Source: Kushneria konosiri
GTDB taxonomy: Bacteria; Pseudomonadota; Gammaproteobacteria; Pseudomonadales; Halomonadaceae
DNA: 64,000 bases
Direction: 5' to 3'
Assembly: GCF_002155145.1 (NCBI RefSeq)
Contig: NZ_CP021323.1
Coordinates: 2,728,001 to 2,792,000 of the forward strand
The notes under the pieces: model-generated
The model's input: only the letters and a program-made list of their open reading frames with translations
Told to the model about the DNA's origin: nothing
The model's database searches: none
In this document: positions 1 to 64,000 of the stretch, in pieces
How the letters are laid out: each line of letters starts with the position of its first letter
How positions within the stretch are numbered: position 1 is the first letter of the stretch
Translations under genes and position numbers: made by a program

Positions 1-2
1 CG

Positions 3-785
3 GCGTCCGACCTGACCGGCGGTGGGCGTGGGCAGGGCAGCTGGTGGGGCTGGAGTCATGGCAAGTCAGCCCTTGAGTATCTTTTCTGGAGCGGCCAGGT
101 GCTGGTCGCCCACCGGCGAGGCAATTTTGAACGGGTGTATGACCTGCCAGAGCGCGTCGTCGGACGCGAGGCCGTCGAGGCACCCTTGCTGTCACCCGAG
201 CAGGCTCAAAGAGCGCTGGTCGCACGAGCGGCGCGGGCCATGGGCGTGGCCAGCGCGCGGGATATGCAGCGCTATTTTCGCCTGGATGGTCGTGAGACGA
301 GAGCGTGCATCGAGGTGCTGGTCGAGAATGGTGAGCTTGAGCCCGTCACGGTGGAAGGCTGGACGATGCCGGCCTGGCAGCATGTCAAATCCCGGACGAG
401 CCGTCGGGCGAGTGCGGCGACCGCACTGCTGTCGCCCTTTGATCCTCTGATGTGGGACCGCGAGCGCGCTGCCCGTGTGTTTGATTTTCACTATCGCATC
501 GAAATCTATACGCCGTCGCATCTGCGCCAGTATGGCTATTACGTGCTGCCTTTCATACTGGCCGGTCAGATGGCCGCCCGGGTCGATCTCAAGGCCGAGC
601 GCGCTTTCGGTGTGCTGCAGGTAATCAGCGCCCATCCCGAGCCGAATATCTCCATGGAGAGACTGGCACCGGCACTTTTTGAAGAGCTTTTGCGACTGGC
701 TCGATTTCTGGGGCTTGTGCGTGTGCAGATAATGGGCAGTGGCGCGCTTGATCAAGCGCTTGAAGCCGCATCCGACGAGGCATGA
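3..785 (+). CDS. ycaQ: YcaQ-family winged-helix DNA glycosylase, C-terminal part (5' end outside window)
   Basis: The reading frame is open to the left edge, so this is the C-terminal 260 or so residues of a longer protein (about 400 residues in the family). Near the edge it reads WWGWSHGKSALEYLFW followed by GQVLVAHRRGNFERVYDLPE, typical of the crosslink-repair glycosylase YcaQ/AlkZ-like family. Further on come the winged-helix stretch and SPFDPLMWDRERAARVFDF with the downstream IEIYTP. Members unhook interstrand DNA crosslinks; that role is inferred from the family. The catalytic QxR/QxQ motif lies in the missing N-terminal half and cannot be checked. The stop (TGA 783-785) precedes the MFS gene by fewer than 100 bases on the same strand, so co-transcription is possible. 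Confidence 0.8.
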   Translation, partial: ASDLTGGGRGQGSWWGWSHGKSALEYLFWSGQVLVAHRRGNFERVYDLPERVVGREAVEAPLLSPEQAQRALVARAARAMGVASARDMQRYFRLDGRETRACIEVLVENGELEPVTVEGWTMPAWQHVKSRTSRRASAATALLSPFDPLMWDRERAARVFDFHYRIEIYTPSHLRQYGYYVLPFILAGQMAARVDLKAERAFGVLQVISAHPEPNISMERLAPALFEELLRLARFLGLVRVQIMGSGALDQALEAASDEA

Positions 786-852
786 AAGGATCAGGAAGGG
801 CTGTTACTGGCGCCTCGTCAGGCGTATGGTAAATGTCATACAACTTCACATC

Positions 853-2139
853 ATGACCAGCATCGACAAGACCATGTCTTCTGATTCGATGGCGGGAGCA
901 ACGCCCGCCGGTACCAACCTTCGCATTATTGCCATCGTCAGCTCTACCTTTGTCAGCATGCTCTGTATCGGGATGACGCTGACGGTGCTGCCGCCCTGGA
1001 TGAACGGCCCGCTGGGCTTCGATGCCGTCACGGTAGGGGCGGTCATCAGTCTTCAGTTTGTGGCCACACTCCTGTCTCGACCCTTTTCCAGCCAGATGGC
1101 CGACCGCCTTGGCGCCAAGCGCGTGGTGCTGCTGGGCATGAGCGGCTGCGCGCTCAACGGCGCCCTGATTCTGATGGCGGTGCTTTGTATCCGGTGGCCG
1201 CTTGCAAGCCTGGTATTGTTGATCCTGAGTCGTCTGGTGCTGGGAGTTTCTCAGGGCATGATCGGAACGGGGTCGCTGAGCTGGGGCATCGGGCTGGTGG
1301 GGCCGGCGCTGATGAGCAAGGTAATCTCCTGGAATGGCATCGCAGGATTTGGTGCCCTGGCCATCGGCGCGCCGCTTGGCGCCGTACTTGCGCAAAGCCT
1401 TGGCGTGATGAGCATGGGGCTTTTTATCGTGTTGATCGGGTGTCTGGCACTGGCGCTGGCCTGGCGACGACCGGCCTCACCGATCGTCAGCGGCAAGCGG
1501 GTACCCTTTGCGCGCGTCTTTCGTGTGGTCGCCCCCTATGGCGGCGCACTGGCGCTGAGTTCGGTCGGTTATGGTGTGATCGCGACCTTCATCACCCTTT
1601 ATTACGCCGACCAGCAGTGGGATCACGCCGCCTGGGGGCTGAGTGCCTTTGGCGCTGCCTTTATCACGGCGCGGGTGCTGTTTGCCGGTAGCGTCAATCG
1701 TTTTGGCGGTTATCGTGTGACGCTGGTGTGCTTTATGGTCGAACTGGCCGGACTTCTGGCCCTTTGGCAGGCCACTCATCCGGGCGTTGCCTTGTTGGGC
1801 GCGATTCTGGCGGGGCTTGGGGTCTCGCTGATCTATCCGGCCCTGGGAGTGGTGGCGGTGGCCAAGATTGCCGCCACCAGCCGCAGCGCCGCACTGGGTG
1901 CCTACTCGGTGTTTCTGGACGCCGCCGTGGGTCTGACCGGGCCGCTGGCAGGGTTTATCGCCAACCGCGCCGGTTATCCAAGTATCTTTCTGGCCGCAGC
2001 GCTTTGCAGCCTGGCCGGCTGGGCGCTTTGTGCCGGACTTTACACCGTCTCGATCAGGCGGCGTGCGCGTGCCCGACGCGAGGTTCTGACAGAAGACACG
2101 GTGACATCATCTTCACCGGAGTCACGGGTTCAGGGCTGA
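853..2139 (+). CDS. MFS exporter, YfcJ/YhhS (UPF0226)-like
   Basis: A 428-residue polytopic major facilitator transporter of the inner membrane. Middle motifs (GTGSLSWGIGLVGP, SKVISWNGIAGFGALAIGAP) closely resemble E. coli YfcJ and YhhS, putative drug or metabolite efflux proteins of unknown physiological substrate. The conserved loop reads SSQMADRLGAKR. About twelve hydrophobic segments are visible, split by a basic central loop (WRRPASPIVSGKRV). The start is uncertain: ATG at 826, 853 and 874 are all in frame and none has a good ribosome binding site; 853 gives an N-terminus of family-like length. The 3' end overlaps the convergent ATP-grasp gene by 10 bases, with no room for an intergenic terminator. 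Confidence 0.85.
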   Translation: MTSIDKTMSSDSMAGATPAGTNLRIIAIVSSTFVSMLCIGMTLTVLPPWMNGPLGFDAVTVGAVISLQFVATLLSRPFSSQMADRLGAKRVVLLGMSGCALNGALILMAVLCIRWPLASLVLLILSRLVLGVSQGMIGTGSLSWGIGLVGPALMSKVISWNGIAGFGALAIGAPLGAVLAQSLGVMSMGLFIVLIGCLALALAWRRPASPIVSGKRVPFARVFRVVAPYGGALALSSVGYGVIATFITLYYADQQWDHAAWGLSAFGAAFITARVLFAGSVNRFGGYRVTLVCFMVELAGLLALWQATHPGVALLGAILAGLGVSLIYPALGVVAVAKIAATSRSAALGAYSVFLDAAVGLTGPLAGFIANRAGYPSIFLAAALCSLAGWALCAGLYTVSIRRRARARREVLTEDTVTSSSPESRVQG

Positions 2140-3095
2140 GCCAGGCGGGCACGTTCCAGATCTTCTCTGGTATGAAGGGATAGCTGGTGCTCGAGGTCGA
2201 AATACTTCCCCCACTGTTCATCGAAGTGGCCGGGCTCAAAGCGCCCAAAGCCGCTTTCCGGCGTAAACGTCATTTCCCCGAAGTAGACCTGTCCCTGAAG
2301 GCTGTAAAGATCCACCCGTACGTAGGCGAATCCCTGTGAAAGGGTTTTGGCGCACTCGATCAGGGCTTCAAGATTGTCAGGCCTTGTCGGCAAGCGCGAC
2401 GCCGAGCTGTTGGCGTATTTCACCTTGAGCGGCAGCCGCTGCCAGTCGGTTGTGAAATAGTCACGGCAGTGGCCATTGAAACGGTCGCTATCGACCTGAA
2501 TGATACAGCGTGATGCTTCGGTGCTGTTAAAACAGTGGAGCTTGTAATCGGCCGGAATGTTGCCGCTATCATCAAGCATGAGCTGTTCAACCACCAGCTG
2601 TGGCGCAATGTTGCGATACTGGGTCTCGCGTGAGCCCATATAAAAGTTGCGACTGAGCCAGCCATCGGTCTGACGTTTCAGTTCCTTGAAGGAAAGGGCG
2701 CTCTTGTCGGTGACAATGCGATTCATGGCGCTGCCATGATTGCTCTTGATAACGAACTGTTCGGGCAGCGCTTCGAACATGTCGCGTGTCAGCACCGGAT
2801 TTGACGCCAGCAGCGGGATCAGATGTTGCTGTCCCAGTCTTTGTGCCACGAAATCACGCACTGCCAGCTTGTCGGCCAGATCGCGAAAGATGGGGCGGTC
2901 AGCATCAAGCTTGAGGCACGTCAGCTTTTCGCTCCATGTACGTGGGGTCTTGAGCGATGGTGTGCGCCCGAAACGTTTTTCAAACTGTCGCACGGCTTCG
3001 CGCCGATCCGAGCGCTTGAGGCGGCGAAAGGCTTCAGAACATCGTTGACGAGTGCGAAGCAATGAGAGCGGCAATGAAGGAGCATTGTCGACCAC
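2130..3095 (-). CDS. TupA-like ATP-grasp protein
   Basis: A 321-residue protein of the TupA-like ATP-grasp family (teichuronopeptide-biosynthesis type, also seen beside polysaccharide genes). Visible are the N-terminal RTWSEKLTCLKLDADRP, the nucleotide-binding FVIKSNHGSAMN stretch, VVEQLMLDDSGNIPADYKLH, and the C-terminal acidic metal-binding region YVRVDLYSLQGQVYFGEMTF followed by SGFG. Relatives are thought to ligate amino acids or modify surface glycans. The frame is open far upstream with no homology; I chose GTG 3095 because GGAAGG lies 5 bases before it. No other glycan genes flank it, so it looks like an orphan. It converges on the MFS gene and is divergent from the ankyrin gene across an AT-rich gap. 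Confidence 0.75.
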   Translation of the reverse strand: MVDNAPSLPLSLLRTRQRCSEAFRRLKRSDRREAVRQFEKRFGRTPSLKTPRTWSEKLTCLKLDADRPIFRDLADKLAVRDFVAQRLGQQHLIPLLASNPVLTRDMFEALPEQFVIKSNHGSAMNRIVTDKSALSFKELKRQTDGWLSRNFYMGSRETQYRNIAPQLVVEQLMLDDSGNIPADYKLHCFNSTEASRCIIQVDSDRFNGHCRDYFTTDWQRLPLKVKYANSSASRLPTRPDNLEALIECAKTLSQGFAYVRVDLYSLQGQVYFGEMTFTPESGFGRFEPGHFDEQWGKYFDLEHQLSLHTREDLERARLAQP

Positions 3096-3290
3096 GGATA
3101 CCTTCCATGAATGCTGGCTAAAATTTGGCGGGACAATAGCAGGATCAGTCGTGTTGTTAATTAAGCAATTGTTAAGAAATATAAATTTTACCCCGTGCCA
3201 GCTACCTTTCGGGGTGGTGTTGACGTATTGCATGTTTTGACGCCGGTCAGAGACTCTAAACCCCCGCAACGTCCAAAAGCGGAGACAGTC
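3096..3290. promoter_or_regulatory. AT-rich divergent intergenic region
   Basis: A 195-base gap between the divergent ATP-grasp and ankyrin genes. The segment at about 3150-3195 is very AT-rich compared with its surroundings and must hold promoters for both genes, but I cannot pick clear -35/-10 pairs. GGAGAC at 3281-3286 is the ribosome binding site of the ankyrin gene. Confidence 0.4.
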
Positions 3291-3821
3291 ATGAGTGATA
3301 ACACCCCGCAGCAGCCCCGTGACATCGACGATGAAACGATTGAGCTGGCCACGCACGTCTTCAATACAGCGCGCACCGGCGATGCCGGGAAGTTTCGGGA
3401 GTGGCTGGGGCAGGGGCTGCCGCCCAATATGCGCAATCACAAGGGGGACAGCCTTTTGATGCTGGCAAGCTATCACGGTCATCATGACACCGTGAAGGTA
3501 TTGCTTGAGCATGGCGCCGATCCTGAAATGCGCAATGACAATGGCCAGAATCCGTTGGCGGGCGCGGCCTTCAAGAAAGATCTGGAGATGGTCCGGCTGC
3601 TGCTCAACGGTGGCGCCGAGATCGATGGCTGTTCGCCTGATGGCAAGACCGCCCTCATGTTTGCGGCCATGTTTGATCATGTCGATATCACACGGTTTTT
3701 GCTGGAAAAGGGGGCTGACCCCTCGCGACGCGAAAGCCGCGGCATGACGGCCGGTCAGCTGGCACTGGCCATGGGCGCTGAGCACACCCCGGCGCTTTTG
3801 GGGGAAACCCGCGCCGATTGA
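3291..3821 (+). CDS. Ankyrin-repeat protein
   Basis: A 176-residue cytoplasmic protein with no signal peptide. After an acidic N-terminus it carries about four ankyrin repeats, seen as GDSLLMLASYHGHHDTVKVL, then LEHGADPEMRNDNGQNPLAG, then LLLNGGAEIDGCSPDGKTAL and LLEKGADPSRRESRGMTAG. Small bacterial ankyrin proteins of this size mediate protein-protein contacts; some protect against oxidative stress beside catalase genes, but no catalase is here, so the partner is unknown. ATG 3291 is chosen for GGAGAC five bases upstream; the frame extends further 5' without similarity. A hairpin downstream at 3896-3927 may terminate it. Confidence 0.85.
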   Translation: MSDNTPQQPRDIDDETIELATHVFNTARTGDAGKFREWLGQGLPPNMRNHKGDSLLMLASYHGHHDTVKVLLEHGADPEMRNDNGQNPLAGAAFKKDLEMVRLLLNGGAEIDGCSPDGKTALMFAAMFDHVDITRFLLEKGADPSRRESRGMTAGQLALAMGAEHTPALLGETRAD

Positions 3822-3895
3822 GCCCCGGAGCCGGCGCTGTCTATAAAGTGTCCCGCCATACGCGTACAATTGCCCGCCAAACGTCATCATTCACG

Positions 3896-3927
3896 CCCGA
3901 GCCGGCCTGCCGGCTCGGGTGCCTTTT
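3896..3927 (+). terminator. Terminator-like hairpin in the ybiT leader
   Basis: CCCGAGCCGG (3896-3905) and CCGGCTCGGG (3910-3919) form a perfect 10-bp stem with a CCTG loop, followed by TGCCTTTT. It lies 75 bases after the ankyrin stop and ends about 12 bases before the proposed TTG start of ybiT, so it could terminate the upstream gene or act as an attenuator of ybiT. Confidence 0.65.
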
Positions 3928-3939
3928 CGGAACTTCCTC

Positions 3940-5529
3940 TTGCTCTCTACTGCCAATATCACCATGCAGTTTGGCCCGAAGCCGCTGTTTGAAAACGTCT
4001 CGGTCAAGTTCGGCAATGGCCATCGCTATGGCCTGATCGGCGCCAATGGCTGTGGTAAATCCACCTTCATGAAAATCCTGGGCGGCGATCTGGAGCCTTC
4101 CGGCGGTCAGGTCATGAAGGATGCCACCACACGGCTTGGCAAGCTGCGCCAGGATCAGTTTGCCTTCGAGAATGAGCGGGTCATCGATACCGTGATCATG
4201 GGCCATGAAGAGCTCTGGCACGTCGCGGCCGAGCGGGAGCGTATCTATTCCCAGGCCGAGATGTCCGAGGAAGACGGCATGAAGGTTGCCGATCTCGAAG
4301 TGCGCTATGCCGAGCTCGACGGCTATACCGCTGAAGCCCGTGCCGGTGAGCTGTTGCAGGGGCTGGGCATCGGGGATGATCAGCATCAGGACCTGATGAG
4401 CACTGTTGCCCCCGGCTGGAAGCTGCGTGTGCTGCTGGCTCAGGCGCTCTTTGCCGACCCGGATGTGCTGCTGCTCGATGAGCCGACCAACCACCTGGAC
4501 ATCAACACCATTCGCTGGCTTGAGGACATCCTCAAGGCGCGGCGGGCGACGATGATTATCATCTCGCACGACCGTCACTTCCTGAACAGTGTCTGCACGC
4601 ACATGGCCGATCTCGATTATGGCGAGCTGCGTCTGTTCCCGGGCAACTATGACGAGTACATGATTGCCGCCACCCAGGCCCGTGAGCGCCTGCATGCCGA
4701 CAATGCCAAGAAAAAGGCCGAGATTGCCGAGCTGCAGCAGTTCGTCAGCCGCTTTTCGGCCAACGCCTCAAAGGCCAAACAGGCGACCTCTCGTCAGCGC
4801 AAGATGGACAAGATTCAGCTCGAGGAGGTCAAGCCGTCCTCGCGCGTCAGCCCCTTCATCCGCTTTGAACAGAACAGGAAAATTCATCGTCAGGCACTGA
4901 CGGTGGAAAACATCAGCAAGGCCTGGGATGACAATGTCCTGTTCAAGCGTTTCGGGTTGCAGGTCGAGGCCGGTGAGCGGGTGGCCATCATCGGCCCCAA
5001 CGGCATTGGCAAGACCACGCTGCTCAACTGTCTGACCGGCAATATGGCCGTGGACAGCGGTGAGGTGAAGTGGACCGATGCTGCAGAAGTCGGGTATTTC
5101 GCACAGGATCACGCCGCGGATTTCGAAAGTGGCGACACGCTTTTTGACTGGATGGGGCAGTGGACCACACAGGGCGAGCAGCAGGTACGCTCGGCGCTGG
5201 GGCGGATGCTCTTTTCCAATGACGACATCGGCAAGTCGGTGCGAGTCATCTCCGGTGGCGAGCAGGGCCGCATGCTCTTTGGCAAGCTGGCGCTGCAAAA
5301 GCCTAATGTACTGGTGATGGATGAGCCGACCAATCACCTGGATATGGAGTCGATCGAGGCCCTTAACCTGGCGCTTGAGAACTATCCCGGCACGCTGATC
5401 TTTGTCAGCCACGATCGTGAGTTTGTCAGCTCGCTGGCCACGCGCATCATCGAGATGAAGGAGGACGGTATCGTCGACTTCAGCGGCAGCTATGAAGATT
5501 ATCTGCGCAGCCAGGGCATCTACGGCTGA
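3940..5529 (+). CDS. ybiT: ABC-F family ATPase YbiT
   Basis: A 529-residue ABC-F protein: two ABC domains on one chain, no membrane segments. Domain 1 has Walker [10 protein letters not shown] and Walker [12 protein letters not shown]; the linker is rich in Lys/Glu ([20 protein letters not shown]); domain 2 has GPNGIGKTT, signature SGGEQGRM and [10 protein letters not shown]. Family members bind the ribosomal E site and modulate translation or give antibiotic protection; E. coli YbiT is 530 residues. The start is TTG 3940, which gives [10 protein letters not shown] aligning with the YbiT N-terminus; ATG 3964 is a later in-frame alternative. GTG 3919 lies inside the hairpin stem and is rejected. 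A strong terminator follows at 5548. Confidence 0.92.
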
Positions 5530-5547
5530 TTCTGACGTGGTCGCTCG

Positions 5548-5576
5548 AAAAGCCCCGCCATTGGCGGGGCTTTTTG
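5548..5576 (+). terminator. Rho-independent terminator of ybiT
   Basis: AAAAGCCCCGCCA TT GGCGGGGCTTTTT: GC-rich stem flanked by an A run and a T run, starting 19 bases after the ybiT stop. The flanking A and T runs would allow function on both strands. Confidence 0.9.
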
Positions 5577-5993
5577 GTTCTGCTGCAGGGTATTTTCGCG
5601 CAGAGCATCATGCCGGTGATCATGAGTGCCAGTAGGCTGCACTTGATTCAGTGATTGCCCAGACATTTGCGTTTTCTTCAGTCATCTGGCCATTGGCATA
5701 ACTTTTTGTGCCGAGATGGCGTTTTTTTTCATTGCCTGCCGATGGCCTTCAATGATCAAGGGTTACGCGATCGGCCTTGTTAATGAACAAAAATAACAGG
5801 CGTTCATAACCCTGGTTAGCGCATTGCCTGGAGAAACCATCAATAAATGATTTTTGGCCTCGGTCACCGTAATGACACGTAAATTCTCATTGCCTGGCAA
5901 GGGTATCCCATGGGTTTGCAGTCCCATCATGACGGGAACTATCGGGTAGCGTATGCAGCCCAATCACTCACATGCCTACCAGGAGGGAATCTT
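5577..5993. other. Gene-free, AT-richer intergenic region with short repeats
   Basis: No supported coding sequence over 417 bases. It holds three copies of CATTGCCTG (5730-5738, 5822-5830, 5888-5896) and a separated inverted pair ATGAAC / GTTCAT near 5783-5807. The promoter of the small gene at 5994 must lie here. AGGAGGG at 5981-5987 is that gene's ribosome binding site. Confidence 0.5.
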
Positions 5994-6188
5994 ATGAGCA
6001 AGCACGGCAATGGACGGTTCGAGAAATTCAAAAGCCACATCAAGACCGAGGTTGCGGTGGCGACCAACAGCGACCGCCTGTACGAAGATGCTGAAAAACA
6101 GCGTCTGATGGTGCGCCTGATGGAGAAAAAGGGTCTCAGTCGGGAAGAGGCGGAGAAGGAAGCTGTTCAGCAGCTTCGTAATGAGTAG
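5994..6188 (+). CDS. Small charged helical protein, unknown function
   Basis: A 64-residue protein that I do not recognise as a named family. It is very hydrophilic and predicted helical, with KSHIKTEVAVATNSDRLYED and a C-terminal MEKKGLSREEAEKEAVQQLR resembling the end of CsbD-like stress proteins (compare the gene at 40633). The start is firm: AGGAGGG sits 6 bases before ATG 5994. No signal peptide or membrane segment. It stands alone between a terminator and a convergent hydrolase. A role as an abundant stress-induced small protein is conceivable but only inferred. Confidence 0.7.
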   Translation: MSKHGNGRFEKFKSHIKTEVAVATNSDRLYEDAEKQRLMVRLMEKKGLSREEAEKEAVQQLRNE

Positions 6189-6275
6189 CTGTCTGAGCAG
6201 GGTGAATGGTATCCATCATGATCATCACATCGTTTAGGTGATGTTTGGCTCCCCCTCGCAAGGCCGGCATGTCAT

Positions 6276-7295
6276 CTATCGGGTGGAGGTGATCACATCT
6301 CCCACCAGTGCCTTGATTCGGTCGAGATAGCTGCCGCGTGAGGGCGGCGTGGGATCCGAGGTCAAAACGATTGTCATCTCGCGCTGTGGCACCACAAACA
6401 GCACCTGCCCGCCGTAGCCCCAGCCGTAATAGACCGTTTCGTTTTCAATGATGCTGCGAAACCAGCCGTAGCCGTACTCGTCGCCGTTATAAAACGATCG
6501 TGTCCGTGGCTGCCACGATGCCTCGACCCAGGCCCCGGGGACCACCTGTTGCCCGCGGTAAGCCCCACCGGTTCGATACATCTCGCCAAAGGCCATGAGT
6601 GCCCGTGGTGTCAGCCCCATTTCGTTGCCGCCGAAGTAGATGCCCTGAGGGTCGCGTGTCCATGGCGGGATATTGATGTCCAGCGGCTCACCAAGCCACT
6701 CACGCATCAGCACCAGCGTCGAGCGTCCGGTAGTGTGGGTCAGGGCGGCCGACAGCAGATGGGTATTGCCGGTGGAATAGAGCATCTGTCCGCCCGGTTT
6801 TGAGACGAACGGGCGCGAGAGCGTGTCACGCACCCAGTTGGCGCTGGCGACCCAGGCGCCATAGTGTTGCCCGGAGGTGCGCTCAAGCCCTGCCTGCATC
6901 GACAGCAATTGACCGACGGTAATGTCGCGTATTCGCGGGTCCGCCTTGACAGGGATCTGATCAGCGGCCAGCAGTTCGACCACAGGCTGATCAACGCCTT
7001 TGATAACGCCCCTTTCGATAGCAATCCCTGCCAGGGCTGACATCACTGTCTTGGACAGCGATTTGATATTGGCTGTCTGGCTGGTGCGGTGCCCGCGATA
7101 ACCCCGCTCGATCAGGGTTTTGCCCTGAATGGAGACCATGAAGGTATGAGTGCGCGGCAGGGCGCCGGCCTGATCTGCCAGCCGTGCCAGCGTTGAAGGA
7201 GCAGGCGTGATGGGTGAAGCCGATGCAGGCATCGATATCAGCCAGAACATGGCGATCATCATTAGAGGATGGCATGGACGTCGGCGTTTTGGCAT
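6276..7295 (-). CDS. Secreted serine hydrolase (class C beta-lactamase family)
   Basis: A 339-residue protein with an N-terminal signal sequence (basic MPKRRR, hydrophobic LMMIAMFWLI, then SMPASASP as a likely cleavage region), so probably periplasmic. The beta-lactamase/esterase fold is shown by the S-x-x-K motif (KSLSK, Ser79 and Lys82 of this start), the Tyr motif LYSTGN and a C-terminal YYGWGYGGQVLFVVP in place of the usual HTG/KTG strand. Family members include esterases and D-Ala-D-Ala peptidases as well as AmpC; the missing classic KTG makes an esterase or peptidase likelier than a lactamase. ATG 7295 is preceded by AGGGAG at 8 bases. Divergent from betC. Confidence 0.85.
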   Translation of the reverse strand: MPKRRRPCHPLMMIAMFWLISMPASASPITPAPSTLARLADQAGALPRTHTFMVSIQGKTLIERGYRGHRTSQTANIKSLSKTVMSALAGIAIERGVIKGVDQPVVELLAADQIPVKADPRIRDITVGQLLSMQAGLERTSGQHYGAWVASANWVRDTLSRPFVSKPGGQMLYSTGNTHLLSAALTHTTGRSTLVLMREWLGEPLDINIPPWTRDPQGIYFGGNEMGLTPRALMAFGEMYRTGGAYRGQQVVPGAWVEASWQPRTRSFYNGDEYGYGWFRSIIENETVYYGWGYGGQVLFVVPQREMTIVLTSDPTPPSRGSYLDRIKALVGDVITSTR

Positions 7296-7495
7296 GCAGG
7301 AGCACTCCCTCAGGGTGATGAGACAGATAACTCCAGTGTGATGCATGTTCAGGCTGGCCGCTTGCGATCAGGGGCATCGTTAAGGCCCAGCTGAGCCTGG
7401 TCTGAGCCCCCTGATAAATCATTCGCCGAACGCTGGGTAATACGCGCATGCTGTTGACGCTACTGATATCCCTTCACCCGACTTCGGAGGATGTG

Positions 7496-9010
7496 ATGAC
7501 GCGCCCCAATGTATTGATTCTGATGGCGGATCAGGTCAACGGCACCCTGTTCGAGGATGGACCGGCCGACTTTCTGCACATGCCCCATCTCAAGGCGCTG
7601 GCAAGCCGCAGCGTGCGATTCAAAAATGCCTACACCCCCAGCTATCTCTGTGCGCCGGGGCGAGCCGCCTTCATGTCCGGACAGCTGCCGTCGCGTACCG
7701 GTGTCTATGACAACGCCGCTGAATTCCCTTCAAGCGTGCCGACCTGGGCGCATCATCTCAGACGCGCCGGCTATCAGACCTGCCTGTCGGGCAAGATGCA
7801 TTTTGTGGGGCCTGATCAGTTGCACGGGTTCGAAAGCCGCCTGACCACCGACGTCTATCCCCCCGACTTTGGCTGGACCCCGGACTACCGCCGCCCCGGC
7901 GAGCGTATCGACTGGTGGTATCACAATCTGGGCTCGGTCACCGGTGCAGGTGTGGCCGAAATCTCCAATCAGATGGAGTATGACGACGAAGTCGCCTTCC
8001 ACGCCGAGCAGAAGCTTTTTGATCTCTCCCGCGGCCATGATGATCGCCCCTGGGCGATGTGTGTGAGCTTCACTCATCCTCACGATCCCTATGTGGCAAG
8101 ACGCAAGTTCTGGGATCTCTACAACGACTGCGAGCATCTTGAGCCCAGACTGGCTGAGGTGCCCTATGCCCGACAGGACCCTCATTCGCAGCGGCTTTAT
8201 GAAGCCAACGACTACACGAAATTCGATATCCAGCCGGAGAACGTGCGTCGCGCGCGTCAGGGGTATTTTGCCAATCTGTCGTATGTGGATGACAAGGTCG
8301 GCGGGATACTGGATGTGTTAAAGCGGACCCGCATGCTGGATAACACCATCATCATGTTTGTCTCCGATCACGGCGATATGCTCGGTGAGCGCGGCCTATG
8401 GTTCAAGATGAGCCCCTTTGAAGGCTCTTCACGTGTACCGCTGATGATCAGTGCGCCGGGGGTTGAGCCCCGCGTCGTGGAGACGCCAGTGTCGGCCATT
8501 GATGTCAATCCTACCGTGGCGGACCTGGTGGGCGTGGATCTCAGCGCCATTGCCTCCTGGACCGACGGGGAGTCGCTGGTGCCACTGATGAAGGGCGGCA
8601 CGCGTGACACGCCGGTCTATATGGAATATGCCGCCGAGGGTACGATCGCGCCACTGGTCACCATTCGGGAGGGGCAGTGGAAATTCAACCACTGTGAGGT
8701 CGATCCGCCGCAGTTGTTCAATCTGGTAGATGACCCGGATGAGCAGAACAACCTTGCCAAAGACCCTGAGCACGCTGATGTGCTTGAAGCGTTTACGCAG
8801 AAGATGCGAAAGCGCTGGGACATGGCGAGCTTTGATGCCGATGTGCGTGAAAGCCAGGCGCGGCGATTGATCGTCTATGAAGCACTGCGTAACGGTCACT
8901 ACTTTCCATGGGATCACCAGCCCCTGCAGGTCGCATCCGAGCGCTACATGCGCAATCACATGGATCTTAACGTGCTGGAAGAGGCGCAGCGCTTTCCGCG
9001 CGGTGAATAG
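7496..9010 (+). CDS. betC: Choline-sulfatase
   Basis: A 504-residue sulfatase hydrolysing choline-O-sulfate to choline and sulfate, a source of choline for glycine betaine, sulfur and carbon. The sulfatase signature CAPGR has Cys52 as the residue converted to formylglycine; metal ligands are in the N-terminal ILMADQ and in FVSDHGDMLGERGLWFKMSP. The C-terminal choline-sulfatase tail is clear (YMRNHMDLNVLEEAQRFPR, preceded by HYFPWDHQPLQ). ATG 7496 follows CGGAGG (7485-7490) at five bases; an upstream in-frame ATG 7448 is less likely. No betA, betB, betI or choline transporter adjoins it, so it is separate from a standard bet operon. Confidence 0.93.
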   Translation: MTRPNVLILMADQVNGTLFEDGPADFLHMPHLKALASRSVRFKNAYTPSYLCAPGRAAFMSGQLPSRTGVYDNAAEFPSSVPTWAHHLRRAGYQTCLSGKMHFVGPDQLHGFESRLTTDVYPPDFGWTPDYRRPGERIDWWYHNLGSVTGAGVAEISNQMEYDDEVAFHAEQKLFDLSRGHDDRPWAMCVSFTHPHDPYVARRKFWDLYNDCEHLEPRLAEVPYARQDPHSQRLYEANDYTKFDIQPENVRRARQGYFANLSYVDDKVGGILDVLKRTRMLDNTIIMFVSDHGDMLGERGLWFKMSPFEGSSRVPLMISAPGVEPRVVETPVSAIDVNPTVADLVGVDLSAIASWTDGESLVPLMKGGTRDTPVYMEYAAEGTIAPLVTIREGQWKFNHCEVDPPQLFNLVDDPDEQNNLAKDPEHADVLEAFTQKMRKRWDMASFDADVRESQARRLIVYEALRNGHYFPWDHQPLQVASERYMRNHMDLNVLEEAQRFPRGE

Positions 9011-9147
9011 AGCTCCGCCGGCCCTGCCGGTTCAGTCCTGACGAACCGGCGCCATGAAAGCGTCGAATGGGGTATCAGGAGCTTTCATGGCAGCCTCTGG
9101 CCATGGGCGTACCCTCACGGTCTGGAACACCGTAGAGGGGACGCAAC

Positions 9148-9756
9148 ATGGCATCATTCTGGGCGGGGCTGGGGCTGGGCCTTTCATTGATCATGGCCAT
9201 CGGGGCTCAAAACGCCTTCGTTCTGCGACAGGGGCTGCGCGGCGAGCATCTTTTCATGGTCTGTTTGAGCTGCGCGCTCAGTGATGCGTTGCTGCTTGCA
9301 TTGGGTGTCTATGGTGCGTCAACGCTGACGGAGAGATTTCCTGATCTGGATGTTGTTTTGCGTCTGGCGGGCGCGCTGTTTTTACTGACGTACGGTGTCA
9401 GGAACATGGTCGGCGCGCTGCGCGGTGGTCAGGCACTGGTGCCGAATGAGCCATCGAAAGGCTCATGGCCTCGAACACTGGCGCTATGTCTGGCGCTGAC
9501 CTGGCTCAACCCTCATGTCTATCTCGATACGGTAGTGCTGGCGGGGGCCGTCTCGGCCCAACAGGCATCGAAAGGGGCCTTTCTGATGGGTGCCATCATG
9601 GCTTCCTTCCTGTTCTTTTTCACTCTGGGCCATGGCGCCGGGCGCCTTCGAGCCGTGCTGGCTCGTCCTCGCGCCTGGCAACTGCTGGAGGCCGGCATGG
9701 CACTGGTCATGTGGGGAATAGCCCTGTCACTGCTATGGCCCATGATCAGGCGGTAG
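9148..9756 (+). CDS. LysE/ArgO-family amino-acid exporter
   Basis: A 202-residue inner-membrane protein of the LysE family, which exports basic amino acids such as arginine or lysine. The diagnostic N-terminal IMAIGAQNAFVLRQGLRG and central ALTWLNPHVYLDTVVLAG match ArgO/LysE. Five to six hydrophobic segments are evident. GAGGGG lies seven bases before ATG 9148. Single gene: betC ends 137 bases upstream and a methyltransferase starts 164 bases downstream. No LysG/ArgP regulator is adjacent, so substrate is inferred from family only. Confidence 0.9.
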   Translation: MASFWAGLGLGLSLIMAIGAQNAFVLRQGLRGEHLFMVCLSCALSDALLLALGVYGASTLTERFPDLDVVLRLAGALFLLTYGVRNMVGALRGGQALVPNEPSKGSWPRTLALCLALTWLNPHVYLDTVVLAGAVSAQQASKGAFLMGAIMASFLFFFTLGHGAGRLRAVLARPRAWQLLEAGMALVMWGIALSLLWPMIRR

Positions 9757-9920
9757 GGACAGCGTCATCGTATTTTTGAGGCCATACTGAGCATGAGCGA
9801 CCATCGTTGAATATCATTCATGGCATGGGTGAACAACCCTCGCTGGTGTTCATGACGACGCCACGGCATATTGCGTAACGAAAAGGCTGTTCTGCAGCAT
9901 TTGTTGATTAAGGAATGATC

Positions 9921-11033
9921 ATGTCTTTACCCATGCCTCCCTACCGCGCCGATACGGTGGGCAGCCTGCTGCGCAGCGACACCCTCAAGCATGCCCGTGA
10001 ACAGCATGCTGCGGGCGCCATCGATCAAAAAGCCCTCAAGGCCGTTGAAGACGAAGAAATCACGCGACTGGTCAAAAGGCAGGAGTCTCTGGGGCTCAAG
10101 GCTGTCACGGATGGCGAACTGCGCCGCGCCTGGTGGCACTTTGATTTTCTTGAGCATCTTACCGGCGTTGAAGGATTCGAGTCCGAGCAGGGCATTCAGT
10201 TTCAGGGTCGTCAGACCCCGTCACATGGCGTACGTGTGGTGGATCGTGTCCGCTTCAATCCGCAGCATCCGATGCTTGAGCACTTTCGCTATCTCAAAGA
10301 GCAGACCACCAGCTCGATTGCCAAGATGACGATACCCAGTCCCAGCGTGCTCCATTTTCGCGGCGCCGGGCAGGTTGATCGCAGTGTCTATCCCGAGTGG
10401 GGGAGCTACTTCAACGACCTGGCCGACACCTGGCGTGACGCCATCGCGGCCTTTTACGAGGCGGGCTGTCGCTATCTGCAGCTTGATGACACGGTCTGGG
10501 CCTATCTCTGCTCTGACAGCGAACTTGAGTCGGCGCGCGAGCGGGGTATCGAGTCGCCCGAGAAGCTGCAGCATGTCTACGCTGATGTTCTCAATCGGGC
10601 GCTGGAAGGTCGGCCGGCCGACATGCATATCAGCCTGCACGTCTGTCGTGGCAATTTCCGTTCGACATGGATCAGCGAAGGCGGTTACGAGCCGGTGGCC
10701 AAAACCCTGCTGGGCAGCGTCAATGTCGATGCCTTCTTCCTGGAATATGACACCGACAGGGCCGGTGACTTCCGCCCGCTGCGCTTTCTACCGCGAGGGC
10801 ATCAGCAGGTCGTGCTGGGGCTTGTGACCACCAAGACCGGCGAGCTTGAATCCGCCGAACAGATTCAGGAACGGTTGAAGGAGGCGAGCGACTATGTGCC
10901 AATGGATCAGATCTGTCTGAGCCCGCAGTGCGGTTTTGCCTCGACCCACGAGGGCAACAATCTTACCGAGGATCAGCAGTGGCAAAAGCTGGATCTGATC
11001 GTCAATCTCGCCGAGGAGTTCTGGGGCTACTGA
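9921..11033 (+). CDS. MetE C-terminal-like methyltransferase (YxjG/YxjH-type)
   Basis: A 370-residue protein matching the catalytic C-terminal domain of cobalamin-independent methionine synthase, without the N-terminal half of MetE (about 750 residues). Conserved parts: ADTVGSLLRSD at the N-terminus, VTDGELRRAWWHFDFL, GCRYLQLDDTVWAYLC, HVCRGNFRSTW with the zinc-site His and Cys, and the C-terminal LSPQCGFASTHEGN with the second Cys. Such stand-alone enzymes methylate homocysteine or related thiols from a donor other than long-chain methyltetrahydrofolate; the true donor is unknown here. ATG 9921 is preferred over 9915 because AAGGA (9910-9914) is six bases before it. Followed by a terminator at 11057. 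Confidence 0.9.
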   Translation: MSLPMPPYRADTVGSLLRSDTLKHAREQHAAGAIDQKALKAVEDEEITRLVKRQESLGLKAVTDGELRRAWWHFDFLEHLTGVEGFESEQGIQFQGRQTPSHGVRVVDRVRFNPQHPMLEHFRYLKEQTTSSIAKMTIPSPSVLHFRGAGQVDRSVYPEWGSYFNDLADTWRDAIAAFYEAGCRYLQLDDTVWAYLCSDSELESARERGIESPEKLQHVYADVLNRALEGRPADMHISLHVCRGNFRSTWISEGGYEPVAKTLLGSVNVDAFFLEYDTDRAGDFRPLRFLPRGHQQVVLGLVTTKTGELESAEQIQERLKEASDYVPMDQICLSPQCGFASTHEGNNLTEDQQWQKLDLIVNLAEEFWGY

Positions 11034-11056
11034 GACACCCCTGAGTGCTTGTTTCA

Positions 11057-11088
11057 ACGCCTGATCGAAAGCCGGTCAGGCGTTTTTT
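11057..11088 (+). terminator. Rho-independent terminator after the MetE-like gene
   Basis: ACGCCTGA (11057-11064) pairs with TCAGGCGT (11076-11083), followed by a T run to 11088. It lies 24 bases after the stop codon and well before the MATE start. Confidence 0.85.
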
Positions 11089-11171
11089 ATGCGCTTTTGC
11101 ATGGCGATGGCTGCACAAGCGGATGTGTCCCGCTATCGTTGTCGCATGTTCTTCTGCAAAAGGCATCTCCC

Positions 11172-12614
11172 TTGGCACGACCGACAGGCACGCGCAGTGC
11201 CTCACGCTATCAGGCGTCATTGCTGGAGGGCCCGGTTCTGGGCTCGCTGCTAAAATTGTCCATCCCGATCGTGCTGGCCAACATCCTGCAGTCGGGCTAT
11301 CAGCTGATCGATGCCTTCTGGGTCGGCCGGCTGGGTGGACACGCGGTGGCCGCCGTTTCGGTCAGTTTCCCGGTGACCTTTTTGCTGATTGCGTTGGGGT
11401 CCGGCTTCAGCATGGCCGGCTCCACCCTGGTGGCGCAGCACATGGGGGCTGGTAATCATCACCGGGTCAATCAGGTGGCGGGGCAGACGATTTTGCTGGT
11501 GGTGGTGACCTCGTTGAGCCTCTCTTTGATCGGTATTTTGCTGGCGCCGGGCCTGTTGGGACTGTTAGGCGTCGAAGAGGACGTGTATGACGCGGCGCTG
11601 GTCTTTTTACGCATTTCAATGGCGGCCATGGTCTTCACCTTCGGCTTTTCAATGTTTCAGGCGCTGATGCGTGGAGTCGGGGAGGTACGCCTGCCGCTCT
11701 ATATCGTGACCGGCACGGTGCTGTTGAATGTGGTGCTGGACCCGTTATTTATCTTCGGTTTCAACCTGGGGGTGGGAGGCGCGGCACTGGCGACGCTGGT
11801 CACCCAGGCGCTGGCGCTGGGCACCGGACTTTGGCTGCTGGTACGCGGACGTCACGGTATTGTGCTCACACGCCATGACCTGCGCCCTGATACGGTCTTC
11901 ATTCGTCGTGCGCTGTCGCTGGGACTGCCGGCCTCGGTCGAGCTGTCGGCCCGGGCGCTGGGCATGAATGTGATGGTCTTTCTGGTCACGGGGTTCGGTA
12001 CCGTCACCATTGCCGCCTACGGCGTGGGTACCAATATCATGGCCTTTGTGATTATTCCGGCGCTGGGGCTTTCGATGTCCACAGCGGCACTGGTGGGGCA
12101 GAACATCGGCGCCGGGCAGATTGAGCGCGCCGGGCGGATTGCCCGCCTTTCGGCCCTGATCGCGCTGGTCGCCCTGAGCGTTATCGGCCTTTTGGTCTTT
12201 ACGTTTGCCCGCGAGCTGGTGGCCTTTTTCGTGCCGGGAGATGAGGCAATTATCGAGGCTGGTAGTCATTTCCTTCACATTACGTCGCTGACGTTCGGGT
12301 TTATTGGTGCCCAGATGGCACTGACCGGGGTCTTTCGGGCGGCAGGGCATACCGTGGTGGCGATGTTGCTGGCGCTGGTGTCACAGTGGGTGTTGCAGTT
12401 CCCGCTGGCCTTTATTCTGTCACGCGATACCGTCATGGGTGTGGATGGCATCTGGTGGGCCTTTCCGATCACCAACATGGTCACGGCATTGATCGCGCTG
12501 ATTCTTTTCATGCGGGGGGGCTGGCAGAAGGGTCGGCTGGCAGAGCGGGAAGATCCGCTGAGTGCTCGGGTCTCCGACGACATCATCAGCAAGGGCCCCG
12601 GGCCGGGCACCTGA
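11172..12614 (+). CDS. MATE-family multidrug/toxin exporter
   Basis: A 480-residue polytopic inner-membrane transporter with about twelve hydrophobic segments. MATE features include LKLSIPIVLANILQSGYQLI, DAFWVGRLGGHAVAAVSVSF, the mid-protein LGLPASVELSARALGMNVMV, and the repeat-half GTNIMAFVIIPALGLSMSTA then LVGQNIGAG. Family members extrude cationic drugs or metabolites in exchange for Na+ or H+. The start is unsure: the frame is open through the upstream terminator, and TTG 11172 (AAGG eight bases before) is the first plausible start after it; TTG 11220 is an alternative. No dedicated regulator adjoins. Confidence 0.88.
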   Translation: MARPTGTRSASRYQASLLEGPVLGSLLKLSIPIVLANILQSGYQLIDAFWVGRLGGHAVAAVSVSFPVTFLLIALGSGFSMAGSTLVAQHMGAGNHHRVNQVAGQTILLVVVTSLSLSLIGILLAPGLLGLLGVEEDVYDAALVFLRISMAAMVFTFGFSMFQALMRGVGEVRLPLYIVTGTVLLNVVLDPLFIFGFNLGVGGAALATLVTQALALGTGLWLLVRGRHGIVLTRHDLRPDTVFIRRALSLGLPASVELSARALGMNVMVFLVTGFGTVTIAAYGVGTNIMAFVIIPALGLSMSTAALVGQNIGAGQIERAGRIARLSALIALVALSVIGLLVFTFARELVAFFVPGDEAIIEAGSHFLHITSLTFGFIGAQMALTGVFRAAGHTVVAMLLALVSQWVLQFPLAFILSRDTVMGVDGIWWAFPITNMVTALIALILFMRGGWQKGRLAEREDPLSARVSDDIISKGPGPGT

Positions 12615-12668
12615 GTGCGCTTTCGGACGGCTCGATTAATCGACAATCAATAAAGAGGAGAGCGGCAC

Positions 12669-13268
12669 ATGGCAGACAACCACCGGTTTGATGCAGCGAT
12701 GGCACAGCTGGACGCGTTGCACGCTGAAGATCCGCGCATGGAGACGGTCGACGGTGAAGAAGTGCCCTACGAGCTTTTGTACGCTCAGCGCATGAGTGAA
12801 TGGCTCGAGCGGCTTGAAAGTGATGCCAGCGAGACACTGCAGCTGGCGGTGCGTGCCCAGCACCTGAAGCGTTGGGAAGTGCCGCGCGACAGCTATCCGA
12901 TGGATCGCCCCGGCTATCATGCCTGGCGCACCGGTCTCAAGACGCGACAGGCCGACATGGCTGCCGATGTCTTGCGTCAGGCAGGCTATGACGAAACGGC
13001 CTGCGCCCGAGTGGCCGCGCTGGTGCGCAAGGAAGATCTGAAAAACGACGAAGAGACGCGTGCCCTTGAAGACGCCGCGTGTCTGGTCTTTTTGCAGGAT
13101 TATTATGCGTCCTTTGCCGCCGAGCACGACGATGACAAGGTCATCGGGATTTTACGCAAGACCCTGCGCAAGATGTCCGCCGAGGGGCACCGTCTGGCCG
13201 GCGAGATTGTGCTGGAAGGTCGTGCCCGAGCGCTTGTTGAAAAGGCCGTTGCCATGGAGACATGCTGA
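12669..13268 (+). CDS. DUF4202 family protein
   Basis: A 199-residue soluble protein of the DUF4202 family, function unknown. Motifs seen: the N-terminal FDAAMAQLDALHAEDPR, ELLYAQRMSEWLERL, AVRAQHLKRWEVPRDSYPMD, GYHAWRT and LEDAACLVFLQDYYASF. The conserved His/Arg/Asp residues (AQHLKRW, LEDAACLVFL) suggest a helical HD-like enzyme, but I would not assign activity. GAGGAGAG lies upstream of ATG 12669. It follows the MATE gene by 54 bases on the same strand and may share its transcript. A bidirectional terminator at 13316 separates it from the convergent chemoreceptor. Confidence 0.85.
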   Translation: MADNHRFDAAMAQLDALHAEDPRMETVDGEEVPYELLYAQRMSEWLERLESDASETLQLAVRAQHLKRWEVPRDSYPMDRPGYHAWRTGLKTRQADMAADVLRQAGYDETACARVAALVRKEDLKNDEETRALEDAACLVFLQDYYASFAAEHDDDKVIGILRKTLRKMSAEGHRLAGEIVLEGRARALVEKAVAMETC

Positions 13269-13315
13269 CAGCCAAGACACATGCAGTGTTGACCTGACAG
13301 GGTCAGGATGACATT

Positions 13316-13345
13316 AAAAACCCCGCCATTTGGCGGGGTTTTTTT
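13316..13345. terminator. Bidirectional rho-independent terminator
   Basis: An A run, CCCCGCC (13321-13327), ATTT loop, GGCGGGG (13332-13338), then a T run. It serves the DUF4202 gene on the plus strand and the chemoreceptor on the minus strand, which converge here. Confidence 0.9.
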
Positions 13346-13358
13346 GAGAGCGAAGGGA

Positions 13359-15065
13359 TCAGAACTCGGCCCACTCTTCGACCTCATGGTGCTGTACGGT
13401 CGTCGGGCGTTTGAGCTCGGTTCGAGGTGATGTAGACGGTGCTCTTGTCGGCCGCACGGGTGAAGGTGTGGTTTCACTCGCTGACCTGACATCTGCCGTC
13501 GAGGCGCGGACAGGAGCACCGACATCGACCCTGAAAAACGATATTTCCTGCTGAAGCTCGGCGGCGCGATCGCGCAGGGCGCGACTGGCCATGCCTGATT
13601 CTTCAACCAGCGCTGCGTTTTGCTGGGTGACAGCGTCCATCTGGGAGACGGCCACATTGACCTGGTCGATACCGGTGGCCTGTTCACGGCTGGCCACGGC
13701 GATTTCGCTGACCAGATCAGTGACGCGCTTCACGCTCGAGACAATCTCGGTCAACGTCCGGCCCGAGCGGTTGACAAGCTCGGCCCCGGTATCCACACGT
13801 TTGACGCTTTCTTCTACCAGCTGCTTGATTTCACGGGCCGCGTTGGCGCTGCGTCCGGCGAGATTGCGAACCTCGTTGGCCACCACTGCAAACCCGCGGC
13901 CCTGTTCGCCGGCGCGTGCAGCCTCGACCGAGGAATTGAGCGCCAGAAGGTTGGTCTGGAAAGCGATCTCATCGATCAGGGAGACGATCGTGGCGATCTT
14001 GTGGCTCGAGGCGCTGATCTCGCCCATGGCAGATACAGCGTTTTGGACCACGTCGCCGCCGGTCTGGGCCTGCTGGCTGACCTCACGAACCAGTCGGTCG
14101 GCCTGAGCCGCATTGTCGGCGTTATGCCGTACCGTGGTGGTGATCTCCTCCATCGAGGCGGCCGTTTCCTCAAGACTTGCCGCCTGCTCCTGAGTGCGGC
14201 GATTAAGATCCTCGTTGCCGCGGGTAATGTTTTGAGCAGCGTCGTTGACGGCAACGGCGTTATGGCCAACCGAGCGAATGACCTCTGACATTCTGTGCTG
14301 CATGGCGGTCAGTGCCCGCAGCATGTCCCCGAACTCGTCCTTGCAGGTAATGTCAGTCTCGACAGCCAGATTGCCCTGTGCCAGCTCATTGGCGAAGTGA
14401 CGTGCCTTGCCCAGCGGGGCCATGATGCCGCGTACCAGCCAGACCGACAGGGCCAGTGAAAGCACGATGGCCAGTGCAATGACACCCAGTACAACGGTCT
14501 TCAGTGCCTCATAGGCGGTGTCGCTTTGCTGATAATAAAGGCCGGCGTGGGTCACTTCGCGCTCGATCAATGCCTCAATGCCCGGAATGACCACCTTGTA
14601 ATCCTGTCGGATGGCGGCGTCATTAAACGCTTCCGCGGCGAGGAAGTCGCCGGTGGCCATGATGTCCATCATGCGTTGCAGGTTGGACTGCAGGGTAGTG
14701 ACGGACTGCTGTAGCTGAGTGGCCTGCTGGCGTTCTTCGGGGTCTGTTATGACGCCAAGATAGGTGGTCATGGCAGCATTGGTGATGACATCGTTTTGTG
14801 ACATTTCCGCTTTTGTGGTCAGGGCCGTCGCGGGATTGCGGTCGCGCTGCTCGGCCACCATCTTGACACGGTTGCTCAATAGGGTTGCGCGCACGGCGCT
14901 CAGCTTTTCGATGGCGGTCACGTTGTATTTGTAAGTGGCTTCCAGCGCCTGCTGTGATTTGTGCGCGCTATAGATGCCCAATGCTCCCACTATCAGCAGC
15001 AACATGATGCAGATGGCCAGACTGCCCGAGAGGCGGAGTCGAACGCTCTTTTTGGGGTTCAGCAT
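13359..15065 (-). CDS. Methyl-accepting chemotaxis protein
   Basis: A 568-residue chemoreceptor. Order: short cytoplasmic tail, membrane segment ([17 protein letters not shown]), helical periplasmic sensor of about 150 residues (four-helix-bundle, Tar-like), second membrane segment ([20 protein letters not shown]), HAMP linker, and a cytoplasmic signalling domain. The hairpin tip [20 protein letters not shown] differs from the usual NAAVEAA. The C-terminus EEWAEF fits the W-x-x-F tether that recruits CheR/CheB in Tar-type receptors, after a Pro/Ser/Thr-rich linker. ATG 15065 is chosen over 15074 because GAGGA (15075-15079) needs about nine bases of spacing. Ligand unknown; no che genes nearby. 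Confidence 0.93.
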
Positions 15066-15430
15066 TTTATGCATTCCTCAAATGATTGATCAGATCGCTT
15101 CCGCTGCGAGTTGATCGCGCACCCGGCGCAGATTCTGGCGTGATGGAGTGGATCGAAATAATTCCAGATGTTTACGAGGCGCTATATCGACCGTTTCCGG
15201 TTTTACTCGAGCACCATGAAAGCTATCAGCACAATTAACTTATGCTAAACAAGCCTCGTTTAGGATATCGATCAGCCACCGTGCTGAAGGCCTGTCCTGC
15301 GTAAAGTTTCCCGCTCTGGTGCCGATGATGGTGGGTATCCGATGGGTCATTATTGATAGGCCAGCGCCTGGCCGGGTGATGTCATGACATCGCGTGAATG
15401 CCGGGACTGATATGGGCGGGGAAAACCTGA
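15066..15430. other. Gene-free region between chemoreceptor and cupredoxin operon
   Basis: A 365-base divergent intergenic region. I see no convincing coding sequence. It should contain promoters for the chemoreceptor and for the four-gene operon starting at 15431. One palindromic element stands out: CTAAAC (15245-15250), seven bases, GTTTAG (15258-15263), about 170 bases before the operon start. No clear sigma28 promoter was found for the chemoreceptor. Confidence 0.45.
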
Positions 15431-16105
15431 ATGATGTATTCCCTGAAGGGATGTCTGGTGGTGCTGCTTTTGCTGATGACTTTGACGGCAAGGGCGGAAG
15501 GGTCACTTCTGATCACGCAGGCAGGCAGTGATGTGCCGCTTGACCAGGCCGTGATTGAAATCATGCTTTCAGGCCAAAAGACATACACCAGAGTGCAGGA
15601 TGACTATCAAATCGTTCAGCGCAGGGCGCGGTTTGATCCTTTGGTGACCGTGATTCCTGCCGGGGCGAGTGTCACCTTTCCCAATCAGGATACGACCCGC
15701 CATCAGGTCTTTTCCTTTTCGCCGCCCAGGGTGTTCAGCCTCGATCTCTATCTGCGGGAAACACCGCCGCCGGTGTCGTTCGAGCGCCCGGGTGTTGAAG
15801 TGCTGGGCTGCAATATTCATGACTCGATGCAGGCCTTCATCGTCATCAGTGAAGCCCCCTTTTTTGCCATGACCGATCGAAGCGGTCGTATCGATCTGGA
15901 TTCATTGCCGCCGGGCCGCTATCCGATGCGGATCTGGCATCCGCGTCTTGATGATACCCACCAGCAGTGGTGGCAGGGTGAGGTCGACACCCGTCTTGAC
16001 AATCATGTGTCGCTGACGCTTGACGCGACGCCAGTATCTCCGGCCGAACCTTCTCTTTTGCAGCGGCGCTTTCAGCGTGGGCTCGAGCACCAGGAGCATC
16101 CGTAA
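15431..16105 (+). CDS. Periplasmic cupredoxin-like protein (methylamine-utilization-like)
   Basis: A 224-residue exported protein: signal peptide with hydrophobic LVVLLLLMTLTARA. The central part resembles type-1 copper proteins: VTFPNQDTTRHQVFSFSPP supplies a His, and VLGCNIHDSMQAFIVI supplies the Cys, His and Met of a plastocyanin-like copper site. The C-terminal portion (DSLPPGRYPMRIWHPRLDD) looks like a carboxypeptidase-regulatory or beta-sandwich extension. Such proteins are often labelled methylamine utilization proteins and are found directly upstream of EAL-domain genes; no mau genes occur here. Its stop overlaps the next ATG (TAATG at 16103-16107), showing translational coupling. Copper binding is inferred from spacing of ligands. 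Confidence 0.8.
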   Translation: MMYSLKGCLVVLLLLMTLTARAEGSLLITQAGSDVPLDQAVIEIMLSGQKTYTRVQDDYQIVQRRARFDPLVTVIPAGASVTFPNQDTTRHQVFSFSPPRVFSLDLYLRETPPPVSFERPGVEVLGCNIHDSMQAFIVISEAPFFAMTDRSGRIDLDSLPPGRYPMRIWHPRLDDTHQQWWQGEVDTRLDNHVSLTLDATPVSPAEPSLLQRRFQRGLEHQEHP

Positions 16106-18453
16106 TGTCCTTTCGACGGCGTTTGTTGCTGGTCATGCTGGCCGTGCTGGTAATCGCACAGCTGGGTACGGCTGTGGCAACGCTTGACACCATTCGTCGC
16201 GATGTCCTGCAAAAGGGCAGTCGCGAGATCGATGTGGCCCTTGATGTCACCCGTGAGCTGCTGGTCGAACGAGGCCGTCATCTGCGCGATAACGTGGCCG
16301 TTCTGGCGTCCGATTTCGGCTTTCGTTCAGCCGTGGCGACTCAGGACACCAATACCCTGAACAGTGTGCTGCTCAACCACGGTGAGCGAGCGGGCGCCGA
16401 TATGGTGCTGCTGACCGATCCCGAAGGCCGGATTCTGGCCGGTAGCCATCAGGACGTGGGCACTGAAATGCCGTTTGAGTCGCTATGGCAGGAAGCAGGC
16501 AATCATGACAGTGCCGTGGGCGTGGTACTGCAGGATGGTGTGCCCTATCAGATGGTGCTGATGCCGGTACGTGCGCCGGCCTTGATGGGCTGGGTGGGCA
16601 TGGGGTTCATGCTTGATGATCAGCTGGCGCACGAGATTGGCGCACTGACGCGCCTGTCGGTCAGCTTCATGGTCGATGAGCCGGGACATGAGAATACGCC
16701 ACCGGCCTTCGTCGTGGGCGCGCTTCAGACGGCTTCTGCATCAGTGCTTGATACCTTCCGTAATGCCCTGATGCAGGGACGCTTTATCGATCACAGTGAC
16801 ATGGAAGAGATGACTGACACGCTGGCACGGGCCACGCTGTTGCAGGCAGATGACTCAGGCAGAACCTGGGTCATTATTCAGCATGGTCGGGGTGATCTGC
16901 TCGCCGTCTATGATGCGTTGAGCTGGCAGCTGCTGTTGATCTTCGCCGCCATGCTGGTACTGACCGCCATCGTGGCAGCACTGATCGCCCGCAGCATGAC
17001 GCGACCGCTGCTTCGACTCGTCGAGTCGGCACGTCGTATCGGGCGAGGTGAGCGTCTTCGGGTGCTCGATCATGGTCGCCACCGCGAGATCGGTTTATTG
17101 GCCGATACCCTGATGGATATGCAGGCCGATATCGATCAGCGAGAAGAGCGGCTGCTCCATCAGGCACGGCATGACCGACTGACCGGGCTTTCCAATCGAG
17201 ACAGTGCCCAGCGCGACATTGCTCGTACCATTGAGCGCGACGTGCCTTTTACGCTGGTGCGCCTCTCGATTGTAGGATTTCGCCAGATCAACGACACCTT
17301 TGGCTATAACGTGGGCGATGAAGTGCTATGCATGCTGGCCAGGCGTCTTGAAGCATCGGGGCTTGCACATCAGCAAACCTATCGTCTTGGTGGTGACGAG
17401 TTTTTGCTGTTGTTGCCGGGCGAAGGTGTCACTAGACAGTGCATGATGACATGGTACGAACATCTGACCGAGCCCTTTGAGCATGAAGGTTCGCCGATTG
17501 CACTGACGATTGTGGCCGGTGAAGTCAGCTATCCGGAGCATGGCAATAGCGCCGGACTGTTGCTGCGTTGCGCTGAAATCGCCATGGATCGCGCCCGCCA
17601 CGGGCATGCCCGCTACGTGCGCTATGAACAGGGGCAGGACGAACAGCATCAGCGTCGTCTGGCGCTGGCACGTGATCTGGGCACCGCCGTTGAACAGGAT
17701 CAGCTCGCCATGGTGTATCAGCCCAAGATCGTGGCCAGAAGCGGCGATGTCATGGGCTTTGAAGCCCTGATGCGCTGGAACCATGCCAGATTCGGCTTTG
17801 TGCCGCCGGATGAGTTCATTGCACTGGCCGAGCAGACCGGGCGCATCACGCAATTGACCCAATGGATGCTGCGCACGGTTTGCCGTCAGATTGATCTATG
17901 GGCTCAGCAGGGAGAGCGTGTATGCGTTGCGATCAATCTGTCGGCGCAGGATGTCATGGATATCACGCTGCCCGAGCGTATTCATCTGCTGTTGCAGGAT
18001 TATCAGCTTGGTCCGGAACAGTTGCGACTCGAGGTCACCGAAAGCGCGCTGATTCAGGACCCAGCGCTGGCCCAGAGCAATCTGAATGCCCTGCGCGATG
18101 CCGGTCTTCACATTGCCGTCGATGATTATGGCACCGGTTATTCCTCGCTTTCTCAGCTCAAGCGCCTTCCGGTGCAGGAGCTCAAGATCGACAAGTCCTT
18201 TATTTTAAAGCTCGATCACGATTCAGAGGATCGCATCATCGTGCGCTCTACCATTGAGCTTGCGCACAGCCTGGGGTTGAGCGTGGTGGCTGAAGGGGTC
18301 GAGACCGAGGCTTCACGTCGGCTGCTGGCGACCATGGGTTGTGATGTGCTGCAGGGTTATCTGATTTCTCGACCAATGCCGTCCGACCAGATCATCAGCT
18401 GGCTCGGTCATTACCGCAACGGGGATACCACAGCCCGGAGGGCGCAGGGATGA
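16105..18453 (+). CDS. Membrane-bound GGDEF-EAL c-di-GMP enzyme
   Basis: A 782-residue bifunctional c-di-GMP protein. N-terminal membrane helix (LLLVMLAVLVIAQLGTAV), about 240-residue periplasmic sensor, second helix (LLLIFAAMLVLTAIVAALIA), HAMP, GGDEF domain with an intact GGDEF motif at residues 429-433, then an EAL domain with E553-A-L and the conserved catalytic stretches (INLSAQDV, LEVTESALI, VDDYGTGYSSLSQL, KIDKSFI, VAEGVETEA). No RxxD inhibitory site is visible in front of GGDEF. Both activities could be retained. It overlaps the neighbours on both sides (TAATG and ATGA), so it is the centre of a four-gene operon and its periplasmic part may read the cupredoxin or globin. Confidence 0.93.
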   Translation: MSFRRRLLLVMLAVLVIAQLGTAVATLDTIRRDVLQKGSREIDVALDVTRELLVERGRHLRDNVAVLASDFGFRSAVATQDTNTLNSVLLNHGERAGADMVLLTDPEGRILAGSHQDVGTEMPFESLWQEAGNHDSAVGVVLQDGVPYQMVLMPVRAPALMGWVGMGFMLDDQLAHEIGALTRLSVSFMVDEPGHENTPPAFVVGALQTASASVLDTFRNALMQGRFIDHSDMEEMTDTLARATLLQADDSGRTWVIIQHGRGDLLAVYDALSWQLLLIFAAMLVLTAIVAALIARSMTRPLLRLVESARRIGRGERLRVLDHGRHREIGLLADTLMDMQADIDQREERLLHQARHDRLTGLSNRDSAQRDIARTIERDVPFTLVRLSIVGFRQINDTFGYNVGDEVLCMLARRLEASGLAHQQTYRLGGDEFLLLLPGEGVTRQCMMTWYEHLTEPFEHEGSPIALTIVAGEVSYPEHGNSAGLLLRCAEIAMDRARHGHARYVRYEQGQDEQHQRRLALARDLGTAVEQDQLAMVYQPKIVARSGDVMGFEALMRWNHARFGFVPPDEFIALAEQTGRITQLTQWMLRTVCRQIDLWAQQGERVCVAINLSAQDVMDITLPERIHLLLQDYQLGPEQLRLEVTESALIQDPALAQSNLNALRDAGLHIAVDDYGTGYSSLSQLKRLPVQELKIDKSFILKLDHDSEDRIIVRSTIELAHSLGLSVVAEGVETEASRRLLATMGCDVLQGYLISRPMPSDQIISWLGHYRNGDTTARRAQG

Positions 18454-19292
18454 GGCGATATCGGATCCTGATACTGCTGGCCGCATGGCTGCTGGCGGAT
18501 ACTCATGTCTGGGCGGGTAGCCGCCTGGCAGGGACCGGTGGCGTCATGCAGGTCGAAGGCGCCAGTGGTGGTGGCCTCTCTCCCTGGGGGATGTTGACGG
18601 GCACCGCAAGCGAAGGCGAGGTGGCCGTGACGCTTGGCGCCACGCGCGCGGATGTGGACGACTACCATCTCGTGGTCAGCGGCGTCGCAGCCAATCTCTA
18701 TGACCACATTGAACTCTCTTATGCCCAGCAGAGGCTGGCGCTGGATACGCTGGGCGGCCATCAGACTCAGGAGATATATGGCGTCAAACTGCGCTTGTTC
18801 GGCGATGTGCTCTATCGCCCCTGGGGTGTCTGGAGTCTGGGCGTTCAGCACAAGCAGCTGATCGAAGGTCAGGCGCTGGCCCGAGCCGTGGGGGCCCGCG
18901 ACACTCAGGGCAACGATGTCTATCTGGCCGGCAGCAAGCTCTTTTTCGATGCACTTGCCGGGCGCAATCTGCTGGTCAATACCACGCTGCGCTCAACCAG
19001 GGCCAACCAGGGCGGCCTGCTGGGATTTGGGGGCGACCAGGGGAATCACCGCGAGCTGATGATTGAAACCTCGGTCGGGCTTTTTTTGACGCCGGACTGG
19101 ATCGTGGGCGCCGAGTACCGCCAGAAGCCTGACAATCTGGGATTTGCCGGAGAGGATGACTGGCGCGATGTCTATGTCGCGTGGTTGATCAACAAGCACG
19201 TGTCGCTGACCGGAGCGCTTCTGGATCTGGGCGACATTGCAGGTCTTGAGCAGCAGCGGGGCGGTTATTTATCCCTTCAGCTGTCGTTGTAA
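18450..19292 (+). CDS. DUF3034 family outer-membrane-like protein
   Basis: A 280-residue exported protein; signal peptide ends near LLADTHVWAGS. The mature part is Gly/Asp/aromatic rich and built of alternating strands (VAANLYDHIELSYAQQRLAL, VKLRLFGDVLYRPWGVWSLG, VGLFLTPDWIVGAEYRQKPD), ending in YLSLQLSL, as in small beta-barrels; this matches the uncharacterised DUF3034 family. It starts in an ATGA overlap with the GGDEF-EAL gene. A role as outer-membrane partner of the same signalling or redox system is inferred only from the conserved neighbourhood. Confidence 0.82.
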   Translation: MRRYRILILLAAWLLADTHVWAGSRLAGTGGVMQVEGASGGGLSPWGMLTGTASEGEVAVTLGATRADVDDYHLVVSGVAANLYDHIELSYAQQRLALDTLGGHQTQEIYGVKLRLFGDVLYRPWGVWSLGVQHKQLIEGQALARAVGARDTQGNDVYLAGSKLFFDALAGRNLLVNTTLRSTRANQGGLLGFGGDQGNHRELMIETSVGLFLTPDWIVGAEYRQKPDNLGFAGEDDWRDVYVAWLINKHVSLTGALLDLGDIAGLEQQRGGYLSLQLSL

Positions 19293-19310
19293 TCATTGCG
19301 GAGAGTCAGC

Positions 19311-19748
19311 ATGCGTGCATTGTGTGGTATCGCCACCGTCGCGATATTGATCACCGGCCTTTCAGGTTGCGTCGGGCAGCCTGAAAGACCGCCATCGCTC
19401 TATCAGCGGCTGGGCGGTCAGGCCGGCGTTCATGACATCGTCACGGACCTTTTGATCAATGTGGCCGATGATCCGCGCATCGTGGGCTATTTCGCTCACA
19501 CCAACATCGATTATCTGGCCGGCTCGCTCGAGCAGTATATTTGCGACATCAGTGATGGGCCCTGTACCTATGAAGGGCCCTCCATGGCGCGGGCGCATCA
19601 GCATATGGGCCTGACCGATGCCAGCTTCAATGCCCTGGTAGACGACCTGCAAAGGGCGTTGATGGCTCAGGATATCGATATGGGAGCACGTAATGCGCTG
19701 TTGGGTCGGCTGGCGCCGCAATACAGCGAGGTCATGCGCGACCAATAG
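19311..19748 (+). CDS. Lipoprotein group-1 truncated globin
   Basis: A 145-residue truncated hemoglobin with a lipoprotein signal: hydrophobic IATVAILITGLSGC, lipobox LSGC, so probably membrane-tethered in the periplasm. The globin part begins SLYQRLGGQAGVHDIVTDLL and contains YFAHTNIDYLAGSLEQYICD; the proximal heme His is in MARAHQHMGLTDASF. Group-1 truncated globins bind O2 or NO. The start ATG 19311 has GGAGAG five bases before; TTG 19296 is rejected. It follows the DUF3034 gene by 18 bases and completes the operon, arguing for an O2/NO or redox input to the c-di-GMP enzyme. Confidence 0.87.
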   Translation: MRALCGIATVAILITGLSGCVGQPERPPSLYQRLGGQAGVHDIVTDLLINVADDPRIVGYFAHTNIDYLAGSLEQYICDISDGPCTYEGPSMARAHQHMGLTDASFNALVDDLQRALMAQDIDMGARNALLGRLAPQYSEVMRDQ

Positions 19749-19837
19749 GGCATGCCTGGCCCTCGATCAGGGTTGACCGTGACAAGCCCACATCATGGAC
19801 CTGACAATACGCGCTCATATCATCACAAGAGCCGGTC

Positions 19838-20527
19838 ATGAGCGCGCCAGATAAAACCACGTTGATTGTCCTGCCCGGCTGGGTGCTGGGGCCTTGCCCC
19901 CTGATACCGCTGGCTCGTGCCATTGAGCACCACGGTAATGATATTTCCGTAGAGTGTGTTGCCTACCCTCGCCTGAACAGCCCGCGCCTTGATGTATGGC
20001 TCGAAGCGCTGGATGCACACTTGCCTGACGATGCCTGGCTGGGCGGCTGGTCCATGGGCGGTATGCTGGCAGTAGCACTGGCCGAGCGACGCGGCAGACG
20101 TACGCCAGGGGTGATCACCATGGGGGCGGGTGCGCAGGCCGTATCGCCGGACCATGTGAAGGGGCGTCTGACAGACCCGGGGAGCTGGCCTGCCCGGCTT
20201 GATCAGGGCCGGCATGACGCCTGGCATCTGGGCAAACGCCTTTTGACGACCCTGCCTCGCGCCGGCGCGAGGCAATCGGCCATGGAACTGGCGCTGCTGG
20301 CGGCGATGGACCTGCGTCAGATGCTGCCACATCTGAACATGCCGCAACTGCATCTTTACGGTGAGCAGGATGCCCTGATTCCGGCATCGGTGCGTCAGGT
20401 CGTTGCAAGGCATCTTTCCCCTGCCGGGGAGATACAGCTGATACCCGATGCCGGGCACGGCTTTGTGATCGATCAGAAGGCTCAAACGGCACGGGCCATT
20501 GTGGACTTCATGCAGGGAACTGCCTGA
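19838..20527 (+). CDS. BioH-like alpha/beta hydrolase
   Basis: A 229-residue cytoplasmic alpha/beta-hydrolase. The oxyanion region is VLPGWVLGP, the nucleophile elbow GWSMGG, the acid Asp is in LYGEQDALIP, and the His in DAGHGFVID. The stretch ELALLAAMDLRQMLPHLNMP resembles BioH, the pimeloyl-ACP methyl esterase of biotin synthesis (about 255 residues). No bio genes are adjacent, so BioH is plausible but a general carboxylesterase cannot be excluded. AAGAG lies upstream of ATG 19838. It may be read from the preceding operon (89-base gap) or its own promoter. Confidence 0.75.
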   Translation: MSAPDKTTLIVLPGWVLGPCPLIPLARAIEHHGNDISVECVAYPRLNSPRLDVWLEALDAHLPDDAWLGGWSMGGMLAVALAERRGRRTPGVITMGAGAQAVSPDHVKGRLTDPGSWPARLDQGRHDAWHLGKRLLTTLPRAGARQSAMELALLAAMDLRQMLPHLNMPQLHLYGEQDALIPASVRQVVARHLSPAGEIQLIPDAGHGFVIDQKAQTARAIVDFMQGTA

Positions 20528-20594
20528 TAGTCTGACCGTTCGGATGGGCTCGGGGAAGCCTTGAGCGGCCCGAGGTCGTCGTGAGTTTTTTTAC

Positions 20595-20668
20595 CCCTTG
20601 ATGGATCAAGGGCTTGTCGATCATCAGGCTGACGTCACAAGGCGTGATGGATGTTTGTCCATCACGCC
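20595..20668. terminator. Two hairpins between convergent genes
   Basis: CCCTTGA TGGA TCAAGGG near 20595-20612 and the perfect 11-bp stem GGCGTGATGGA (20641-20651) / TCCATCACGCC (20658-20668). They lie between the convergent hydrolase and the 52-aa gene. Neither has a good T run after it; they probably terminate or protect the 3' ends. Confidence 0.5.
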
Positions 20669-20714
20669 CTTGAAAGAGGGTGGGCGTCAATGTCCGGATA
20701 TCGGTGACCGTGCG

Positions 20715-20873
20715 CTAGCGCTGCTGGCGAGGCGGGGTACGGCCATTTTTGGTTGCTGTATTTCTGCCCTGCTGAAAGCGGTTCCAGACGTGCTGGGCAG
20801 TCTGTTTGGCCTTGCGGCGGTTTTCCGGCTTGCGTAGCCAGTTGGCGATGAATGCTCCGAGCGCGCGTTTCAT
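20715..20873 (-). CDS. Small basic protein of 52 residues, unknown function
   Basis: A very short gene supported mainly by its start: GGAGGGACCATC precedes ATG 20873 with ideal spacing, and the frame runs to a TAG at 20715-20717. The product begins MKRALGAFIANWLRKPENRR and continues KAKQTAQHVWNRFQQG, with a basic, Gln-rich tail (PPRQQR). The N-terminal half could form an amphipathic helix. I do not recognise a family. Isolated, between a convergent hydrolase and the 3' side of a C45 peptidase; the opposite-strand frame here is judged a shadow. Confidence 0.6.
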   Translation of the reverse strand: MKRALGAFIANWLRKPENRRKAKQTAQHVWNRFQQGRNTATKNGRTPPRQQR

Positions 20874-21064
20874 GATGGTCCCTCCGTGGGTGTCGGGATG
20901 TTTCCCTTCCTGCAGTATATGCGACCAGAGACTGCAGGATTCAATATCAAGCCTGAACCACGCCTGAAGTCGCCACCCAACGCGTCGCGTTAGTGTTCTA
21001 CGACCTTTTTGGTGTTTTCAGGACTCAAGATGACCGTGCCCAGACGACACGACACTGCTGATCT

Positions 21065-21087
21065 GCTGCGCCATGAGCTGGCGCAGC
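21065..21087 (-). terminator. Hairpin downstream of the C45 peptidase gene
   Basis: GCTGCGCCA (21065-21073) and TGGCGCAGC (21079-21087) form a perfect 9-bp stem, 10 bases beyond the stop of the minus-strand peptidase. No T run follows, so termination strength is uncertain. Confidence 0.5.
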
Positions 21088-21096
21088 GAGGGCGTT

Positions 21097-22152
21097 TCAC
21101 AGACTCAATGTGATGATCTCGGGATGATCGGCAGGCTTTCCCATGCTCAGCTCGGCACGCTTTTCTGTCAGGTTCATGACAATCGTGAAAAGGGTTTCCA
21201 TGCGCTCGCCTTCTGGGGTGTCAGGGTTTTCACGTCGATTGATGGCATCCGGCGCGCCCTGCTCATCGCTCAAGTGGCCGCGCAGCGATTCAAACGAGGG
21301 TTCACTGTCAGCGACCAGCTCGCGCAGGCGCTCAAGCCGGGTAAAGGAGTCTTCGCGGGGAAAGTCTTCGAGTCCCGGCGGCAGATGTCTGGCGATCAGA
21401 TGATTGGTATGGCAGAGCCTGCCATGGCGCGGCGTCATGGCGCTGTCGCCCATGGGCGAGACTTCGACGCCTGCGGCCTGACCGCTGCCATCGGCAATGA
21501 GAAAATGCGCCGGAGAGGCGACGCCGATCTCATCGATCATATCGAGCGCATGCTCGACACCATCGCTTTCGAGTACTCGTCGCAGCATGATATGAATCGG
21601 CAGCTTCGGCTTGCAGATCTGCGAGCGTAACGCATTGAGGCATACGCCCACGCCGTGCTCATTGAAGCCGATCTTGCCGATGATGCCGGCCTCGGTGACC
21701 ATCGTGATGGCAGGCTTGTCCGGTGCGCGCAGGGTCATGCAGATCAGGGCATCACGCTGCGAGCCCTTCCAGTCCCAGTTCTGGGCCAGCCACTGGGCAC
21801 CGCTTGCCGAATCGCGCTGGGAGAGCGCCGAGCAACCGTCGGGCTGGATGGGGCCGCCGGCATGAGTGAGCGCGATTTCACTGCGCGCATTCAGGACCAG
21901 CACATCCAGCGGATCGATGTCGGCGCCCTGGGCGATGCCGGCCATCTCTTCCAGCAACTCGGGGCAGATGTGCTCGATGGCTGCCTTGAAGCGTTCGGCT
22001 TCATAGCGCGCCGTATCCCAGTCCAGTCCGGCCATCTCCTGGAACATTCGACGATAAGTGGCAAGGCTGACGGCGATCTCGGCAGCCGCCTGTCGCCCAT
22101 GTGCCTCACCGATTTCGAAATGGGTGCCTCGAACATCGATATGTTTGACCAC
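21097..22152 (-). CDS. C45-family Ntn hydrolase (acyltransferase-like)
   Basis: A 351-residue protein of the C45 peptidase / isopenicillin-N acyltransferase-like family. These are made as precursors that cut themselves before a Cys, which becomes the N-terminal nucleophile; the site here is QPDGCSALS with Cys107. Other conserved stretches: TAGHGR-like GEAHGRQAAAEI, LNARSEIALTHAGG, WLAQNWDWKG, GIIGKIGFNEHGVGVCLNAL and HTNHL. Members act on acyl amides such as acyl-homoserine lactones, penicillins or peptides; the substrate here is unknown. GTG 22152 has AGGAG six to seven bases before it. Divergent from recB by 180 bases. Confidence 0.87.
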   Translation of the reverse strand: MVKHIDVRGTHFEIGEAHGRQAAAEIAVSLATYRRMFQEMAGLDWDTARYEAERFKAAIEHICPELLEEMAGIAQGADIDPLDVLVLNARSEIALTHAGGPIQPDGCSALSQRDSASGAQWLAQNWDWKGSQRDALICMTLRAPDKPAITMVTEAGIIGKIGFNEHGVGVCLNALRSQICKPKLPIHIMLRRVLESDGVEHALDMIDEIGVASPAHFLIADGSGQAAGVEVSPMGDSAMTPRHGRLCHTNHLIARHLPPGLEDFPREDSFTRLERLRELVADSEPSFESLRGHLSDEQGAPDAINRRENPDTPEGERMETLFTIVMNLTEKRAELSMGKPADHPEIITLSL

Positions 22153-22331
22153 GTCGCGCTCCTGTTGTTATCGGACCTGTTTCACCTCCAGCATGAGCCT
22201 CGAAAGTCGATCCGTCGAGTACCTGGCGTATGGTTGTGCACACCTTCATGCGCTCGTTGGACACCGGTGCAGAGCTTGATGCGTTGATCACGGTCATGGC
22301 ACACGGGCCGCGGCGATGGTGTAATGCGGTC

Positions 22332-25300
22332 ATGACCACATCGCTTGATATCCCGACGCTACCGCTCAACGGCCGCCGCCTGATCGAGGCCGGCGCCGGT
22401 ACCGGCAAGACCTTTACCCTGGCCGCGCTCTATGTGCGACTGGTGCTGGGCCATGGCGGTGACGCCGCCTATTCCCGCCCGTTAATGCCGCCGGAAATTC
22501 TGGTGGTGACCTTTACCGAGGCCGCGACCGAAGAGCTGCGTGACCGCATCCGTGCGAGGCTGCGCCAGGCACGCGAGGTATTGCTGGGGCGGGCCGGCAG
22601 CGACGCCGTGCTCGACCGGTTGCTGGCAGACATTGACCCTTTGAATCGAGAGCGGGCCGCCTCAAGGCTCGATGCCGCCGCGCGGGTAATGGATGATGCG
22701 GCCATCTTCACCATCCATGGTTTTTGTCAGCGCATGCTCAAGCGTCACGCCTTTGACAGCGGGGCGCTGTTTGCCAGCGAGCTGGTGCCAGACAGCAGCG
22801 CCCTGTTCAAGTCTCTGGTGGAAGACTACTGGCGTCGTCAGTTCTATCGACAGTCCACGTCGCGTCAGCGTCTGCTGGCGCAGTGGTGGGAGACCCCCGA
22901 TCAGCTGTGCCAGGAGATCAGTCTGCTGCTTCATGGTGGTCGCCCCCGAGCGCTGATGCTGGGAGAAACACTGATTTGTGCACCGGCCACTCTGGATGGT
23001 GCGCTGGACCGGCTGGATCAGGGGCTGGCACAGCAGGATGCTCTAATCACCCGACTGCGTGCGCTGTGGCGGGCCGAAAGCGATGACATTACGGCGCTGC
23101 TGCGAGAGGCCATCGAGGGTGGAGTGCTCAAGGCCAACATGTTCAAACCCTTGGATCTGCCGGCGCGCCTTGATGCTCTGCAGCAATGGATGACGGGGGC
23201 ACAGGACGCCCCGGACGAGACACTCAGGGATTCGAAAGGGCGACTGTGGTGTTCGAGCGAGCGACTGATCGACGGCGCCAAAAAAAATCATGCGCCTCCG
23301 GAACATGCCTTTTTCGAGGCGCTATCGCAGTTCGGGACGCTGGTAGAAGGGCAGCGTGATCAGCAGGCCAGGGTGCGTGCGCAGGTGCTGGCTCATGCGC
23401 GGGATACGCTGGCGCAGTCGCTGAGTCAGGAAAAGCGGCGACGTGGCATGTGGGATTTCGATGACCTGCTCAATAGTCTGGATGATGCGCTGGCCGGGCC
23501 TGCCGGTCCGCGACTGGCCGAGCGCATTCGCCGTAATCTGCCGGTGGCCATGATCGATGAGTTTCAGGACACCGACCCGGTCCAGTATCGCATCTTTTCC
23601 ACCATCTATACGCGGCCGCCGCAGACGACGGGGCTTTCACTGGGTGACGAGGCCCCCGGGGAAGATTTTTCGGTGGCAGATGATGCCGATGTACCGACGG
23701 CGCTTTTGATGATCGGTGACCCGCGCCAGGCCATTTACGGGTTCCGCGGCGCCGATATCGAGACCTATCTGCAGGCGCGTCGACATGTGGATCAGCGCTA
23801 TACGCTGGATCGCAATTTTCGCTCGACCGAGGCCATGGTCAGCGCCGTCAATCAGCTCTTCGCGACCGAGACGCCTTTTCAGCTCGAAGAGATTCCCTAT
23901 GAACCGGTCACGGCTCAAGGGCGAGATGAGATTTTTGTCGAGGCAGGTCAGCCGGTTGAGGCATTGACCTGCTGGCACATGGACACTCAGGCGTCAGTCA
24001 GGCGGGATGACTACCTGGAGACCATGGCCACCGCCACCTGTGCCGACATCACTCGACTGCTGTGGGGAGCTCGCCGCGGCGAGACCGGCTTTCGCAGCCG
24101 TGATGAAACCTTCAGGCCCTTGAGGCCTGCCGATATCGCCATTCTGGTACGTACCGGCAGCGAGGCCATGCGGGTACGTCAAAAGCTTCTTGAAGGAGGC
24201 GTTCGCTCGGTTTATTTGAGCCAGAAGACGTCGGTATTCGAGTCGCGCGAGGCGTTTCATCTGTTGCAGCTGCTGGAAGCCTGTGCCCACCCGCGCAATG
24301 ACCGCTCCCTGCGTGCAGCGCTGGCCACCCGGCTCATGAGCGATTCGCTGGCAGAAGTGGCGCGGCTGGAAGCCGATGAGCTGGCCTGGGAGGCGATGGT
24401 AGATCGCTTTGATGGCTATCACCGCCTCTGGCAGCGTCAGGGCGTGCTGCCGATGCTGCGCGTGATCATGCGCGATTTCGATATCCCTGCGCGGCTACTG
24501 GCGCAGTCCGACGGCGAGCGGGCACTGACGGATGTGCTGCATCTGGGCGAGCTGGCGCAGACGGCCAGTGCGCGACTTGATGGAGAACAGGCGCTGCTGC
24601 GCTGGTGGCACCAGTCGCTGGCCGGACGTTTTGAGAGTGGTATGGACCCGCAGTCCCTGATTCTGCGGCTTGAAAGCGACGATACCCTGGTGCGGGTCAT
24701 CACCATTCACAAGTCCAAGGGACTTGAATATCCGCTGGTCTATCTGCCCTTTATTGCCGACCACCGTGAAGTGGACAGCAAGAGCAAAACGCTGATGTTA
24801 AGCGATGAGACCCATGGCGCCTCGCTGGTCATGCAGGTCAGTGATGAGCAGCGTACCCGGGCTGATCGCGCGCGCCTGCAGGAGGATCTGCGTCTTTTGT
24901 ATGTGGCACTGACGCGAGCGCGCTATCTCTGCCGATTGGGGATCGGGCCGATTTACAAGGGGACCCCGCGCAAGGATACCCCGAGCGGGGCCACAACGCT
25001 GGCCGGGTCCGCGCTCGGTGCGCTGCTGTGTCAGCACGGTGGTCATGCATCACTTGATACGGCCGGTTTGAAAGCGGTGCTGGACGCGCTGGTGAGTCCG
25101 GACAGTATCGCTCTTGCCTCGCCGCCGACGCTGAAAGGGCTGCCGGCACTGGCGTCTCAGGCCTCATCGCAGGTGGGGCGAGCGCGTCACTTTAAAGGAC
25201 GAATCGATCGTGACTGGTGGGTGGCGTCTTATACCGCTCTGGTCGAGGGGGCTCGTCAGCCCGGGGACCTGACCGATCAGGCGCGTGAGGTGATGCTGGA

Positions 25301-26168
25301 GGCGCAGGCACCAAGGCTCGATCTGGAGGTGCTGGCGGAAACCAGTCCCATTCCACTGCCGCCCGTACGGCGACTGCTCGATTTCCCGCGTGGCCCGAGG
25401 GCGGGCACCTTCCTGCACGCGCTGCTGGAAGACATTGAGCCGGATCGTCTGGGCGAACTTGCCACCCCCGGGTCGAGCTATCGAGAAGCACTTTATCGGC
25501 TGATTCGTCAGCGCGTACAGCGTGCCAGCCTGGACCCGCACTGGGTCGATGTCCTGCACGACTGGTGTTGTGCGGTACTGACGGCGCCGCTATATCCGAC
25601 ACTGCCGGGGCTGTCGCTTGAGCGACTCGATGGCTGGCGCAGTGAGCTCGAGTTCTGGCTGCCTGCCAGCGGCATCAGCAGTCGTCGGCTGGACGCGCTG
25701 ATCTGCCAATATGAGCCGTTGCCGGGTATCCGCGCGGAACTCGCTCCCAGAACGCTGGCTGGAATGCTCAAGGGGTACATCGATCTGGTCATCGAATACG
25801 ATGGATGCTTTTACGTTATCGACTGGAAGTCCAACCATCTGGGAGACACGCTCGAGGCCTATGATCAGGCCGCCATGGTGGCCTCGGTGGTGTCTCACCG
25901 CTATGACGTGCAGTACGTCATCTATACCCTTGCGCTGCATCGCCACCTCAAAAGCCGATTGCCGGATTACGACTATGATCACCATCTTGGTGGCGTGCTC
26001 TATCTCTTTTTGCGCGGCATGACGGCAGAGGGCGAGCGAGGCGTGCTGTATCGAAAGCCGGCGCGTGAGCTGATCGAGCAGCTTGATGATCTGTTGGCAC
26101 AAGGCGAGCGCACTGCAAAGCGTGTACACCCTGCAACGCCAGCAGTGGATGCAGGAGAACTGTCATGA
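22332..26168 (+). CDS. recB: Exodeoxyribonuclease V beta subunit RecB
   Basis: A 1278-residue RecB: 3'-5' SF1 helicase plus nuclease of the RecBCD double-strand-break repair enzyme. Walker A GAGTGKT is at residues 21-27; further helicase motifs are FTEAATEELRDRIRARL, FTIHGFCQRML, AMIDEFQDTDPVQYRIF, MIGDPRQAIYGFRGADI and ITIHKSKGLEYPLVYLP. The C-terminal nuclease domain has GYIDLVIEYDG and VIDWKSNHLG near residues 1145-1170. ATG 22332 gives the canonical N-terminus; upstream in-frame starts (22296, 22230) only add unrelated residues, and the ribosome site is weak. It overlaps recD by ATGA. RecC, needed for the complex, is not encoded in this window. Confidence 0.96.
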   Translation: MTTSLDIPTLPLNGRRLIEAGAGTGKTFTLAALYVRLVLGHGGDAAYSRPLMPPEILVVTFTEAATEELRDRIRARLRQAREVLLGRAGSDAVLDRLLADIDPLNRERAASRLDAAARVMDDAAIFTIHGFCQRMLKRHAFDSGALFASELVPDSSALFKSLVEDYWRRQFYRQSTSRQRLLAQWWETPDQLCQEISLLLHGGRPRALMLGETLICAPATLDGALDRLDQGLAQQDALITRLRALWRAESDDITALLREAIEGGVLKANMFKPLDLPARLDALQQWMTGAQDAPDETLRDSKGRLWCSSERLIDGAKKNHAPPEHAFFEALSQFGTLVEGQRDQQARVRAQVLAHARDTLAQSLSQEKRRRGMWDFDDLLNSLDDALAGPAGPRLAERIRRNLPVAMIDEFQDTDPVQYRIFSTIYTRPPQTTGLSLGDEAPGEDFSVADDADVPTALLMIGDPRQAIYGFRGADIETYLQARRHVDQRYTLDRNFRSTEAMVSAVNQLFATETPFQLEEIPYEPVTAQGRDEIFVEAGQPVEALTCWHMDTQASVRRDDYLETMATATCADITRLLWGARRGETGFRSRDETFRPLRPADIAILVRTGSEAMRVRQKLLEGGVRSVYLSQKTSVFESREAFHLLQLLEACAHPRNDRSLRAALATRLMSDSLAEVARLEADELAWEAMVDRFDGYHRLWQRQGVLPMLRVIMRDFDIPARLLAQSDGERALTDVLHLGELAQTASARLDGEQALLRWWHQSLAGRFESGMDPQSLILRLESDDTLVRVITIHKSKGLEYPLVYLPFIADHREVDSKSKTLMLSDETHGASLVMQVSDEQRTRADRARLQEDLRLLYVALTRARYLCRLGIGPIYKGTPRKDTPSGATTLAGSALGALLCQHGGHASLDTAGLKAVLDALVSPDSIALASPPTLKGLPALASQASSQVGRARHFKGRIDRDWWVASYTALVEGARQPGDLTDQAREVMLEAQAPRLDLEVLAETSPIPLPPVRRLLDFPRGPRAGTFLHALLEDIEPDRLGELATPGSSYREALYRLIRQRVQRASLDPHWVDVLHDWCCAVLTAPLYPTLPGLSLERLDGWRSELEFWLPASGISSRRLDALICQYEPLPGIRAELAPRTLAGMLKGYIDLVIEYDGCFYVIDWKSNHLGDTLEAYDQAAMVASVVSHRYDVQYVIYTLALHRHLKSRLPDYDYDHHLGGVLYLFLRGMTAEGERGVLYRKPARELIEQLDDLLAQGERTAKRVHPATPAVDAGELS

Positions 26169-28261
26169 CACGCAGGCACCAGAGTCCTGATAGCGGTCAG
26201 TTCTCCCTTTTCGATGAGACATCGGCGATGCCTGAGGCCTCGGACGAGGCTGAGGCGATTGCTGTCCCCTCCGATACTTTACCCACGCCGCCAGGGTTGC
26301 CTTCAGAGCGCGTGATCAATGAATCCTTTATCCTCCGGCAACTGGAGCGCTGGGTCGAAATGGGGTGGCTGCGCCCATTGGATGCTCATCTGGCCCGATT
26401 TGTGCGCAGCCGTGAACCTCAGGGTGATCCGCTGGTCATGCTGAGTGCGGCGCTGGTGAGTCATCAGCTGGGTCGCGGGCATATCTGTCTGGATCTCGAG
26501 CATGCCCTGCGTGAACCCGATGCGGTGCTCTCCCTGCCGCCTCATGATGGGCAGGCCTCAAACGAGGCGGCCGAGATCGTCACCCCCGGCACGCTGCTGG
26601 CCGACATGGGCATCTTGCATGTGGCGTCATGGCGGGCGCGTCTGGAGTCGTCCAGCGTACTGGGCCAGGGGGCGCATGATGAGCAAGCCCGGCCACTGGT
26701 GCTGGAAGATCAAAGGCTTTATCTGCGCCGGTTCTGGCAGCATGAGGGCAGCGTCGTAGCGCGACTTCAGCGCTTGATGGTCGGCGCCGGCACCGTCAGT
26801 GATGACATGATGGCGCGTCTGGACGCACTCTTCGGAGGCTCTAATGAGCTCTCGGCGCCTGACTGGCAGAAGGTGGCGTGCGCCATGGCCCTGCGCAATC
26901 GCCTGACCGTCATTTCCGGTGGGCCCGGAACCGGCAAGACCACCACGGTGACCCGGCTTCTGGCGCTTTTGCAGGAAAGCGCGCTGAGCGAGCAGGGACG
27001 GCCCTTGATCGTGCACCTGGCCGCGCCGACCGGCAAGGCGGCAGCGCGACTCTCCCAGTCATTGGGGGGTGCGGTTGCGGCGCTGGACGTTTCTGACGCG
27101 ATACGTGCCTCTCTGCCCAGAGAGGCGACCACCCTGCATCGCCTGCTGGGCGTGCAGCGTGACAGTCGACACTTTCGACACAATGGCCATCATCCGCTGG
27201 CGCTTGATGTGCTGGTTGTTGATGAGGCCTCGATGGTGGATCTGGAGCTGATGTCGTCACTGCTGGCAGCGCTGCCTGCGCACGCGAGGCTGATCCTGTT
27301 GGGTGATCGTGATCAGCTGGCCTCGGTGGAGGCCGGTGCCGTGCTGGGGGATCTTTGTGATGGCGCCGAACAGGGGCAGTGCAGCGATGCGGCACACCGG
27401 CTGATGGTGCGAGCGGCCGGGCAACCCCTGCCAATGTCAGACGCACCGCCCTGTGTTCTGGCCGATCATGTGGTCGTGCTCAAAAAAAGCTACCGCTTTC
27501 ACGAGCACTCCGGAATCGGGGCGCTGGCACGAGCCGTCAACCGGGGCCGTCTGGAAGAGATCCGGCAGTGCTGGAAGGCCGGCTACGAAGACATCGATTT
27601 TCAGCTGGTCAGGGAGCAGGGCGGAATACTGATACGCCGTGCCGTCAGCGGCTATCGGGAGGCACTCAAAGCCATGATGAGCGGGGCCGGGCCGGAAGAG
27701 GTCCTGCGCCTTTTCTCACGCTTCCAGGTGCTTTGCGCCCTGCGTCGTGGTCCCTGGGGGGTTGAAGGGCTCAATGACGCCATTGTTGAGGCGCTCTTTC
27801 GGGAAAGGCTGGTGGACGGTACGCGCGGCTGGTATGCCGGTCGGCCGGTGATGGTGACCCGCAATGACCCTCAGCTTGGGTTGTACAATGGTGATATTGG
27901 CATCGCGATGTTCATGCCTGAAGATGAGGCGTACGCCGGGCCGACACCGAGAAAGCTGCGGGTATTCTTTCCGCATGCGTCAGGTCAGGGGGTACGCGCT
28001 GTCTTGCCCGGAAGGCTGGGGGGCGTGGATACGGCGTTTGCCATGACGGTACACAAGTCACAGGGATCAGAGTTTGATCGTGTGCTGCTGGTGCTGCCCG
28101 ATCGTCCCAATCCGATCATGACCCGAGAACTGGTGTATACCGGCATTACACGGGCAAAAACACACTGTCTGATCGTGACAGCCTTTGGCGGAGCCATTGA
28201 AAGTGCTGCACTGCGCCAGACGTGGCGAGCCTCGGGTGTGGGAAAACGTCTTGAGGCGTAG
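26165..28261 (+). CDS. recD: Exodeoxyribonuclease V alpha subunit RecD
   Basis: A 698-residue RecD, the 5'-3' SF1B helicase of RecBCD. Walker A SGGPGTGKTTTVTRL is near residue 252, Walker B LVVDEASMVDLELM, then LLGDRDQLASVEAGAVLGDL, and the C-terminal motif FAMTVHKSQGSEFDRVLLV with ELVYTGITRAK. The first 60 residues are acidic and poorly conserved, including a QFSLFDE motif that resembles a clamp-binding peptide (QxxLF); that reading is only an inference. Its ATG overlaps the recB stop (ATGA), so synthesis is coupled. Confidence 0.96.
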   Translation: MTRRHQSPDSGQFSLFDETSAMPEASDEAEAIAVPSDTLPTPPGLPSERVINESFILRQLERWVEMGWLRPLDAHLARFVRSREPQGDPLVMLSAALVSHQLGRGHICLDLEHALREPDAVLSLPPHDGQASNEAAEIVTPGTLLADMGILHVASWRARLESSSVLGQGAHDEQARPLVLEDQRLYLRRFWQHEGSVVARLQRLMVGAGTVSDDMMARLDALFGGSNELSAPDWQKVACAMALRNRLTVISGGPGTGKTTTVTRLLALLQESALSEQGRPLIVHLAAPTGKAAARLSQSLGGAVAALDVSDAIRASLPREATTLHRLLGVQRDSRHFRHNGHHPLALDVLVVDEASMVDLELMSSLLAALPAHARLILLGDRDQLASVEAGAVLGDLCDGAEQGQCSDAAHRLMVRAAGQPLPMSDAPPCVLADHVVVLKKSYRFHEHSGIGALARAVNRGRLEEIRQCWKAGYEDIDFQLVREQGGILIRRAVSGYREALKAMMSGAGPEEVLRLFSRFQVLCALRRGPWGVEGLNDAIVEALFRERLVDGTRGWYAGRPVMVTRNDPQLGLYNGDIGIAMFMPEDEAYAGPTPRKLRVFFPHASGQGVRAVLPGRLGGVDTAFAMTVHKSQGSEFDRVLLVLPDRPNPIMTRELVYTGITRAKTHCLIVTAFGGAIESAALRQTWRASGVGKRLEA

Positions 28262-28288
28262 GCATGGAGGAGCAGTGACCGAATGTCT

Positions 28289-28432
28289 TCAATGCTGGAC
28301 AAGACGGCTTAGAAGACGGTCGCGCACCACATCCGGACAGGTTGCTAGATAACGGCAAAGCAGTTCCCGGGGCAGGGCGTTCATATCAGCCAGTCGGGTG
28401 TTATGAACCCGCAGGTAGTCACTTGCAGACAT
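28289..28432 (-). CDS. Small protein of 47 residues, unknown function
   Basis: A short gene with a very good start: GAGGAG eight bases before ATG 28432, and a TGA at 28289-28291. The product begins MSASDYLRVHNTRLADMNAL and is helical and Arg/Leu rich, ending LLSRLVQH; it looks like a DUF1127-type or similar small regulator but I cannot assign it. The frame continues upstream to 28570 without similarity. It converges with recD (27 bases between stops). A palindrome at 28522-28542 lies about 90 bases upstream and may regulate it. Confidence 0.55.
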   Translation of the reverse strand: MSASDYLRVHNTRLADMNALPRELLCRYLATCPDVVRDRLLSRLVQH

Positions 28433-28825
28433 GACAACATCTCCTCTGTCGATGATCGGCATGTACTGATGGCGGCACGTCACCAGGTGGCGATTTGAGC
28501 AGCCATATAAGGGTTTATATTCTTGTACATTATCAGTACAAGACGGCAGGTCCTGCCAGTCAATGTTCATGAATTTTCACAATCGTTAAATGCAAAATTT
28601 TTACACACTGTTCGGTAAGGCCCGGAAATAGAGGGTTTCCGATCACGCTACTATCATTTTCATGATACTTTTCAACTCACAACTGTATTTCCTGAAAACT
28701 TGTACAATATTGTGCTTATAAGCGCATGTCGCGCATCAACAGCACCATTTTCAAAGGGCAGGGTCGGCCTTGGGTCGCCATTGCCATGGGTTTGATCAGC
28801 AACGTACCGGGGTGACAGGAAACCT
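28433..28825. promoter_or_regulatory. AT-rich divergent intergenic region with CTTGTAC palindromes
   Basis: 393 bases without a supported gene, between the 47-aa gene and the RibD-type gene, distinctly AT-rich in 28580-28725. It holds the palindrome CTTGTAC-N7-GTACAAG (28522-28542), an adjoining GGCAGG-T-CCTGCC (28545-28557), and a second CTTGTAC (28699-28705) that runs into the palindrome ACAATATTGT (28704-28713). These look like binding sites of one dimeric regulator; the regulator itself is not in the neighbourhood. Confidence 0.5.
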
Positions 28826-29680
28826 ATGCCAGCAGCGACGCTTTCCAGAGCAAAGGCCTGGGAACATGTATTGCGCGCCCGCCAGTTTGATTGGCAGCGC
28901 GGCCACTCGTATCAGCACGATTCAATGTCAATAACGGCGGGTGGCGCGTGGCGCTGTAGCGACGCCGTGGATGCTGACGCTTCCCGATTGCTTGACATCA
29001 TGCTGCCGCTGGTTGCCCGGTCCGGTGCGCTTGTTATGGCGCAGCTGGGCCAGAGCCTTGATGGCCGCATTGCTACGGAGTGCGGGGCGTCCTACTACGT
29101 GACAGGGCATGAAGGGCTGGTGCATCTGCATGCGCTACGGGCCGTGGTCGATGCTGTAGTGGTTGGTGCGGCCACCGTTGCCATGGATGATCCACGCCTG
29201 ACCGTACGCCACGTGACCGGCGAGCACCCCGTACGAGTGGTGCTGGACCCACGAGGGCGAGTGCCTGAGCGTCGCTTTGTGTTTGAAGATAACAGTGCTC
29301 GAACCCTGCATCTTGTCAGACACGAGCATGTCGAGCGCTGGCAGGCCTGTCACGAACGTCATGGCCATGACGTCAGCGTGCTGGGCCTTGAATCAGGAGA
29401 GGAGGGTGTCGAGCCGCAAGCGGTGATCGAGCTTCTGGGTCGTCAGTCACTGGTGCGTGTGCTGGTGGAAGGCGGTGGCATGACCGTGTCGCGTTTTCTA
29501 CAAAAAGGGTGTCTTGATCGTCTGCATAGTATGGTTACGCCGATGATTATCGGCTCGGGCAGGCCCACGTTGACGCTGCCGGTCATCGAATGTCTGAGTC
29601 AGGCGATGCGACCGTCTTCACGTCACTTTAGCCTGGGAGAAGATGTTCTGTTTGACCTGGAGTTTACAACTGTTGCATAA
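28826..29680 (+). CDS. RibD C-terminal-domain (dihydrofolate-reductase-like) reductase
   Basis: A 284-residue protein: about 60 unassigned residues, then a RibD reductase domain. Conserved parts: AQLGQSLDGRIATECGASYY, VTGHEGLVHLHALRAVVDAV, VVGAATVAMDDPRLTVR, HPVRVVLDPRGRVPE, VRVLVEGGGMTVSRFLQ. In riboflavin synthesis this domain reduces the ribosyl side chain of a diaminopyrimidinone with NADPH, but the deaminase half of RibD is absent and no other rib genes are here, so another aminopyrimidine or pterin substrate is likely. AGGA lies six bases before ATG 28826. Next to a PTPS-fold gene cluster, which strengthens the idea of a pterin-like pathway. Confidence 0.82.
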   Translation: MPAATLSRAKAWEHVLRARQFDWQRGHSYQHDSMSITAGGAWRCSDAVDADASRLLDIMLPLVARSGALVMAQLGQSLDGRIATECGASYYVTGHEGLVHLHALRAVVDAVVVGAATVAMDDPRLTVRHVTGEHPVRVVLDPRGRVPERRFVFEDNSARTLHLVRHEHVERWQACHERHGHDVSVLGLESGEEGVEPQAVIELLGRQSLVRVLVEGGGMTVSRFLQKGCLDRLHSMVTPMIIGSGRPTLTLPVIECLSQAMRPSSRHFSLGEDVLFDLEFTTVA

Positions 29681-29773
29681 ATAGACATTAATTAACGTTT
29701 CTTTTCGGGGTCTTCAATCACGGATTGTCTGGGAAAATATCGGTGTCCCCCGCTATTGAACGGAGCCTGAAAG

Positions 29774-30001
29774 ATGAGCGTAAAAGGGTTGGTGTCCCTG
29801 CTGTTTTGTGTGCTGCTGGTGTCTTCCGGTATCTGGTTGACGATGGACCAGGCAAGCCAGGAGCGGCAGTGGAACCTCAAAAAGGATGCGGCCAACGGCG
29901 TTATTCCAGGTGAGCTTCCGGGAGATGAGGTCGAGGCCGATCTTGCCGATCACCAGACCGGTGAAGACAAGGATACCGGCATCGTCAGTATGCTGCCATG
30001 A
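29774..30001 (+). CDS. Small exported or membrane-anchored protein, unknown
   Basis: A 75-residue product: N-terminal hydrophobic segment (LVSLLFCVLLVSSGIWLTM) then an acidic hydrophilic tail (LPGDEVEADLADHQTGEDKD). It is either cleaved and secreted or a single-pass membrane protein with the tail outside. GGAG lies about eight bases before ATG 29774. It follows the RibD-type gene by 93 bases on the same strand and abuts the convergent flippase-like gene with 2 bases between stop codons. No family recognised. Confidence 0.65.
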   Translation: MSVKGLVSLLFCVLLVSSGIWLTMDQASQERQWNLKKDAANGVIPGELPGDEVEADLADHQTGEDKDTGIVSMLP

Positions 30002-30003
30002 TC

Positions 30004-31007
30004 CTACCTGGACATTTGTCCGGGACGTGTGTGTCGTCCCATCAGAAGTACTGCAGCACCCGGCAGGCTCGAGAGTAGTATAACCGCGCCATAGGTCACC
30101 GAGATCGCCACTCCCTGCTGGGCCGAAAACCCCGCCAGCATCCAGATCAGCGCTGCCGCGCTCTCCCTGATTCCCCAGCCTGCAACCGACAGAGGAATGG
30201 CCATCGCCATGAGTACCGGCGGTGTCAGCGCCAGCAGCGTAGTCGTCGACAGTGGCTCCCCCAGCGCTCTGGCACAGCAGACAAACACCAGCATGTAGCT
30301 CAGCACGATGGCCAAAGAGCCGAGTAGCTGAGGCAACCACAACCGCCGATTCCAGAGTCCGCGTCTCAGGTCCCGCCGCAACGCGCCCAGCCATTCAGAC
30401 GGGTGACGACACACCCATACCCCTGCCAGCAGCAAAACGACCAGTACAATATAAAACAGGGCATAAGGCACGTCGGTGTGGGTATTCAGCATCAGATTGG
30501 CCTGACGCAATCGCTCGATCACTCCATGACGCAGAGGCGTAAAGGCCAACAGTGTGGCCACGGCGACCATCAACAGAGCAGCCTGTCCCGATGCGCGCTC
30601 GATGATAACGGCTCGCAGCGCGGCACCATAGGACACATCCCGTATACCATGGCGCCAGGCGCGTCCCAGATCCCCTGTCATCCCCCCGGTAGAATCTGAT
30701 TGAGAAAGGTCGAGAGGTAGTACTCGCTGATGGCGGTCGGCAGCGACAGTGACATCCCCATGTGAGAAGCCGTCAGTCGCCATCGCCAGGCCGATAGCAT
30801 GATCTGTGGCACCGAGATCAAGAGCGCCAGGCCCAGCCATCCAGGAGACAGGTCGCTCAGCCGTGCCCACAGGGCATCAATATTTACCAGCCATATCACC
30901 CCTCCCAGAATGCCCAGGGTGAGCGTCCAGCGCAGCAGAGAAGAGGTCAGAACACGACGAAAGCCCTGCCTGACGGGAGGCGCTTGTTGAGGCCCCGGGG
31001 CAGTCAT
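30004..31007 (-). pseudogene. UPF0104/flippase-like membrane protein, split by a frameshift
   Basis: Two consecutive frames together encode one lysylphosphatidylglycerol-synthetase-like (UPF0104) polytopic membrane protein of about 333 residues. The first part (31007-30678) ends ...STFLNQILPGG then stop; the second continues MTGDLGRAWRHGIRDVS in another frame. The family motif is NQxLPGGxxGDxxR, so the chain is broken by one missing G within a run of six G (plus-strand C run 30682-30687). The break also creates an ATGA stop/start overlap, so a split two-polypeptide version could in principle be translated. Family members are thought to move lipid-linked sugars or modified lipids across the membrane. 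Start ATG 31007 overlaps the methyltransferase stop. Confidence 0.75.
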
Positions 31008-31921
31008 GATGTCTCTGGAAAGCCAGCGACGGCGAATAGATCGGTATGTCCGACCGTGATCTCGACACGGCCCTGGGCAATATGCTGCTGTCGGCGGGCG
31101 TGCCAGTCCATCAGGGGCTCACGCTGATCGGGGGCCTGTTCCAGTGCTGCCTCCAGCCAGCCCTGAACAAGCGACTGTGCCAGATGCGCCTGGTCCTGGT
31201 CGCGGCAGTCCAGTTGCCAGGGGGCCTGCGTGATGGTCACGTGATAGCCGGATTTCTCCAGAAGCGATCGGGCCACCCCGGGTGCCGTTGTCCCCAGGGC
31301 ACCGTTGAACCCCTTGTCGCGCTGCTGATGAAGGCTGATCCACTGCTGGACCTTCTGATCCATGGCTGCCAGTTGGCGGTCACTATCATGTGGGTCATGA
31401 TCGATCAGAGCGTTGTCGCCATTGATGCTCATGGCCAGCCAGATGGCACATCGATGTGACGCGCATCGATGGATCAGGGTTTCAAGCCAGGGCTCGGAGA
31501 CCAGATCAAGCAGGGCAGAGGCGGTAACCATCGTGGTTTTTGCCAGCAAGTCGTCAGGCAGGGCCCGAGCCAGATCGGAGAGATCGCGCTGCAGGCACTG
31601 CAGCTCGTCAATATGGTCATGGCATCGAGGGCCATTGTCCCGGACGTGGGCCAGCAGGGCCGGGTCCTGATCCATCATGACCCAGTGCTGGTGTGGCGGC
31701 AGACGAGGCGCAAGGTAGCGCAGGTTATTGCCACTGCCACAGCCCAGATCCAGAAACCTCAAGGCTCCCTGACGCGGCTGCGACATCAGCCAGTGCCGAC
31801 ATGTCTCGCCCAGTGGCTGCGCATCACGAGCGTGATGATCGGCTGGCTCGCGCAGGGCGAGCCATGAGGAGCTGAAATCGCTGTGGGCGGCCATGCCGTT
31901 ATCAGGTGGTAGCTGGGTCAT
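31004..31921 (-). CDS. Class I SAM-dependent methyltransferase
   Basis: A 305-residue methyltransferase with the SAM-binding motif I RFLDLGCGSGNNLRYLAP and the acidic motif II VMMDQDPALLAHV; motif post-I/IV region VTASALLDLVSEPWLETL. N-terminal ~60 residues and the C-terminal part (WQLDCRDQDQAHLAQSLVQG) are unassigned. Substrate cannot be read from sequence. It is 15 bases after the glycosyltransferase and overlaps the flippase-like gene by ATGA, so it belongs to the same minus-strand operon and probably methylates the operon's product. Confidence 0.85.
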   Translation of the reverse strand: MTQLPPDNGMAAHSDFSSSWLALREPADHHARDAQPLGETCRHWLMSQPRQGALRFLDLGCGSGNNLRYLAPRLPPHQHWVMMDQDPALLAHVRDNGPRCHDHIDELQCLQRDLSDLARALPDDLLAKTTMVTASALLDLVSEPWLETLIHRCASHRCAIWLAMSINGDNALIDHDPHDSDRQLAAMDQKVQQWISLHQQRDKGFNGALGTTAPGVARSLLEKSGYHVTITQAPWQLDCRDQDQAHLAQSLVQGWLEAALEQAPDQREPLMDWHARRQQHIAQGRVEITVGHTDLFAVAGFPETS

Positions 31922-31936
31922 CGGCAGTGACTCCGA

Positions 31937-33028
31937 TCAGGAAGCCGGGGTGGCATGTAATTGATTCAGGCAGATCAGAAACTGATTGGCAGCCCCCGGC
32001 CAGTCATTGAGTGTCTGGCGCGCCGTGAGCGCCCCCTGGCGCAGTGCCTGATACTGCGCACTGCGGGTATCGCTATTGTCAAACAAGAGCGATTGAAGGG
32101 CATCTCGTATTGCGGGGGCATCGTCAGGCGGCACATGAACGCCGGCGCTGTCGGGTAGCGTATCAGCCAGCGCACCGCCGGTGGTTGTGATGACCGGCAG
32201 GCCATGCGCCAGTGCTTCGGTAATGACCATGCCATAGCCTTCGTAGAAGGAGGGCAGGACGAACAGATCGCTTTGCTGCCAGTGGGTTTCAAGTGTCTCG
32301 GGTGGCAGGGCGCCATGTAACGTGACGCGCTGTTCGAGCTGATGCTCGGAAATCAGGCCTCGAAGCCGTTCGGTATAGCGCTCGTCGCGCGTTTCATCAC
32401 CAATCAGGTCGCAGTGCCAGTCGTGTGCCTTGAGATCGGCCAGAGCCTCGAGCAGCAGATGCTGGCCCTTGCGTGGGATCAGGGTGGCGATACAGAGTAG
32501 CCTTGGCGTGTCGTTATCTGCCGCGGCGACCGGCACCGGCGTGATGCCGGGCTCGATCACGCTGATGCGGTCTTCATCGATACCCAGCTCGATCAGGCGG
32601 CGCTGGGTAAAGGTGCTGGTAACGATAATGCCGGTGGCCGACTGCAGTGCCTGGCATTCAAGTCCCAGCAGCGTTTCGCGCTGATGATCGTTCAGGCCGG
32701 TTTCGTCGCCCAGCGGATGGTGAATGAGCGCTACCAGCGTCAGGCGGCGAGCGTGGACGGCCAATACATCCGGCATCGCACTGGCGGCCAGTCCATCGAC
32801 CACAACCAGACTGCGATCGGTACAGCCGCCCAGCGCGCGCTGAAGTGACTCGCGGGCGATGTCATCCGGCCATGGAAAGCGCCCATCCAGGCCAATGACC
32901 TCAACGGCAATGTCAGACGCTCGCAGCGACTCGACAATGCGTCTGTCGTAGATATAGCCACCGGTGAGCTGATCCGGTCGGCCGGCAACAATCAGGGTCA
33001 GACGACGAATCGATGATGCGGCTGTCAT
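31937..33028 (-). CDS. GT4-family glycosyltransferase
   Basis: A 363-residue GT-B glycosyltransferase. N-terminal acceptor domain includes QLTGGYIYDRRIVESL and VVDGLAASAMPDVLAVHA; C-terminal nucleotide-sugar domain shows LLCIATLIPRKGQHLLLEAL, VTLHGALPPETLETHW, and the E-x7-E motif within LPSFYEGYGMVITEALAHGL. Retaining transfer from a nucleotide sugar is expected; donor and acceptor are unknown. Its ATG overlaps the stop of the PTPS-like gene (ATGA at 33025-33028), showing coupling. Confidence 0.88.
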   Translation of the reverse strand: MTAASSIRRLTLIVAGRPDQLTGGYIYDRRIVESLRASDIAVEVIGLDGRFPWPDDIARESLQRALGGCTDRSLVVVDGLAASAMPDVLAVHARRLTLVALIHHPLGDETGLNDHQRETLLGLECQALQSATGIIVTSTFTQRRLIELGIDEDRISVIEPGITPVPVAAADNDTPRLLCIATLIPRKGQHLLLEALADLKAHDWHCDLIGDETRDERYTERLRGLISEHQLEQRVTLHGALPPETLETHWQQSDLFVLPSFYEGYGMVITEALAHGLPVITTTGGALADTLPDSAGVHVPPDDAPAIRDALQSLLFDNSDTRSAQYQALRQGALTARQTLNDWPGAANQFLICLNQLHATPAS

Positions 33029-33423
33029 AGCGATCCTTCGTAGCTGGCCCAGGCGATGTGGGATTCATGCAGGGTCACACTCATTGCCGTCAGTCCCTTG
33101 CCGGTTTCACCAAGCTGGTCGGCCTCGATCGAGGCGGCCATGCGATCAAAGATGACACGGGCCATGAATTCGGTAGTGGTATTGCGTCCCTTGAACTCCT
33201 CGACCTCGTCGAGGTTTTGCATGTTGATATCGCTCAGGACCTCTGACAGCGTCTGACTGGCAAGGCCAATATCCACGATCAGATCATCCTGATCCAGATC
33301 CGGCCGCTTGAAGGTGACATCCACGATGTAGGTGGCGCCATGGAGCTTTTGCGCCGGACCAAAGATCTGGCCGTTGAAGCTGTGGGCGATCATGACGTGA
33401 TCGCGAACGGTAAGGCTGTACAT
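33025..33423 (-). CDS. PTPS/QueD-fold protein lacking canonical catalytic residues
   Basis: A 132-residue T-fold protein of the 6-pyruvoyl-tetrahydropterin synthase / QueD family, seen from IAHSFNG, KLHGATYIVDVTFKRPD, LIVDIGLASQTLSEVL, GRNTTTEFMARVIFD and TLHESHIAWASYEG. Compared with E. coli QueD, one zinc His survives at His14 and one at His28, but the third ligand of the HGH motif is Ala30, the catalytic Cys position is Ala24, and the His pair before the Thr/Glu motif is Met-Gln. The Glu near residue 118 is kept. Classic PTPS or carboxytetrahydropterin synthase chemistry is therefore unlikely. It sits 27 bases after the dehydrogenase and overlaps the glycosyltransferase start. Confidence 0.82.
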   Translation of the reverse strand: MYSLTVRDHVMIAHSFNGQIFGPAQKLHGATYIVDVTFKRPDLDQDDLIVDIGLASQTLSEVLSDINMQNLDEVEEFKGRNTTTEFMARVIFDRMAASIEADQLGETGKGLTAMSVTLHESHIAWASYEGSL

Positions 33424-33450
33424 GGCAACACTCCAGAAAGGGGAACGATA

Positions 33451-34431
33451 TCAAAAACGGTAGCGAATACGGTGACACAGAGCGCCGGTCTGAGTGGTAA
33501 TCCGGGCCATGGTGTCGGGCAGGTCTTCAAAGGCGCTTTCGGCATCAATCAGCGCGTCGAGTCGATCGTCTTCCAAAAGCGACAGCGCCTGCATCATGCG
33601 TTCACTGTGGGTGCGCCGCGCGGACCTGGCCGGAGACACGGTACCGACCTGGCTTGCGCGCAACGTCAATCGCCGGGAGTGAAACGCTTCACCCAGTGGC
33701 AGGCTGACGGCCTGAGCGCCGAACCAGCTCATCTCGATAATGGAAGCTTCCTGCCCGGCGAGCGATAGCGCCTTTTGAAGTCCTGTCGGACTGCCACTGG
33801 CATGAATGACAAGATCACATTCGCCGCGAGCGGTGTCAGGCGTTGAAAAGTCGATATCCAGGGCTCTGGCCAGCGCTTCACGAGAAGTATCGACATCAAT
33901 CAGTTCGACTCGGGTACCCGGGATATGGCGACAAAGCCAGGCCATGAGCGTGCCTACCACGCCAGCGCCAATAATGGCGATGCGATCACCGATGCGGGGT
34001 GCAGCGTCCCACAGGCCGTTGAGCGCCGTTTCCATGTTGGCAGCCAGCACAGCGCGCTCGGGCGGCAGGGTCTCGGGCAGCGGCATGGCCATGGAGGTCG
34101 GGACAACGTAGCGGTCCTGATGAGGATGCAGGCAAAACACGTAACGTCCCACAAGTGCCTCGGGTCCCTTTTCAACCATGCCCACACTCGAGTAGCCATA
34201 TTTGACCGGTGCAGGAAAGTCGCCCTGCTGGAAAGGCGCTCGCATGCGAGCGTATTCACTCTCGGGCACTCGGCCGTGAAAGATCAGCGTTTCGGTGCCG
34301 CGGCTAATGGCGCTATAGCAGGTACGTACCTGAACCTCTTCCGGCCCGGGGGGGGCCAGAGGCTGGGTTCGGATCGATCCCTGGCCGGGGGCGTCGATCC
34401 AAAAGGCGCGGGCTGTATTTTCCGAGCTCAT
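33451..34431 (-). CDS. MDR-superfamily dehydrogenase (BchC/threonine-dehydrogenase-like)
   Basis: A 326-residue medium-chain dehydrogenase. The N-terminal GroES-like domain has [16 protein letters not shown], typical of the group with SAIS-GTE in place of the zinc-binding GHE region; the Rossmann domain has [16 protein letters not shown] then [16 protein letters not shown]. Structural and catalytic zinc Cys clusters are not evident. Relatives include bacteriochlorophyllide dehydrogenase BchC and sugar or polyol oxidoreductases; the substrate is unknown. First gene of the minus-strand operon. A good ribosome site is not obvious before ATG 34431. Confidence 0.82.
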
Positions 34432-34725
34432 TCATGACCTTGTGCGTTAGAAAAAAGAAAGTCCTGCTGCCAAAAGCGCGCCGAACAGTATAGACACTGT
34501 CCATGGGTTCGCCGTGTCATGTAAAGCTTAAGCCCACTCGTTTTTGTCAAACCATCCACGTTACAAATCGTGATCAGACGCTATTCTGATAACACGGTTT
34601 ATCATACCGGCGCGTGGTTTTCCTGCTGTATGATGACACTCTGATGAAGTTTTAATGCTTTTCTCGGTGGCGCATGAATCGTGATCGATCAGGGGTAATT
34701 GCCGGCCGGGAGGGAGGGCCTGAAC
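34432..34725. promoter_or_regulatory. Divergent control region of the PTPS-like operon and CDP-alcohol transferase
   Basis: 294 bases without a gene. It contains a palindrome TGATAA-N6-TTATCA (34587-34604), an inverted pair ACAGT/ACTGT (34485-34500) overlapping a minus-strand TATACT that could be a -10 for the operon, and GGAGGGAGGG as the ribosome site for the gene at 34726. Shared operators would co-regulate both directions. Confidence 0.45.
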
Positions 34726-35463
34726 ATGAGTGAACAACGTATCGTTGTACGCCAGCCGGTGTGGCCGGCAGCCAGCGTGCTCATGGAGCTTCTGGCCGGC
34801 GGCATCGGTCTGATGCTGATGGTGGCGTTGCTGCATCTTGTTTATGGGGCACCGACACTGCTGTACCCCGTGGCAGGCGGCGTGTATCTGGTTCTGGCCG
34901 GCATCATCGTGCATGGCTGGCCGACGGGCCAGCAGCACTTTGGGTGGGCCAATCGCGTCACTTTGATGCGCGCGGTACTGATCGTACTGCTGACGGCCAT
35001 GCTGCCCTTGCCGGCGCTGATCAATGAACATCATTTGATGGTATTTGCAATTGCCCTGACCGCGCTGACGCTTGATGGGGTGGATGGCTGGGTTGCACGC
35101 CACTTTCATGCCGAAAGCCGGTTTGGTGCACGGCTGGATATGGAGCTGGATGCCTTTTTCATTCTCATGCTGTGTTTGATGCTGGTCATCCAGGGCAAGG
35201 CAGGGGGCTGGATCATGGCCATCGGTGCCATGCGCTATGCCTTCGTGGCTGCCGCCCGGGTCTGGCACTGGCTCAATGAGGAACTGCCGGTGAGCTATCG
35301 ACGCAAGACCATCTGTGTCTGGCAGGTCAGTACCCTGATGACATGTCTATTGCCCTGGGTGGTAACGCCCTGGTCAAATCTGGCACTGGCACTGTCACTG
35401 CTGCTTTTGATGATCTCCTTTGGCATGGACACCGTGTATCTTCATCGGCGCGCTGTTGCCTGA
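34726..35463 (+). CDS. CDP-alcohol phosphatidyltransferase family protein
   Basis: A 245-residue inner-membrane enzyme. The signature D-x2-D-G-x2-A-R-x8-G-x3-D-x3-D is complete: DGVDGWVARHF followed by GARLDMELD, beginning at Asp117. Six or more hydrophobic helices flank it. The family transfers a phosphatidyl or CDP-linked group to an alcohol (phospholipids, phosphoinositol, CDP-glycerol types). The acceptor here is unknown. ATG 34726 follows GGAGGG by seven bases. Divergent from the PTPS-like operon, and with a glycosyltransferase and flippase-like gene across the control region, it suggests a membrane-anchored product. Confidence 0.88.
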   Translation: MSEQRIVVRQPVWPAASVLMELLAGGIGLMLMVALLHLVYGAPTLLYPVAGGVYLVLAGIIVHGWPTGQQHFGWANRVTLMRAVLIVLLTAMLPLPALINEHHLMVFAIALTALTLDGVDGWVARHFHAESRFGARLDMELDAFFILMLCLMLVIQGKAGGWIMAIGAMRYAFVAAARVWHWLNEELPVSYRRKTICVWQVSTLMTCLLPWVVTPWSNLALALSLLLLMISFGMDTVYLHRRAVA

Positions 35464-35532
35464 GCGGACTGTACTTTCAACGCAGGCCGCCGATAACGAT
35501 CAGGTTCGCCACGACTTTTTTGACACGCTTTG

Positions 35533-36558
35533 ATGAGTATTCGTATGGCTCGTGATGCCTTTTTACTGGCGGGGGAGAAGGTGCTTCCCGGCCAGCGTCG
35601 TCAGATCGATGTGCCGGTCGCCCGTCTCTATACCCATACCCCGCTCAATATCCCGGTTGAGGTGGTTCACGGCCGTCGGGACGGCCCGATCATGCTGGTA
35701 TGTGGTGCCATTCACGGCGACGAAATCAACGGCGTGGAGATTGTTCGTCGAGTGCTCAAGACGCGCTCCCTCACACGCCTTCGGGGCACGCTGATTGCCG
35801 TCCCGATCGTCAACGTGTTCGGCTTCGTGCAGCACAGTCGCTACCTGCCGGATCGTCGGGATCTGAACCGCTGTTTTCCGGGTAGTGAGTCGGGATCTCT
35901 GGGCTCGCGAATTGCAGCGCTTTTCCGCGAGCAGGTGGTGGATCTGGCCACACACATACTGGATCTGCATACCGGAGCCATTCATCGTACAAACCTGCCA
36001 CAGATTCGTGCTCAGCTTGAGCGCAATGAGCAGACCCGGGCCATGGCAGATGCCTTCGGCGCTCCGGTCATTCTCAATGCCGAACTGCGCGGTGGCAGCC
36101 TGCGTGAATACGCCGAGCGTCGTGGTATTCCGGTGCTGACCTATGAGGCAGGTGAGGCGCTGCGCTTTGATGACTGGGCCATCAGCGCCGGCGTGCGAGG
36201 GGTGCTCCGGGTCATGCGTTTACTGGACATGTTGCCGGTCGGGCGCGGCAGCAAGGTGCCGGCCTCGGAGGTGGCGCGCAGTTCAAGCTGGGCACGTGCG
36301 CCCATTGATGGTGTCCTGCGCCCGCGGGTTCGATTGGGCGCGCGGGTGGTCAAGGGCGAGCGGCTGGGCATCGTGGCCGGGCCGTTCGGTAACGAAGAAG
36401 GCGATGTACTGTCCTCCAGTGATGGCATCGTCATCGGCATGAGCAACCTGCCGCTGGTCAATGAGGGTGAGGCGGTCTTTCATATCGCCCGTTTCCACGA
36501 AATCGAAGATGCCGAGCATGCGGTAGAGGCGTGGCAGGCGAGTGCCAGCGTCGAGTAG
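35533..36558 (+). CDS. Succinylglutamate desuccinylase/aspartoacylase-family zinc hydrolase
   Basis: A 341-residue M14-type zinc amidohydrolase. Zinc ligands appear as AIHGDEINGVE (His and Glu) and LDLHTGA (second His), with the arginine motif DLNRCFPG between; the C-terminal beta domain (APIDGVLRPRVRLGARVVKG) is the usual biotinyl-like extension. Family enzymes cleave N-acyl amino acids, including ectoine/glutamate derivatives; substrate not determined. Start: ATG 35533 without a clear ribosome site; ATG 35545 is an alternative. It follows the CDP-alcohol gene by 69 bases. No astABCD or rimK gene is adjacent. Confidence 0.87.
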   Translation: MSIRMARDAFLLAGEKVLPGQRRQIDVPVARLYTHTPLNIPVEVVHGRRDGPIMLVCGAIHGDEINGVEIVRRVLKTRSLTRLRGTLIAVPIVNVFGFVQHSRYLPDRRDLNRCFPGSESGSLGSRIAALFREQVVDLATHILDLHTGAIHRTNLPQIRAQLERNEQTRAMADAFGAPVILNAELRGGSLREYAERRGIPVLTYEAGEALRFDDWAISAGVRGVLRVMRLLDMLPVGRGSKVPASEVARSSSWARAPIDGVLRPRVRLGARVVKGERLGIVAGPFGNEEGDVLSSSDGIVIGMSNLPLVNEGEAVFHIARFHEIEDAEHAVEAWQASASVE

Positions 36559-36571
36559 CCATAACAGAAAG

Positions 36572-36599
36572 AGGCCCTGACGCGGTGGCGTCAGGGCCT
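36572..36599. terminator. Hairpin between convergent genes
   Basis: AGGCCCTGACGC (36572-36583), GGTG loop, GCGTCAGGGCCT (36588-36599): a perfect 12-bp stem between the convergent aspartoacylase-like and aldo/keto reductase genes. T run is poor on both sides, but the position suits a shared terminator. Confidence 0.65.
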
Positions 36600-36615
36600 G
36601 TCACATCAGAGGAAA

Positions 36616-37593
36616 TCAGTCGGCGCCGGGAATGGGGGCATCCATCGACACCAGACCTTCGCTCCAGAGCGTTTGCCAAAGGGCGTTGGGAATGGCAGTA
36701 GTCATCAATGCCTGATTCTCGGCGATGCGTTCCGGTCTTGTAGTGCCCGGAATTACGGACGCTACGGCACGCGGCGCGGCACTGAACTGCAGGGCAACGG
36801 CGCGAACATCAACTCCGAAACGGTCGCAGATGTCGCGAAGTCGTCGGGTGCGCTCACGCATTTCGCTGGACGCCTGTTTGTAATCATAGTGATCGCCGCC
36901 GGCCAGAATACCGGAGTTGTAGGCGCCGCCGATGACCAGGCGCGCCCCGCGGCGATCGCACTCTGGCAGCAGGGTCTCCAGTGCGCCTTCATGGTCGAGC
37001 AGCGAATAGCGCCCGGCAAGCAAAAAGCCGTCAGGATCAGCCTTTTCGAGTGCGCGCGTACAGGCATCCACACGATTGACGCCCAGCCCCCAGGCCCGAA
37101 TCACGCCTTCCTCGCGCAGCCTTGTCAGGGCACGTGCGGCACCGTTCATGGCCTGATCATGCACCTCTTCCCAGTGCTCGCCGTGGGCATCTGCCGCACA
37201 GTCATGGATCCACGCGATATCAATGCGATCCATGTTCAGACGCTCAAGGCTCTCCTCGATGGAACGCAGGGTTGCGGACTCCGAATAGTCATACACCACC
37301 CGGTTGGCACGACCATGGGCAAAAATACCCTGCTTCGGCTCCTGCTCTTCAAGGATCAGTCGCCCCACCTTGGTGGACACCACATACGTGCCTCGGGGTT
37401 CGTCGGCCAGCGCTTCTCCCAGACGCATTTCCGAAAGCCCGGCACCGTATTGCGGCGCCGTATCGAAATAGCGAATGCCCGCATCCCAGGCCGTGCGAAG
37501 CGTCTCGAGAGCACGCGTATCCGGGACTTCCTCAAACATGTTGCCCAGAGGAGCCGTGCCCAGCCCCATTTTGCCTGGCAATTCAAAACGCAT
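36616..37593 (-). CDS. Aldo/keto reductase (D-threo-aldose/fucose dehydrogenase-like)
   Basis: A 325-residue AKR. N-terminal GLGTAPLGNMFEEV, then the catalytic Asp/Tyr strand IRYFDTAPQYGAGLSEMRLG, Lys in VVSTKVGRL, and His in IDIAWIHDC; C-terminal SVIPGTTRPERIAENQAL binds NADP. Similar proteins are annotated as D-threo-aldose 1-dehydrogenase or L-fucose dehydrogenase; no fucose genes adjoin, so substrate is open. ATG 37593 follows GGAGG by four to five bases. Stands alone, 115 bases after dusA on the same strand. Confidence 0.87.
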   Translation of the reverse strand: MRFELPGKMGLGTAPLGNMFEEVPDTRALETLRTAWDAGIRYFDTAPQYGAGLSEMRLGEALADEPRGTYVVSTKVGRLILEEQEPKQGIFAHGRANRVVYDYSESATLRSIEESLERLNMDRIDIAWIHDCAADAHGEHWEEVHDQAMNGAARALTRLREEGVIRAWGLGVNRVDACTRALEKADPDGFLLAGRYSLLDHEGALETLLPECDRRGARLVIGGAYNSGILAGGDHYDYKQASSEMRERTRRLRDICDRFGVDVRAVALQFSAAPRAVASVIPGTTRPERIAENQALMTTAIPNALWQTLWSEGLVSMDAPIPGAD

Positions 37594-37708
37594 AGCGCCT
37601 CCCTGGCGGTCATGATGTATACGGGCTTGGCCCGAAGGTGCATCAAGTATGGCCAGGGAAGACGAAACAACAACCTGCAGGTATTTCTGTGTCCTGATCT
37701 GACGTCAA

Positions 37709-38755
37709 TCAGGTCGAGCAGTCAGGCATGTGGGCCGGCAGGGCTCGTGCGGCATCGATATCGTTGACCAGCGCGAGTGCCTGATCGAACACTTCGATAC
37801 CGGCATCCGGACGATGAGCCGTCTCGGAAAGATAGCGGCGAAAACGTCGGCCACCGCGACAGCCGGTGAACAGACCAAGAAGATGACGCGTGATGTGATT
37901 GAGCCGCACGCCCGACTCAAGACGCGAGATCAGATAGGGCCGAAAGGCCTCCATCGCCTCGTGTCTCGTTGGCGGTGTGGTGTCTTCGCCGAAGATATCG
38001 CGATCGACGTGGGCCAGCAGAAACGGATTCTGATAGGCCTCGCGGCCGACCATGACGCTGTCGACATGATCGAGCTCCCGCTGACAGTCAGCGATGGTCT
38101 TGAGTCCGCCATTAATGCCGATGTGAAGCTCGGGATGGGCGGCCTTGAGTCGGTGCACACGTGGATAGTTCAGCGGAGGCACATCACGGTTCTGTTTGGG
38201 AGACAGCCCTTCGAGCCAGGCCTTTCGGGCATGGACGGTAAAGGTGGTGCAGCCGGCAGCGGCGACAGTATCAATAAAGCGTGTTAGATCCTCATCCTCG
38301 TCCTGGTCATTAATTCCGATGCGGCACTTGACCGTGATCGGAATCGAGACGGCCGCCTGCATGGCCGCCACGCAGCGGGCGACCAGTTCGGGATGGCCCA
38401 TCAGGCAGGCGCCGATCATGTTGTTCTGAACGCGATCACTCGGGCAGCCAACATTGAGATTGACCTCCTGATAGCCCCAGGTCTCTGCAATGGCGGCACA
38501 CTCGGCCAGCGCAGCCGGGTCACTGCCGCCCAGCTGCAGAGCCAGTGGATACTCGCGGGCATCATGGCCGAGAAAGCGTTCGCGCGGCGTGCCATGCAAA
38601 ATGGCACCGGTGGTAACCATCTCGGTATAGAGCAGGGCACGTTTGGTCAGCGTTCTTGCGAAAGCGCGCTGATCACGGGGCGTCCAGTCCATCATGGGCG
38701 CTATCGAAAACCGGCGCCCTCGATCTGCCGGGCTGCTTTTAGATATATCAGTCAC
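37709..38755 (-). CDS. dusA: tRNA-dihydrouridine(20/20a) synthase
   Basis: A 348-residue FMN-dependent enzyme reducing uridine 20 in the tRNA D-loop. N-terminal FSIAPMMDWTPRDQRAFAR, LLYTEMVTTGAILHG, and the catalytic Cys104 in VNLNVGCPSDRVQNN; FMN phosphate contact GINGGLKTIAD and VMVGREAYQNP. The C-terminal helical domain has RLNHITRHLLGLFTG. Length matches E. coli DusA (about 345). The start is GTG 38755, without a strong ribosome site, but it gives the expected N-terminus before the FSIAP strand. Confidence 0.94.
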   Translation of the reverse strand: MTDISKSSPADRGRRFSIAPMMDWTPRDQRAFARTLTKRALLYTEMVTTGAILHGTPRERFLGHDAREYPLALQLGGSDPAALAECAAIAETWGYQEVNLNVGCPSDRVQNNMIGACLMGHPELVARCVAAMQAAVSIPITVKCRIGINDQDEDEDLTRFIDTVAAAGCTTFTVHARKAWLEGLSPKQNRDVPPLNYPRVHRLKAAHPELHIGINGGLKTIADCQRELDHVDSVMVGREAYQNPFLLAHVDRDIFGEDTTPPTRHEAMEAFRPYLISRLESGVRLNHITRHLLGLFTGCRGGRRFRRYLSETAHRPDAGIEVFDQALALVNDIDAARALPAHMPDCST

Positions 38756-38804
38756 TTAAAAAATCCGATTGATCGTGTCTCGTCCCGTTCAACCCTATTG
38801 AATA

Positions 38805-39164
38805 ATGTCTAAAGCCGTCGAAGCGAAACCAGGTCAAACAAAGACGGTACATAGTGGCAATATTTCAAAAACGGGGCACGAGTTGGCACGTCATTGTACG
38901 AAAGAAGCGACATTCTGCCCAGACGCACTCTTATCCACGAAAGCCCGCGCTCAGGCATGGGAGAAGCAGGTTAAAGGGAAGCTTGAGAGCCACGCCGCCT
39001 TGCTGTCGAAGAGGGTCAGAGTTTTGCTGAAGGTGCGCTACGTCGTCCTTGAAGTATTGATACGGGATGGGAGGCTTTTGCAGGGCTTAATCCATAAATT
39101 AGAAAGTTTTAATATTATTCTTTTTATGCGATATTCCTTATTCAAGGATGAGCTTTCGCCTTGA
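38805..39164 (+). CDS. Doubtful hypothetical protein
   Basis: A 119-codon frame with no recognised similarity. The predicted product is Lys/Leu rich (AWEKQVKGKLESHAALLSKR) and ends in a hydrophobic segment around ESFNIILFMRYSLF. The ATG at 38805 has no ribosome binding site, and the C-terminal codons are much more AT-rich than in neighbouring genes. It may be a chance frame or a piece of a decayed gene. Confidence 0.2.
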   Translation: MSKAVEAKPGQTKTVHSGNISKTGHELARHCTKEATFCPDALLSTKARAQAWEKQVKGKLESHAALLSKRVRVLLKVRYVVLEVLIRDGRLLQGLIHKLESFNIILFMRYSLFKDELSP

Positions 39165-39224
39165 ATCAGCACATGGATGTGCTTTTCATCTCCCTTCTCT
39201 GTGATATGACATCACCGCACCAGC

Positions 39225-39454
39225 TTTTGCTATGCGCTGCCTCCAGATGGCTTCGGCGATAATATTGAGCTGTCACGCCATATTCTCACGCCCATCCCGG
39301 AACTGCATGCTGGTATATCCTGACCATATGTCGATGTCCGGCTGAGTGACCAGGTGCAGATCGAGCAAAATCGTGTCTAGCCCAAAGAGGTCGGAGCTTG
39401 CTTTAAACACGTGCTTGATGATGCCTTTGGTTTAACGCGCGAGCCTCTGCCCAA
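39225..39454 (+). pseudogene. Possible remnant of a decayed coding sequence
   Basis: In one plus-strand frame the translation keeps a protein-like composition across two stops: PPDGFGDNIELSRHILTPIP, stop at 39321, PYVDVRLSDQVQIEQNRV, stop at 39378, then DDAFGLTREPLPNQEEDV. I do not recognise the family. It runs into the 3' end of the convergent DUF1415 gene. Could be coincidence; a translated search would decide. Confidence 0.25.
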
Positions 39455-40021
39455 TCAGGAAGAAGACGTCTCGTTGGCGATGTCATCCTGTAACCTGCGA
39501 CACCATGCGGCCCCCTGCTGCCTGAGCAGGGCCTGATTGCGTTCGGGGATACGTTCAGGGTGGGGGAAGCGTTCCAGCGCTGCCTCAAGGCTGGTTTCAC
39601 GTAGCAGATGAAACAGCGGAAAGGGGGAGCGATTAGTGTAGTCAGCCGCGTCTTCCTGACCGGGTGAGGCTTGGCTGTCGCCAAAAAGATAGTCAGGATG
39701 AAAGCTTGCCAGCTGATAAACGCCTTCGTAGCCTTCACTGATCATCAGACGCTCGGCCATGTCGAGCTTATCCAGAAAGGTAAAGAAATCTTCGGCACCG
39801 GGTGTCAGAACCAGCAGGGTGGTTTCCGTGTCCGGATGGTCTTCAAGATATTCGCACTCTTCGATGACGGCCATGAGCAGGGCAGCATCATCTGCGGCAT
39901 CGAGCTGGCGATAGCGAATACGCTCCCGCTCGAATTCGGCTGCGGCAAACGGGCACAAGTCATGTGCCATGACCCAGTCTTTCACCCAGCGTCGGGTGGC
40001 CTCCAATGGATGTGATGTCAC
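39455..40021 (-). CDS. DUF1415 family protein
   Basis: A 188-residue soluble protein of the DUF1415 family, function unknown. Motifs: ATRRWVKDWVMAHDLCPFAA at the N-terminus, TTLLVLTPGAEDFFTFLDKL, GVYQLASFHPDYLFGDSQ and the C-terminal FPHPERIPERNQALLRQQG. The conserved Cys-Pro-Phe and His-Pro-Asp pairs suggest an enzyme. GTG 40021 has AAGAG seven bases before it. It may be co-transcribed with the DUF6482 gene 124 bases upstream, though a hairpin lies between. Confidence 0.87.
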   Translation of the reverse strand: MTSHPLEATRRWVKDWVMAHDLCPFAAAEFERERIRYRQLDAADDAALLMAVIEECEYLEDHPDTETTLLVLTPGAEDFFTFLDKLDMAERLMISEGYEGVYQLASFHPDYLFGDSQASPGQEDAADYTNRSPFPLFHLLRETSLEAALERFPHPERIPERNQALLRQQGAAWCRRLQDDIANETSSS

Positions 40022-40042
40022 GGTGTGCTCTTTTAAATGAAA

Positions 40043-40066
40043 GGGGCCGACAATGCGTCGACCCCC
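40043..40066 (-). terminator. Hairpin between DUF6482 and DUF1415 genes
   Basis: On the minus strand a GGGG-TCGAC / GTCGG-CCCC stem with a short loop is followed by TTTCATTT. It lies about 80 bases beyond the DUF6482 stop and just before the DUF1415 start, acting as terminator or attenuator. Confidence 0.5.
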
Positions 40067-40145
40067 AAAAACTTATCAACCCAAAGCAGCACAGTGTACA
40101 GCATTGATGACATATTGCTTACCGGTCACGCTGTCAGTATCGGCG

Positions 40146-40460
40146 TCAGCGATCCTGACCTTCGAGGGTGATGGACATGCGGTCATCGGCGCTTTCGGCG
40201 TTTGAACCCATCATTTCATCATGTGTGACGCTGTGTTTGAAATAAAGAGGCACGCCCTCCATGCCACCGATATCGCGCAGCAGGGTCTTGGCGGCATTGA
40301 GAGATTTCGGTGTCAAAATCGTACCGTCTTCATTGAGCAGGGTGTCAGTATTCCCGCCACTGGTCACTTTCAGGGTGAAAATATCTCCTTCAGTCGATTC
40401 GATAACGATTTCATCGATCTGGTGAGCGTGCGCCTTTTCGGTCAGTTCGTTGAGTTTCAT
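40146..40460 (-). CDS. DUF6482 family small protein
   Basis: A 104-residue acidic soluble protein fitting the DUF6482 family: KLNELTEKAHAHQIDEIVIE, GDIFTLKVTSGGNTDTLLNE, then SLNAAKTLLRDIGGMEGVPL and YFKHSVTHDEMMG. These proteins are common in Halomonas and Pseudomonas relatives, function unknown. ATG 40460 follows GGAGAGGCAG; upstream in-frame ATGs are less well placed. Divergent from the CsbD-like gene across 172 bases. Confidence 0.8.
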   Translation of the reverse strand: MKLNELTEKAHAHQIDEIVIESTEGDIFTLKVTSGGNTDTLLNEDGTILTPKSLNAAKTLLRDIGGMEGVPLYFKHSVTHDEMMGSNAESADDRMSITLEGQDR

Positions 40461-40632
40461 CTGCCTCTCCATGGCCTGTATTAACAATAACCTGCATTAA
40501 TGTAGCCTGGTTGCTGTAAAAGCTCGCAGGTGCCGGAGTTAAAAATTGTCAGAAGGCGCTAAAGAGCGATACCGCATGCTCGTTTCTGACGCTATGATCG
40601 ATGTAACTGCCTGCTTTTTAGAGAGAAGAGCC

Positions 40633-40821
40633 ATGAGCGACAAGAGCCCACCACTGGAAGATCTGAAAGGCAAGGTCAAGGAGGCGTGGGGAACGCTGAG
40701 CGATGACAAGGAACTCAGTGAAGAAGGTGAAGTTCAGCAGTTGGCCGCCAGACTTGAGAAGGAGCAGGGGCTTTCTGCCGAAGAGGCCCAGCGTCAGGCG
40801 AAAAAAACACTTCGCGGTTAA
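40633..40821 (+). CDS. CsbD-like small stress protein
   Basis: A 62-residue hydrophilic protein of the CsbD type: LEDLKGKVKEAWGTLSDDKE, then QLAARLEKEQGLSAEEAQRQ. CsbD proteins are abundant, intrinsically disordered and induced by general stress; the molecular role is unknown. ATG 40633 follows GAAGAGCC. The frame extends upstream to 40546 without similarity. It converges with the NlpE-like gene, 30 bases between stops. Confidence 0.8.
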   Translation: MSDKSPPLEDLKGKVKEAWGTLSDDKELSEEGEVQQLAARLEKEQGLSAEEAQRQAKKTLRG

Positions 40822-40851
40822 CGCTGGGGCAGTGATTACGCCATCAATACC

Positions 40852-41316
40852 TTAGAGCCTGTGAAGCTCGTCGTTGTGTGACGTGTCCAGCGGCTTAAAC
40901 TGCTCATCGACCAGTTTAAGCGTGGTGTTGTTTTCCATCAGTAAATATATGGGCTCGTGTTCGGTGTCTCCACGGGCCGGGTGCAGCACGTAGACTGTCC
41001 CGCCACCGGGCACGGCATTGCCACTGATGACCTTCCAGTTGCCCTTGCGCTTTTGTGTCTGGCCATTGTTGGGTCCGCCTTGCGGTGTCTCGGTCAGGTT
41101 GTAGACGCCACCTGCACTATCGGTACTGAAGTTCAAGGCCACTTCAGTATCCACCCCGTCGCAGTCATCGCAAGGCAGAGAGCCGCCATAAATCTGATTG
41201 GTACCAGAGCTTCGTTGAGAGCTTTCGGGCGTGTCGCGACCCTGGTCACAGCCGGTCATTGAAAGCCCCACCAGTGCGCCCGTCATTATCAGTGCGCTAA
41301 AACGTGTCAATGTCAT
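40852..41316 (-). CDS. NlpE-like lipoprotein (copper-resistance NlpE N-terminal domain)
   Basis: A 154-residue lipoprotein: hydrophobic LIMTGALVGLSMTGC ends in the acylated Cys. The mature part has YGGSLPCDDCDGVDTEVALN, the CxxC-bearing hallmark of the NlpE N-terminal domain, then YNLTETPQGG and WKVISGNAVPGGGTVYVLH. NlpE in E. coli is an outer-membrane lipoprotein sensing surface adhesion and copper/redox stress through Cpx; whether this shorter one signals is unknown. ATG 41316 follows AGGGA. Divergent from the OprB porin gene. Confidence 0.83.
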   Translation of the reverse strand: MTLTRFSALIMTGALVGLSMTGCDQGRDTPESSQRSSGTNQIYGGSLPCDDCDGVDTEVALNFSTDSAGGVYNLTETPQGGPNNGQTQKRKGNWKVISGNAVPGGGTVYVLHPARGDTEHEPIYLLMENNTTLKLVDEQFKPLDTSHNDELHRL

Positions 41317-41559
41317 GTTCCCTGATGTCCTGAAATCATCGCCTCCGTTAAACGGATAGCGTGTCTTGCCTGCCTGTTTCAAAAGCCTAAACGATCCATT
41401 CGAACATGTCTCTTGTGCTGACATGGTCAGCGTACTGAACCGATCATATCGACATCGCTACAAGACGATGGTCCAAAAGCTATTGTTGTTCACGCCGTAC
41501 GGGGCGAGAATCCCTTTGTTTTAACTTAATTCGAATATGACATTGTAAAGGGATGGAAC

Positions 41560-42870
41560 ATGAAGAAGGGGCTGTGTTGCACGCTGGCGCTTATGGGTAT
41601 GGGCCTGTCATCACAGGGTTGGGCGGCTGGCGCCTTCGATCCCGATGGCGATTTCATGTTTGGAGACTGGGGCGGCGCGCGCTCTGATCTAACCGATCAG
41701 GGCGTGACCTTCCGTTTTGAATATATCTCCGAGATGGCCTATTCCGTTGACGGTGGCTTTCGCGACAAGCGCACCGGACGCTATGCCGATCAGTGGACCG
41801 CCGGGGCCAATTTCGACCTTGATAAGCTGTTTGGCGTACCCAATGCCCAGTTTCAGTTCACCCTGACCGATCGTAACGGCGAAAGCCTGACCAACGACGT
41901 CATCAATAATCCCAACAGCGTCGGTGGCTCTTCCAGTCAGGAAGTCTATGGTCGCGGTAGTGTTACGCGTATTACCCAGATGTGGTACGGCCAGACCTAC
42001 ATGGATGATACGTTTGAACTCAAGGCGGGCCGGGTACCGGTAGGGGATGATTTTGCCGTCATCGACAGTAATTTCCAGAATCTTTATCTGGGGAGCGGCG
42101 AGCCCGGTAACCAGAACGGTGGTATCTGGTATAACTGGCCGATTTCACAATGGGCGCTGGTCGGCAAATGGAACATCACCAATGAGCAGTACGCTCAGAT
42201 CGGCTTTTTCAATCTCAACGAGTCCAACCTCGACCGTGACCATGGACTGGATTTAAAGCACAGCGGCACCAGCGGCACGCTCATTCCGGTTGAATACGGC
42301 TTTGAACCGGAACATGGCGTCAATGGTCTGCCGGGGCATTACAAGCTGGGGTATTACTACAGCAGTGCCGATGCTGACGATTACTCTTCACGCGACAGCG
42401 CCTCGGATGCTCAAAAGAGCCATCGCTATGGGCTCTATTACGTCATCGACCAGCAGGTGACAAGCCATGACGGTGACCGCAGCCGCGGTCTGGGCGTGTT
42501 CAGCATGGGGACGTGGAACGATGGTGATACGGCGACTTTCGATCGCTACTTGTCAGCCGGCGTGACCTATACCGGACCCTTCGATAGTCGTGCCCAGGAT
42601 GAAGTCGGTTTCGGTCTGGCCTATGCCCACGTCAATGATGATTTTGATGCATACTCGCGCTCGAGTAACGCAGGGTTGGTCGGTGGATCTTCAGCGCCAG
42701 GCTACGTCCCGCGCCAGGGCGAGGAATACAATGCCGAAGTCTATTATGCCCTGCAGGCCACACCATGGATGTCCTTTCGTCCCAACCTGCAGTACGTACG
42801 CCATCCCGGAGCAGACAGCGACGTGGACAGTGCCTGGATAGCCGGTCTTTCCGTGCTGGCCACGTTTTAA
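41560..42870 (+). CDS. OprB-family carbohydrate-selective porin
   Basis: A 436-residue outer-membrane porin. Signal peptide ends near LSSQGWAAG. OprB marks: FGDWGGARSDLTDQGVTFRF, AGRVPVGDDFAVIDSNFQNL, WALVGKWNITNEQYAQIGFF, PGHYKLGYYYSSADADDY, and the C-terminal VDSAWIAGLSVLATF with the terminal Phe used by the BAM complex. Typically a 16-strand barrel for glucose or other sugars. GGGATGGAAC precedes ATG 41560. No sugar ABC or PTS genes are adjacent, so substrate is open. Followed by a hairpin at 42879. Confidence 0.92.
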   Translation: MKKGLCCTLALMGMGLSSQGWAAGAFDPDGDFMFGDWGGARSDLTDQGVTFRFEYISEMAYSVDGGFRDKRTGRYADQWTAGANFDLDKLFGVPNAQFQFTLTDRNGESLTNDVINNPNSVGGSSSQEVYGRGSVTRITQMWYGQTYMDDTFELKAGRVPVGDDFAVIDSNFQNLYLGSGEPGNQNGGIWYNWPISQWALVGKWNITNEQYAQIGFFNLNESNLDRDHGLDLKHSGTSGTLIPVEYGFEPEHGVNGLPGHYKLGYYYSSADADDYSSRDSASDAQKSHRYGLYYVIDQQVTSHDGDRSRGLGVFSMGTWNDGDTATFDRYLSAGVTYTGPFDSRAQDEVGFGLAYAHVNDDFDAYSRSSNAGLVGGSSAPGYVPRQGEEYNAEVYYALQATPWMSFRPNLQYVRHPGADSDVDSAWIAGLSVLATF

Positions 42871-42878
42871 GCCTCTAC

Positions 42879-42905
42879 AGGGCGCCGCTACTACTGTGGC
42901 GCCCT
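42879..42905. terminator. Hairpin between convergent oprB-like and vsr genes
   Basis: AGGGCGCC (42879-42886) and GGCGCCCT (42898-42905) with an 11-base loop; the right arm overlaps the last codons of vsr. Reasonable shared terminator, no strong T run. Confidence 0.5.
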
Positions 42906-43358
42906 TCGGATTCGTGGCGGTTCAGCGGGCCACTCCTTGAGCCACGCACCGTGTTCGATCAGTGGAAGAATTTCATGAAGCTGGTCGGGCATATGACGCA
43001 GGCCACATTCCCACACGATGAGTACTCGCCAGCCAAGAGCATTCAATTGTTCAATCTGGCGACGATCCCGCATGACATTACCTGCCAGCTTTTCCTGCCA
43101 GAAGGTTTTTCGCGTCGCGGGTGACGTGGCATAAAAGCAATGCTCGTGACGATGCCAGAAACAGCCGTGCACAAATACCACGCATCGATGCCGCGGCAGC
43201 GTCAGGTCAGGCGTGCCTGGTAGATCACGCCGATGCAGGCGGAATCTGTACCCGCAGGCATGCAGAAAGCGTCTGACTGAAAGTTCCGGCTTCGTATTCT
43301 TGCCCTGAATGCCCGCCATCATGCGAGAGCGAGTCGCGGCATCGACCACATCGACCAA
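42891..43358 (-). CDS. vsr: Very short patch repair endonuclease Vsr
   Basis: A 155-residue Vsr, which nicks 5' of T in T:G mismatches made by deamination of 5-methylcytosine. It matches E. coli Vsr through VDVVDAATRSRMMAGIQGKN, DLPGTPDLTLPRHRCVVFVH, GCFWHRHEHCFYATSPATR, RDRRQIEQLNALGWRVLIVW; the catalytic Asp is in PGTPDL, zinc ligands in HGCFWHRH. TTG 43358 is preferred because AGGAGG lies eight bases before it; ATG 43364 is only two bases from that site. No Dcm-type cytosine methyltransferase or restriction enzyme is in the window, so its partner is elsewhere or missing. Confidence 0.9.
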   Translation of the reverse strand: MVDVVDAATRSRMMAGIQGKNTKPELSVRRFLHACGYRFRLHRRDLPGTPDLTLPRHRCVVFVHGCFWHRHEHCFYATSPATRKTFWQEKLAGNVMRDRRQIEQLNALGWRVLIVWECGLRHMPDQLHEILPLIEHGAWLKEWPAEPPRIRRAPQ

Positions 43359-43424
43359 GGTCATGACCTCCTGATTCACGAACATTAAAGCGTTCAGTGT
43401 AGGAGATCACGCTTTGATGTGACG

Positions 43425-44054
43425 TCAGAAGGTCATGACCTGCATTGGCCAGATGACAGGAATGGCGGCATGAAAAACGAGATCATTGCTCTGGGCGTTT
43501 TCTTCCGGATCATGGCTTTCGGCGTCGCCAAAAATGTTCAGGGTCATGTCGAAATCCTGCTCGACTCTTTTGATCATCAGACGAGCGTTTTTCTCGACAA
43601 GATAAAGCCCATTGCCATCAAAACGAGCGCATTTTCTTGCCAGCATCAGGGTGCCCTGTGGGCAAAAGTCGAAATGCTCAAGTTTCTGGGGGATCAATAA
43701 ATAGTCATCCTTTCTGATCAATTCATTATCGATAAAGCCCATGGAAAGGTGCGAGATCGGCATGGCGCTGATGCCGATCGTCTCGGGGGATGCTGTCAGC
43801 GGATAAAGCGGCAGAGACAGCACTATGGCGTGGCTGCCATCGGAAGTCTCGCGAGCCTTGCCCAGTAGATGCGCGATACTACAGCGCAGCGCCCTTGCCA
43901 GCGGTTCCAGACGCGAGTGTCCGACACGTTTGATGGTGCCATTTTCCCAGTAGGAAATGGTGACATCTGAAACGCCTACGCGACGGGCCAGCTCCGCCTT
44001 GCTCAATCCACACTGTTCCCGCAATTTGCGAATGCGCTCGCCCAACTCATTCAT
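43425..44054 (-). CDS. CI-like XRE-family transcriptional regulator
   Basis: A 209-residue repressor-like protein. N-terminal HTH_XRE: ERIRKLREQCGLSKAELARR, VGVSDVTISYWENGTIKR. The C-terminal part resembles the S24 (LexA/CI) domain (FDFCPQGTLMLARKCARFDG, NGLYLVEKNARLMIKRVEQD), but the catalytic Ser motif (SMxP) is absent (IRKDDYLLIPQ), so self-cleavage is unlikely and the domain may bind a ligand or dimerise. It could be a domesticated phage-type regulator; no phage genes are nearby. ATG 44054 gives the compact start; ATG 44075 is an alternative. Located 186 bases downstream of lrgB on the same strand. Confidence 0.82.
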   Translation of the reverse strand: MNELGERIRKLREQCGLSKAELARRVGVSDVTISYWENGTIKRVGHSRLEPLARALRCSIAHLLGKARETSDGSHAIVLSLPLYPLTASPETIGISAMPISHLSMGFIDNELIRKDDYLLIPQKLEHFDFCPQGTLMLARKCARFDGNGLYLVEKNARLMIKRVEQDFDMTLNIFGDAESHDPEENAQSNDLVFHAAIPVIWPMQVMTF

Positions 44055-44240
44055 GCGTGGTCTCACATGTCTCATAAGCGAGCCAGCATAGCGAGCCAGG
44101 TGTTAAGTATGTTTAGTAGTTTGTCATTAATTGAACACAATGCCCTTCTATAGATTTAATTTTTTTGTGTTGGTCGATTTATTCGTAAAGGGTAAAAGGG
44201 AGGCCGACTTTTCCAAAAAATAATTAGAATCCACTTATTT

Positions 44241-44957
44241 TCATGGGTTCAGCCAGCCGGCAACAAGGGGAAGCATGATGGCGCTGAGGGCGCCATTGAG
44301 CGCCATGGCGAGGCTGGCAAAGGCGCCGGTTTGGGGGTCAATACCAAACCCGCGTGCCGTGCCCAGGCCGTGTCCGTTGAGGCCGAGTGCGAGACCCACG
44401 ACACGAGGGTCATGACAGCGCAGTAGCACCGCCAGTGACGGAATGGTGGAAGCCGCAAGAATGCCGGTGACTGTCACAATGCCTGCCGTTAGCCCGGGAT
44501 AGCCGCCCAGCCCTTCCGAGACGCCGATCGCGATGGGCGTTGTAATGGATTTAGGGGCCAGGGAGGCAAGAATGGCAGGGGAGACGCCCAGCGCCCAGGC
44601 AATGGAAAGGGTCGCGGCGCAGGCCGTGATTGAACCGACGACCAGACTCACCGTGACGGGGATCAGCAAGCGCTTGATGTGTTGAAACTGCTCATAAAGC
44701 GGGATGGCCAGACCGACCGTCGCCGGGCCAAGCAGCAGTGTCAGCCAGTGAGCATCAAGATAATAGGTATCGTAATCAATCGGCAGTACGAGGATAAAAG
44801 TCGCCAGCATCAGGCTGCCGGTCAGCATGGGTGGCGCCCAGCTGGGGTATCGCATCAGTCGATACAACGACAGCGACAACATGTAGGCGGCCAGGGTGAT
44901 CACAACGGCCAGTGCCGGTGTCGCCATCATCTCATGCGACAGCATGCTCAACGTCAT
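44241..44957 (-). CDS. lrgB: LrgB/CidB-family membrane protein
   Basis: A 238-residue polytopic protein. LrgB marks: ATVGLAIPLYEQFQHIKRLL, ASLAPKSITTPIAIGVSEGL, GGYPGLTAGIVTVTGILAAS, GLALGLNGHGLGTARGFGID. With LrgA it forms an antiholin-like pair in some bacteria and a glycolate/lactate or pyruvate carrier (PlgG, YxaKC) in others; the latter is likelier in a Gram-negative. Its ATG overlaps the lrgA stop (ATGA). Confidence 0.92.
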   Translation of the reverse strand: MTLSMLSHEMMATPALAVVITLAAYMLSLSLYRLMRYPSWAPPMLTGSLMLATFILVLPIDYDTYYLDAHWLTLLLGPATVGLAIPLYEQFQHIKRLLIPVTVSLVVGSITACAATLSIAWALGVSPAILASLAPKSITTPIAIGVSEGLGGYPGLTAGIVTVTGILAASTIPSLAVLLRCHDPRVVGLALGLNGHGLGTARGFGIDPQTGAFASLAMALNGALSAIMLPLVAGWLNP

Positions 44958-45322
44958 GAAATACCCGCTGTCTTGTCACGACGATGCTGCCATCGCACCA
45001 TGGCCTGCATGGTTAGAAGTGTTACCACGCTGCTGATCAGGGTGCCCAGCACAATGGCAATCAAAAGCTTTAGCCAGTTATCGGTCAGCGTGCTGCCCAG
45101 AAAGAAAAGGCCGGCAGCACTGGGCAGAATCAAAAGGGTGAAATAGTGGATCAGATGGCTGGCGGCAATGCCCATCGAGCGTGAAGAGCGCCTCCGTGCG
45201 ATCAATGCCATGAAAAGTATCAGCATGCCCAGCACGCTGCCCACCACGGGTAGCGAAAACAAGGTCTGTAAAAGATTACCGATGACCAGAAAGATCATCA
45301 GCCACATGAACCCCTTTAACAT
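44954..45322 (-). CDS. lrgA: LrgA/CidA-family membrane protein
   Basis: A 122-residue membrane protein with four hydrophobic segments (MWLMIFLVIGNLLQTLFSLP, VVGSVLGMLILFMALIARRR, YFTLLILPSAAGLFFL, LLIAIVLGTLISSVVTLLTM). ATG 45322 is chosen over 45325 because AGAGG needs spacing; the long in-frame extension to 45457 has no similarity, though it cannot be excluded. Overlaps lrgB by ATGA. Divergent from qorA across 199 bases. Confidence 0.88.
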   Translation of the reverse strand: MLKGFMWLMIFLVIGNLLQTLFSLPVVGSVLGMLILFMALIARRRSSRSMGIAASHLIHYFTLLILPSAAGLFFLGSTLTDNWLKLLIAIVLGTLISSVVTLLTMQAMVRWQHRRDKTAGIS

Positions 45323-45521
45323 CATGGCCTCTGGAATAAGCGGATCGATACCTCGCCCGCTGGCAGGCAATTCTGGTCTGGCGGGTTTGGACTTGGGGTC
45401 ATGATAAGCTAATGATATAAGTGAATGCAGTGAAAAATCATGCGTGCCTTCTGGCATCAGCTGGTCTGGCAGAGTCGCACTGATAACGCTTTATACATAC
45501 CTTCGATTGAGGCAATGGTTC

Positions 45522-46499
45522 ATGGCAAAACGGATTGAATTTGCAGAAACCGGCGGTCCGGAAGTGCTCAAGATGCACGAATTCGAGCCGGAACCGCCGG
45601 GGCCACGTGAAGTACGTGTCACCAACTGGGCCATTGGTCTCAACTTTATCGATATCTATGTCCGCACTGGTCTTTATCCGGTCAATGGGCTGCCTTCCGG
45701 TCTGGGGACCGAAGGGGCCGGTGTCATTGAGGCCGTCGGTGAGGAAGTAAAAGAGTTCCGGGAAGGGGATCGCGTCGCCTACGCCACAGGGCCTCTGGGT
45801 GCTTATGCAACCCACCACACCCTGCCTGCTGACAATGTGGTCATGCTGCCGGACAGCATCGGTTTTGACCAGGCTGCCGCAGCCATGTTGAAAGGACTGA
45901 CGGTGCAGTATCTGCTGCGCCAGGTGTATCAGATCAAAAGTGGCGATACCTTTCTCTTTCATGCCGCTGCAGGCGGTGTCGGGCTGATCGCCTGTCAGTG
46001 GGCCAGAAGCCTGGGCGCGCGTTTGATCGGTACCGTGTCCACGCCGGAAAAGGCAGCGTTTGCTCGTAAAAACGGTGCCTGGGCGACCATCAACTATAGC
46101 GAAGAGAACGTGGTAGAGCGCGTTCGAGAGCTGACGGATGGCCAGATGTGCCCGGTCGTCTACGATTCGGTGGGTCGAGATACCTGGGAGACCTCGCTGG
46201 ACTGCCTCGCCCCACGCGGCCTGATGGTAAGCTTTGGTAATGCTTCCGGTCCGGTAGAAGGCGTTAATCTTGCCACGCTCAACAATAAGGGCTCCCTTTT
46301 TGTCACGCGACCAAGCCTTGGGGGCTACGCCGATACTCGTGAACGGTTGGAGGCCATGAGTCAGGAGCTGTTCCAGGTGATCGCCAACGAGAGCGTTCAC
46401 GTCAACATCGGCTGTCGCTTCCGGCTCGATGAAGCGGGTGAAGCGCAGCAGAATCTGGCCTCGCGCCGCACGTCCGGTTCGACCATTCTGATTCCCTGA
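45522..46499 (+). CDS. qorA: NADPH:quinone oxidoreductase (QOR1)
   Basis: A 325-residue MDR enzyme close to E. coli QorA (327). ATG 45522 gives MAKRIEFAETGGPEVLKM, and the body has AIGLNFIDIYVRTGLYPVNG, HAAAGGVGLIACQWARSLGA, VVYDSVGRDTWETSLDCL and MVSFGNASGPVEGVNLATL. It reduces quinones one electron at a time with NADPH; zinc ligands are absent as in the family. GAGG lies about nine bases before the ATG. Downstream hairpin at 46527 separates it from the convergent SDR gene. Confidence 0.94.
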   Translation: MAKRIEFAETGGPEVLKMHEFEPEPPGPREVRVTNWAIGLNFIDIYVRTGLYPVNGLPSGLGTEGAGVIEAVGEEVKEFREGDRVAYATGPLGAYATHHTLPADNVVMLPDSIGFDQAAAAMLKGLTVQYLLRQVYQIKSGDTFLFHAAAGGVGLIACQWARSLGARLIGTVSTPEKAAFARKNGAWATINYSEENVVERVRELTDGQMCPVVYDSVGRDTWETSLDCLAPRGLMVSFGNASGPVEGVNLATLNNKGSLFVTRPSLGGYADTRERLEAMSQELFQVIANESVHVNIGCRFRLDEAGEAQQNLASRRTSGSTILIP

Positions 46500-46526
46500 G
46501 CACGTCATCTACCGTGTCTGGAACTT

Positions 46527-46560
46527 GCGCTGGCAGCTCAATCTTCAGGGCTGCCAGCGC
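46527..46560. terminator. Hairpin between convergent qorA and SDR genes
   Basis: GCGCTGGCAG (46527-46536) and CTGCCAGCGC (46551-46560): perfect 10-bp stem, 14-base loop, between the two stop codons. No T run; probable shared 3' structure. Confidence 0.55.
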
Positions 46561-46567
46561 CGACCCG

Positions 46568-47332
46568 CTACCACTCGATGGGCTTGTCGCTCCAGTCAAA
46601 AAACGTACCGCTATCTTCTACGGTGCGTTGATCGATGACCGCCAGCAGTCGCTCGGCGACAAAGTCCGCTGTAAACAGTTTTCCTTCCGGTACCCTGGTC
46701 TGAAAGGGGCGGGACAGCTCGGTATCTGTTGTTCCAGGATGCAGGCAAAGCAGGATAGCTTGCGGATTGCGCCGCTTGAACTCGACCGATGCTGTTTTCA
46801 TCAGCATGTTAAGGGCTGCCTTGCTGGCGCGATAGGCGTACCAGCCCCCCAGTTCGTTATCGCCAATCGAGCCCACTCTTGCCGAGAGCGTGGCAATAAT
46901 GGCCGGATGGTGGATCAGGCGGTCGGTCAGCGTGCTGATCAGCATGGCGGCCGTCGCGGCATTGACGTGAAAGGCATGGTTCAAGGCATCAAACGAAAGA
47001 CGCTCAAGACGCTTTTCAGGTGTAATGGCCACCGACTGGTCACTTTGTCCACTGTGAAGGACACCGATCGTGTTAAACAAAAGGTGGATCGGTGTCTGCG
47101 TTAGATAATCGCTGAGCGTTTGCAGACCCTGTTCGGTGGTGACATCGGCGTCCACAATCTCCAGCCGGTCGGTATCGAGCGGCGTCTCCTGCTTGAGGCG
47201 TTCTGGATGGCGGGTGACGGCAATCAGTCGCCCCGCACGCGGATCCTGGTGGAGTCTTGCCAGCAGAGCGCGGCCAATGCCGCCACCGCCGGTCACAACG
47301 GCAGTGTATTGATCGGGAAGATGTTCAAGCAT
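46568..47332 (-). CDS. Short-chain dehydrogenase (C-factor-like)
   Basis: A 254-residue SDR. Cofactor motif AVVTGGGGIGRALLARLHQD, Asn-containing LFNTIGVLH, Ser in ATLSARVGS, and catalytic Tyr/Lys in YAYRASKAALNMLMKTAS, followed by LHPGTTDTELSRPF. This clade includes CsgA/C-factor proteins; substrate unknown. ATG 47332; ribosome site modest. It is 75 bases after cydC on the same strand and could be in the cyd transcript. Confidence 0.87.
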   Translation of the reverse strand: MLEHLPDQYTAVVTGGGGIGRALLARLHQDPRAGRLIAVTRHPERLKQETPLDTDRLEIVDADVTTEQGLQTLSDYLTQTPIHLLFNTIGVLHSGQSDQSVAITPEKRLERLSFDALNHAFHVNAATAAMLISTLTDRLIHHPAIIATLSARVGSIGDNELGGWYAYRASKAALNMLMKTASVEFKRRNPQAILLCLHPGTTDTELSRPFQTRVPEGKLFTADFVAERLLAVIDQRTVEDSGTFFDWSDKPIEW

Positions 47333-47407
47333 GTCATGGCTCGCCTGGTCGATGAGAAACGATTGTCAATCACAACGGTGTCTTCAAGCGTAGCGGACCT
47401 GAAAGCG

Positions 47408-49177
47408 TCAGGCCGGACGCAGAAGGCCCGAAAGCTCCGGGTCGATGCGCCGGCACAGCGTGGCCAGACGGCTGTCGGGATCGGCCAGGAGATACTCGGG
47501 TGTGTCATGTTCGACCAGTTGCCCTTCGTCGAGCATGGCAATTCGGTCAAATTGCTCAAGCTGCGTTAGCCGATGCGTGATCACGATCAGGGTGCGTCCC
47601 TGACAAAGATGGCTGATGGCACGCCAGACCTGTTGTTCGGTGGCTTCATCAAGCCCCTCGGTAGGCTCATCCAGCAACACGATAGGCGCCTTTCGAAGCA
47701 GCGCGCGCGCAAGACCAAAACGTCTGAGCTGGCCGCCGGACAGGGAACTGCCGCGTTCGTCCGGAAAGCCTGACAAGCCGTCAGGCTGATGCGCCAGCCA
47801 GTCGCTCAGTGCCAGCGCCTCAAGTACGGCCATGATGTCATCATCCTTGATGGGTTGGCCCATGGTCAGGTTGTCGCGGTAGCTGGCCGTGAAAAGATGG
47901 GTGTCCTGCTGGGCAACGGCAAATTGAGCGCGAAGGGAGGCCTCGCTCAGCTGACTCAGGGGGGCACCTCCCAGCGTGATGTTTCCTTCACTGGGAGGCA
48001 CAAAGCGAATCAGGCTATTGAACAGGGTAGTCTTGCCGCTACCGGAGGGTCCAAGGATCAGCAGGTGCTCGCCTTCTTCGACATCAAGGCTGACCGAGGA
48101 GAGTGTCGCGATATCCGAATCAAGATGTACGCTCAATCGCTCGATGGAGAGCCGGGTGCCTTCCGGCCGTTGCTGGCGGCTCTCTTCGGGAAATCCGGTC
48201 TCCGGCACGCGCTGCTGGATGTCATCAAGACGTGTGGCGGCGCGTTGAATACGACCGAGATTCTGCCAGGCCTGGGGCAGCAGGGCGATCGCCTCGAAGG
48301 CACCCATGACCGCAAGGCCCATCAGTGCCACCAGAGTGGCATTCATGCCGTTCTGAGTGACCGCCCAGCCAGCCATGCCCAGCACGCCGGTCAGCGTCAG
48401 GCCCAGCAGCGTCTGCGAAAGCAGCTGTGAGTTGCCCCATTGGCGGGCAAGCTGATATTCGTGGGCGTCCCGAGCGTGCTGACCCTTGATGAGGTGGTCG
48501 ACTTCGCCGTGCCAGCGATTGTAGATCATCAGCTCGGAAAGACCTTTCAGACGCTCGAGCAGTCGTGCTCTTAATCGGGTGTTGTCCTGCTGCCAGGCAT
48601 CGGAGTGAGATCGGCCGGCACGCCAGGCAAGCCAGGGCCCCAGCAGCCCTGACAGCAGCAGGGCGAGGGCGGCAAAAATACCGATGGCGGGAGCAAAGAC
48701 ACCGATGACCACACCACAGACCACAATGCCCAGCAGGGCCACGAGGGAAGGAGCCAGCACTCGCAGGTAGAGGCTGTCCAGGGCGTCCACATCGGCCGTC
48801 AGTCGTGTCATGAGCTCGCTTTCACCATGGCGTTGCAGCTGTGCAGGCGAAAATGGTTCAAGTCTTTCATAAACATGGCGTCGCAAACGAGAGAGCAGGC
48901 GGAAGGTCGCGTCATGAGTGACCAGCCGCTCTCCATAGCGAGTGCCGGTGCGTGCCAGAGCAAAAAACCGTACGCCGGCTGATGGCAGTAGATAGTTGAA
49001 GGTTTGAGCCGTAACAACACTCAGACCAGCCAGTGCCGAGGCGGACAGGAACCAGCCTGAAAGTGCCATCAGGCCGATGCTGGAGGCCAGCGCCATGAGC
49101 TGCAGCGCAATTCCGATGCCCAGCAGCCATGCCCATGGCTTCATGAGACGAAGATAGGGAAGCAACTGTTTAAACAT
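47408..49177 (-). CDS. cydC: Thiol-exporting ABC transporter subunit CydC
   Basis: A 589-residue half-transporter: six-helix membrane domain, then ABC domain with Walker A GPSGSGKTT, Q-loop QQDTHLF, signature LSGGQLRRFGLARALL and Walker B IVLLDEPTEGLDE. With CydD it exports glutathione/cysteine to the periplasm and is needed for cytochrome bd and c assembly. ATG 49177 has GGAGGT five bases upstream and overlaps the cydD stop by eight bases; the longer frame to 49264 is inside cydD. No cydAB in the window. Confidence 0.94.
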   Translation of the reverse strand: MFKQLLPYLRLMKPWAWLLGIGIALQLMALASSIGLMALSGWFLSASALAGLSVVTAQTFNYLLPSAGVRFFALARTGTRYGERLVTHDATFRLLSRLRRHVYERLEPFSPAQLQRHGESELMTRLTADVDALDSLYLRVLAPSLVALLGIVVCGVVIGVFAPAIGIFAALALLLSGLLGPWLAWRAGRSHSDAWQQDNTRLRARLLERLKGLSELMIYNRWHGEVDHLIKGQHARDAHEYQLARQWGNSQLLSQTLLGLTLTGVLGMAGWAVTQNGMNATLVALMGLAVMGAFEAIALLPQAWQNLGRIQRAATRLDDIQQRVPETGFPEESRQQRPEGTRLSIERLSVHLDSDIATLSSVSLDVEEGEHLLILGPSGSGKTTLFNSLIRFVPPSEGNITLGGAPLSQLSEASLRAQFAVAQQDTHLFTASYRDNLTMGQPIKDDDIMAVLEALALSDWLAHQPDGLSGFPDERGSSLSGGQLRRFGLARALLRKAPIVLLDEPTEGLDEATEQQVWRAISHLCQGRTLIVITHRLTQLEQFDRIAMLDEGQLVEHDTPEYLLADPDSRLATLCRRIDPELSGLLRPA

Positions 49178-50957
49178 GGCGCACCTCCGTCTCGCTCTTC
49201 GTCGAGCGTGCCAGCGGCCCGCCTGGTGCGCGCAGCGCTTCCAGAGTGTCGAGTGCCTGAACACTGCCCTGACTAAGCATCAGAACCCGGTCGGCCAGTG
49301 CCAGAAGCTCCATGCGGTGAGTCAGAAGGACCACCGTGCGTCCCTTGCATAACCGTGACAGGGCGTCCATCACCAGTCGCTCGCTTTCCTGATCAAGGCT
49401 GGCGGTTGGCTCGTCAAGCAGCACCAGACGTGCATCGCGCAAGAAGGCACGTGCCAGTGCAATGCGTCGAGCCTGACCGCCTGAAACCGCTCTGCCGCCT
49501 TCTCCCAATCGGGTTTCAAGTCCGTCGGGCAGCTCGGCAAGCCAGTGATGGAGCGCGGCCTGCTCCAGGGCTTCCTTCAGGATCTGGTCGCTGGCATGCG
49601 CGTTGGCCAGCCTTAGATTGTCTGCCAGTGTTCCAGACACGATCACCGCGGACTGACCGACCCAGGCGATCTGATGCTGCCAGTCATCGGGGCGGATATC
49701 CGTCAGCGCTCTTGAGGGGTGATCACCGTCTGACACTCTCAATGTGCCGGCTTCGGGATGCATGAAGTCCATCAAAACGTTGAGCAGGGTTGATTTGCCG
49801 GCACCGCTGGGACCGATGACAGCCAGCGTCTCATTGGCCTGAATAGTGAGTGAAACTTCGGTCAGAGCCGGAGATTCGCGCCCGGCATAGCGTGCTGTCA
49901 GACCTTCAAGCGAGAGCGTAAGCCCTGCCCGGGGCTGCCATGGCGGTTGGTCATTGTCACGCTCAAAAACGCGCCGATTAAGGATGGGCATCAGATCTTC
50001 GGCGGCGGCTTCGGCTTCGGCCTTTGCATGATAATGGACACCCAGCTCGCGAAGGGGCTGATAGAACTCGGGCGCCAGAATGAGGATGAAAAGACCAATA
50101 AAGAGATTGATGCCGTGGTCGTACATGCCGAAATTGAATTGGCCCAGATAAACAAAGCCCAGATAAAGCGCCAGCAGAGCGATCGAGACGGAAGCGAAAA
50201 ATTCCAGAACAGTCGAGGAAAGAAAGGCCAGGCGTAGAACGCGCATGGTGCGACGGCGAAAACTTTCGGAAGCCGTATGGACTTCATTGGCCTGGCGCTT
50301 GCTGATATCAAAAAGCTTGAGCGTTGAAAGCCCCTGAAGCGTGTCCAGAAAATGCCGGCTCATGCGGCCCATCTCCAAAAACTGATCCTCCTGACGCTTT
50401 TTGGCGCCGATGCCGACCATGGCCATGTTCATCGGAATCAGCGGCCCGGTGGCCAGCAGAATGAGTGCTGCCGCCCAGCTCAAGGGGGCAACAGCCGCCA
50501 GAATAATGATGGGGATGATGGCGCACAGCAGCATCTGCGGACGATAGTCGGCATAAAAGCCCTGCAGCGCATCGACCTGGTCCCAGACTCGATTGCTCAG
50601 CGTGGCGCTATGCTGGCGTCGCGCCCATAGCGGACCGAGAACGGCGATACGCTCCAAGAGCTCTTTCCGGACGGATTGGCGAATTTCGATACCACCACGG
50701 GCGCCGCAGAGCGTACGAGCCCGAACCAGCAGTCCTCGCGCAATAAAGGCCGGCGGTAGCAGCAGCAGGGGGATCAAGAGAGAGGAAAAGTCGGCACCGT
50801 CGATTACCATGCGCTGAGCAATGGTCGCAATGCACCAGGCCTGTACCATCAGGACCAGTGTTGAAAGGGTACCTGCAATGACTGAAAGTCGGCTCCAGCG
50901 AGCGCCTCGACTAGCAGTGCGCTGCAGCCATTGGCGCGGTGTTTCATTCGAGGCCAT
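49170..50957 (-). CDS. cydD: Thiol-exporting ABC transporter subunit CydD
   Basis: A 595-residue half-transporter. Membrane domain includes LLIPLLLLPPAFIARGLLV and MNMAMVGIGAKKRQEDQFLE; the ABC domain has Walker A IGPSGAGKSTLLNVLM, signature VSGGQARRIALARAFL and Walker B LVLLDEPTASLDQ. Partner of CydC, translationally overlapped. GGAG lies six bases before ATG 50957. Divergent from gltX; the 168-base gap holds the gltX promoter. Confidence 0.94.
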   Translation of the reverse strand: MASNETPRQWLQRTASRGARWSRLSVIAGTLSTLVLMVQAWCIATIAQRMVIDGADFSSLLIPLLLLPPAFIARGLLVRARTLCGARGGIEIRQSVRKELLERIAVLGPLWARRQHSATLSNRVWDQVDALQGFYADYRPQMLLCAIIPIIILAAVAPLSWAAALILLATGPLIPMNMAMVGIGAKKRQEDQFLEMGRMSRHFLDTLQGLSTLKLFDISKRQANEVHTASESFRRRTMRVLRLAFLSSTVLEFFASVSIALLALYLGFVYLGQFNFGMYDHGINLFIGLFILILAPEFYQPLRELGVHYHAKAEAEAAAEDLMPILNRRVFERDNDQPPWQPRAGLTLSLEGLTARYAGRESPALTEVSLTIQANETLAVIGPSGAGKSTLLNVLMDFMHPEAGTLRVSDGDHPSRALTDIRPDDWQHQIAWVGQSAVIVSGTLADNLRLANAHASDQILKEALEQAALHHWLAELPDGLETRLGEGGRAVSGGQARRIALARAFLRDARLVLLDEPTASLDQESERLVMDALSRLCKGRTVVLLTHRMELLALADRVLMLSQGSVQALDTLEALRAPGGPLARSTKSETEVRHV

Positions 50958-51064
50958 GACGGCTCCATCGAGAGCGGGCTTACAATATCAACAAAAAAGC
51001 GGGCAAACGCACAGCGGTACTTCGTCGCAGCCGTGACAGTGCTGATACGGCGCCGAACGCCACC

Positions 51065-51093
51065 TTAAGTGCGCGCGCTGGTTGGCGTATAAT
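51065..51093 (+). promoter_or_regulatory. Probable sigma70 promoter of gltX
   Basis: A perfect TATAAT (51088-51093) lies 32 bases before the gltX ATG. The -35 at 17 bases upstream (TTAAGT, 51065-51070) is poor, so -10 recognition dominates. Confidence 0.55.
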
Positions 51094-51125
51094 AGTGGCA
51101 CGTTTTTCAGCCAATGGCCGTTTTC

Positions 51126-52619
51126 ATGACTGTACGCACGCGTATTGCCCCTTCGCCGACCGGGGATCCCCATGTCGGTACTGCCTATGTGGCGCTTTTC
51201 AATCTTTGCTTTGCGAAGCAGCACGGCGGTGAGTTCATCCTGCGCATCGAGGACACCGACCGGGTGCGCTCCACCTCCGAATCCGAGCAAATGATTCTGG
51301 ATTCCCTGCGCTGGCTGGGCATCGAGTGGTCCGAAGGGCCCGACGTGGGCGGACCACATGGTCCTTATCGTCAGAGTGAGCGTGGCGATATCTATGCCAC
51401 ACATGTTCAGAAGCTTCTGGACAGCGGCCATGCCTTCAAGTGCTACCGCACCAGTGAAGAACTTGACGAGATGCGCGAGACGCGCAAGGCGCAGGGGCTC
51501 TACGCGGCACTAAAACCGGAAGACCTTTACCTGGACGCAGACGAGCACGCTCGACGCGAACAGGAAAACTGGCCTCATGTCGTACGCATGAAGGTACCAG
51601 GGGAGGGGAGCTGCCGCTTCAATGACATGCTGCGTGGCGAGATCGAGGTGGACTGGGCTCAGGTAGACGCCCAGATCCTGATGAAATCGGATGGTATGCC
51701 GACCTATCATCTGGCCAACGTGGTCGATGATCACCTCATGGGCATCACGCATGTCCTGCGTGGTGAGGAGTGGATCAACTCGGCGCCCAAGCACATTCTG
51801 CTCTATGAGTATTTCGGCTGGGAAATGCCGGCGCTGTGTCACCTGCCGTTATTGCGTAATCCGGACAAATCCAAGCTGTCCAAGCGCAAAAATCCGACCT
51901 CGATCAACTATTACAAGCGCATGGGTTATTTGCCTCAGGCAGTGACCAACTACCTGGGGCGCATGGGTTGGTCAATGCCGGATGAGCGCGAGAAATTCAC
52001 ACTGGATGAGATGATGGCGAATTTCGACATTCATCGCATCTCGCTGGGCGGGCCGGTGTTCGATCTTGAGAAGCTGACCTGGCTCAACGGCGTCTATCTC
52101 CGCGAAGATCTTGATGACGAAGCCCTCCTGCGCAAGCTGATGCAGTGGGCGTTCAACGAAGACTATGTGGCGCAGATTCTGCCTCAGGTCAGACCTCGTG
52201 TTCAGACCCTTGCTGAAGTCATGCCGCTGGCCGGGCATTTCTTTGCGGGGCTGCCGAATCTGCGGGTCGAACAGTTCGATGAGACCGGGATGACACGTGA
52301 GCAGACGGTTCGCCTGCTGCAGTTTCTGGTCTGGCGACTCGAAAACGTGCGCAGCTGGGACAAGGAGTCTCTTCTTTCAGAGGTCAAACTACTGTCAGGC
52401 TATCTTGAGCTCAAGATGAAGGCTTTTCTGGCACCGGTATTCATTGCGGTTACCGGCAGTCAGACCTCCACCTCGGTCATGGATGCCATGGTGATTCTGG
52501 GATCTGACATGACCCGGGCCAGACTGCGACATGCTATTGCCGTGCTTGGCGGCGCTTCCAAGAAACAGACTAAGGCGCTGGAAAAGGAATACCGCGATCT
52601 GCCTGCGAGTGACGCATAA
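51126..52619 (+). CDS. gltX: Glutamyl-tRNA synthetase
   Basis: A 497-residue class I synthetase charging tRNA-Glu with glutamate. HIGH motif is [11 protein letters not shown] (His16), KMSKS equivalent KLSKR at 250-254; [13 protein letters not shown] and [20 protein letters not shown] are typical. ATG 51126 gives the canonical [13 protein letters not shown] start; the ribosome site is weak. Length fits the single discriminating or non-discriminating GluRS. Next to tRNA-Ala and tRNA-Glu downstream, the latter its substrate. Confidence 0.97.
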
Positions 52620-52624
52620 GGGGC

Positions 52625-52653
52625 TTGACGCTTTTCAGTACAATCAGTAAGAT
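52625..52653 (+). promoter_or_regulatory. Stable-RNA promoter for the tRNA pair
   Basis: TTGACG (52625-52630), 17-base spacer, TAAGAT (52648-52653), followed by a GC-rich discriminator (ACGCCCC), as in stringently controlled stable-RNA promoters. It begins six bases after the gltX stop and lies 45 bases before tRNA-Ala. Confidence 0.75.
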
Positions 52654-52697
52654 ACGCCCCGTTCCTGACCGCAGTTATTGGCACAGGTCGGGGCAGT

Positions 52698-52773
52698 GGG
52701 GCCTTAGCTCAGCTGGGAGAGCGCGACACTGGCAGTGTCGAGGTCAGCGGTTCGATCCCGCTAGGCTCCACCA
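52698..52773 (+). tRNA. tRNA-Ala(GGC)
   Basis: 76 bases including encoded CCA. Acceptor GGGGCCT pairs with AGGCTCC and contains the G3:U70 pair that identifies alanine tRNA. Anticodon stem CGACA/TGTCG encloses CTGGCAG, anticodon GGC. T arm GCGGTTCGATCCCGC. Confidence 0.97.
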
Positions 52774-52781
52774 CCTTTTGC

Positions 52782-52857
52782 GTCCCATTCGTCTAGTGGT
52801 CTAGGACACCGCCCTTTCACGGCGGTAACAGGGGTTCGAACCCCCTATGGGACGCCA
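52782..52857 (+). tRNA. tRNA-Glu(TTC)
   Basis: 76 bases with encoded CCA, eight bases after tRNA-Ala. Acceptor GTCCCAT/ATGGGAC, anticodon stem CCGCC/GGCGG enclosing CTTTCAC, anticodon TTC, T arm AGGGGTTCGAACCCCCT. Shares the promoter at 52625. Confidence 0.97.
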
Positions 52858-53275
52858 CTTCCTTCCTGATTTATTCCAATTGTGCATTGCGCAAAATCTG
52901 CGCACATCATTTCCCGATGCGACGCAAATTTTTATGCGTTCGGGGCTTGACACCTTTCCAAATTGTCCACCGGTTCCGGCTTTCGCTGATCTGCTGTCAA
53001 GGTAGTGTCAAAAGCGAAGGCTATCTCATTGTTTTTATAAAAATCTCTTTATATTCAGTTACTTGCGACTGGTTAAAAAATGCCCAATCTGTCTGGAGTG
53101 CCCAGAATATGGCGATTTTGAGACCTTCTTCATACGTTATAAACAGGCTTATCCACAGTTTGTGTGGACAATAAAAATCCGGGCGTAATGTGATGAGATC
53201 AGGGGGGGTTGTCAAGCAATAAAAAGCATTAGAGGAACAGGTGAAAACGGTTCAACCCATGCTTTTGACAGATAT
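52858..53275. other. AT-rich gene-free region with paired DnaA boxes
   Basis: 418 bases between tRNA-Glu and the gltA terminator. The part from 53010 to 53180 is strongly AT-rich. It contains a perfect DnaA box TTATCCACA (53149-53157) and a near-perfect one in inverse orientation, TGTGGACAA (53163-53171), five bases apart. A 95-codon plus-strand frame here (52887-53174) shows no protein features and no ribosome site and is not called. Confidence 0.5.
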
Positions 53276-53304
53276 AAAAAAGGCCGCCTTCGGCAGCCTT
53301 TTCA
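53276..53304 (-). terminator. Rho-independent terminator of gltA
   Basis: On the minus strand AAGGCTGCC, a GAA loop region, GGCGGCCTT, followed by a run of six T. It starts 17 bases after the gltA stop. Confidence 0.88.
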
Positions 53305-53320
53305 GTAAGCGGTTGTCAGG

Positions 53321-54610
53321 TTACGACTGCCCGGGATAATCCCTTTGCGTATACCCCTTGTAGAGCTGTCTCGGGCGGCCGATACGACTGCCATTGGTAA
53401 TCATCTCGTTCCAGTGCGAGATCCAGCCTGTGGTGCGTGCTACTGCAAAGATGACGGTGAACATGTTTTTTGGAATACCCAGTGCGCGAAGGATGATGCC
53501 CGAATAGAAATCGACGTTGGGGTAGAGCTTGCGCTCAATGAAGTAGTCATCTTCCAGTGCGATCTGTTCGAGGCGCTTGGCGATTTTGAGCTGCGGGTCG
53601 TCTCCCATGCCCAGCTCTTCAAGCACTTCGTCGCAGGTTTCCTTCATGACCTTGGCGCGCGGGTCGAAGTTTCGATACACCCGATGGCCAAAGCCCATAA
53701 GACGGAAGGCGTCCTGTTTGTCCTTGGCGCGGTCAACAAAGCGTTGAATGTTTTCTTCGGATTCGTCACCGATTTCGGCAAGCATGTTGAGAACAGCTTC
53801 GTTGGCACCGCCATGAGCCGGACCCCACAGTGCTGCAATGCCGGCACTGATACAGGCAAACGGATTGGCGCCGGTAGAGCCTGCCAGTCGAACCGTGGAG
53901 GTCGAGGCATTTTGTTCGTGGTCGGCATGAAGCATGAAGATCCGGTCCATGGCCTTGGCGGCAACCGGATTGATTTCATACGGCTCGCAGGGATTGCTGA
54001 ACATCATGTAGAGGAAGTTTTCAGCGTAATTCAGGTCGTTGCGAGGATAGACGAAAGGTTGACCAACATTGTACTTGTAGCACATGGCCGCAAGTGTCGG
54101 CATCTTGGCAATCAGGCGAATGGCAGAAACCTGCCGATCATGTTCCTGAGTAATGTCCAGGTTGTCATGATAAAAGGCTGAAAGGGCACCGGCGACACCG
54201 CACAGCACGGCCATCGGGTGCGCATCGCGGCGAAAGCCCTTGAAGAAATTGACAATTTGCTCGTGCACCATGGTATGGCGCGATACGCTGCTGCGAAATG
54301 CCTCATAGGCATCCTGGTCGGGAATTTCCCCGTTGAGCAGTAGATAACTCAGCTCGGTGTGGTTGGAGTGTGTAGCAAGTTGTTCGATAGGGTAGCCGCG
54401 GTGCAGCAAAATGCTGTTGGCGCCATCGATATAAGTGATTTCCGATTCACAAGATGCGGTAGACACAAATCCCGGATCGTAGGTGAAATAACCGTGATCT
54501 ATCAGGCCGCGAACATCGATCACATCGGGGCCCGTGGTGCCCGAATAGATAGGCAGCTCGACGGGAGCATCCAGACCGTCGATGGTCAATTGTGCCTTTC
54601 TGTCAGCCAT
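53321..54610 (-). CDS. gltA: Citrate synthase
   Basis: A 429-residue type II (hexameric, NADH-sensitive family) citrate synthase. Active-site His and Asp are in [17 protein letters not shown] and [20 protein letters not shown]; another His is in [19 protein letters not shown]. It condenses acetyl-CoA with oxaloacetate. ATG 54610 follows GAGGAGGCCTC; the frame upstream to 54709 is not used. Divergent from sdhCDAB, as in E. coli. Promoter proposed at 54675-54703. Confidence 0.97.
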
Positions 54611-54674
54611 GAGGCCTCCTCGAATTATATAAAATACTGTTTTATCAGATATGTCCGCCAAATCGTTGGGGCCC

Positions 54675-54703
54675 ACTATTGAGCGGGTGCGACAGTTTGT
54701 CAA
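54675..54703 (-). promoter_or_regulatory. Probable sigma70 promoter of gltA
   Basis: On the minus strand TTGACA (plus 54698-54703), 17-base spacer, AATAGT (plus 54675-54680). Transcription would begin near 54668, leaving a leader of about 58 bases. A 20-base palindrome lies just upstream at 54711-54730. Confidence 0.6.
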
Positions 54704-54710
54704 TTCCACG

Positions 54711-54730
54711 CATGCCCGGGCCCGGGCATG
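54711..54730. repeat. Perfect 20-base palindrome between gltA and sdhC
   Basis: CATGCCCGGGCCCGGGCATG is its own reverse complement. It begins seven bases upstream of the gltA -35 element and could be an operator or a cruciform-forming element. Confidence 0.7.
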
Positions 54731-54849
54731 GTGTCTTCATTCCATGAGCACGCCACAAAAAGCTTTTTTTAATGTCTTCAAGGCAAGACTGTAGCCTGTT
54801 TTGCCCTGGTGTTTGAGCTTTCAATGCGTTTACAAAAATGTGCGTCAAT

Positions 54850-54878
54850 TTGTCATCCGAACGTCGGGGACATATAAT
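54850..54878 (+). promoter_or_regulatory. Sigma70 promoter of the sdh operon
   Basis: TTGTCA (54850-54855), exactly 17 bases, TATAAT (54873-54878). One mismatch to consensus in total. Transcription would start near 54885, giving a leader of about 110 bases before sdhC. Confidence 0.75.
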
Positions 54879-54995
54879 TAATGGCCGCGCGACGGGCGAT
54901 TCATCGCCTGTCCAGGCGACCTGACCTGATAATGATTGAATCCTACCAAAAACTGCCCGTGGTCTATTTCATGCGGGCCGGGAGAGAAAAGCGCC

Positions 54996-55394
54996 GTGAA
55001 GAGTCAACGACCCTTGTCGACTGCCAAGCGTCCGGTGAATCTGGACCTTTCAAGTATCCAGTTTCCCCTGCCTGCACTTGTATCCATTTCACATAGAGTG
55101 TCAGGCATATTGTTGTTTATCGGTCTGATCTTCCTGATGTGGGCCTTCCAGGTTTCCCTGTCCTCACCCGCCGGATTCGATACCGTCCGCGAAGCAATGG
55201 CTCATGGTTTCTTCGCCAAGCTGGTGCTGTGGGGGCTGCTATCTGCTCTTGGTTTTCACCTTGTCGCAGGGGTGCGCCATCTCGTGATGGACATGGGGCA
55301 TGGCGAAACACTGGAAGGTGGCCAGCGTGGCTCTCAGCTGACCATCATTATCAGTGCATTACTCGTTATTATGGCAGGAGTCTGGGTATGGTAA
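54996..55394 (+). CDS. sdhC: Succinate dehydrogenase cytochrome b556 subunit SdhC
   Basis: A 132-residue membrane anchor of complex II with three helices. It matches E. coli SdhC: RPVNLDLSSIQFPLPALVSI, SHRVSGILLFIGLIFLMW, and FHLVAGVRHLVMDMGHGE with the heme-b His. Start is GTG 54996, preceded by GGGAGAGAAAAG; the frame upstream has no similarity. Overlaps sdhD by seven bases. Confidence 0.95.
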   Translation: MKSQRPLSTAKRPVNLDLSSIQFPLPALVSISHRVSGILLFIGLIFLMWAFQVSLSSPAGFDTVREAMAHGFFAKLVLWGLLSALGFHLVAGVRHLVMDMGHGETLEGGQRGSQLTIIISALLVIMAGVWVW

Positions 55395-55735
55395 TCAATA
55401 TTTTGAATCCGGGACGCAACGGGGTAGCCGACTGGATGATTCAGCGTGCGTCTGCCGTGATTCTGGGGCTTTATACCCTCTTTATGGTGGCGTACCTGCT
55501 GTTTACTCCTGACCTGGACTATGCCGCCTGGTCAGGGCTTTTCAGCCATCTCTGGATGAAGGTGTTCACGCTGCTGGCACTTCTTTCCGTTGCTGCACAT
55601 GCCTGGGTAGGCCTGTGGATCGTGGCAACCGACTACATCAAGCCCGCCGCCATCCGGTTCGGCGCGCTGCTATTCGTCATCCTGGCCCTGTTTGTGTTTG
55701 TGGTCTGGGGTGTGCAGGTTCTCTGGGGAGTTTGA
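55388..55735 (+). CDS. sdhD: Succinate dehydrogenase membrane anchor subunit SdhD
   Basis: A 115-residue three-helix anchor, same length as E. coli Sdh[40 protein letters not shown] with the quinone/heme-region His and [11 protein letters not shown] are diagnostic. ATG 55388 lies inside the sdhC end. Its stop is one base before the sdhA ATG. Confidence 0.95.
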
Positions 55736-55736
55736 C

Positions 55737-57509
55737 ATGACACAGTTACGTACCCTGACCTTTGATGCCATCATTATCGGTGGCGGTGGTTCCGGTCTGC
55801 GCGCGGCACTTCAGCTGGCGCAATCAGGCAAGCAGACGGCAGTACTGTCAAAGGTCTTTCCCACGCGCTCCCACACTGTCTCCGCTCAGGGCGGTATCAC
55901 CTGTGCCATCGGTAGTGCCGATCCGAATGACGACTGGCGCTGGCACATGTATGACACCGTCAAGGGCTCTGATTATATCGGAGACCAGGACGCCATCGAG
56001 TACATGTGTAACGAAGGTCCCAAGGCGGTTTTCGAGCTCGAACACATGGGGCTGCCGTTTTCCCGTTTTGACAATGGCCGCATTTACCAGCGTCCGTTTG
56101 GCGGCCAGTCCAAGGACTATGGCAAGGGTGGCCAGGCCGCGAGAACCTGCGCAGCTGCAGACCGTACCGGCCATGCGCTGCTGCACACCCTTTATCAGAA
56201 TAACCTGAAGAACAATACGGTTTTCCTCAACGAGTGGTATGCCGTTGATCTGGTGCGTAACGCCAACAACGATGTAGTGGGCGTCATTGCCATCTGCATG
56301 GAGACCGGCGAAACCGTCATGATCAAGGCCAAGGCTACCGTTCTGGCCACAGGTGGTGCGGGTCGTATCTATGCTTCTACCACCAATGCCCTGATCAACA
56401 CCGGTGATGGTATCGGCATGGCCCTGCGAGCAGGCTTCCCGGTACAGGACATCGAAATGTGGCAGTTCCATCCGACCGGCATCTATGGCGCCGGGACACT
56501 GGTCACGGAGGGCTGTCGCGGGGAAGGTGGCTACCTGATCAACAAGGATGGCGAGCGCTTCATGGAGCGTTACGCACCCAATGCCAAGGACCTGGCCGGC
56601 CGTGACGTCGTTGCCCGTTCGATGGTACTTGAGGTACTTGAAGGCCGCGGCTGCGGTGAAAATGGCGATCACGTCATGCTCAAGCTGGATCATCTGGGTG
56701 AAGACGTGCTGATGAAACGCCTGCCCGGCATCGTGGAGCTTTCTCGTACCTTTGCACACGTGGATCCGGTCAAGGAACCGATTCCGGTTGTGCCGACCTG
56801 TCACTACATGATGGGCGGTATTCCGACCAACGTGCATGGTCAGGCGCTGACGGTTGACGCCGATGGCAATGACAAGGTCATCAACGGCCTGTTTGCCTGT
56901 GGTGAAGTGGCCTGTGTGTCCGTTCACGGCAGTAACCGCCTTGGCGGCAACTCGCTGCTGGATCTGGTGGTCTTCGGTCGCGCTGCCGGCATGCATATTG
57001 AAGAGACCCTGAATCAGGGTATCGAATATATGGAAGCTTCGCAGTCGGACATCGATGGTGCGATGGCGCGTCTGAACCGCTGGAACGAGTCGGGCAGTGG
57101 AGAAACTGTTCCCGAGCTCAAGCGGGACCTGCAGACCATCATGCAGAACAACTTTGGTGTTTTCCGCAAGGAAGACAACATGCAGGAAGGCGTGAAAAAG
57201 CTCGAAGAGCTGCGTGAGCGTATTGCCAATGCCTGGCTGCCTGACAAGTCGGACATGTTCAATACCGCGCGTATCGAGGCTCTCGAACTGGATAACCTGA
57301 TGGAAGTTGCCGAGGGGACCGCCATCGCGGCCCTTGAGCGACGCGAAAGTCGTGGTGCTCACTCTCGTGAGGACTACCCCGATCGTGACGATGAAAACTG
57401 GCTGAAACACTCGATCTATCATCCGGCGGAAAAAACGCTGAGCAAGCGTGATGTCAACTTCTCTCCGAAGACCGTCGATACGTTCCAGCCTAAAATTCGT
57501 ACTTATTGA
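55737..57509 (+). CDS. sdhA: Succinate dehydrogenase flavoprotein subunit SdhA
   Basis: A 590-residue FAD subunit oxidising succinate to fumarate. Dinucleotide motif [17 protein letters not shown], the covalent-FAD His in [11 protein letters not shown], active-site [20 protein letters not shown], and [11 protein letters not shown]-terminal [13 protein letters not shown] 55737 follows GGGGAG; it starts one base after the sdhD stop. Confidence 0.97.
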
Positions 57510-57525
57510 TGAGGGGATGACCCAT

Positions 57526-58236
57526 ATGTCGACATTACAGGTCTCCGTTTACCGCTATAACCCTGAAAGCGACGATGCGCCCTGGATGCAGGATTTCCAG
57601 ATCGATACCCAGGGCCGTGATCTGATGGTGCTCAACGTACTTCAGATGATCAAGGAACAGGACAGTTCGCTGGTGTATCGCGCCAGCTGCCGCGAAGGCG
57701 TCTGTGGTTCCGATGGCATGAACATGAACGGCAAGAACGGCCTCTCCTGTGTGACGCCGCTGTCCGAAGTGGTCAAGAACAATCGACTGGTACTGCGCCC
57801 CTTGCCGGGTCTGCCTGTTATCCGCGATCTGATCATCGACATGTCGCTCTTTTACAAGCAGTACGAGCGCATTCAGCCCTATCTGCAAAACGATGAGCGC
57901 CCGCCGTCCATCGAGCGTCTGCAGTCGCCGGAAGATCGTGACAAGCTTGACGGGCTTTACGAGTGCATCCTGTGTGCCTGCTGTTCGACGTCCTGTCCGT
58001 CGTTCTGGTGGAATCCGGACAAGTTCGTGGGTCCGGCCGGACTGTTGCAGGCCTATCGCTTTCTGGCCGACTCACGTGATACGCACACGCAGGAGCGCCT
58101 GTCGGAACTCGACGATCCGTTCAGTGTCTTCCGCTGCCGCGGCATCATGAATTGCGTCAATGTCTGCCCTAAAGGACTCAATCCTACCAGGGCCATTGGC
58201 AAGATTCGCGAAATGCTGGTGCGTAATGCCGCGTGA
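57526..58236 (+). CDS. sdhB: Succinate dehydrogenase iron-sulfur subunit SdhB
   Basis: A 236-residue subunit with [2Fe-2S] Cys in SCREGVCGSDGMNMNG and the later C of LSCVTPL, and [4Fe-4S]/[3Fe-4S] Cys in CILCACCSTSCPSFW and CVNVCPKGLNP. Electrons pass from SdhA to quinone. ATG 57526 has GAGGGG eight bases upstream; ATG 57517 is less well spaced. Sixteen bases after sdhA. Confidence 0.97.
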   Translation: MSTLQVSVYRYNPESDDAPWMQDFQIDTQGRDLMVLNVLQMIKEQDSSLVYRASCREGVCGSDGMNMNGKNGLSCVTPLSEVVKNNRLVLRPLPGLPVIRDLIIDMSLFYKQYERIQPYLQNDERPPSIERLQSPEDRDKLDGLYECILCACCSTSCPSFWWNPDKFVGPAGLLQAYRFLADSRDTHTQERLSELDDPFSVFRCRGIMNCVNVCPKGLNPTRAIGKIREMLVRNAA

Positions 58237-58288
58237 TGCACGGTTTTTGCTTAATATGACAGGCCTTGCTTGTTATCATTGACGTCTG

Positions 58289-58318
58289 CCGTCGCCTTCA
58301 GGGGCGACGGTAGTCTTT
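58289..58318 (+). terminator. Hairpin after sdhB
   Basis: CCGTCGCC (58289-58296), TTCAGG loop, GGCGACGG (58303-58310), then TAGTCTTT. About 50 bases after the sdhB stop; probably a partial terminator between sdh and suc transcripts. Confidence 0.6.
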
Positions 58319-58392
58319 CGAGTCCAGGCATCGACAATGATCCGGCTGATCGGGTCAGCGATGATGCGGCAAGACTCGTAATTTACATCAAG

Positions 58393-58415
58393 GTAATCGC
58401 ACTGACCGCGATTAC
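58393..58415. promoter_or_regulatory. Inverted repeat in the sucA leader
   Basis: GTAATCGC (58393-58400), seven bases, GCGATTAC (58408-58415), ending 32 bases before the sucA ATG. Perfect 8-bp arms: either an operator or a leader hairpin. The AGGGTGA before ATG 58448 is the ribosome site. Confidence 0.5.
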
Positions 58416-58447
58416 TGACCCCACCCCAGACCCAGGGTGATTGAGCG

Positions 58448-61291
58448 ATGCAAGAAGGCATAATGGAATTAATGTGGCGTACCTCGCATATGAGCGGGAG
58501 CAACGCCCATTACGTTGAAGAGCTTTACGAGCAATATCTTTCCGATCCCCAGTCTGTCCCCGATGAGTGGCGACAGTACTTCGACAGCCTCCCCGGCTAT
58601 GATGGTGGCCCCTCCCGGGACGTTCCCCTTGCCCCGATTCGCGATCAGTTCTATCACCTTGCTCGTGAGCGGCGTTCACTGGCACCAGTGGCATCGGGTG
58701 GCGTTGAGAACGAAGAGACCAATCGCAAGCAGGTCCGTGTTCTTCAGCTGATCAACGCCTATCGGTTCCGAGGTCATCAAAAGGCCGATATTGATCCGTT
58801 GGGCCTGCGTGTTGCAGAAACCGTCCCTGACCTCGAACTCTCCTTTCACCAGCTCTCCGATGCCGACATGGATACCGAGTTTCAGACCGGTTCCCTGTTT
58901 ATTGGCAAGGACAGTGCGCCGCTGAAGGAAATCATCCAGGCGCTCGAGCAGACCTATTGTCGCTCGATCGGTTGTGAGTTCATGCACATCGTGAATACCG
59001 AAGAAAAACGCTGGCTTGAACAGCGTTTTGAATCGGTCCGTTCCAGACCCGACTATCCGGCGGACGTGCGCAAGCACGTACTGGAGCGGTTGACGGCGGC
59101 AGAAGGTCTTGAAAACTATCTCGCCAGCCGGTATCCGGGTACCAAGCGCTTTGGTCTGGAAGGTGGCGAAAGCTTTATCCCGATGGTAGATGAGCTGATT
59201 CAGCGCTCGGGCAACTATGGGGTACGCGAAGTCGTTATCGGCATGGCGCACCGCGGTCGTCTCAATCTTCTGGTCAACATTCTCGGCAAGAGTCCGAGTG
59301 AGCTGATCGATGAGTTTGACGGCAAGAAGATGCTCGAACATGGCTCTGGTGATGTGAAATATCACCAGGGGTTCAGTTCCAATGTCATGACACCCGGTGG
59401 TGAAGTGCATCTGGCGCTGGCCTTCAACCCATCACACCTCGAGATCGTGACCCCGGTAGTCGAGGGATCGGTGCGTGCGCGTCAGGACCGTCGTGAAGAC
59501 AGCGAAGGTGATCAGGTATTGCCGCTGGTGGTGCATGGTGATGCGGCTGTTGCCGGTCAGGGCGTCGTCATGGAAACCTTCCAGATGTCGCAGCTGCGCG
59601 GTTACAAGACCGGTGGTACGGTTCACGTTGTCATCAACAACCAGGTCGGTTTCACGACCTCTCGCCGTGATGATGCGCGCTCCACCGAATACTGCACCGA
59701 TATCGCCAAGATGGTTCAGTCGCCGATTTTCCACGTAAACGGTGATGACCCTGATGCGGTGTTGCATGCGACTCAGGTGGCTATCGACTATCGCCAGCAG
59801 TTCAAGAAGGATGTGGTCATCGACCTCATCTGCTATCGCCGTCGTGGTCACAATGAGGCGGATGAGCCTTCCGGCACCCAGCCGCTGATGTATCAAAAGA
59901 TCAAGAGTCATGACAGCTCACGCACGATCTATGCTCGCCGCCTGGTAGAAGAGGGTGTGCTGGATGAGGATGAGATCAAGGCATTGGTCGACGGTTATCG
60001 GGAAGATCTCGATAACGGTAATCACGTTGCCAATGCGCTCGTTCAGGAGCCCAACAGCAATCTCTTTGTTGACTGGACACCTTATCTGGGACATCGCTGG
60101 ACCGGTGAGTCCGATACGTCCTTCGACCTCAAGCGTATGCAGGAACTGGCAACCAAGATGTGTGACATCCCGGATGATGTCGACACTCAGCGTCAGGTGG
60201 CCAAGGTCTATGAAGACCGACGCAAGATGGTCGCTGGTAGCCTCGGCATCAACTGGGGGTTTGCTGAAACCCTGGCCTACGCCACGCTGATCGATCAGGG
60301 GCATCCGATACGTCTGACGGGTCAGGACACCGGGCGAGGCACCTTCTCTCATCGACATGCGGTGGTACATAACCAGAAGGATGGTTCGATATGGACACCG
60401 CTTTGTCATCTCAAGCCCAATCAGCCCAGCTTCACCATTTATGACTCCTTCCTGTCCGAGGAAGGTGCCATGGCTTTTGAATACGGCTATGCCACGACCA
60501 CGCCCAATGCCTTGATTGCCTGGGAGGCACAGTTCGGCGACTTCGCCAATGGTGCTCAGGTAGTGATCGATCAGTTCATCTCATCGGGCGAAACCAAATG
60601 GGGACGTCTGTGTGGTCTGACCCTGCTGTTGCCTCATGGCTATGAAGGTCAGGGTCCGGAGCACTCATCGGCACGTCTTGAGCGTTTTCTGCAGTTGTGC
60701 GCCGAAGAAAACATGCAGGTGTGCGTTCCGACCACGCCGGCACAGATTTTCCATCTGCTGCGCCGGCAGGTCATTCGTGGACTGCGCAAGCCGCTGATCA
60801 TCATGTCCCCCAAGAGTCTTTTGCGTCACAAGGATGCGACTTCCTCTTTGGAGGATCTCTCTGATGGTCGTTTCCAGATGGTCATTCCGGATCAGGGCAA
60901 GCTTGAAGCTGAACAGGTTACACGTGTGATCTTCTGCTCCGGCAAGGTTTACTACGATCTTGCCACCTGGCGGGCGGAAAACGAGCGCTTCGATACTGCC
61001 ATCATTCGTGTCGAGCAACTTTATCCATTCCCTGAAGAGTCGCTTTTTGCTGCCATCGAAAGCTATACCAATCTCGAGCGTGTGGTCTGGTGTCAGGAAG
61101 AGCCCAAGAATCAGGGCGCCTGGTATCAGAGTCAGCATCACATGAGAAAGGTAGCGGATCAGGTGAAATCCGGACTGGGAAGTGAGCTTGGCTTTGCAGG
61201 TCGTGCCGAATCGGCAGCGCCTGCCGCTGGATATATGGCAGTACATAGTGAGCAGCAGCGATCGCTGGTAGACAAGGCGTTCAACGGTTGA
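58448..61291 (+). CDS. sucA: 2-oxoglutarate dehydrogenase E1 component
   Basis: A 947-residue thiamine-diphosphate enzyme decarboxylating 2-oxoglutarate. N-terminal E2-binding motif MSGSNAHYVEELYEQYLSDP, then MAHRGRLNLLVNILGK, FNPSHLEIVTPVVEGSVRAR, GDAAVAGQGVVMETFQMSQL, and the TPP region VVINNQVGFTTSRRDDARST; C-terminal VVWCQEEPKNQGAWYQSQHH. ATG 58448 is followed by in-frame ATGs, but this start matches the length of E. coli SucA. Followed after 72 bases by sucB. Confidence 0.97.
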   Translation: MQEGIMELMWRTSHMSGSNAHYVEELYEQYLSDPQSVPDEWRQYFDSLPGYDGGPSRDVPLAPIRDQFYHLARERRSLAPVASGGVENEETNRKQVRVLQLINAYRFRGHQKADIDPLGLRVAETVPDLELSFHQLSDADMDTEFQTGSLFIGKDSAPLKEIIQALEQTYCRSIGCEFMHIVNTEEKRWLEQRFESVRSRPDYPADVRKHVLERLTAAEGLENYLASRYPGTKRFGLEGGESFIPMVDELIQRSGNYGVREVVIGMAHRGRLNLLVNILGKSPSELIDEFDGKKMLEHGSGDVKYHQGFSSNVMTPGGEVHLALAFNPSHLEIVTPVVEGSVRARQDRREDSEGDQVLPLVVHGDAAVAGQGVVMETFQMSQLRGYKTGGTVHVVINNQVGFTTSRRDDARSTEYCTDIAKMVQSPIFHVNGDDPDAVLHATQVAIDYRQQFKKDVVIDLICYRRRGHNEADEPSGTQPLMYQKIKSHDSSRTIYARRLVEEGVLDEDEIKALVDGYREDLDNGNHVANALVQEPNSNLFVDWTPYLGHRWTGESDTSFDLKRMQELATKMCDIPDDVDTQRQVAKVYEDRRKMVAGSLGINWGFAETLAYATLIDQGHPIRLTGQDTGRGTFSHRHAVVHNQKDGSIWTPLCHLKPNQPSFTIYDSFLSEEGAMAFEYGYATTTPNALIAWEAQFGDFANGAQVVIDQFISSGETKWGRLCGLTLLLPHGYEGQGPEHSSARLERFLQLCAEENMQVCVPTTPAQIFHLLRRQVIRGLRKPLIIMSPKSLLRHKDATSSLEDLSDGRFQMVIPDQGKLEAEQVTRVIFCSGKVYYDLATWRAENERFDTAIIRVEQLYPFPEESLFAAIESYTNLERVVWCQEEPKNQGAWYQSQHHMRKVADQVKSGLGSELGFAGRAESAAPAAGYMAVHSEQQRSLVDKAFNG

Positions 61292-61363
61292 GCGCCTGAA
61301 AGCTCAGGAACATGAGTGCCGCGATTGCCGGCTACCGAGAGAAGAGGATATTAAGGAATAATC

Positions 61364-62965
61364 ATGGCAACAGACATCAAGGCGCCAAGCTTTCCCGAAT
61401 CCGTTGCGGAAGGGACCGTGGCTACCTGGCATAAGAAGCCGGGAGACAGTGTCTCGCGTGACGAACTGATTGTTGAAATCGAAACCGACAAGGTGGTGCT
61501 CGAAGTCGTCGCCCCGGCCGACGGCACGGTAGAGGAAATTACCGTTCAGGAAGGCGAGACCTGTGAGTCCGAGCAGGTACTGGGTCGTCTGGGCGAAGGT
61601 GGTCAGTCCTCACAGCAGAGCGGGAAAAAGGACGAGCAGAGCAAGGCATCTTCCGACAAGCCTGCCGAATCCAGCAAAAGCGGTGGCAAGTCGTCCGCCT
61701 CCAGCGCCTCGGTTGACGTCAAGGCACCTTCCTTCCCTGAATCCGTTCAGGAAGGCACTGTTGCCAGCTGGAACAAAAAGGTTGGTGAATCGGTCAAGCG
61801 CGACGAAGTGCTGGCCGAGATTGAAACCGACAAGGTAGTGCTGGAGGTGGTTGCACCTTCTGATGGCGCTCTGACCGAAATCCTTGCCGATGAAGGCAGC
61901 CAGGTCACCTCCGAACAGGTGCTGGCACGCTTTGGTGAAGGCAGCGGTGATGCGGCAGGTGCCTCTGCCGAATCCCGTGGCGATGACAGCCAGGCCGAGT
62001 CGGGCGATGCCAATGCCGAGCAGGACGAGAAGGTTGGTGACAAGGTACTTGCTCCGGCAGCCCGCAAGCTGGTGGCCGAACACAACCTTGATGTCAACAA
62101 AATCGAGGGCACCGGCAAGGGCGGCCGTATTCTGAAGGAAGATGTGCAAAAGGCCATTGAGGCCGGCAGTGCCAAAAAGGGTGGTGGCGAAAAGCCGGCG
62201 ACCTCTTCTGGTACCGGTGTATCGCAAAAGGCCGCAGCGCCGGCAGGTGCGGCCATTCAGGGTGAACGTCCCGAACAGCGCGTGCCGATGAGTCGTCTGC
62301 GTCAGACCATCGCCAAGCGTCTGGTACAGGCACAGCAGACCGCTGCCATGCTCACCACCTACAATGAGGTGGACATGAGTGCGGTGATGGCGCTGCGCAG
62401 CCAGTACAAGGATGACTTCCTCAAGGCGCATGACGTGAAGCTCGGTTTCATGGGCTTTTTCGTCAAGGCCGCGACAGAGGCCCTTAAGCGCTTCCCGGAC
62501 GTCAATGCCTCCATCGACGGTACTGATATTGTCTATCACGGCTATCAGGATATCGGTGTTGCCGTGTCCACGCCGCGTGGTCTGGTTGTTCCAGTGCTGC
62601 GTGATACGGATTCCATGAAGCTGGCCGACGTTGAAAAGACCATCGGTGACTTCGGCAAGCGTGGCCGTGACGGCAAGCTCGGCATTGAAGACATGCAGGG
62701 CGGCACCTTTACCATCACCAACGGCGGTATCTTTGGCTCGTTGATGTCGACGCCGATTCTCAATCCGCCGCAGACGGCCATTCTGGGTATGCACAAGATC
62801 CAGGAGCGTCCGATGGCGGTCAACGGCAAGGTCGAGATTCGCCCGATGATGTATCTGGCGCTTTCCTACGATCATCGCATGATCGATGGCAAGGACGCGG
62901 TCCAGTTCCTCGTGGCCATCAAGAGCCTGCTTGAGGATCCTGCGCGTTTTCTGCTTGACGTTTAA
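61364..62965 (+). CDS. sucB: 2-oxoglutarate dehydrogenase E2 component with two lipoyl domains
   Basis: A 533-residue dihydrolipoyl succinyltransferase, longer than E. coli SucB (405) because it has two lipoyl domains: the first with [10 protein letters not shown] (Lys43), the second a near-duplicate with the same motif at Lys157, each after [10 protein letters not shown] Ser/Lys/Glu-rich linker separates them. Then the peripheral subunit-binding domain ([20 protein letters not shown]) and the catalytic domain ending [27 protein letters not shown] precedes ATG 61364. A hairpin follows before lpdA. Confidence 0.96.
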
Positions 62966-62975
62966 GCCTTCCAAT

Positions 62976-63007
62976 CCCGCCCGGTCCTGCACCGGGCGGG
63001 CTGTTTT
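62976..63007 (+). terminator. Strong hairpin between sucB and lpdA
   Basis: CCCGCCCGGT (62976-62985), CCTGC loop, ACCGGGCGGG (62991-63000), then CTGTTTT. Perfect 10-bp GC stem; likely reduces read-through from sucAB into lpdA. Confidence 0.75.
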
Positions 63008-63036
63008 ATACCGATCGCCGGCAATATGCAGGATGA

Positions 63037-64000
<964 letters not shown>

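Follow-up and report, generated by a model that had tools for sequence, protein, structure and literature searches.

Within the window, the whole 64,000-nucleotide stretch of Kushneria konosiri DNA analysed here, five genes are arranged on the minus strand in the operon order MDR–PTPS–GT4–MT–UPF0104. They encode a BchC-like oxidoreductase of the MDR superfamily (33451-34431; its best NCBIfam match is BchC, at 51 bits against a cut-off of 291 bits), a PTPS-fold protein of the SCO6650 type (33025-33423; Pfam PTPS, 1.1e-23), a GT4-family glycosyltransferase (31937-33028; Pfam Glycos_transf_1, 2e-31), a class I SAM-dependent methyltransferase (MT; 31004-31921; Pfam Methyltransf_25, 4.2e-8) and a flippase-like membrane protein, UPF0104 or LPG_synthase_TM (PF03706; 30004-31007). 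The PTPS and GT4 genes overlap by 4 bases, as do the MT and UPF0104 genes, and the remaining two gaps of the operon measure 15 and 27 bases. A CDP-alcohol phosphotransferase (CDPOH) gene diverges from the operon on the plus strand (34699-35463; Pfam PF01066, CDP-OH_P_transf, 7.7e-19); its start is a TTG in the list of open reading frames (ORFs), with an in-frame ATG at 34726. Also on the plus strand, a RibD_C-type pyrimidine reductase without a deaminase domain is encoded at 28826-29680 (Pfam RibD_C, 1.5e-34).

Pfam and NCBIfam searches recovered the families that an earlier sequence-only reading had named at this locus, at or near the places it had given them. Seven families of its list stand, and only the small secreted protein (29774-30001) has to be removed as a part of the set, having been found only in loci of the genus Kushneria (L031-L033 and L086, the last on the same contig as L031) and absent from L089. 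A 93-aa ORF at the start of the interval singled out by that reading (28289-28570) was found only in L031-L033, L086, L089 and L037. Neither is a conserved part of the cluster. For the flippase-like gene, the family was correctly recognized and the gene is not intact: two frames, 30678-31007 and 30004-30870, match positions 2-87 and 88-300 of PF03706. Each of the four relatives examined for it (L031, L032, L033 and L089) has the gene as a single ORF of 327-334 aa, and the split in the window reflects either a true frameshift or a fault in the assembly.

Recurrence of the gene set in distant bacteria

The MDR, PTPS and GT4 genes are each present in 35/35 fetched Halomonadaceae loci, with variable flanks, together with MT, RibD and CDPOH (34/35 each) and UPF0104 (31/35). 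Among the best 80 of 568 confirmed relatives, MDR and GT4 are found in 80/80, MT in 78/80, CDPOH in 70/80, RibD in 62/80 and UPF0104 in 58/80. A phylum sample of Pseudomonadota from outside the family retains MDR in 18/18 loci, GT4 in 17/18 (it is absent from L179), MT in 16/18 and RibD in 15/18, three loci being devoid of the latter; CDPOH and UPF0104 occur in 4/18 each. None of the MDR, GT4, MT, RibD, CDPOH and UPF0104 families was detected in 20 control PTPS loci. The family HMMs were trained on the same 133 loci that they counted, controls being excluded from training, and BLAST with the window proteins alone gave the same picture while missing more diverged members. The genome counts of 26/398 and 9/296 each include the genome serving as centre.

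Plasmids also carry these genes. All seven families reside on one 59-kb mobilizable Microbacterium plasmid, where CDPOH and UPF0104 are the sole extra genes beyond a core of RibD_C, MDR, PTPS, GT4 and MT, and on rhizobial plasmids this core is found together with CDPOH, UPF0104 and a sulfatase-superfamily protein. The PTPS gene stands alone in 3/18 Streptomyces plasmid loci (L204, L212 and L213), and GT4 is missing from plasmid L207. In seven loci (L049, L056, L059, L060 and L166-L168) GT4 and MT form a single ORF. Conservation of the unit is far beyond chance (35, 80, 18 and 18 loci versus 20 controls), and the window locus represents one version of a mobile biosynthetic cluster that recurs in distant bacteria, sometimes on plasmids. 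Joint travel of the genes was the test that the sequence-only reading had set for itself, and the comparison across genomes, phyla and changing flanks bears it out.

AstE, AKR, dus, recB and recD, present in a minority of loci, are local synteny. Correlation of pairwise distances with those of PTPS was set aside as evidence of linkage, being uninformative: cluster families gave r values of 0.69-0.92, which plain neighbours matched (recD and AstE 0.92, dus 0.79).

Core enzymes and a probable entry from GTP

The PTPS-like protein is closest to SCO6650 of Streptomyces coelicolor (PDB 3d7j), which it matches at 8.5e-51, and the family profile matches SCO6650 over its full length at 4.7e-60. By sequence SCO6650 belongs to the same family; what has been solved is this one protein, under the label uncharacterized. 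The residue pattern R7, H14, FGPAQ, HGAT, Glu120 occurs in 133/133 PTPS-like proteins of the cluster; all 133 retain the pterin-anchor Glu, and in all 133 the HGH zinc motif of QueD has become HGA. No DH catalytic pair was seen in 13 aligned representatives, whereas 7/7 comparison PTPS proteins have both HGH and DH. The usual Cys position is occupied by Ala in 133/133, a position that is also non-Cys in 3/7 comparison proteins. The window protein falls short of the QueD cut-offs (TIGR03367, 40.7 versus 89.25 bits; TIGR00039, 26.2 versus 125.5 bits). Judged by these residues and scores, it is not QueD and is a member of the SCO6650-type homologs, which share with QueD and 6-pyruvoyl tetrahydropterin synthase (COG0720) the T-fold and an aligned Glu anchor but differ at HGH and DH. 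The SCO6650 structure paper reportedly describes no zinc, no catalytic triad and no catalysis of the PTPS reaction. Since the catalytic residues of QueD/PTPS are lost, ordinary pterin chemistry should not be read from annotation, and the name 6-carboxytetrahydropterin synthase, given to this gene in public records (which place the reductase in the RibD family), is misleading for SCO6650-type proteins.

The MDR protein is another case of this kind. Public records call the cluster MDR proteins zinc-binding, yet the GHExxG catalytic-zinc motif was found in 0/132 of them, and 'zinc-binding alcohol dehydrogenase' is a misleading name for the family; the window protein has no Pfam match at E<=0.01. 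An EX7E-type motif is present in 109/131 cluster GT4 proteins. The methylated, glycosylated product proposed by the sequence-only reading agrees with the place of a glycosyltransferase and a methyltransferase in the core.

The RibD_C reductase scores 120 bits in Pfam against a cut-off of 24, and the stretches LDG[K/R], DDPxLTxR and EGG are all found in 85/107 cluster reductases and in the window sequence. The solved proteins that it matches best bear the name of diaminopyrimidinone reductases: 6p8c (1e-22), named 2,5-diamino-6-ribosylamino-4(3H)-pyrimidinone 5'-phosphate reductase, and 2azn (5e-20), with RibD next (3e-16). NCBIfam scores for the archaeal and bacterial types are nearly equal (106 and 104 bits), both below their cut-offs. 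The window reductase is a paralog of the full-length RibD of the Kushneria genome, in which a second RibD_C is located at G000:C1:318826; two proteins with a GTP cyclohydrolase II (GCHII) domain are also encoded outside the cluster.

Many relatives add two further genes to the cluster. GCHII is found in 27/35 Halomonadaceae loci, 45/80 of the best 80 of 568 relatives and 7/18 phylum-sample loci, and creatininase in 27/35, 45/80 and 1/18, respectively. Among 51 non-redundant loci, 22 have both, four GCHII only, two creatininase only and 23 neither (p=2e-8); GCHII is fused to RibD_C in L164. These additions favour a GTP-derived diaminopyrimidinone or pterin as substrate, in line with the pterin or aminopyrimidine substrate of the sequence-only reading. 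Met at an otherwise-Tyr position of the GCHII SCO6655 is reported to give a formylated product. Where cluster GCHII carries Met, His or Cys at this position, creatininase is present in 10/10 loci (for six GCHII proteins the residue pattern gave no reading of this position). Creatininase is also common beside Tyr-type GCHII and is missing from some GCHII loci, which supports the formyl argument only in part.

The riboflavin-pathway GCHII, RibD reductase and BrbF-type formamidase (PMC9478397) belong to the same families as the enzymes at the putative pathway entry. In contrast to the riboflavin pathway, the cluster has no deaminase domain, lumazine synthase or riboflavin synthase, the latter two families being absent from its recurrent neighbours, and has MDR, PTPS-like, GT4 and MT proteins instead. 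Toxoflavin-type clusters combine GCHII, a RibD-like enzyme and a methyltransferase to make a pteridine-like product; they are not known to include a PTPS-like protein, an MDR, a GT4 or a CDP-alcohol transferase.

Membrane module, periplasmic glucans and rival explanations

The motif D(x)2DG(x)2AR(x)8G(x)3D(x)3D is present in 106/106 cluster CDPOH proteins, and the window protein scores 69 bits in Pfam against a cut-off of 22. In the 51 non-redundant loci CDPOH and UPF0104 occur together in 29, CDPOH alone in seven, UPF0104 alone in none and neither in 15 (p=5e-8). CDPOH is also associated with YceI (p=8e-4, same loci), to which it is fused in L122. CDPOH, UPF0104 and YceI constitute an accessory membrane module. 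Because its genes are accessory (4/18 each for CDPOH and UPF0104 in the phylum sample), the membrane anchoring that had been proposed for the product applies to some versions of the cluster at most and is not a general feature; in the window itself UPF0104 is frameshifted. The neighbouring sulfatase-superfamily protein was considered as a headgroup transferase and kept out of the main claim: it gave weak Pfam matches only (none for L111), no solved relative (two chance-level matches) and no significant tie to CDPOH (p=0.14).

This patchy distribution invites the reading that the core product is a soluble pterin or pyrimidine bearing a sugar and a methyl group, for instance a pigment, a cofactor or a metabolite that is secreted, with CDPOH and UPF0104 serving a separate lipid or acting in export only. 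Pterin glycosides are known compounds, and 14/18 phylum-sample loci, as well as plasmids such as L206, L207 and L209, have the core but lack the membrane module. However, where CDPOH and UPF0104 are present, their association with one another and with the core is tight in several phyla, and the Microbacterium unit adds these two genes and no others. We regard a soluble product as possible, though rather improbable.

The osmoregulated periplasmic glucan genes mdoGH are frequent neighbours outside the core. MdoH/MdoG genes adjoin the cluster in 15/35 Halomonadaceae loci, in three arrangements across loci, and MdoH lies beside it in 10/18 phylum-sample loci; in Neorhizobium, mdoH and the MDR gene share a strand and are separated by 2 bases. 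They are not at the window locus. MdoG is within 12 kb of the cluster in 15/36 genomes, versus 0.4 expected from a simple binomial (4-Mb genome, two copies) that ignores the shared ancestry of the Halomonas arrangement. This adjacency, and the occurrence of MdoG in 36/36 cluster-positive versus 9/25 cluster-negative Halomonadaceae genomes, would fit a PTPS-fold protein and a RibD_C enzyme recruited to non-pterin chemistry, the product being a glycan or glycolipid of the usual envelope kind, perhaps one that decorates periplasmic glucans. It is hard to see what GCHII, creatininase and the fusion of RibD_C to the cyclohydrolase would contribute to plain glycan synthesis. MdoG is lacking in 2/2 tested genomes with actinobacterial clusters and in 3/10 phylum-sample genomes where MdoH adjoins the cluster. 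Some genomes have the core but no mdoG, for which reason a periplasmic-glucan function is set aside as the main claim; this explanation appears unlikely.

That the genes are duplicates of housekeeping riboflavin or queuosine genes is suggested by their public names and is very improbable, given the full RibD and two GCHII-domain genes elsewhere in the genome, the lack of HGH and DH in a PTPS-like protein scoring 41 bits against the QueD cut-off of 89, and the lack of any other queuosine gene seen in the cluster. Although the individual families are large and common, independent genes lying side by side by chance can be dismissed for practical purposes, the partners being found in 0/20 controls versus 35/35 loci and the unit being kept across phyla and on plasmids.

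Proposed pathway and product

The likely product of the cluster is a methylated molecule that bears a sugar and derives from GTP. The explanation we favour, and hold to be just on the probable side, is a mobile cluster that turns GTP into a pterin-like compound with a sugar and a methyl group, joined to a lipid in Kushneria-like versions. The gene families, how they co-occur and combine in modules, the fusions and the lost residues are observed; the substrate, each chemical step, the step order and the lipid linkage are inferred as follows. GCHII, cluster-encoded in many relatives and in Kushneria probably supplied by the housekeeping RibA, would open GTP; the creatininase-family hydrolase, where present, would take off a formyl group if GCHII leaves one. 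The RibD_C reductase would then turn the ribosyl into a ribityl side chain. The SCO6650-type protein may use its conserved Glu to grip the ring of the diaminopyrimidinone or pterin, although it could bind a non-pterin ligand, and together with the zinc-less MDR protein may build or modify the ring or side chain by chemistry unlike that of QueD/PTPS. GT4 would attach the sugar and MT the methyl group. In Kushneria-like versions, CDPOH would couple a lipid to the product itself or to its side chain in phosphorylated form; UPF0104 would carry the lipid-linked product across the inner membrane; YceI is a possible periplasmic carrier in other species.

As had been surmised from the sequence, the literature searched describes no pathway with this gene set; nor was a product identity found there. 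A bolder version of the favoured explanation, which we advance tentatively and consider doubtful, is that hundreds of bacteria use this mobile GTP pathway to make a glycosylated, methylated pterin or ribitylated aminopyrimidine, give it a phospholipid-type anchor and move it across the inner membrane, and that in many Pseudomonadota it is delivered to, or made with, periplasmic glucans, as an envelope component of a new class whose scaffold is a redox- and light-active ring.

Proteins so far known one by one, namely a PTPS homolog with a solved structure but no explanation and GTP cyclohydrolases of divergent type, are here placed in a defined gene set, which has named relatives in strains that can be cultured and a 59-kb version on a plasmid. 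What SCO6650-type proteins do thereby becomes testable, and a product carried on a lipid or connected with periplasmic glucans would be a type of envelope molecule not reported before.

Gene layout and co-occurrence

All the families named by the sequence-only reading are present in the window, which belongs to a complete genome of 3.58 Mb. On the minus strand the genes follow the order MDR, PTPS, GT4, class I SAM methyltransferase and UPF0104; two of the junctions are gaps (27 and 15 bases) and the other two are overlaps of 4 bases. Next to MDR and divergent from it lies the CDP-alcohol phosphotransferase gene, and the gene for the RibD-type reductase is at the opposite side of the cluster. 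UPF0104 is split between two frames in the window assembly (30678-31007 and 30004-30870, minus strand), the frameshift adjoining a run of six C, and is a single intact ORF in four relatives. Between UPF0104 and RibD lies an ORF of 75 aa that looks secreted (29774-30001, plus strand); among the loci compared it was found only in the genus Kushneria.

Families were detected by tblastn with the window proteins and then by HMMs whose training set was these same 133 cluster loci, with the controls left out. Of 61 Halomonadaceae genomes sampled, 36 encode the PTPS-like protein. Across 35 loci of this family (the window's own excluded, one incomplete), MDR, PTPS and GT4 are always present, the methyltransferase, RibD and CDP-alcohol phosphotransferase in 34 each and UPF0104 in 31, while the flanks vary (recD 15/35, dus 14/35, AstE 11/35). 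A contig scan returned at least 568 PTPS relatives, and the best 80 of these span Gammaproteobacteria, Betaproteobacteria, Alphaproteobacteria, Actinomycetota and one Acidobacteria MAG; MDR and GT4 accompany all 80, the methyltransferase 78, CDP-alcohol phosphotransferase 70, RibD 62 and UPF0104 58. Because these 80 were ranked by likeness to the window, a separate, independent Pseudomonadota sample was drawn, where the PTPS-like gene occurs in 26 of 398 genomes, including 8 from the family of the window. The remaining 18 loci contain MDR (18), GT4 (17), methyltransferase (16), RibD (15), GTP cyclohydrolase II (GCHII; 7), CDP-alcohol phosphotransferase and UPF0104 (4 each) and creatininase (1). 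An Actinomycetota sample yielded the gene in 9 of 296 genomes, the centre genome of the search counted in. None of MDR, GT4, methyltransferase, RibD, CDP-alcohol phosphotransferase or UPF0104 was detected in 20 control loci around other PTPS-domain genes, which gave a weak GCHII match in one and dus in two.

The original observation of a gene set was right and is borne out by gene-neighbourhood co-occurrence: the pathway is a real genetic unit. No publication describing this set was found in the literature searched, which covers mainly papers available without subscription.

Plasmids, modules and fusions

PTPS relatives are present on 20 plasmid records. The 18 examined carry MDR (15), GT4 and methyltransferase (14 each), RibD (12), CDP-alcohol phosphotransferase (10), UPF0104 and GCHII (9 each), a sulfatase-superfamily gene (7) and mdoH (2). 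A 59-kb mobilizable Microbacterium plasmid has all seven window families but nothing else from the search set; rhizobial plasmids have a larger set with GCHII, cytochrome b, a sulfatase-family protein and, in some, an FkbM methyltransferase. The Palleronia plasmid cluster (L221) adjoins repABC and includes an extra PfkB-family kinase, an inositol monophosphatase (IMP)-family gene and an FkbM methyltransferase, and at locus L207 a ribokinase adjoins the cluster. An IMP-type enzyme is reported to be able to dephosphorylate a ribitylaminopyrimidine phosphate (PMC12051542). On three Streptomyces plasmids (L204, L212, L213) the PTPS-like gene, resembling the Streptomyces coelicolor homolog SCO6650, stands alone, with no other cluster gene. 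Genes for cupin, MBL-fold, BTAD-regulator and sigma-factor proteins lie nearby, possibly a second context for the SCO6650-type family.

Module statistics rest on 51 non-redundant loci, drawn from those 112 (of 133) that have 6.5 kb or more on either side. GCHII and creatininase are associated (both 22, GCHII alone 4, creatininase alone 2, neither 23; p=2e-8), as are CDP-alcohol phosphotransferase and UPF0104 (both 29, the former alone 7, the latter alone 0, neither 15; p=5e-8) and YceI and CDP-alcohol phosphotransferase (p=8e-4). Fusions join GT4 to the methyltransferase (L049, L056, L059, L060, L166-L168), GCHII to the RibD_C reductase domain (L164:9074-10432, a Mycobacterium-labelled MAG) and CDP-alcohol phosphotransferase to a YceI lipid-binding domain (L122:6795-8201, a Kiloniellales MAG).

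Cluster enzymes and proposed entry from GTP

The PTPS-like protein matches SCO6650 (PDB 3d7j) along its length, whereas its match to QueD, an ordinary PTPS-family enzyme, is weak. All 133 relatives have Ala in place of the second His of QueD's HGH motif and at the usual Cys position, and all keep Glu120, the counterpart in the alignment of the Glu that anchors pterin. The DH pair is missing from the 13 representatives that were compared by alignment with 7 ordinary PTPS proteins. Elsewhere in the window's genome, a 283-aa ORF (L202, G000:C1:3112865-3113590) shows two tandem matches to the PTPS family, and similar double matches are present in several other Halomonadaceae genomes.

The catalytic-zinc motif is absent from all 132 cluster MDR proteins. 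The nearest solved proteins to the cluster reductase are diaminopyrimidinone reductases; a second, full-length RibD is encoded elsewhere in the genome, making the cluster enzyme a paralog. The genome also has two GCHII-domain genes away from the cluster, and so a supply of cyclohydrolase product exists. Neither GCHII nor creatininase lies beside the cluster in the Kushneria loci, which fits use of the housekeeping RibA instead. The creatininase scores 37 bits against NCBIfam ArfB, below the cut-off. The activity of SCO6655 is one basis for proposing the creatininase as a deformylase. The other is what is known of the creatininase's family (PMC9478397).

Glucan-gene neighbours and the proposed pathway

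Checked MdoH or MdoG genes lie near the cluster in 15/35 Halomonadaceae loci, and MdoH in 10/18 Pseudomonadota loci outside this family. They follow creatininase and FkbM in the Halomonas-type arrangement and GalU in Marinobacter; in a third arrangement, in other lineages, they adjoin the MDR gene. In Methylosinus the two genes are divergent; in Neorhizobium they share a strand, with the glucan gene 2 bases upstream of MDR. Within Halomonadaceae, MdoG is found in 36/36 cluster-positive versus 9/25 cluster-negative genomes (p=1e-8), or 13/13 versus 6/11 by genus (p=0.01). Against a simple glucan role stand cluster genomes devoid of MdoG (3 of the 10 Pseudomonadota genomes from outside Halomonadaceae with MdoH beside the cluster, and both actinobacterial genomes checked) and the cluster in the window, from which the nearest MdoG copy is ~49 kb away.

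Most likely, the pathway, every chemical step of which we infer, would take a diaminopyrimidinone or pterin made from GTP, reduce it, rebuild it with the PTPS-like and MDR proteins, and glycosylate and methylate it. In versions with CDP-alcohol phosphotransferase and UPF0104, the product would probably be lipid-linked and carried across the membrane. The sequence-only reading had proposed a methylated, glycosylated, membrane-anchored and possibly pterin-derived molecule; its genetic unit stands and the pathway is probably pterin-like, but membrane anchoring, rather than being general, is limited to some versions of the cluster.
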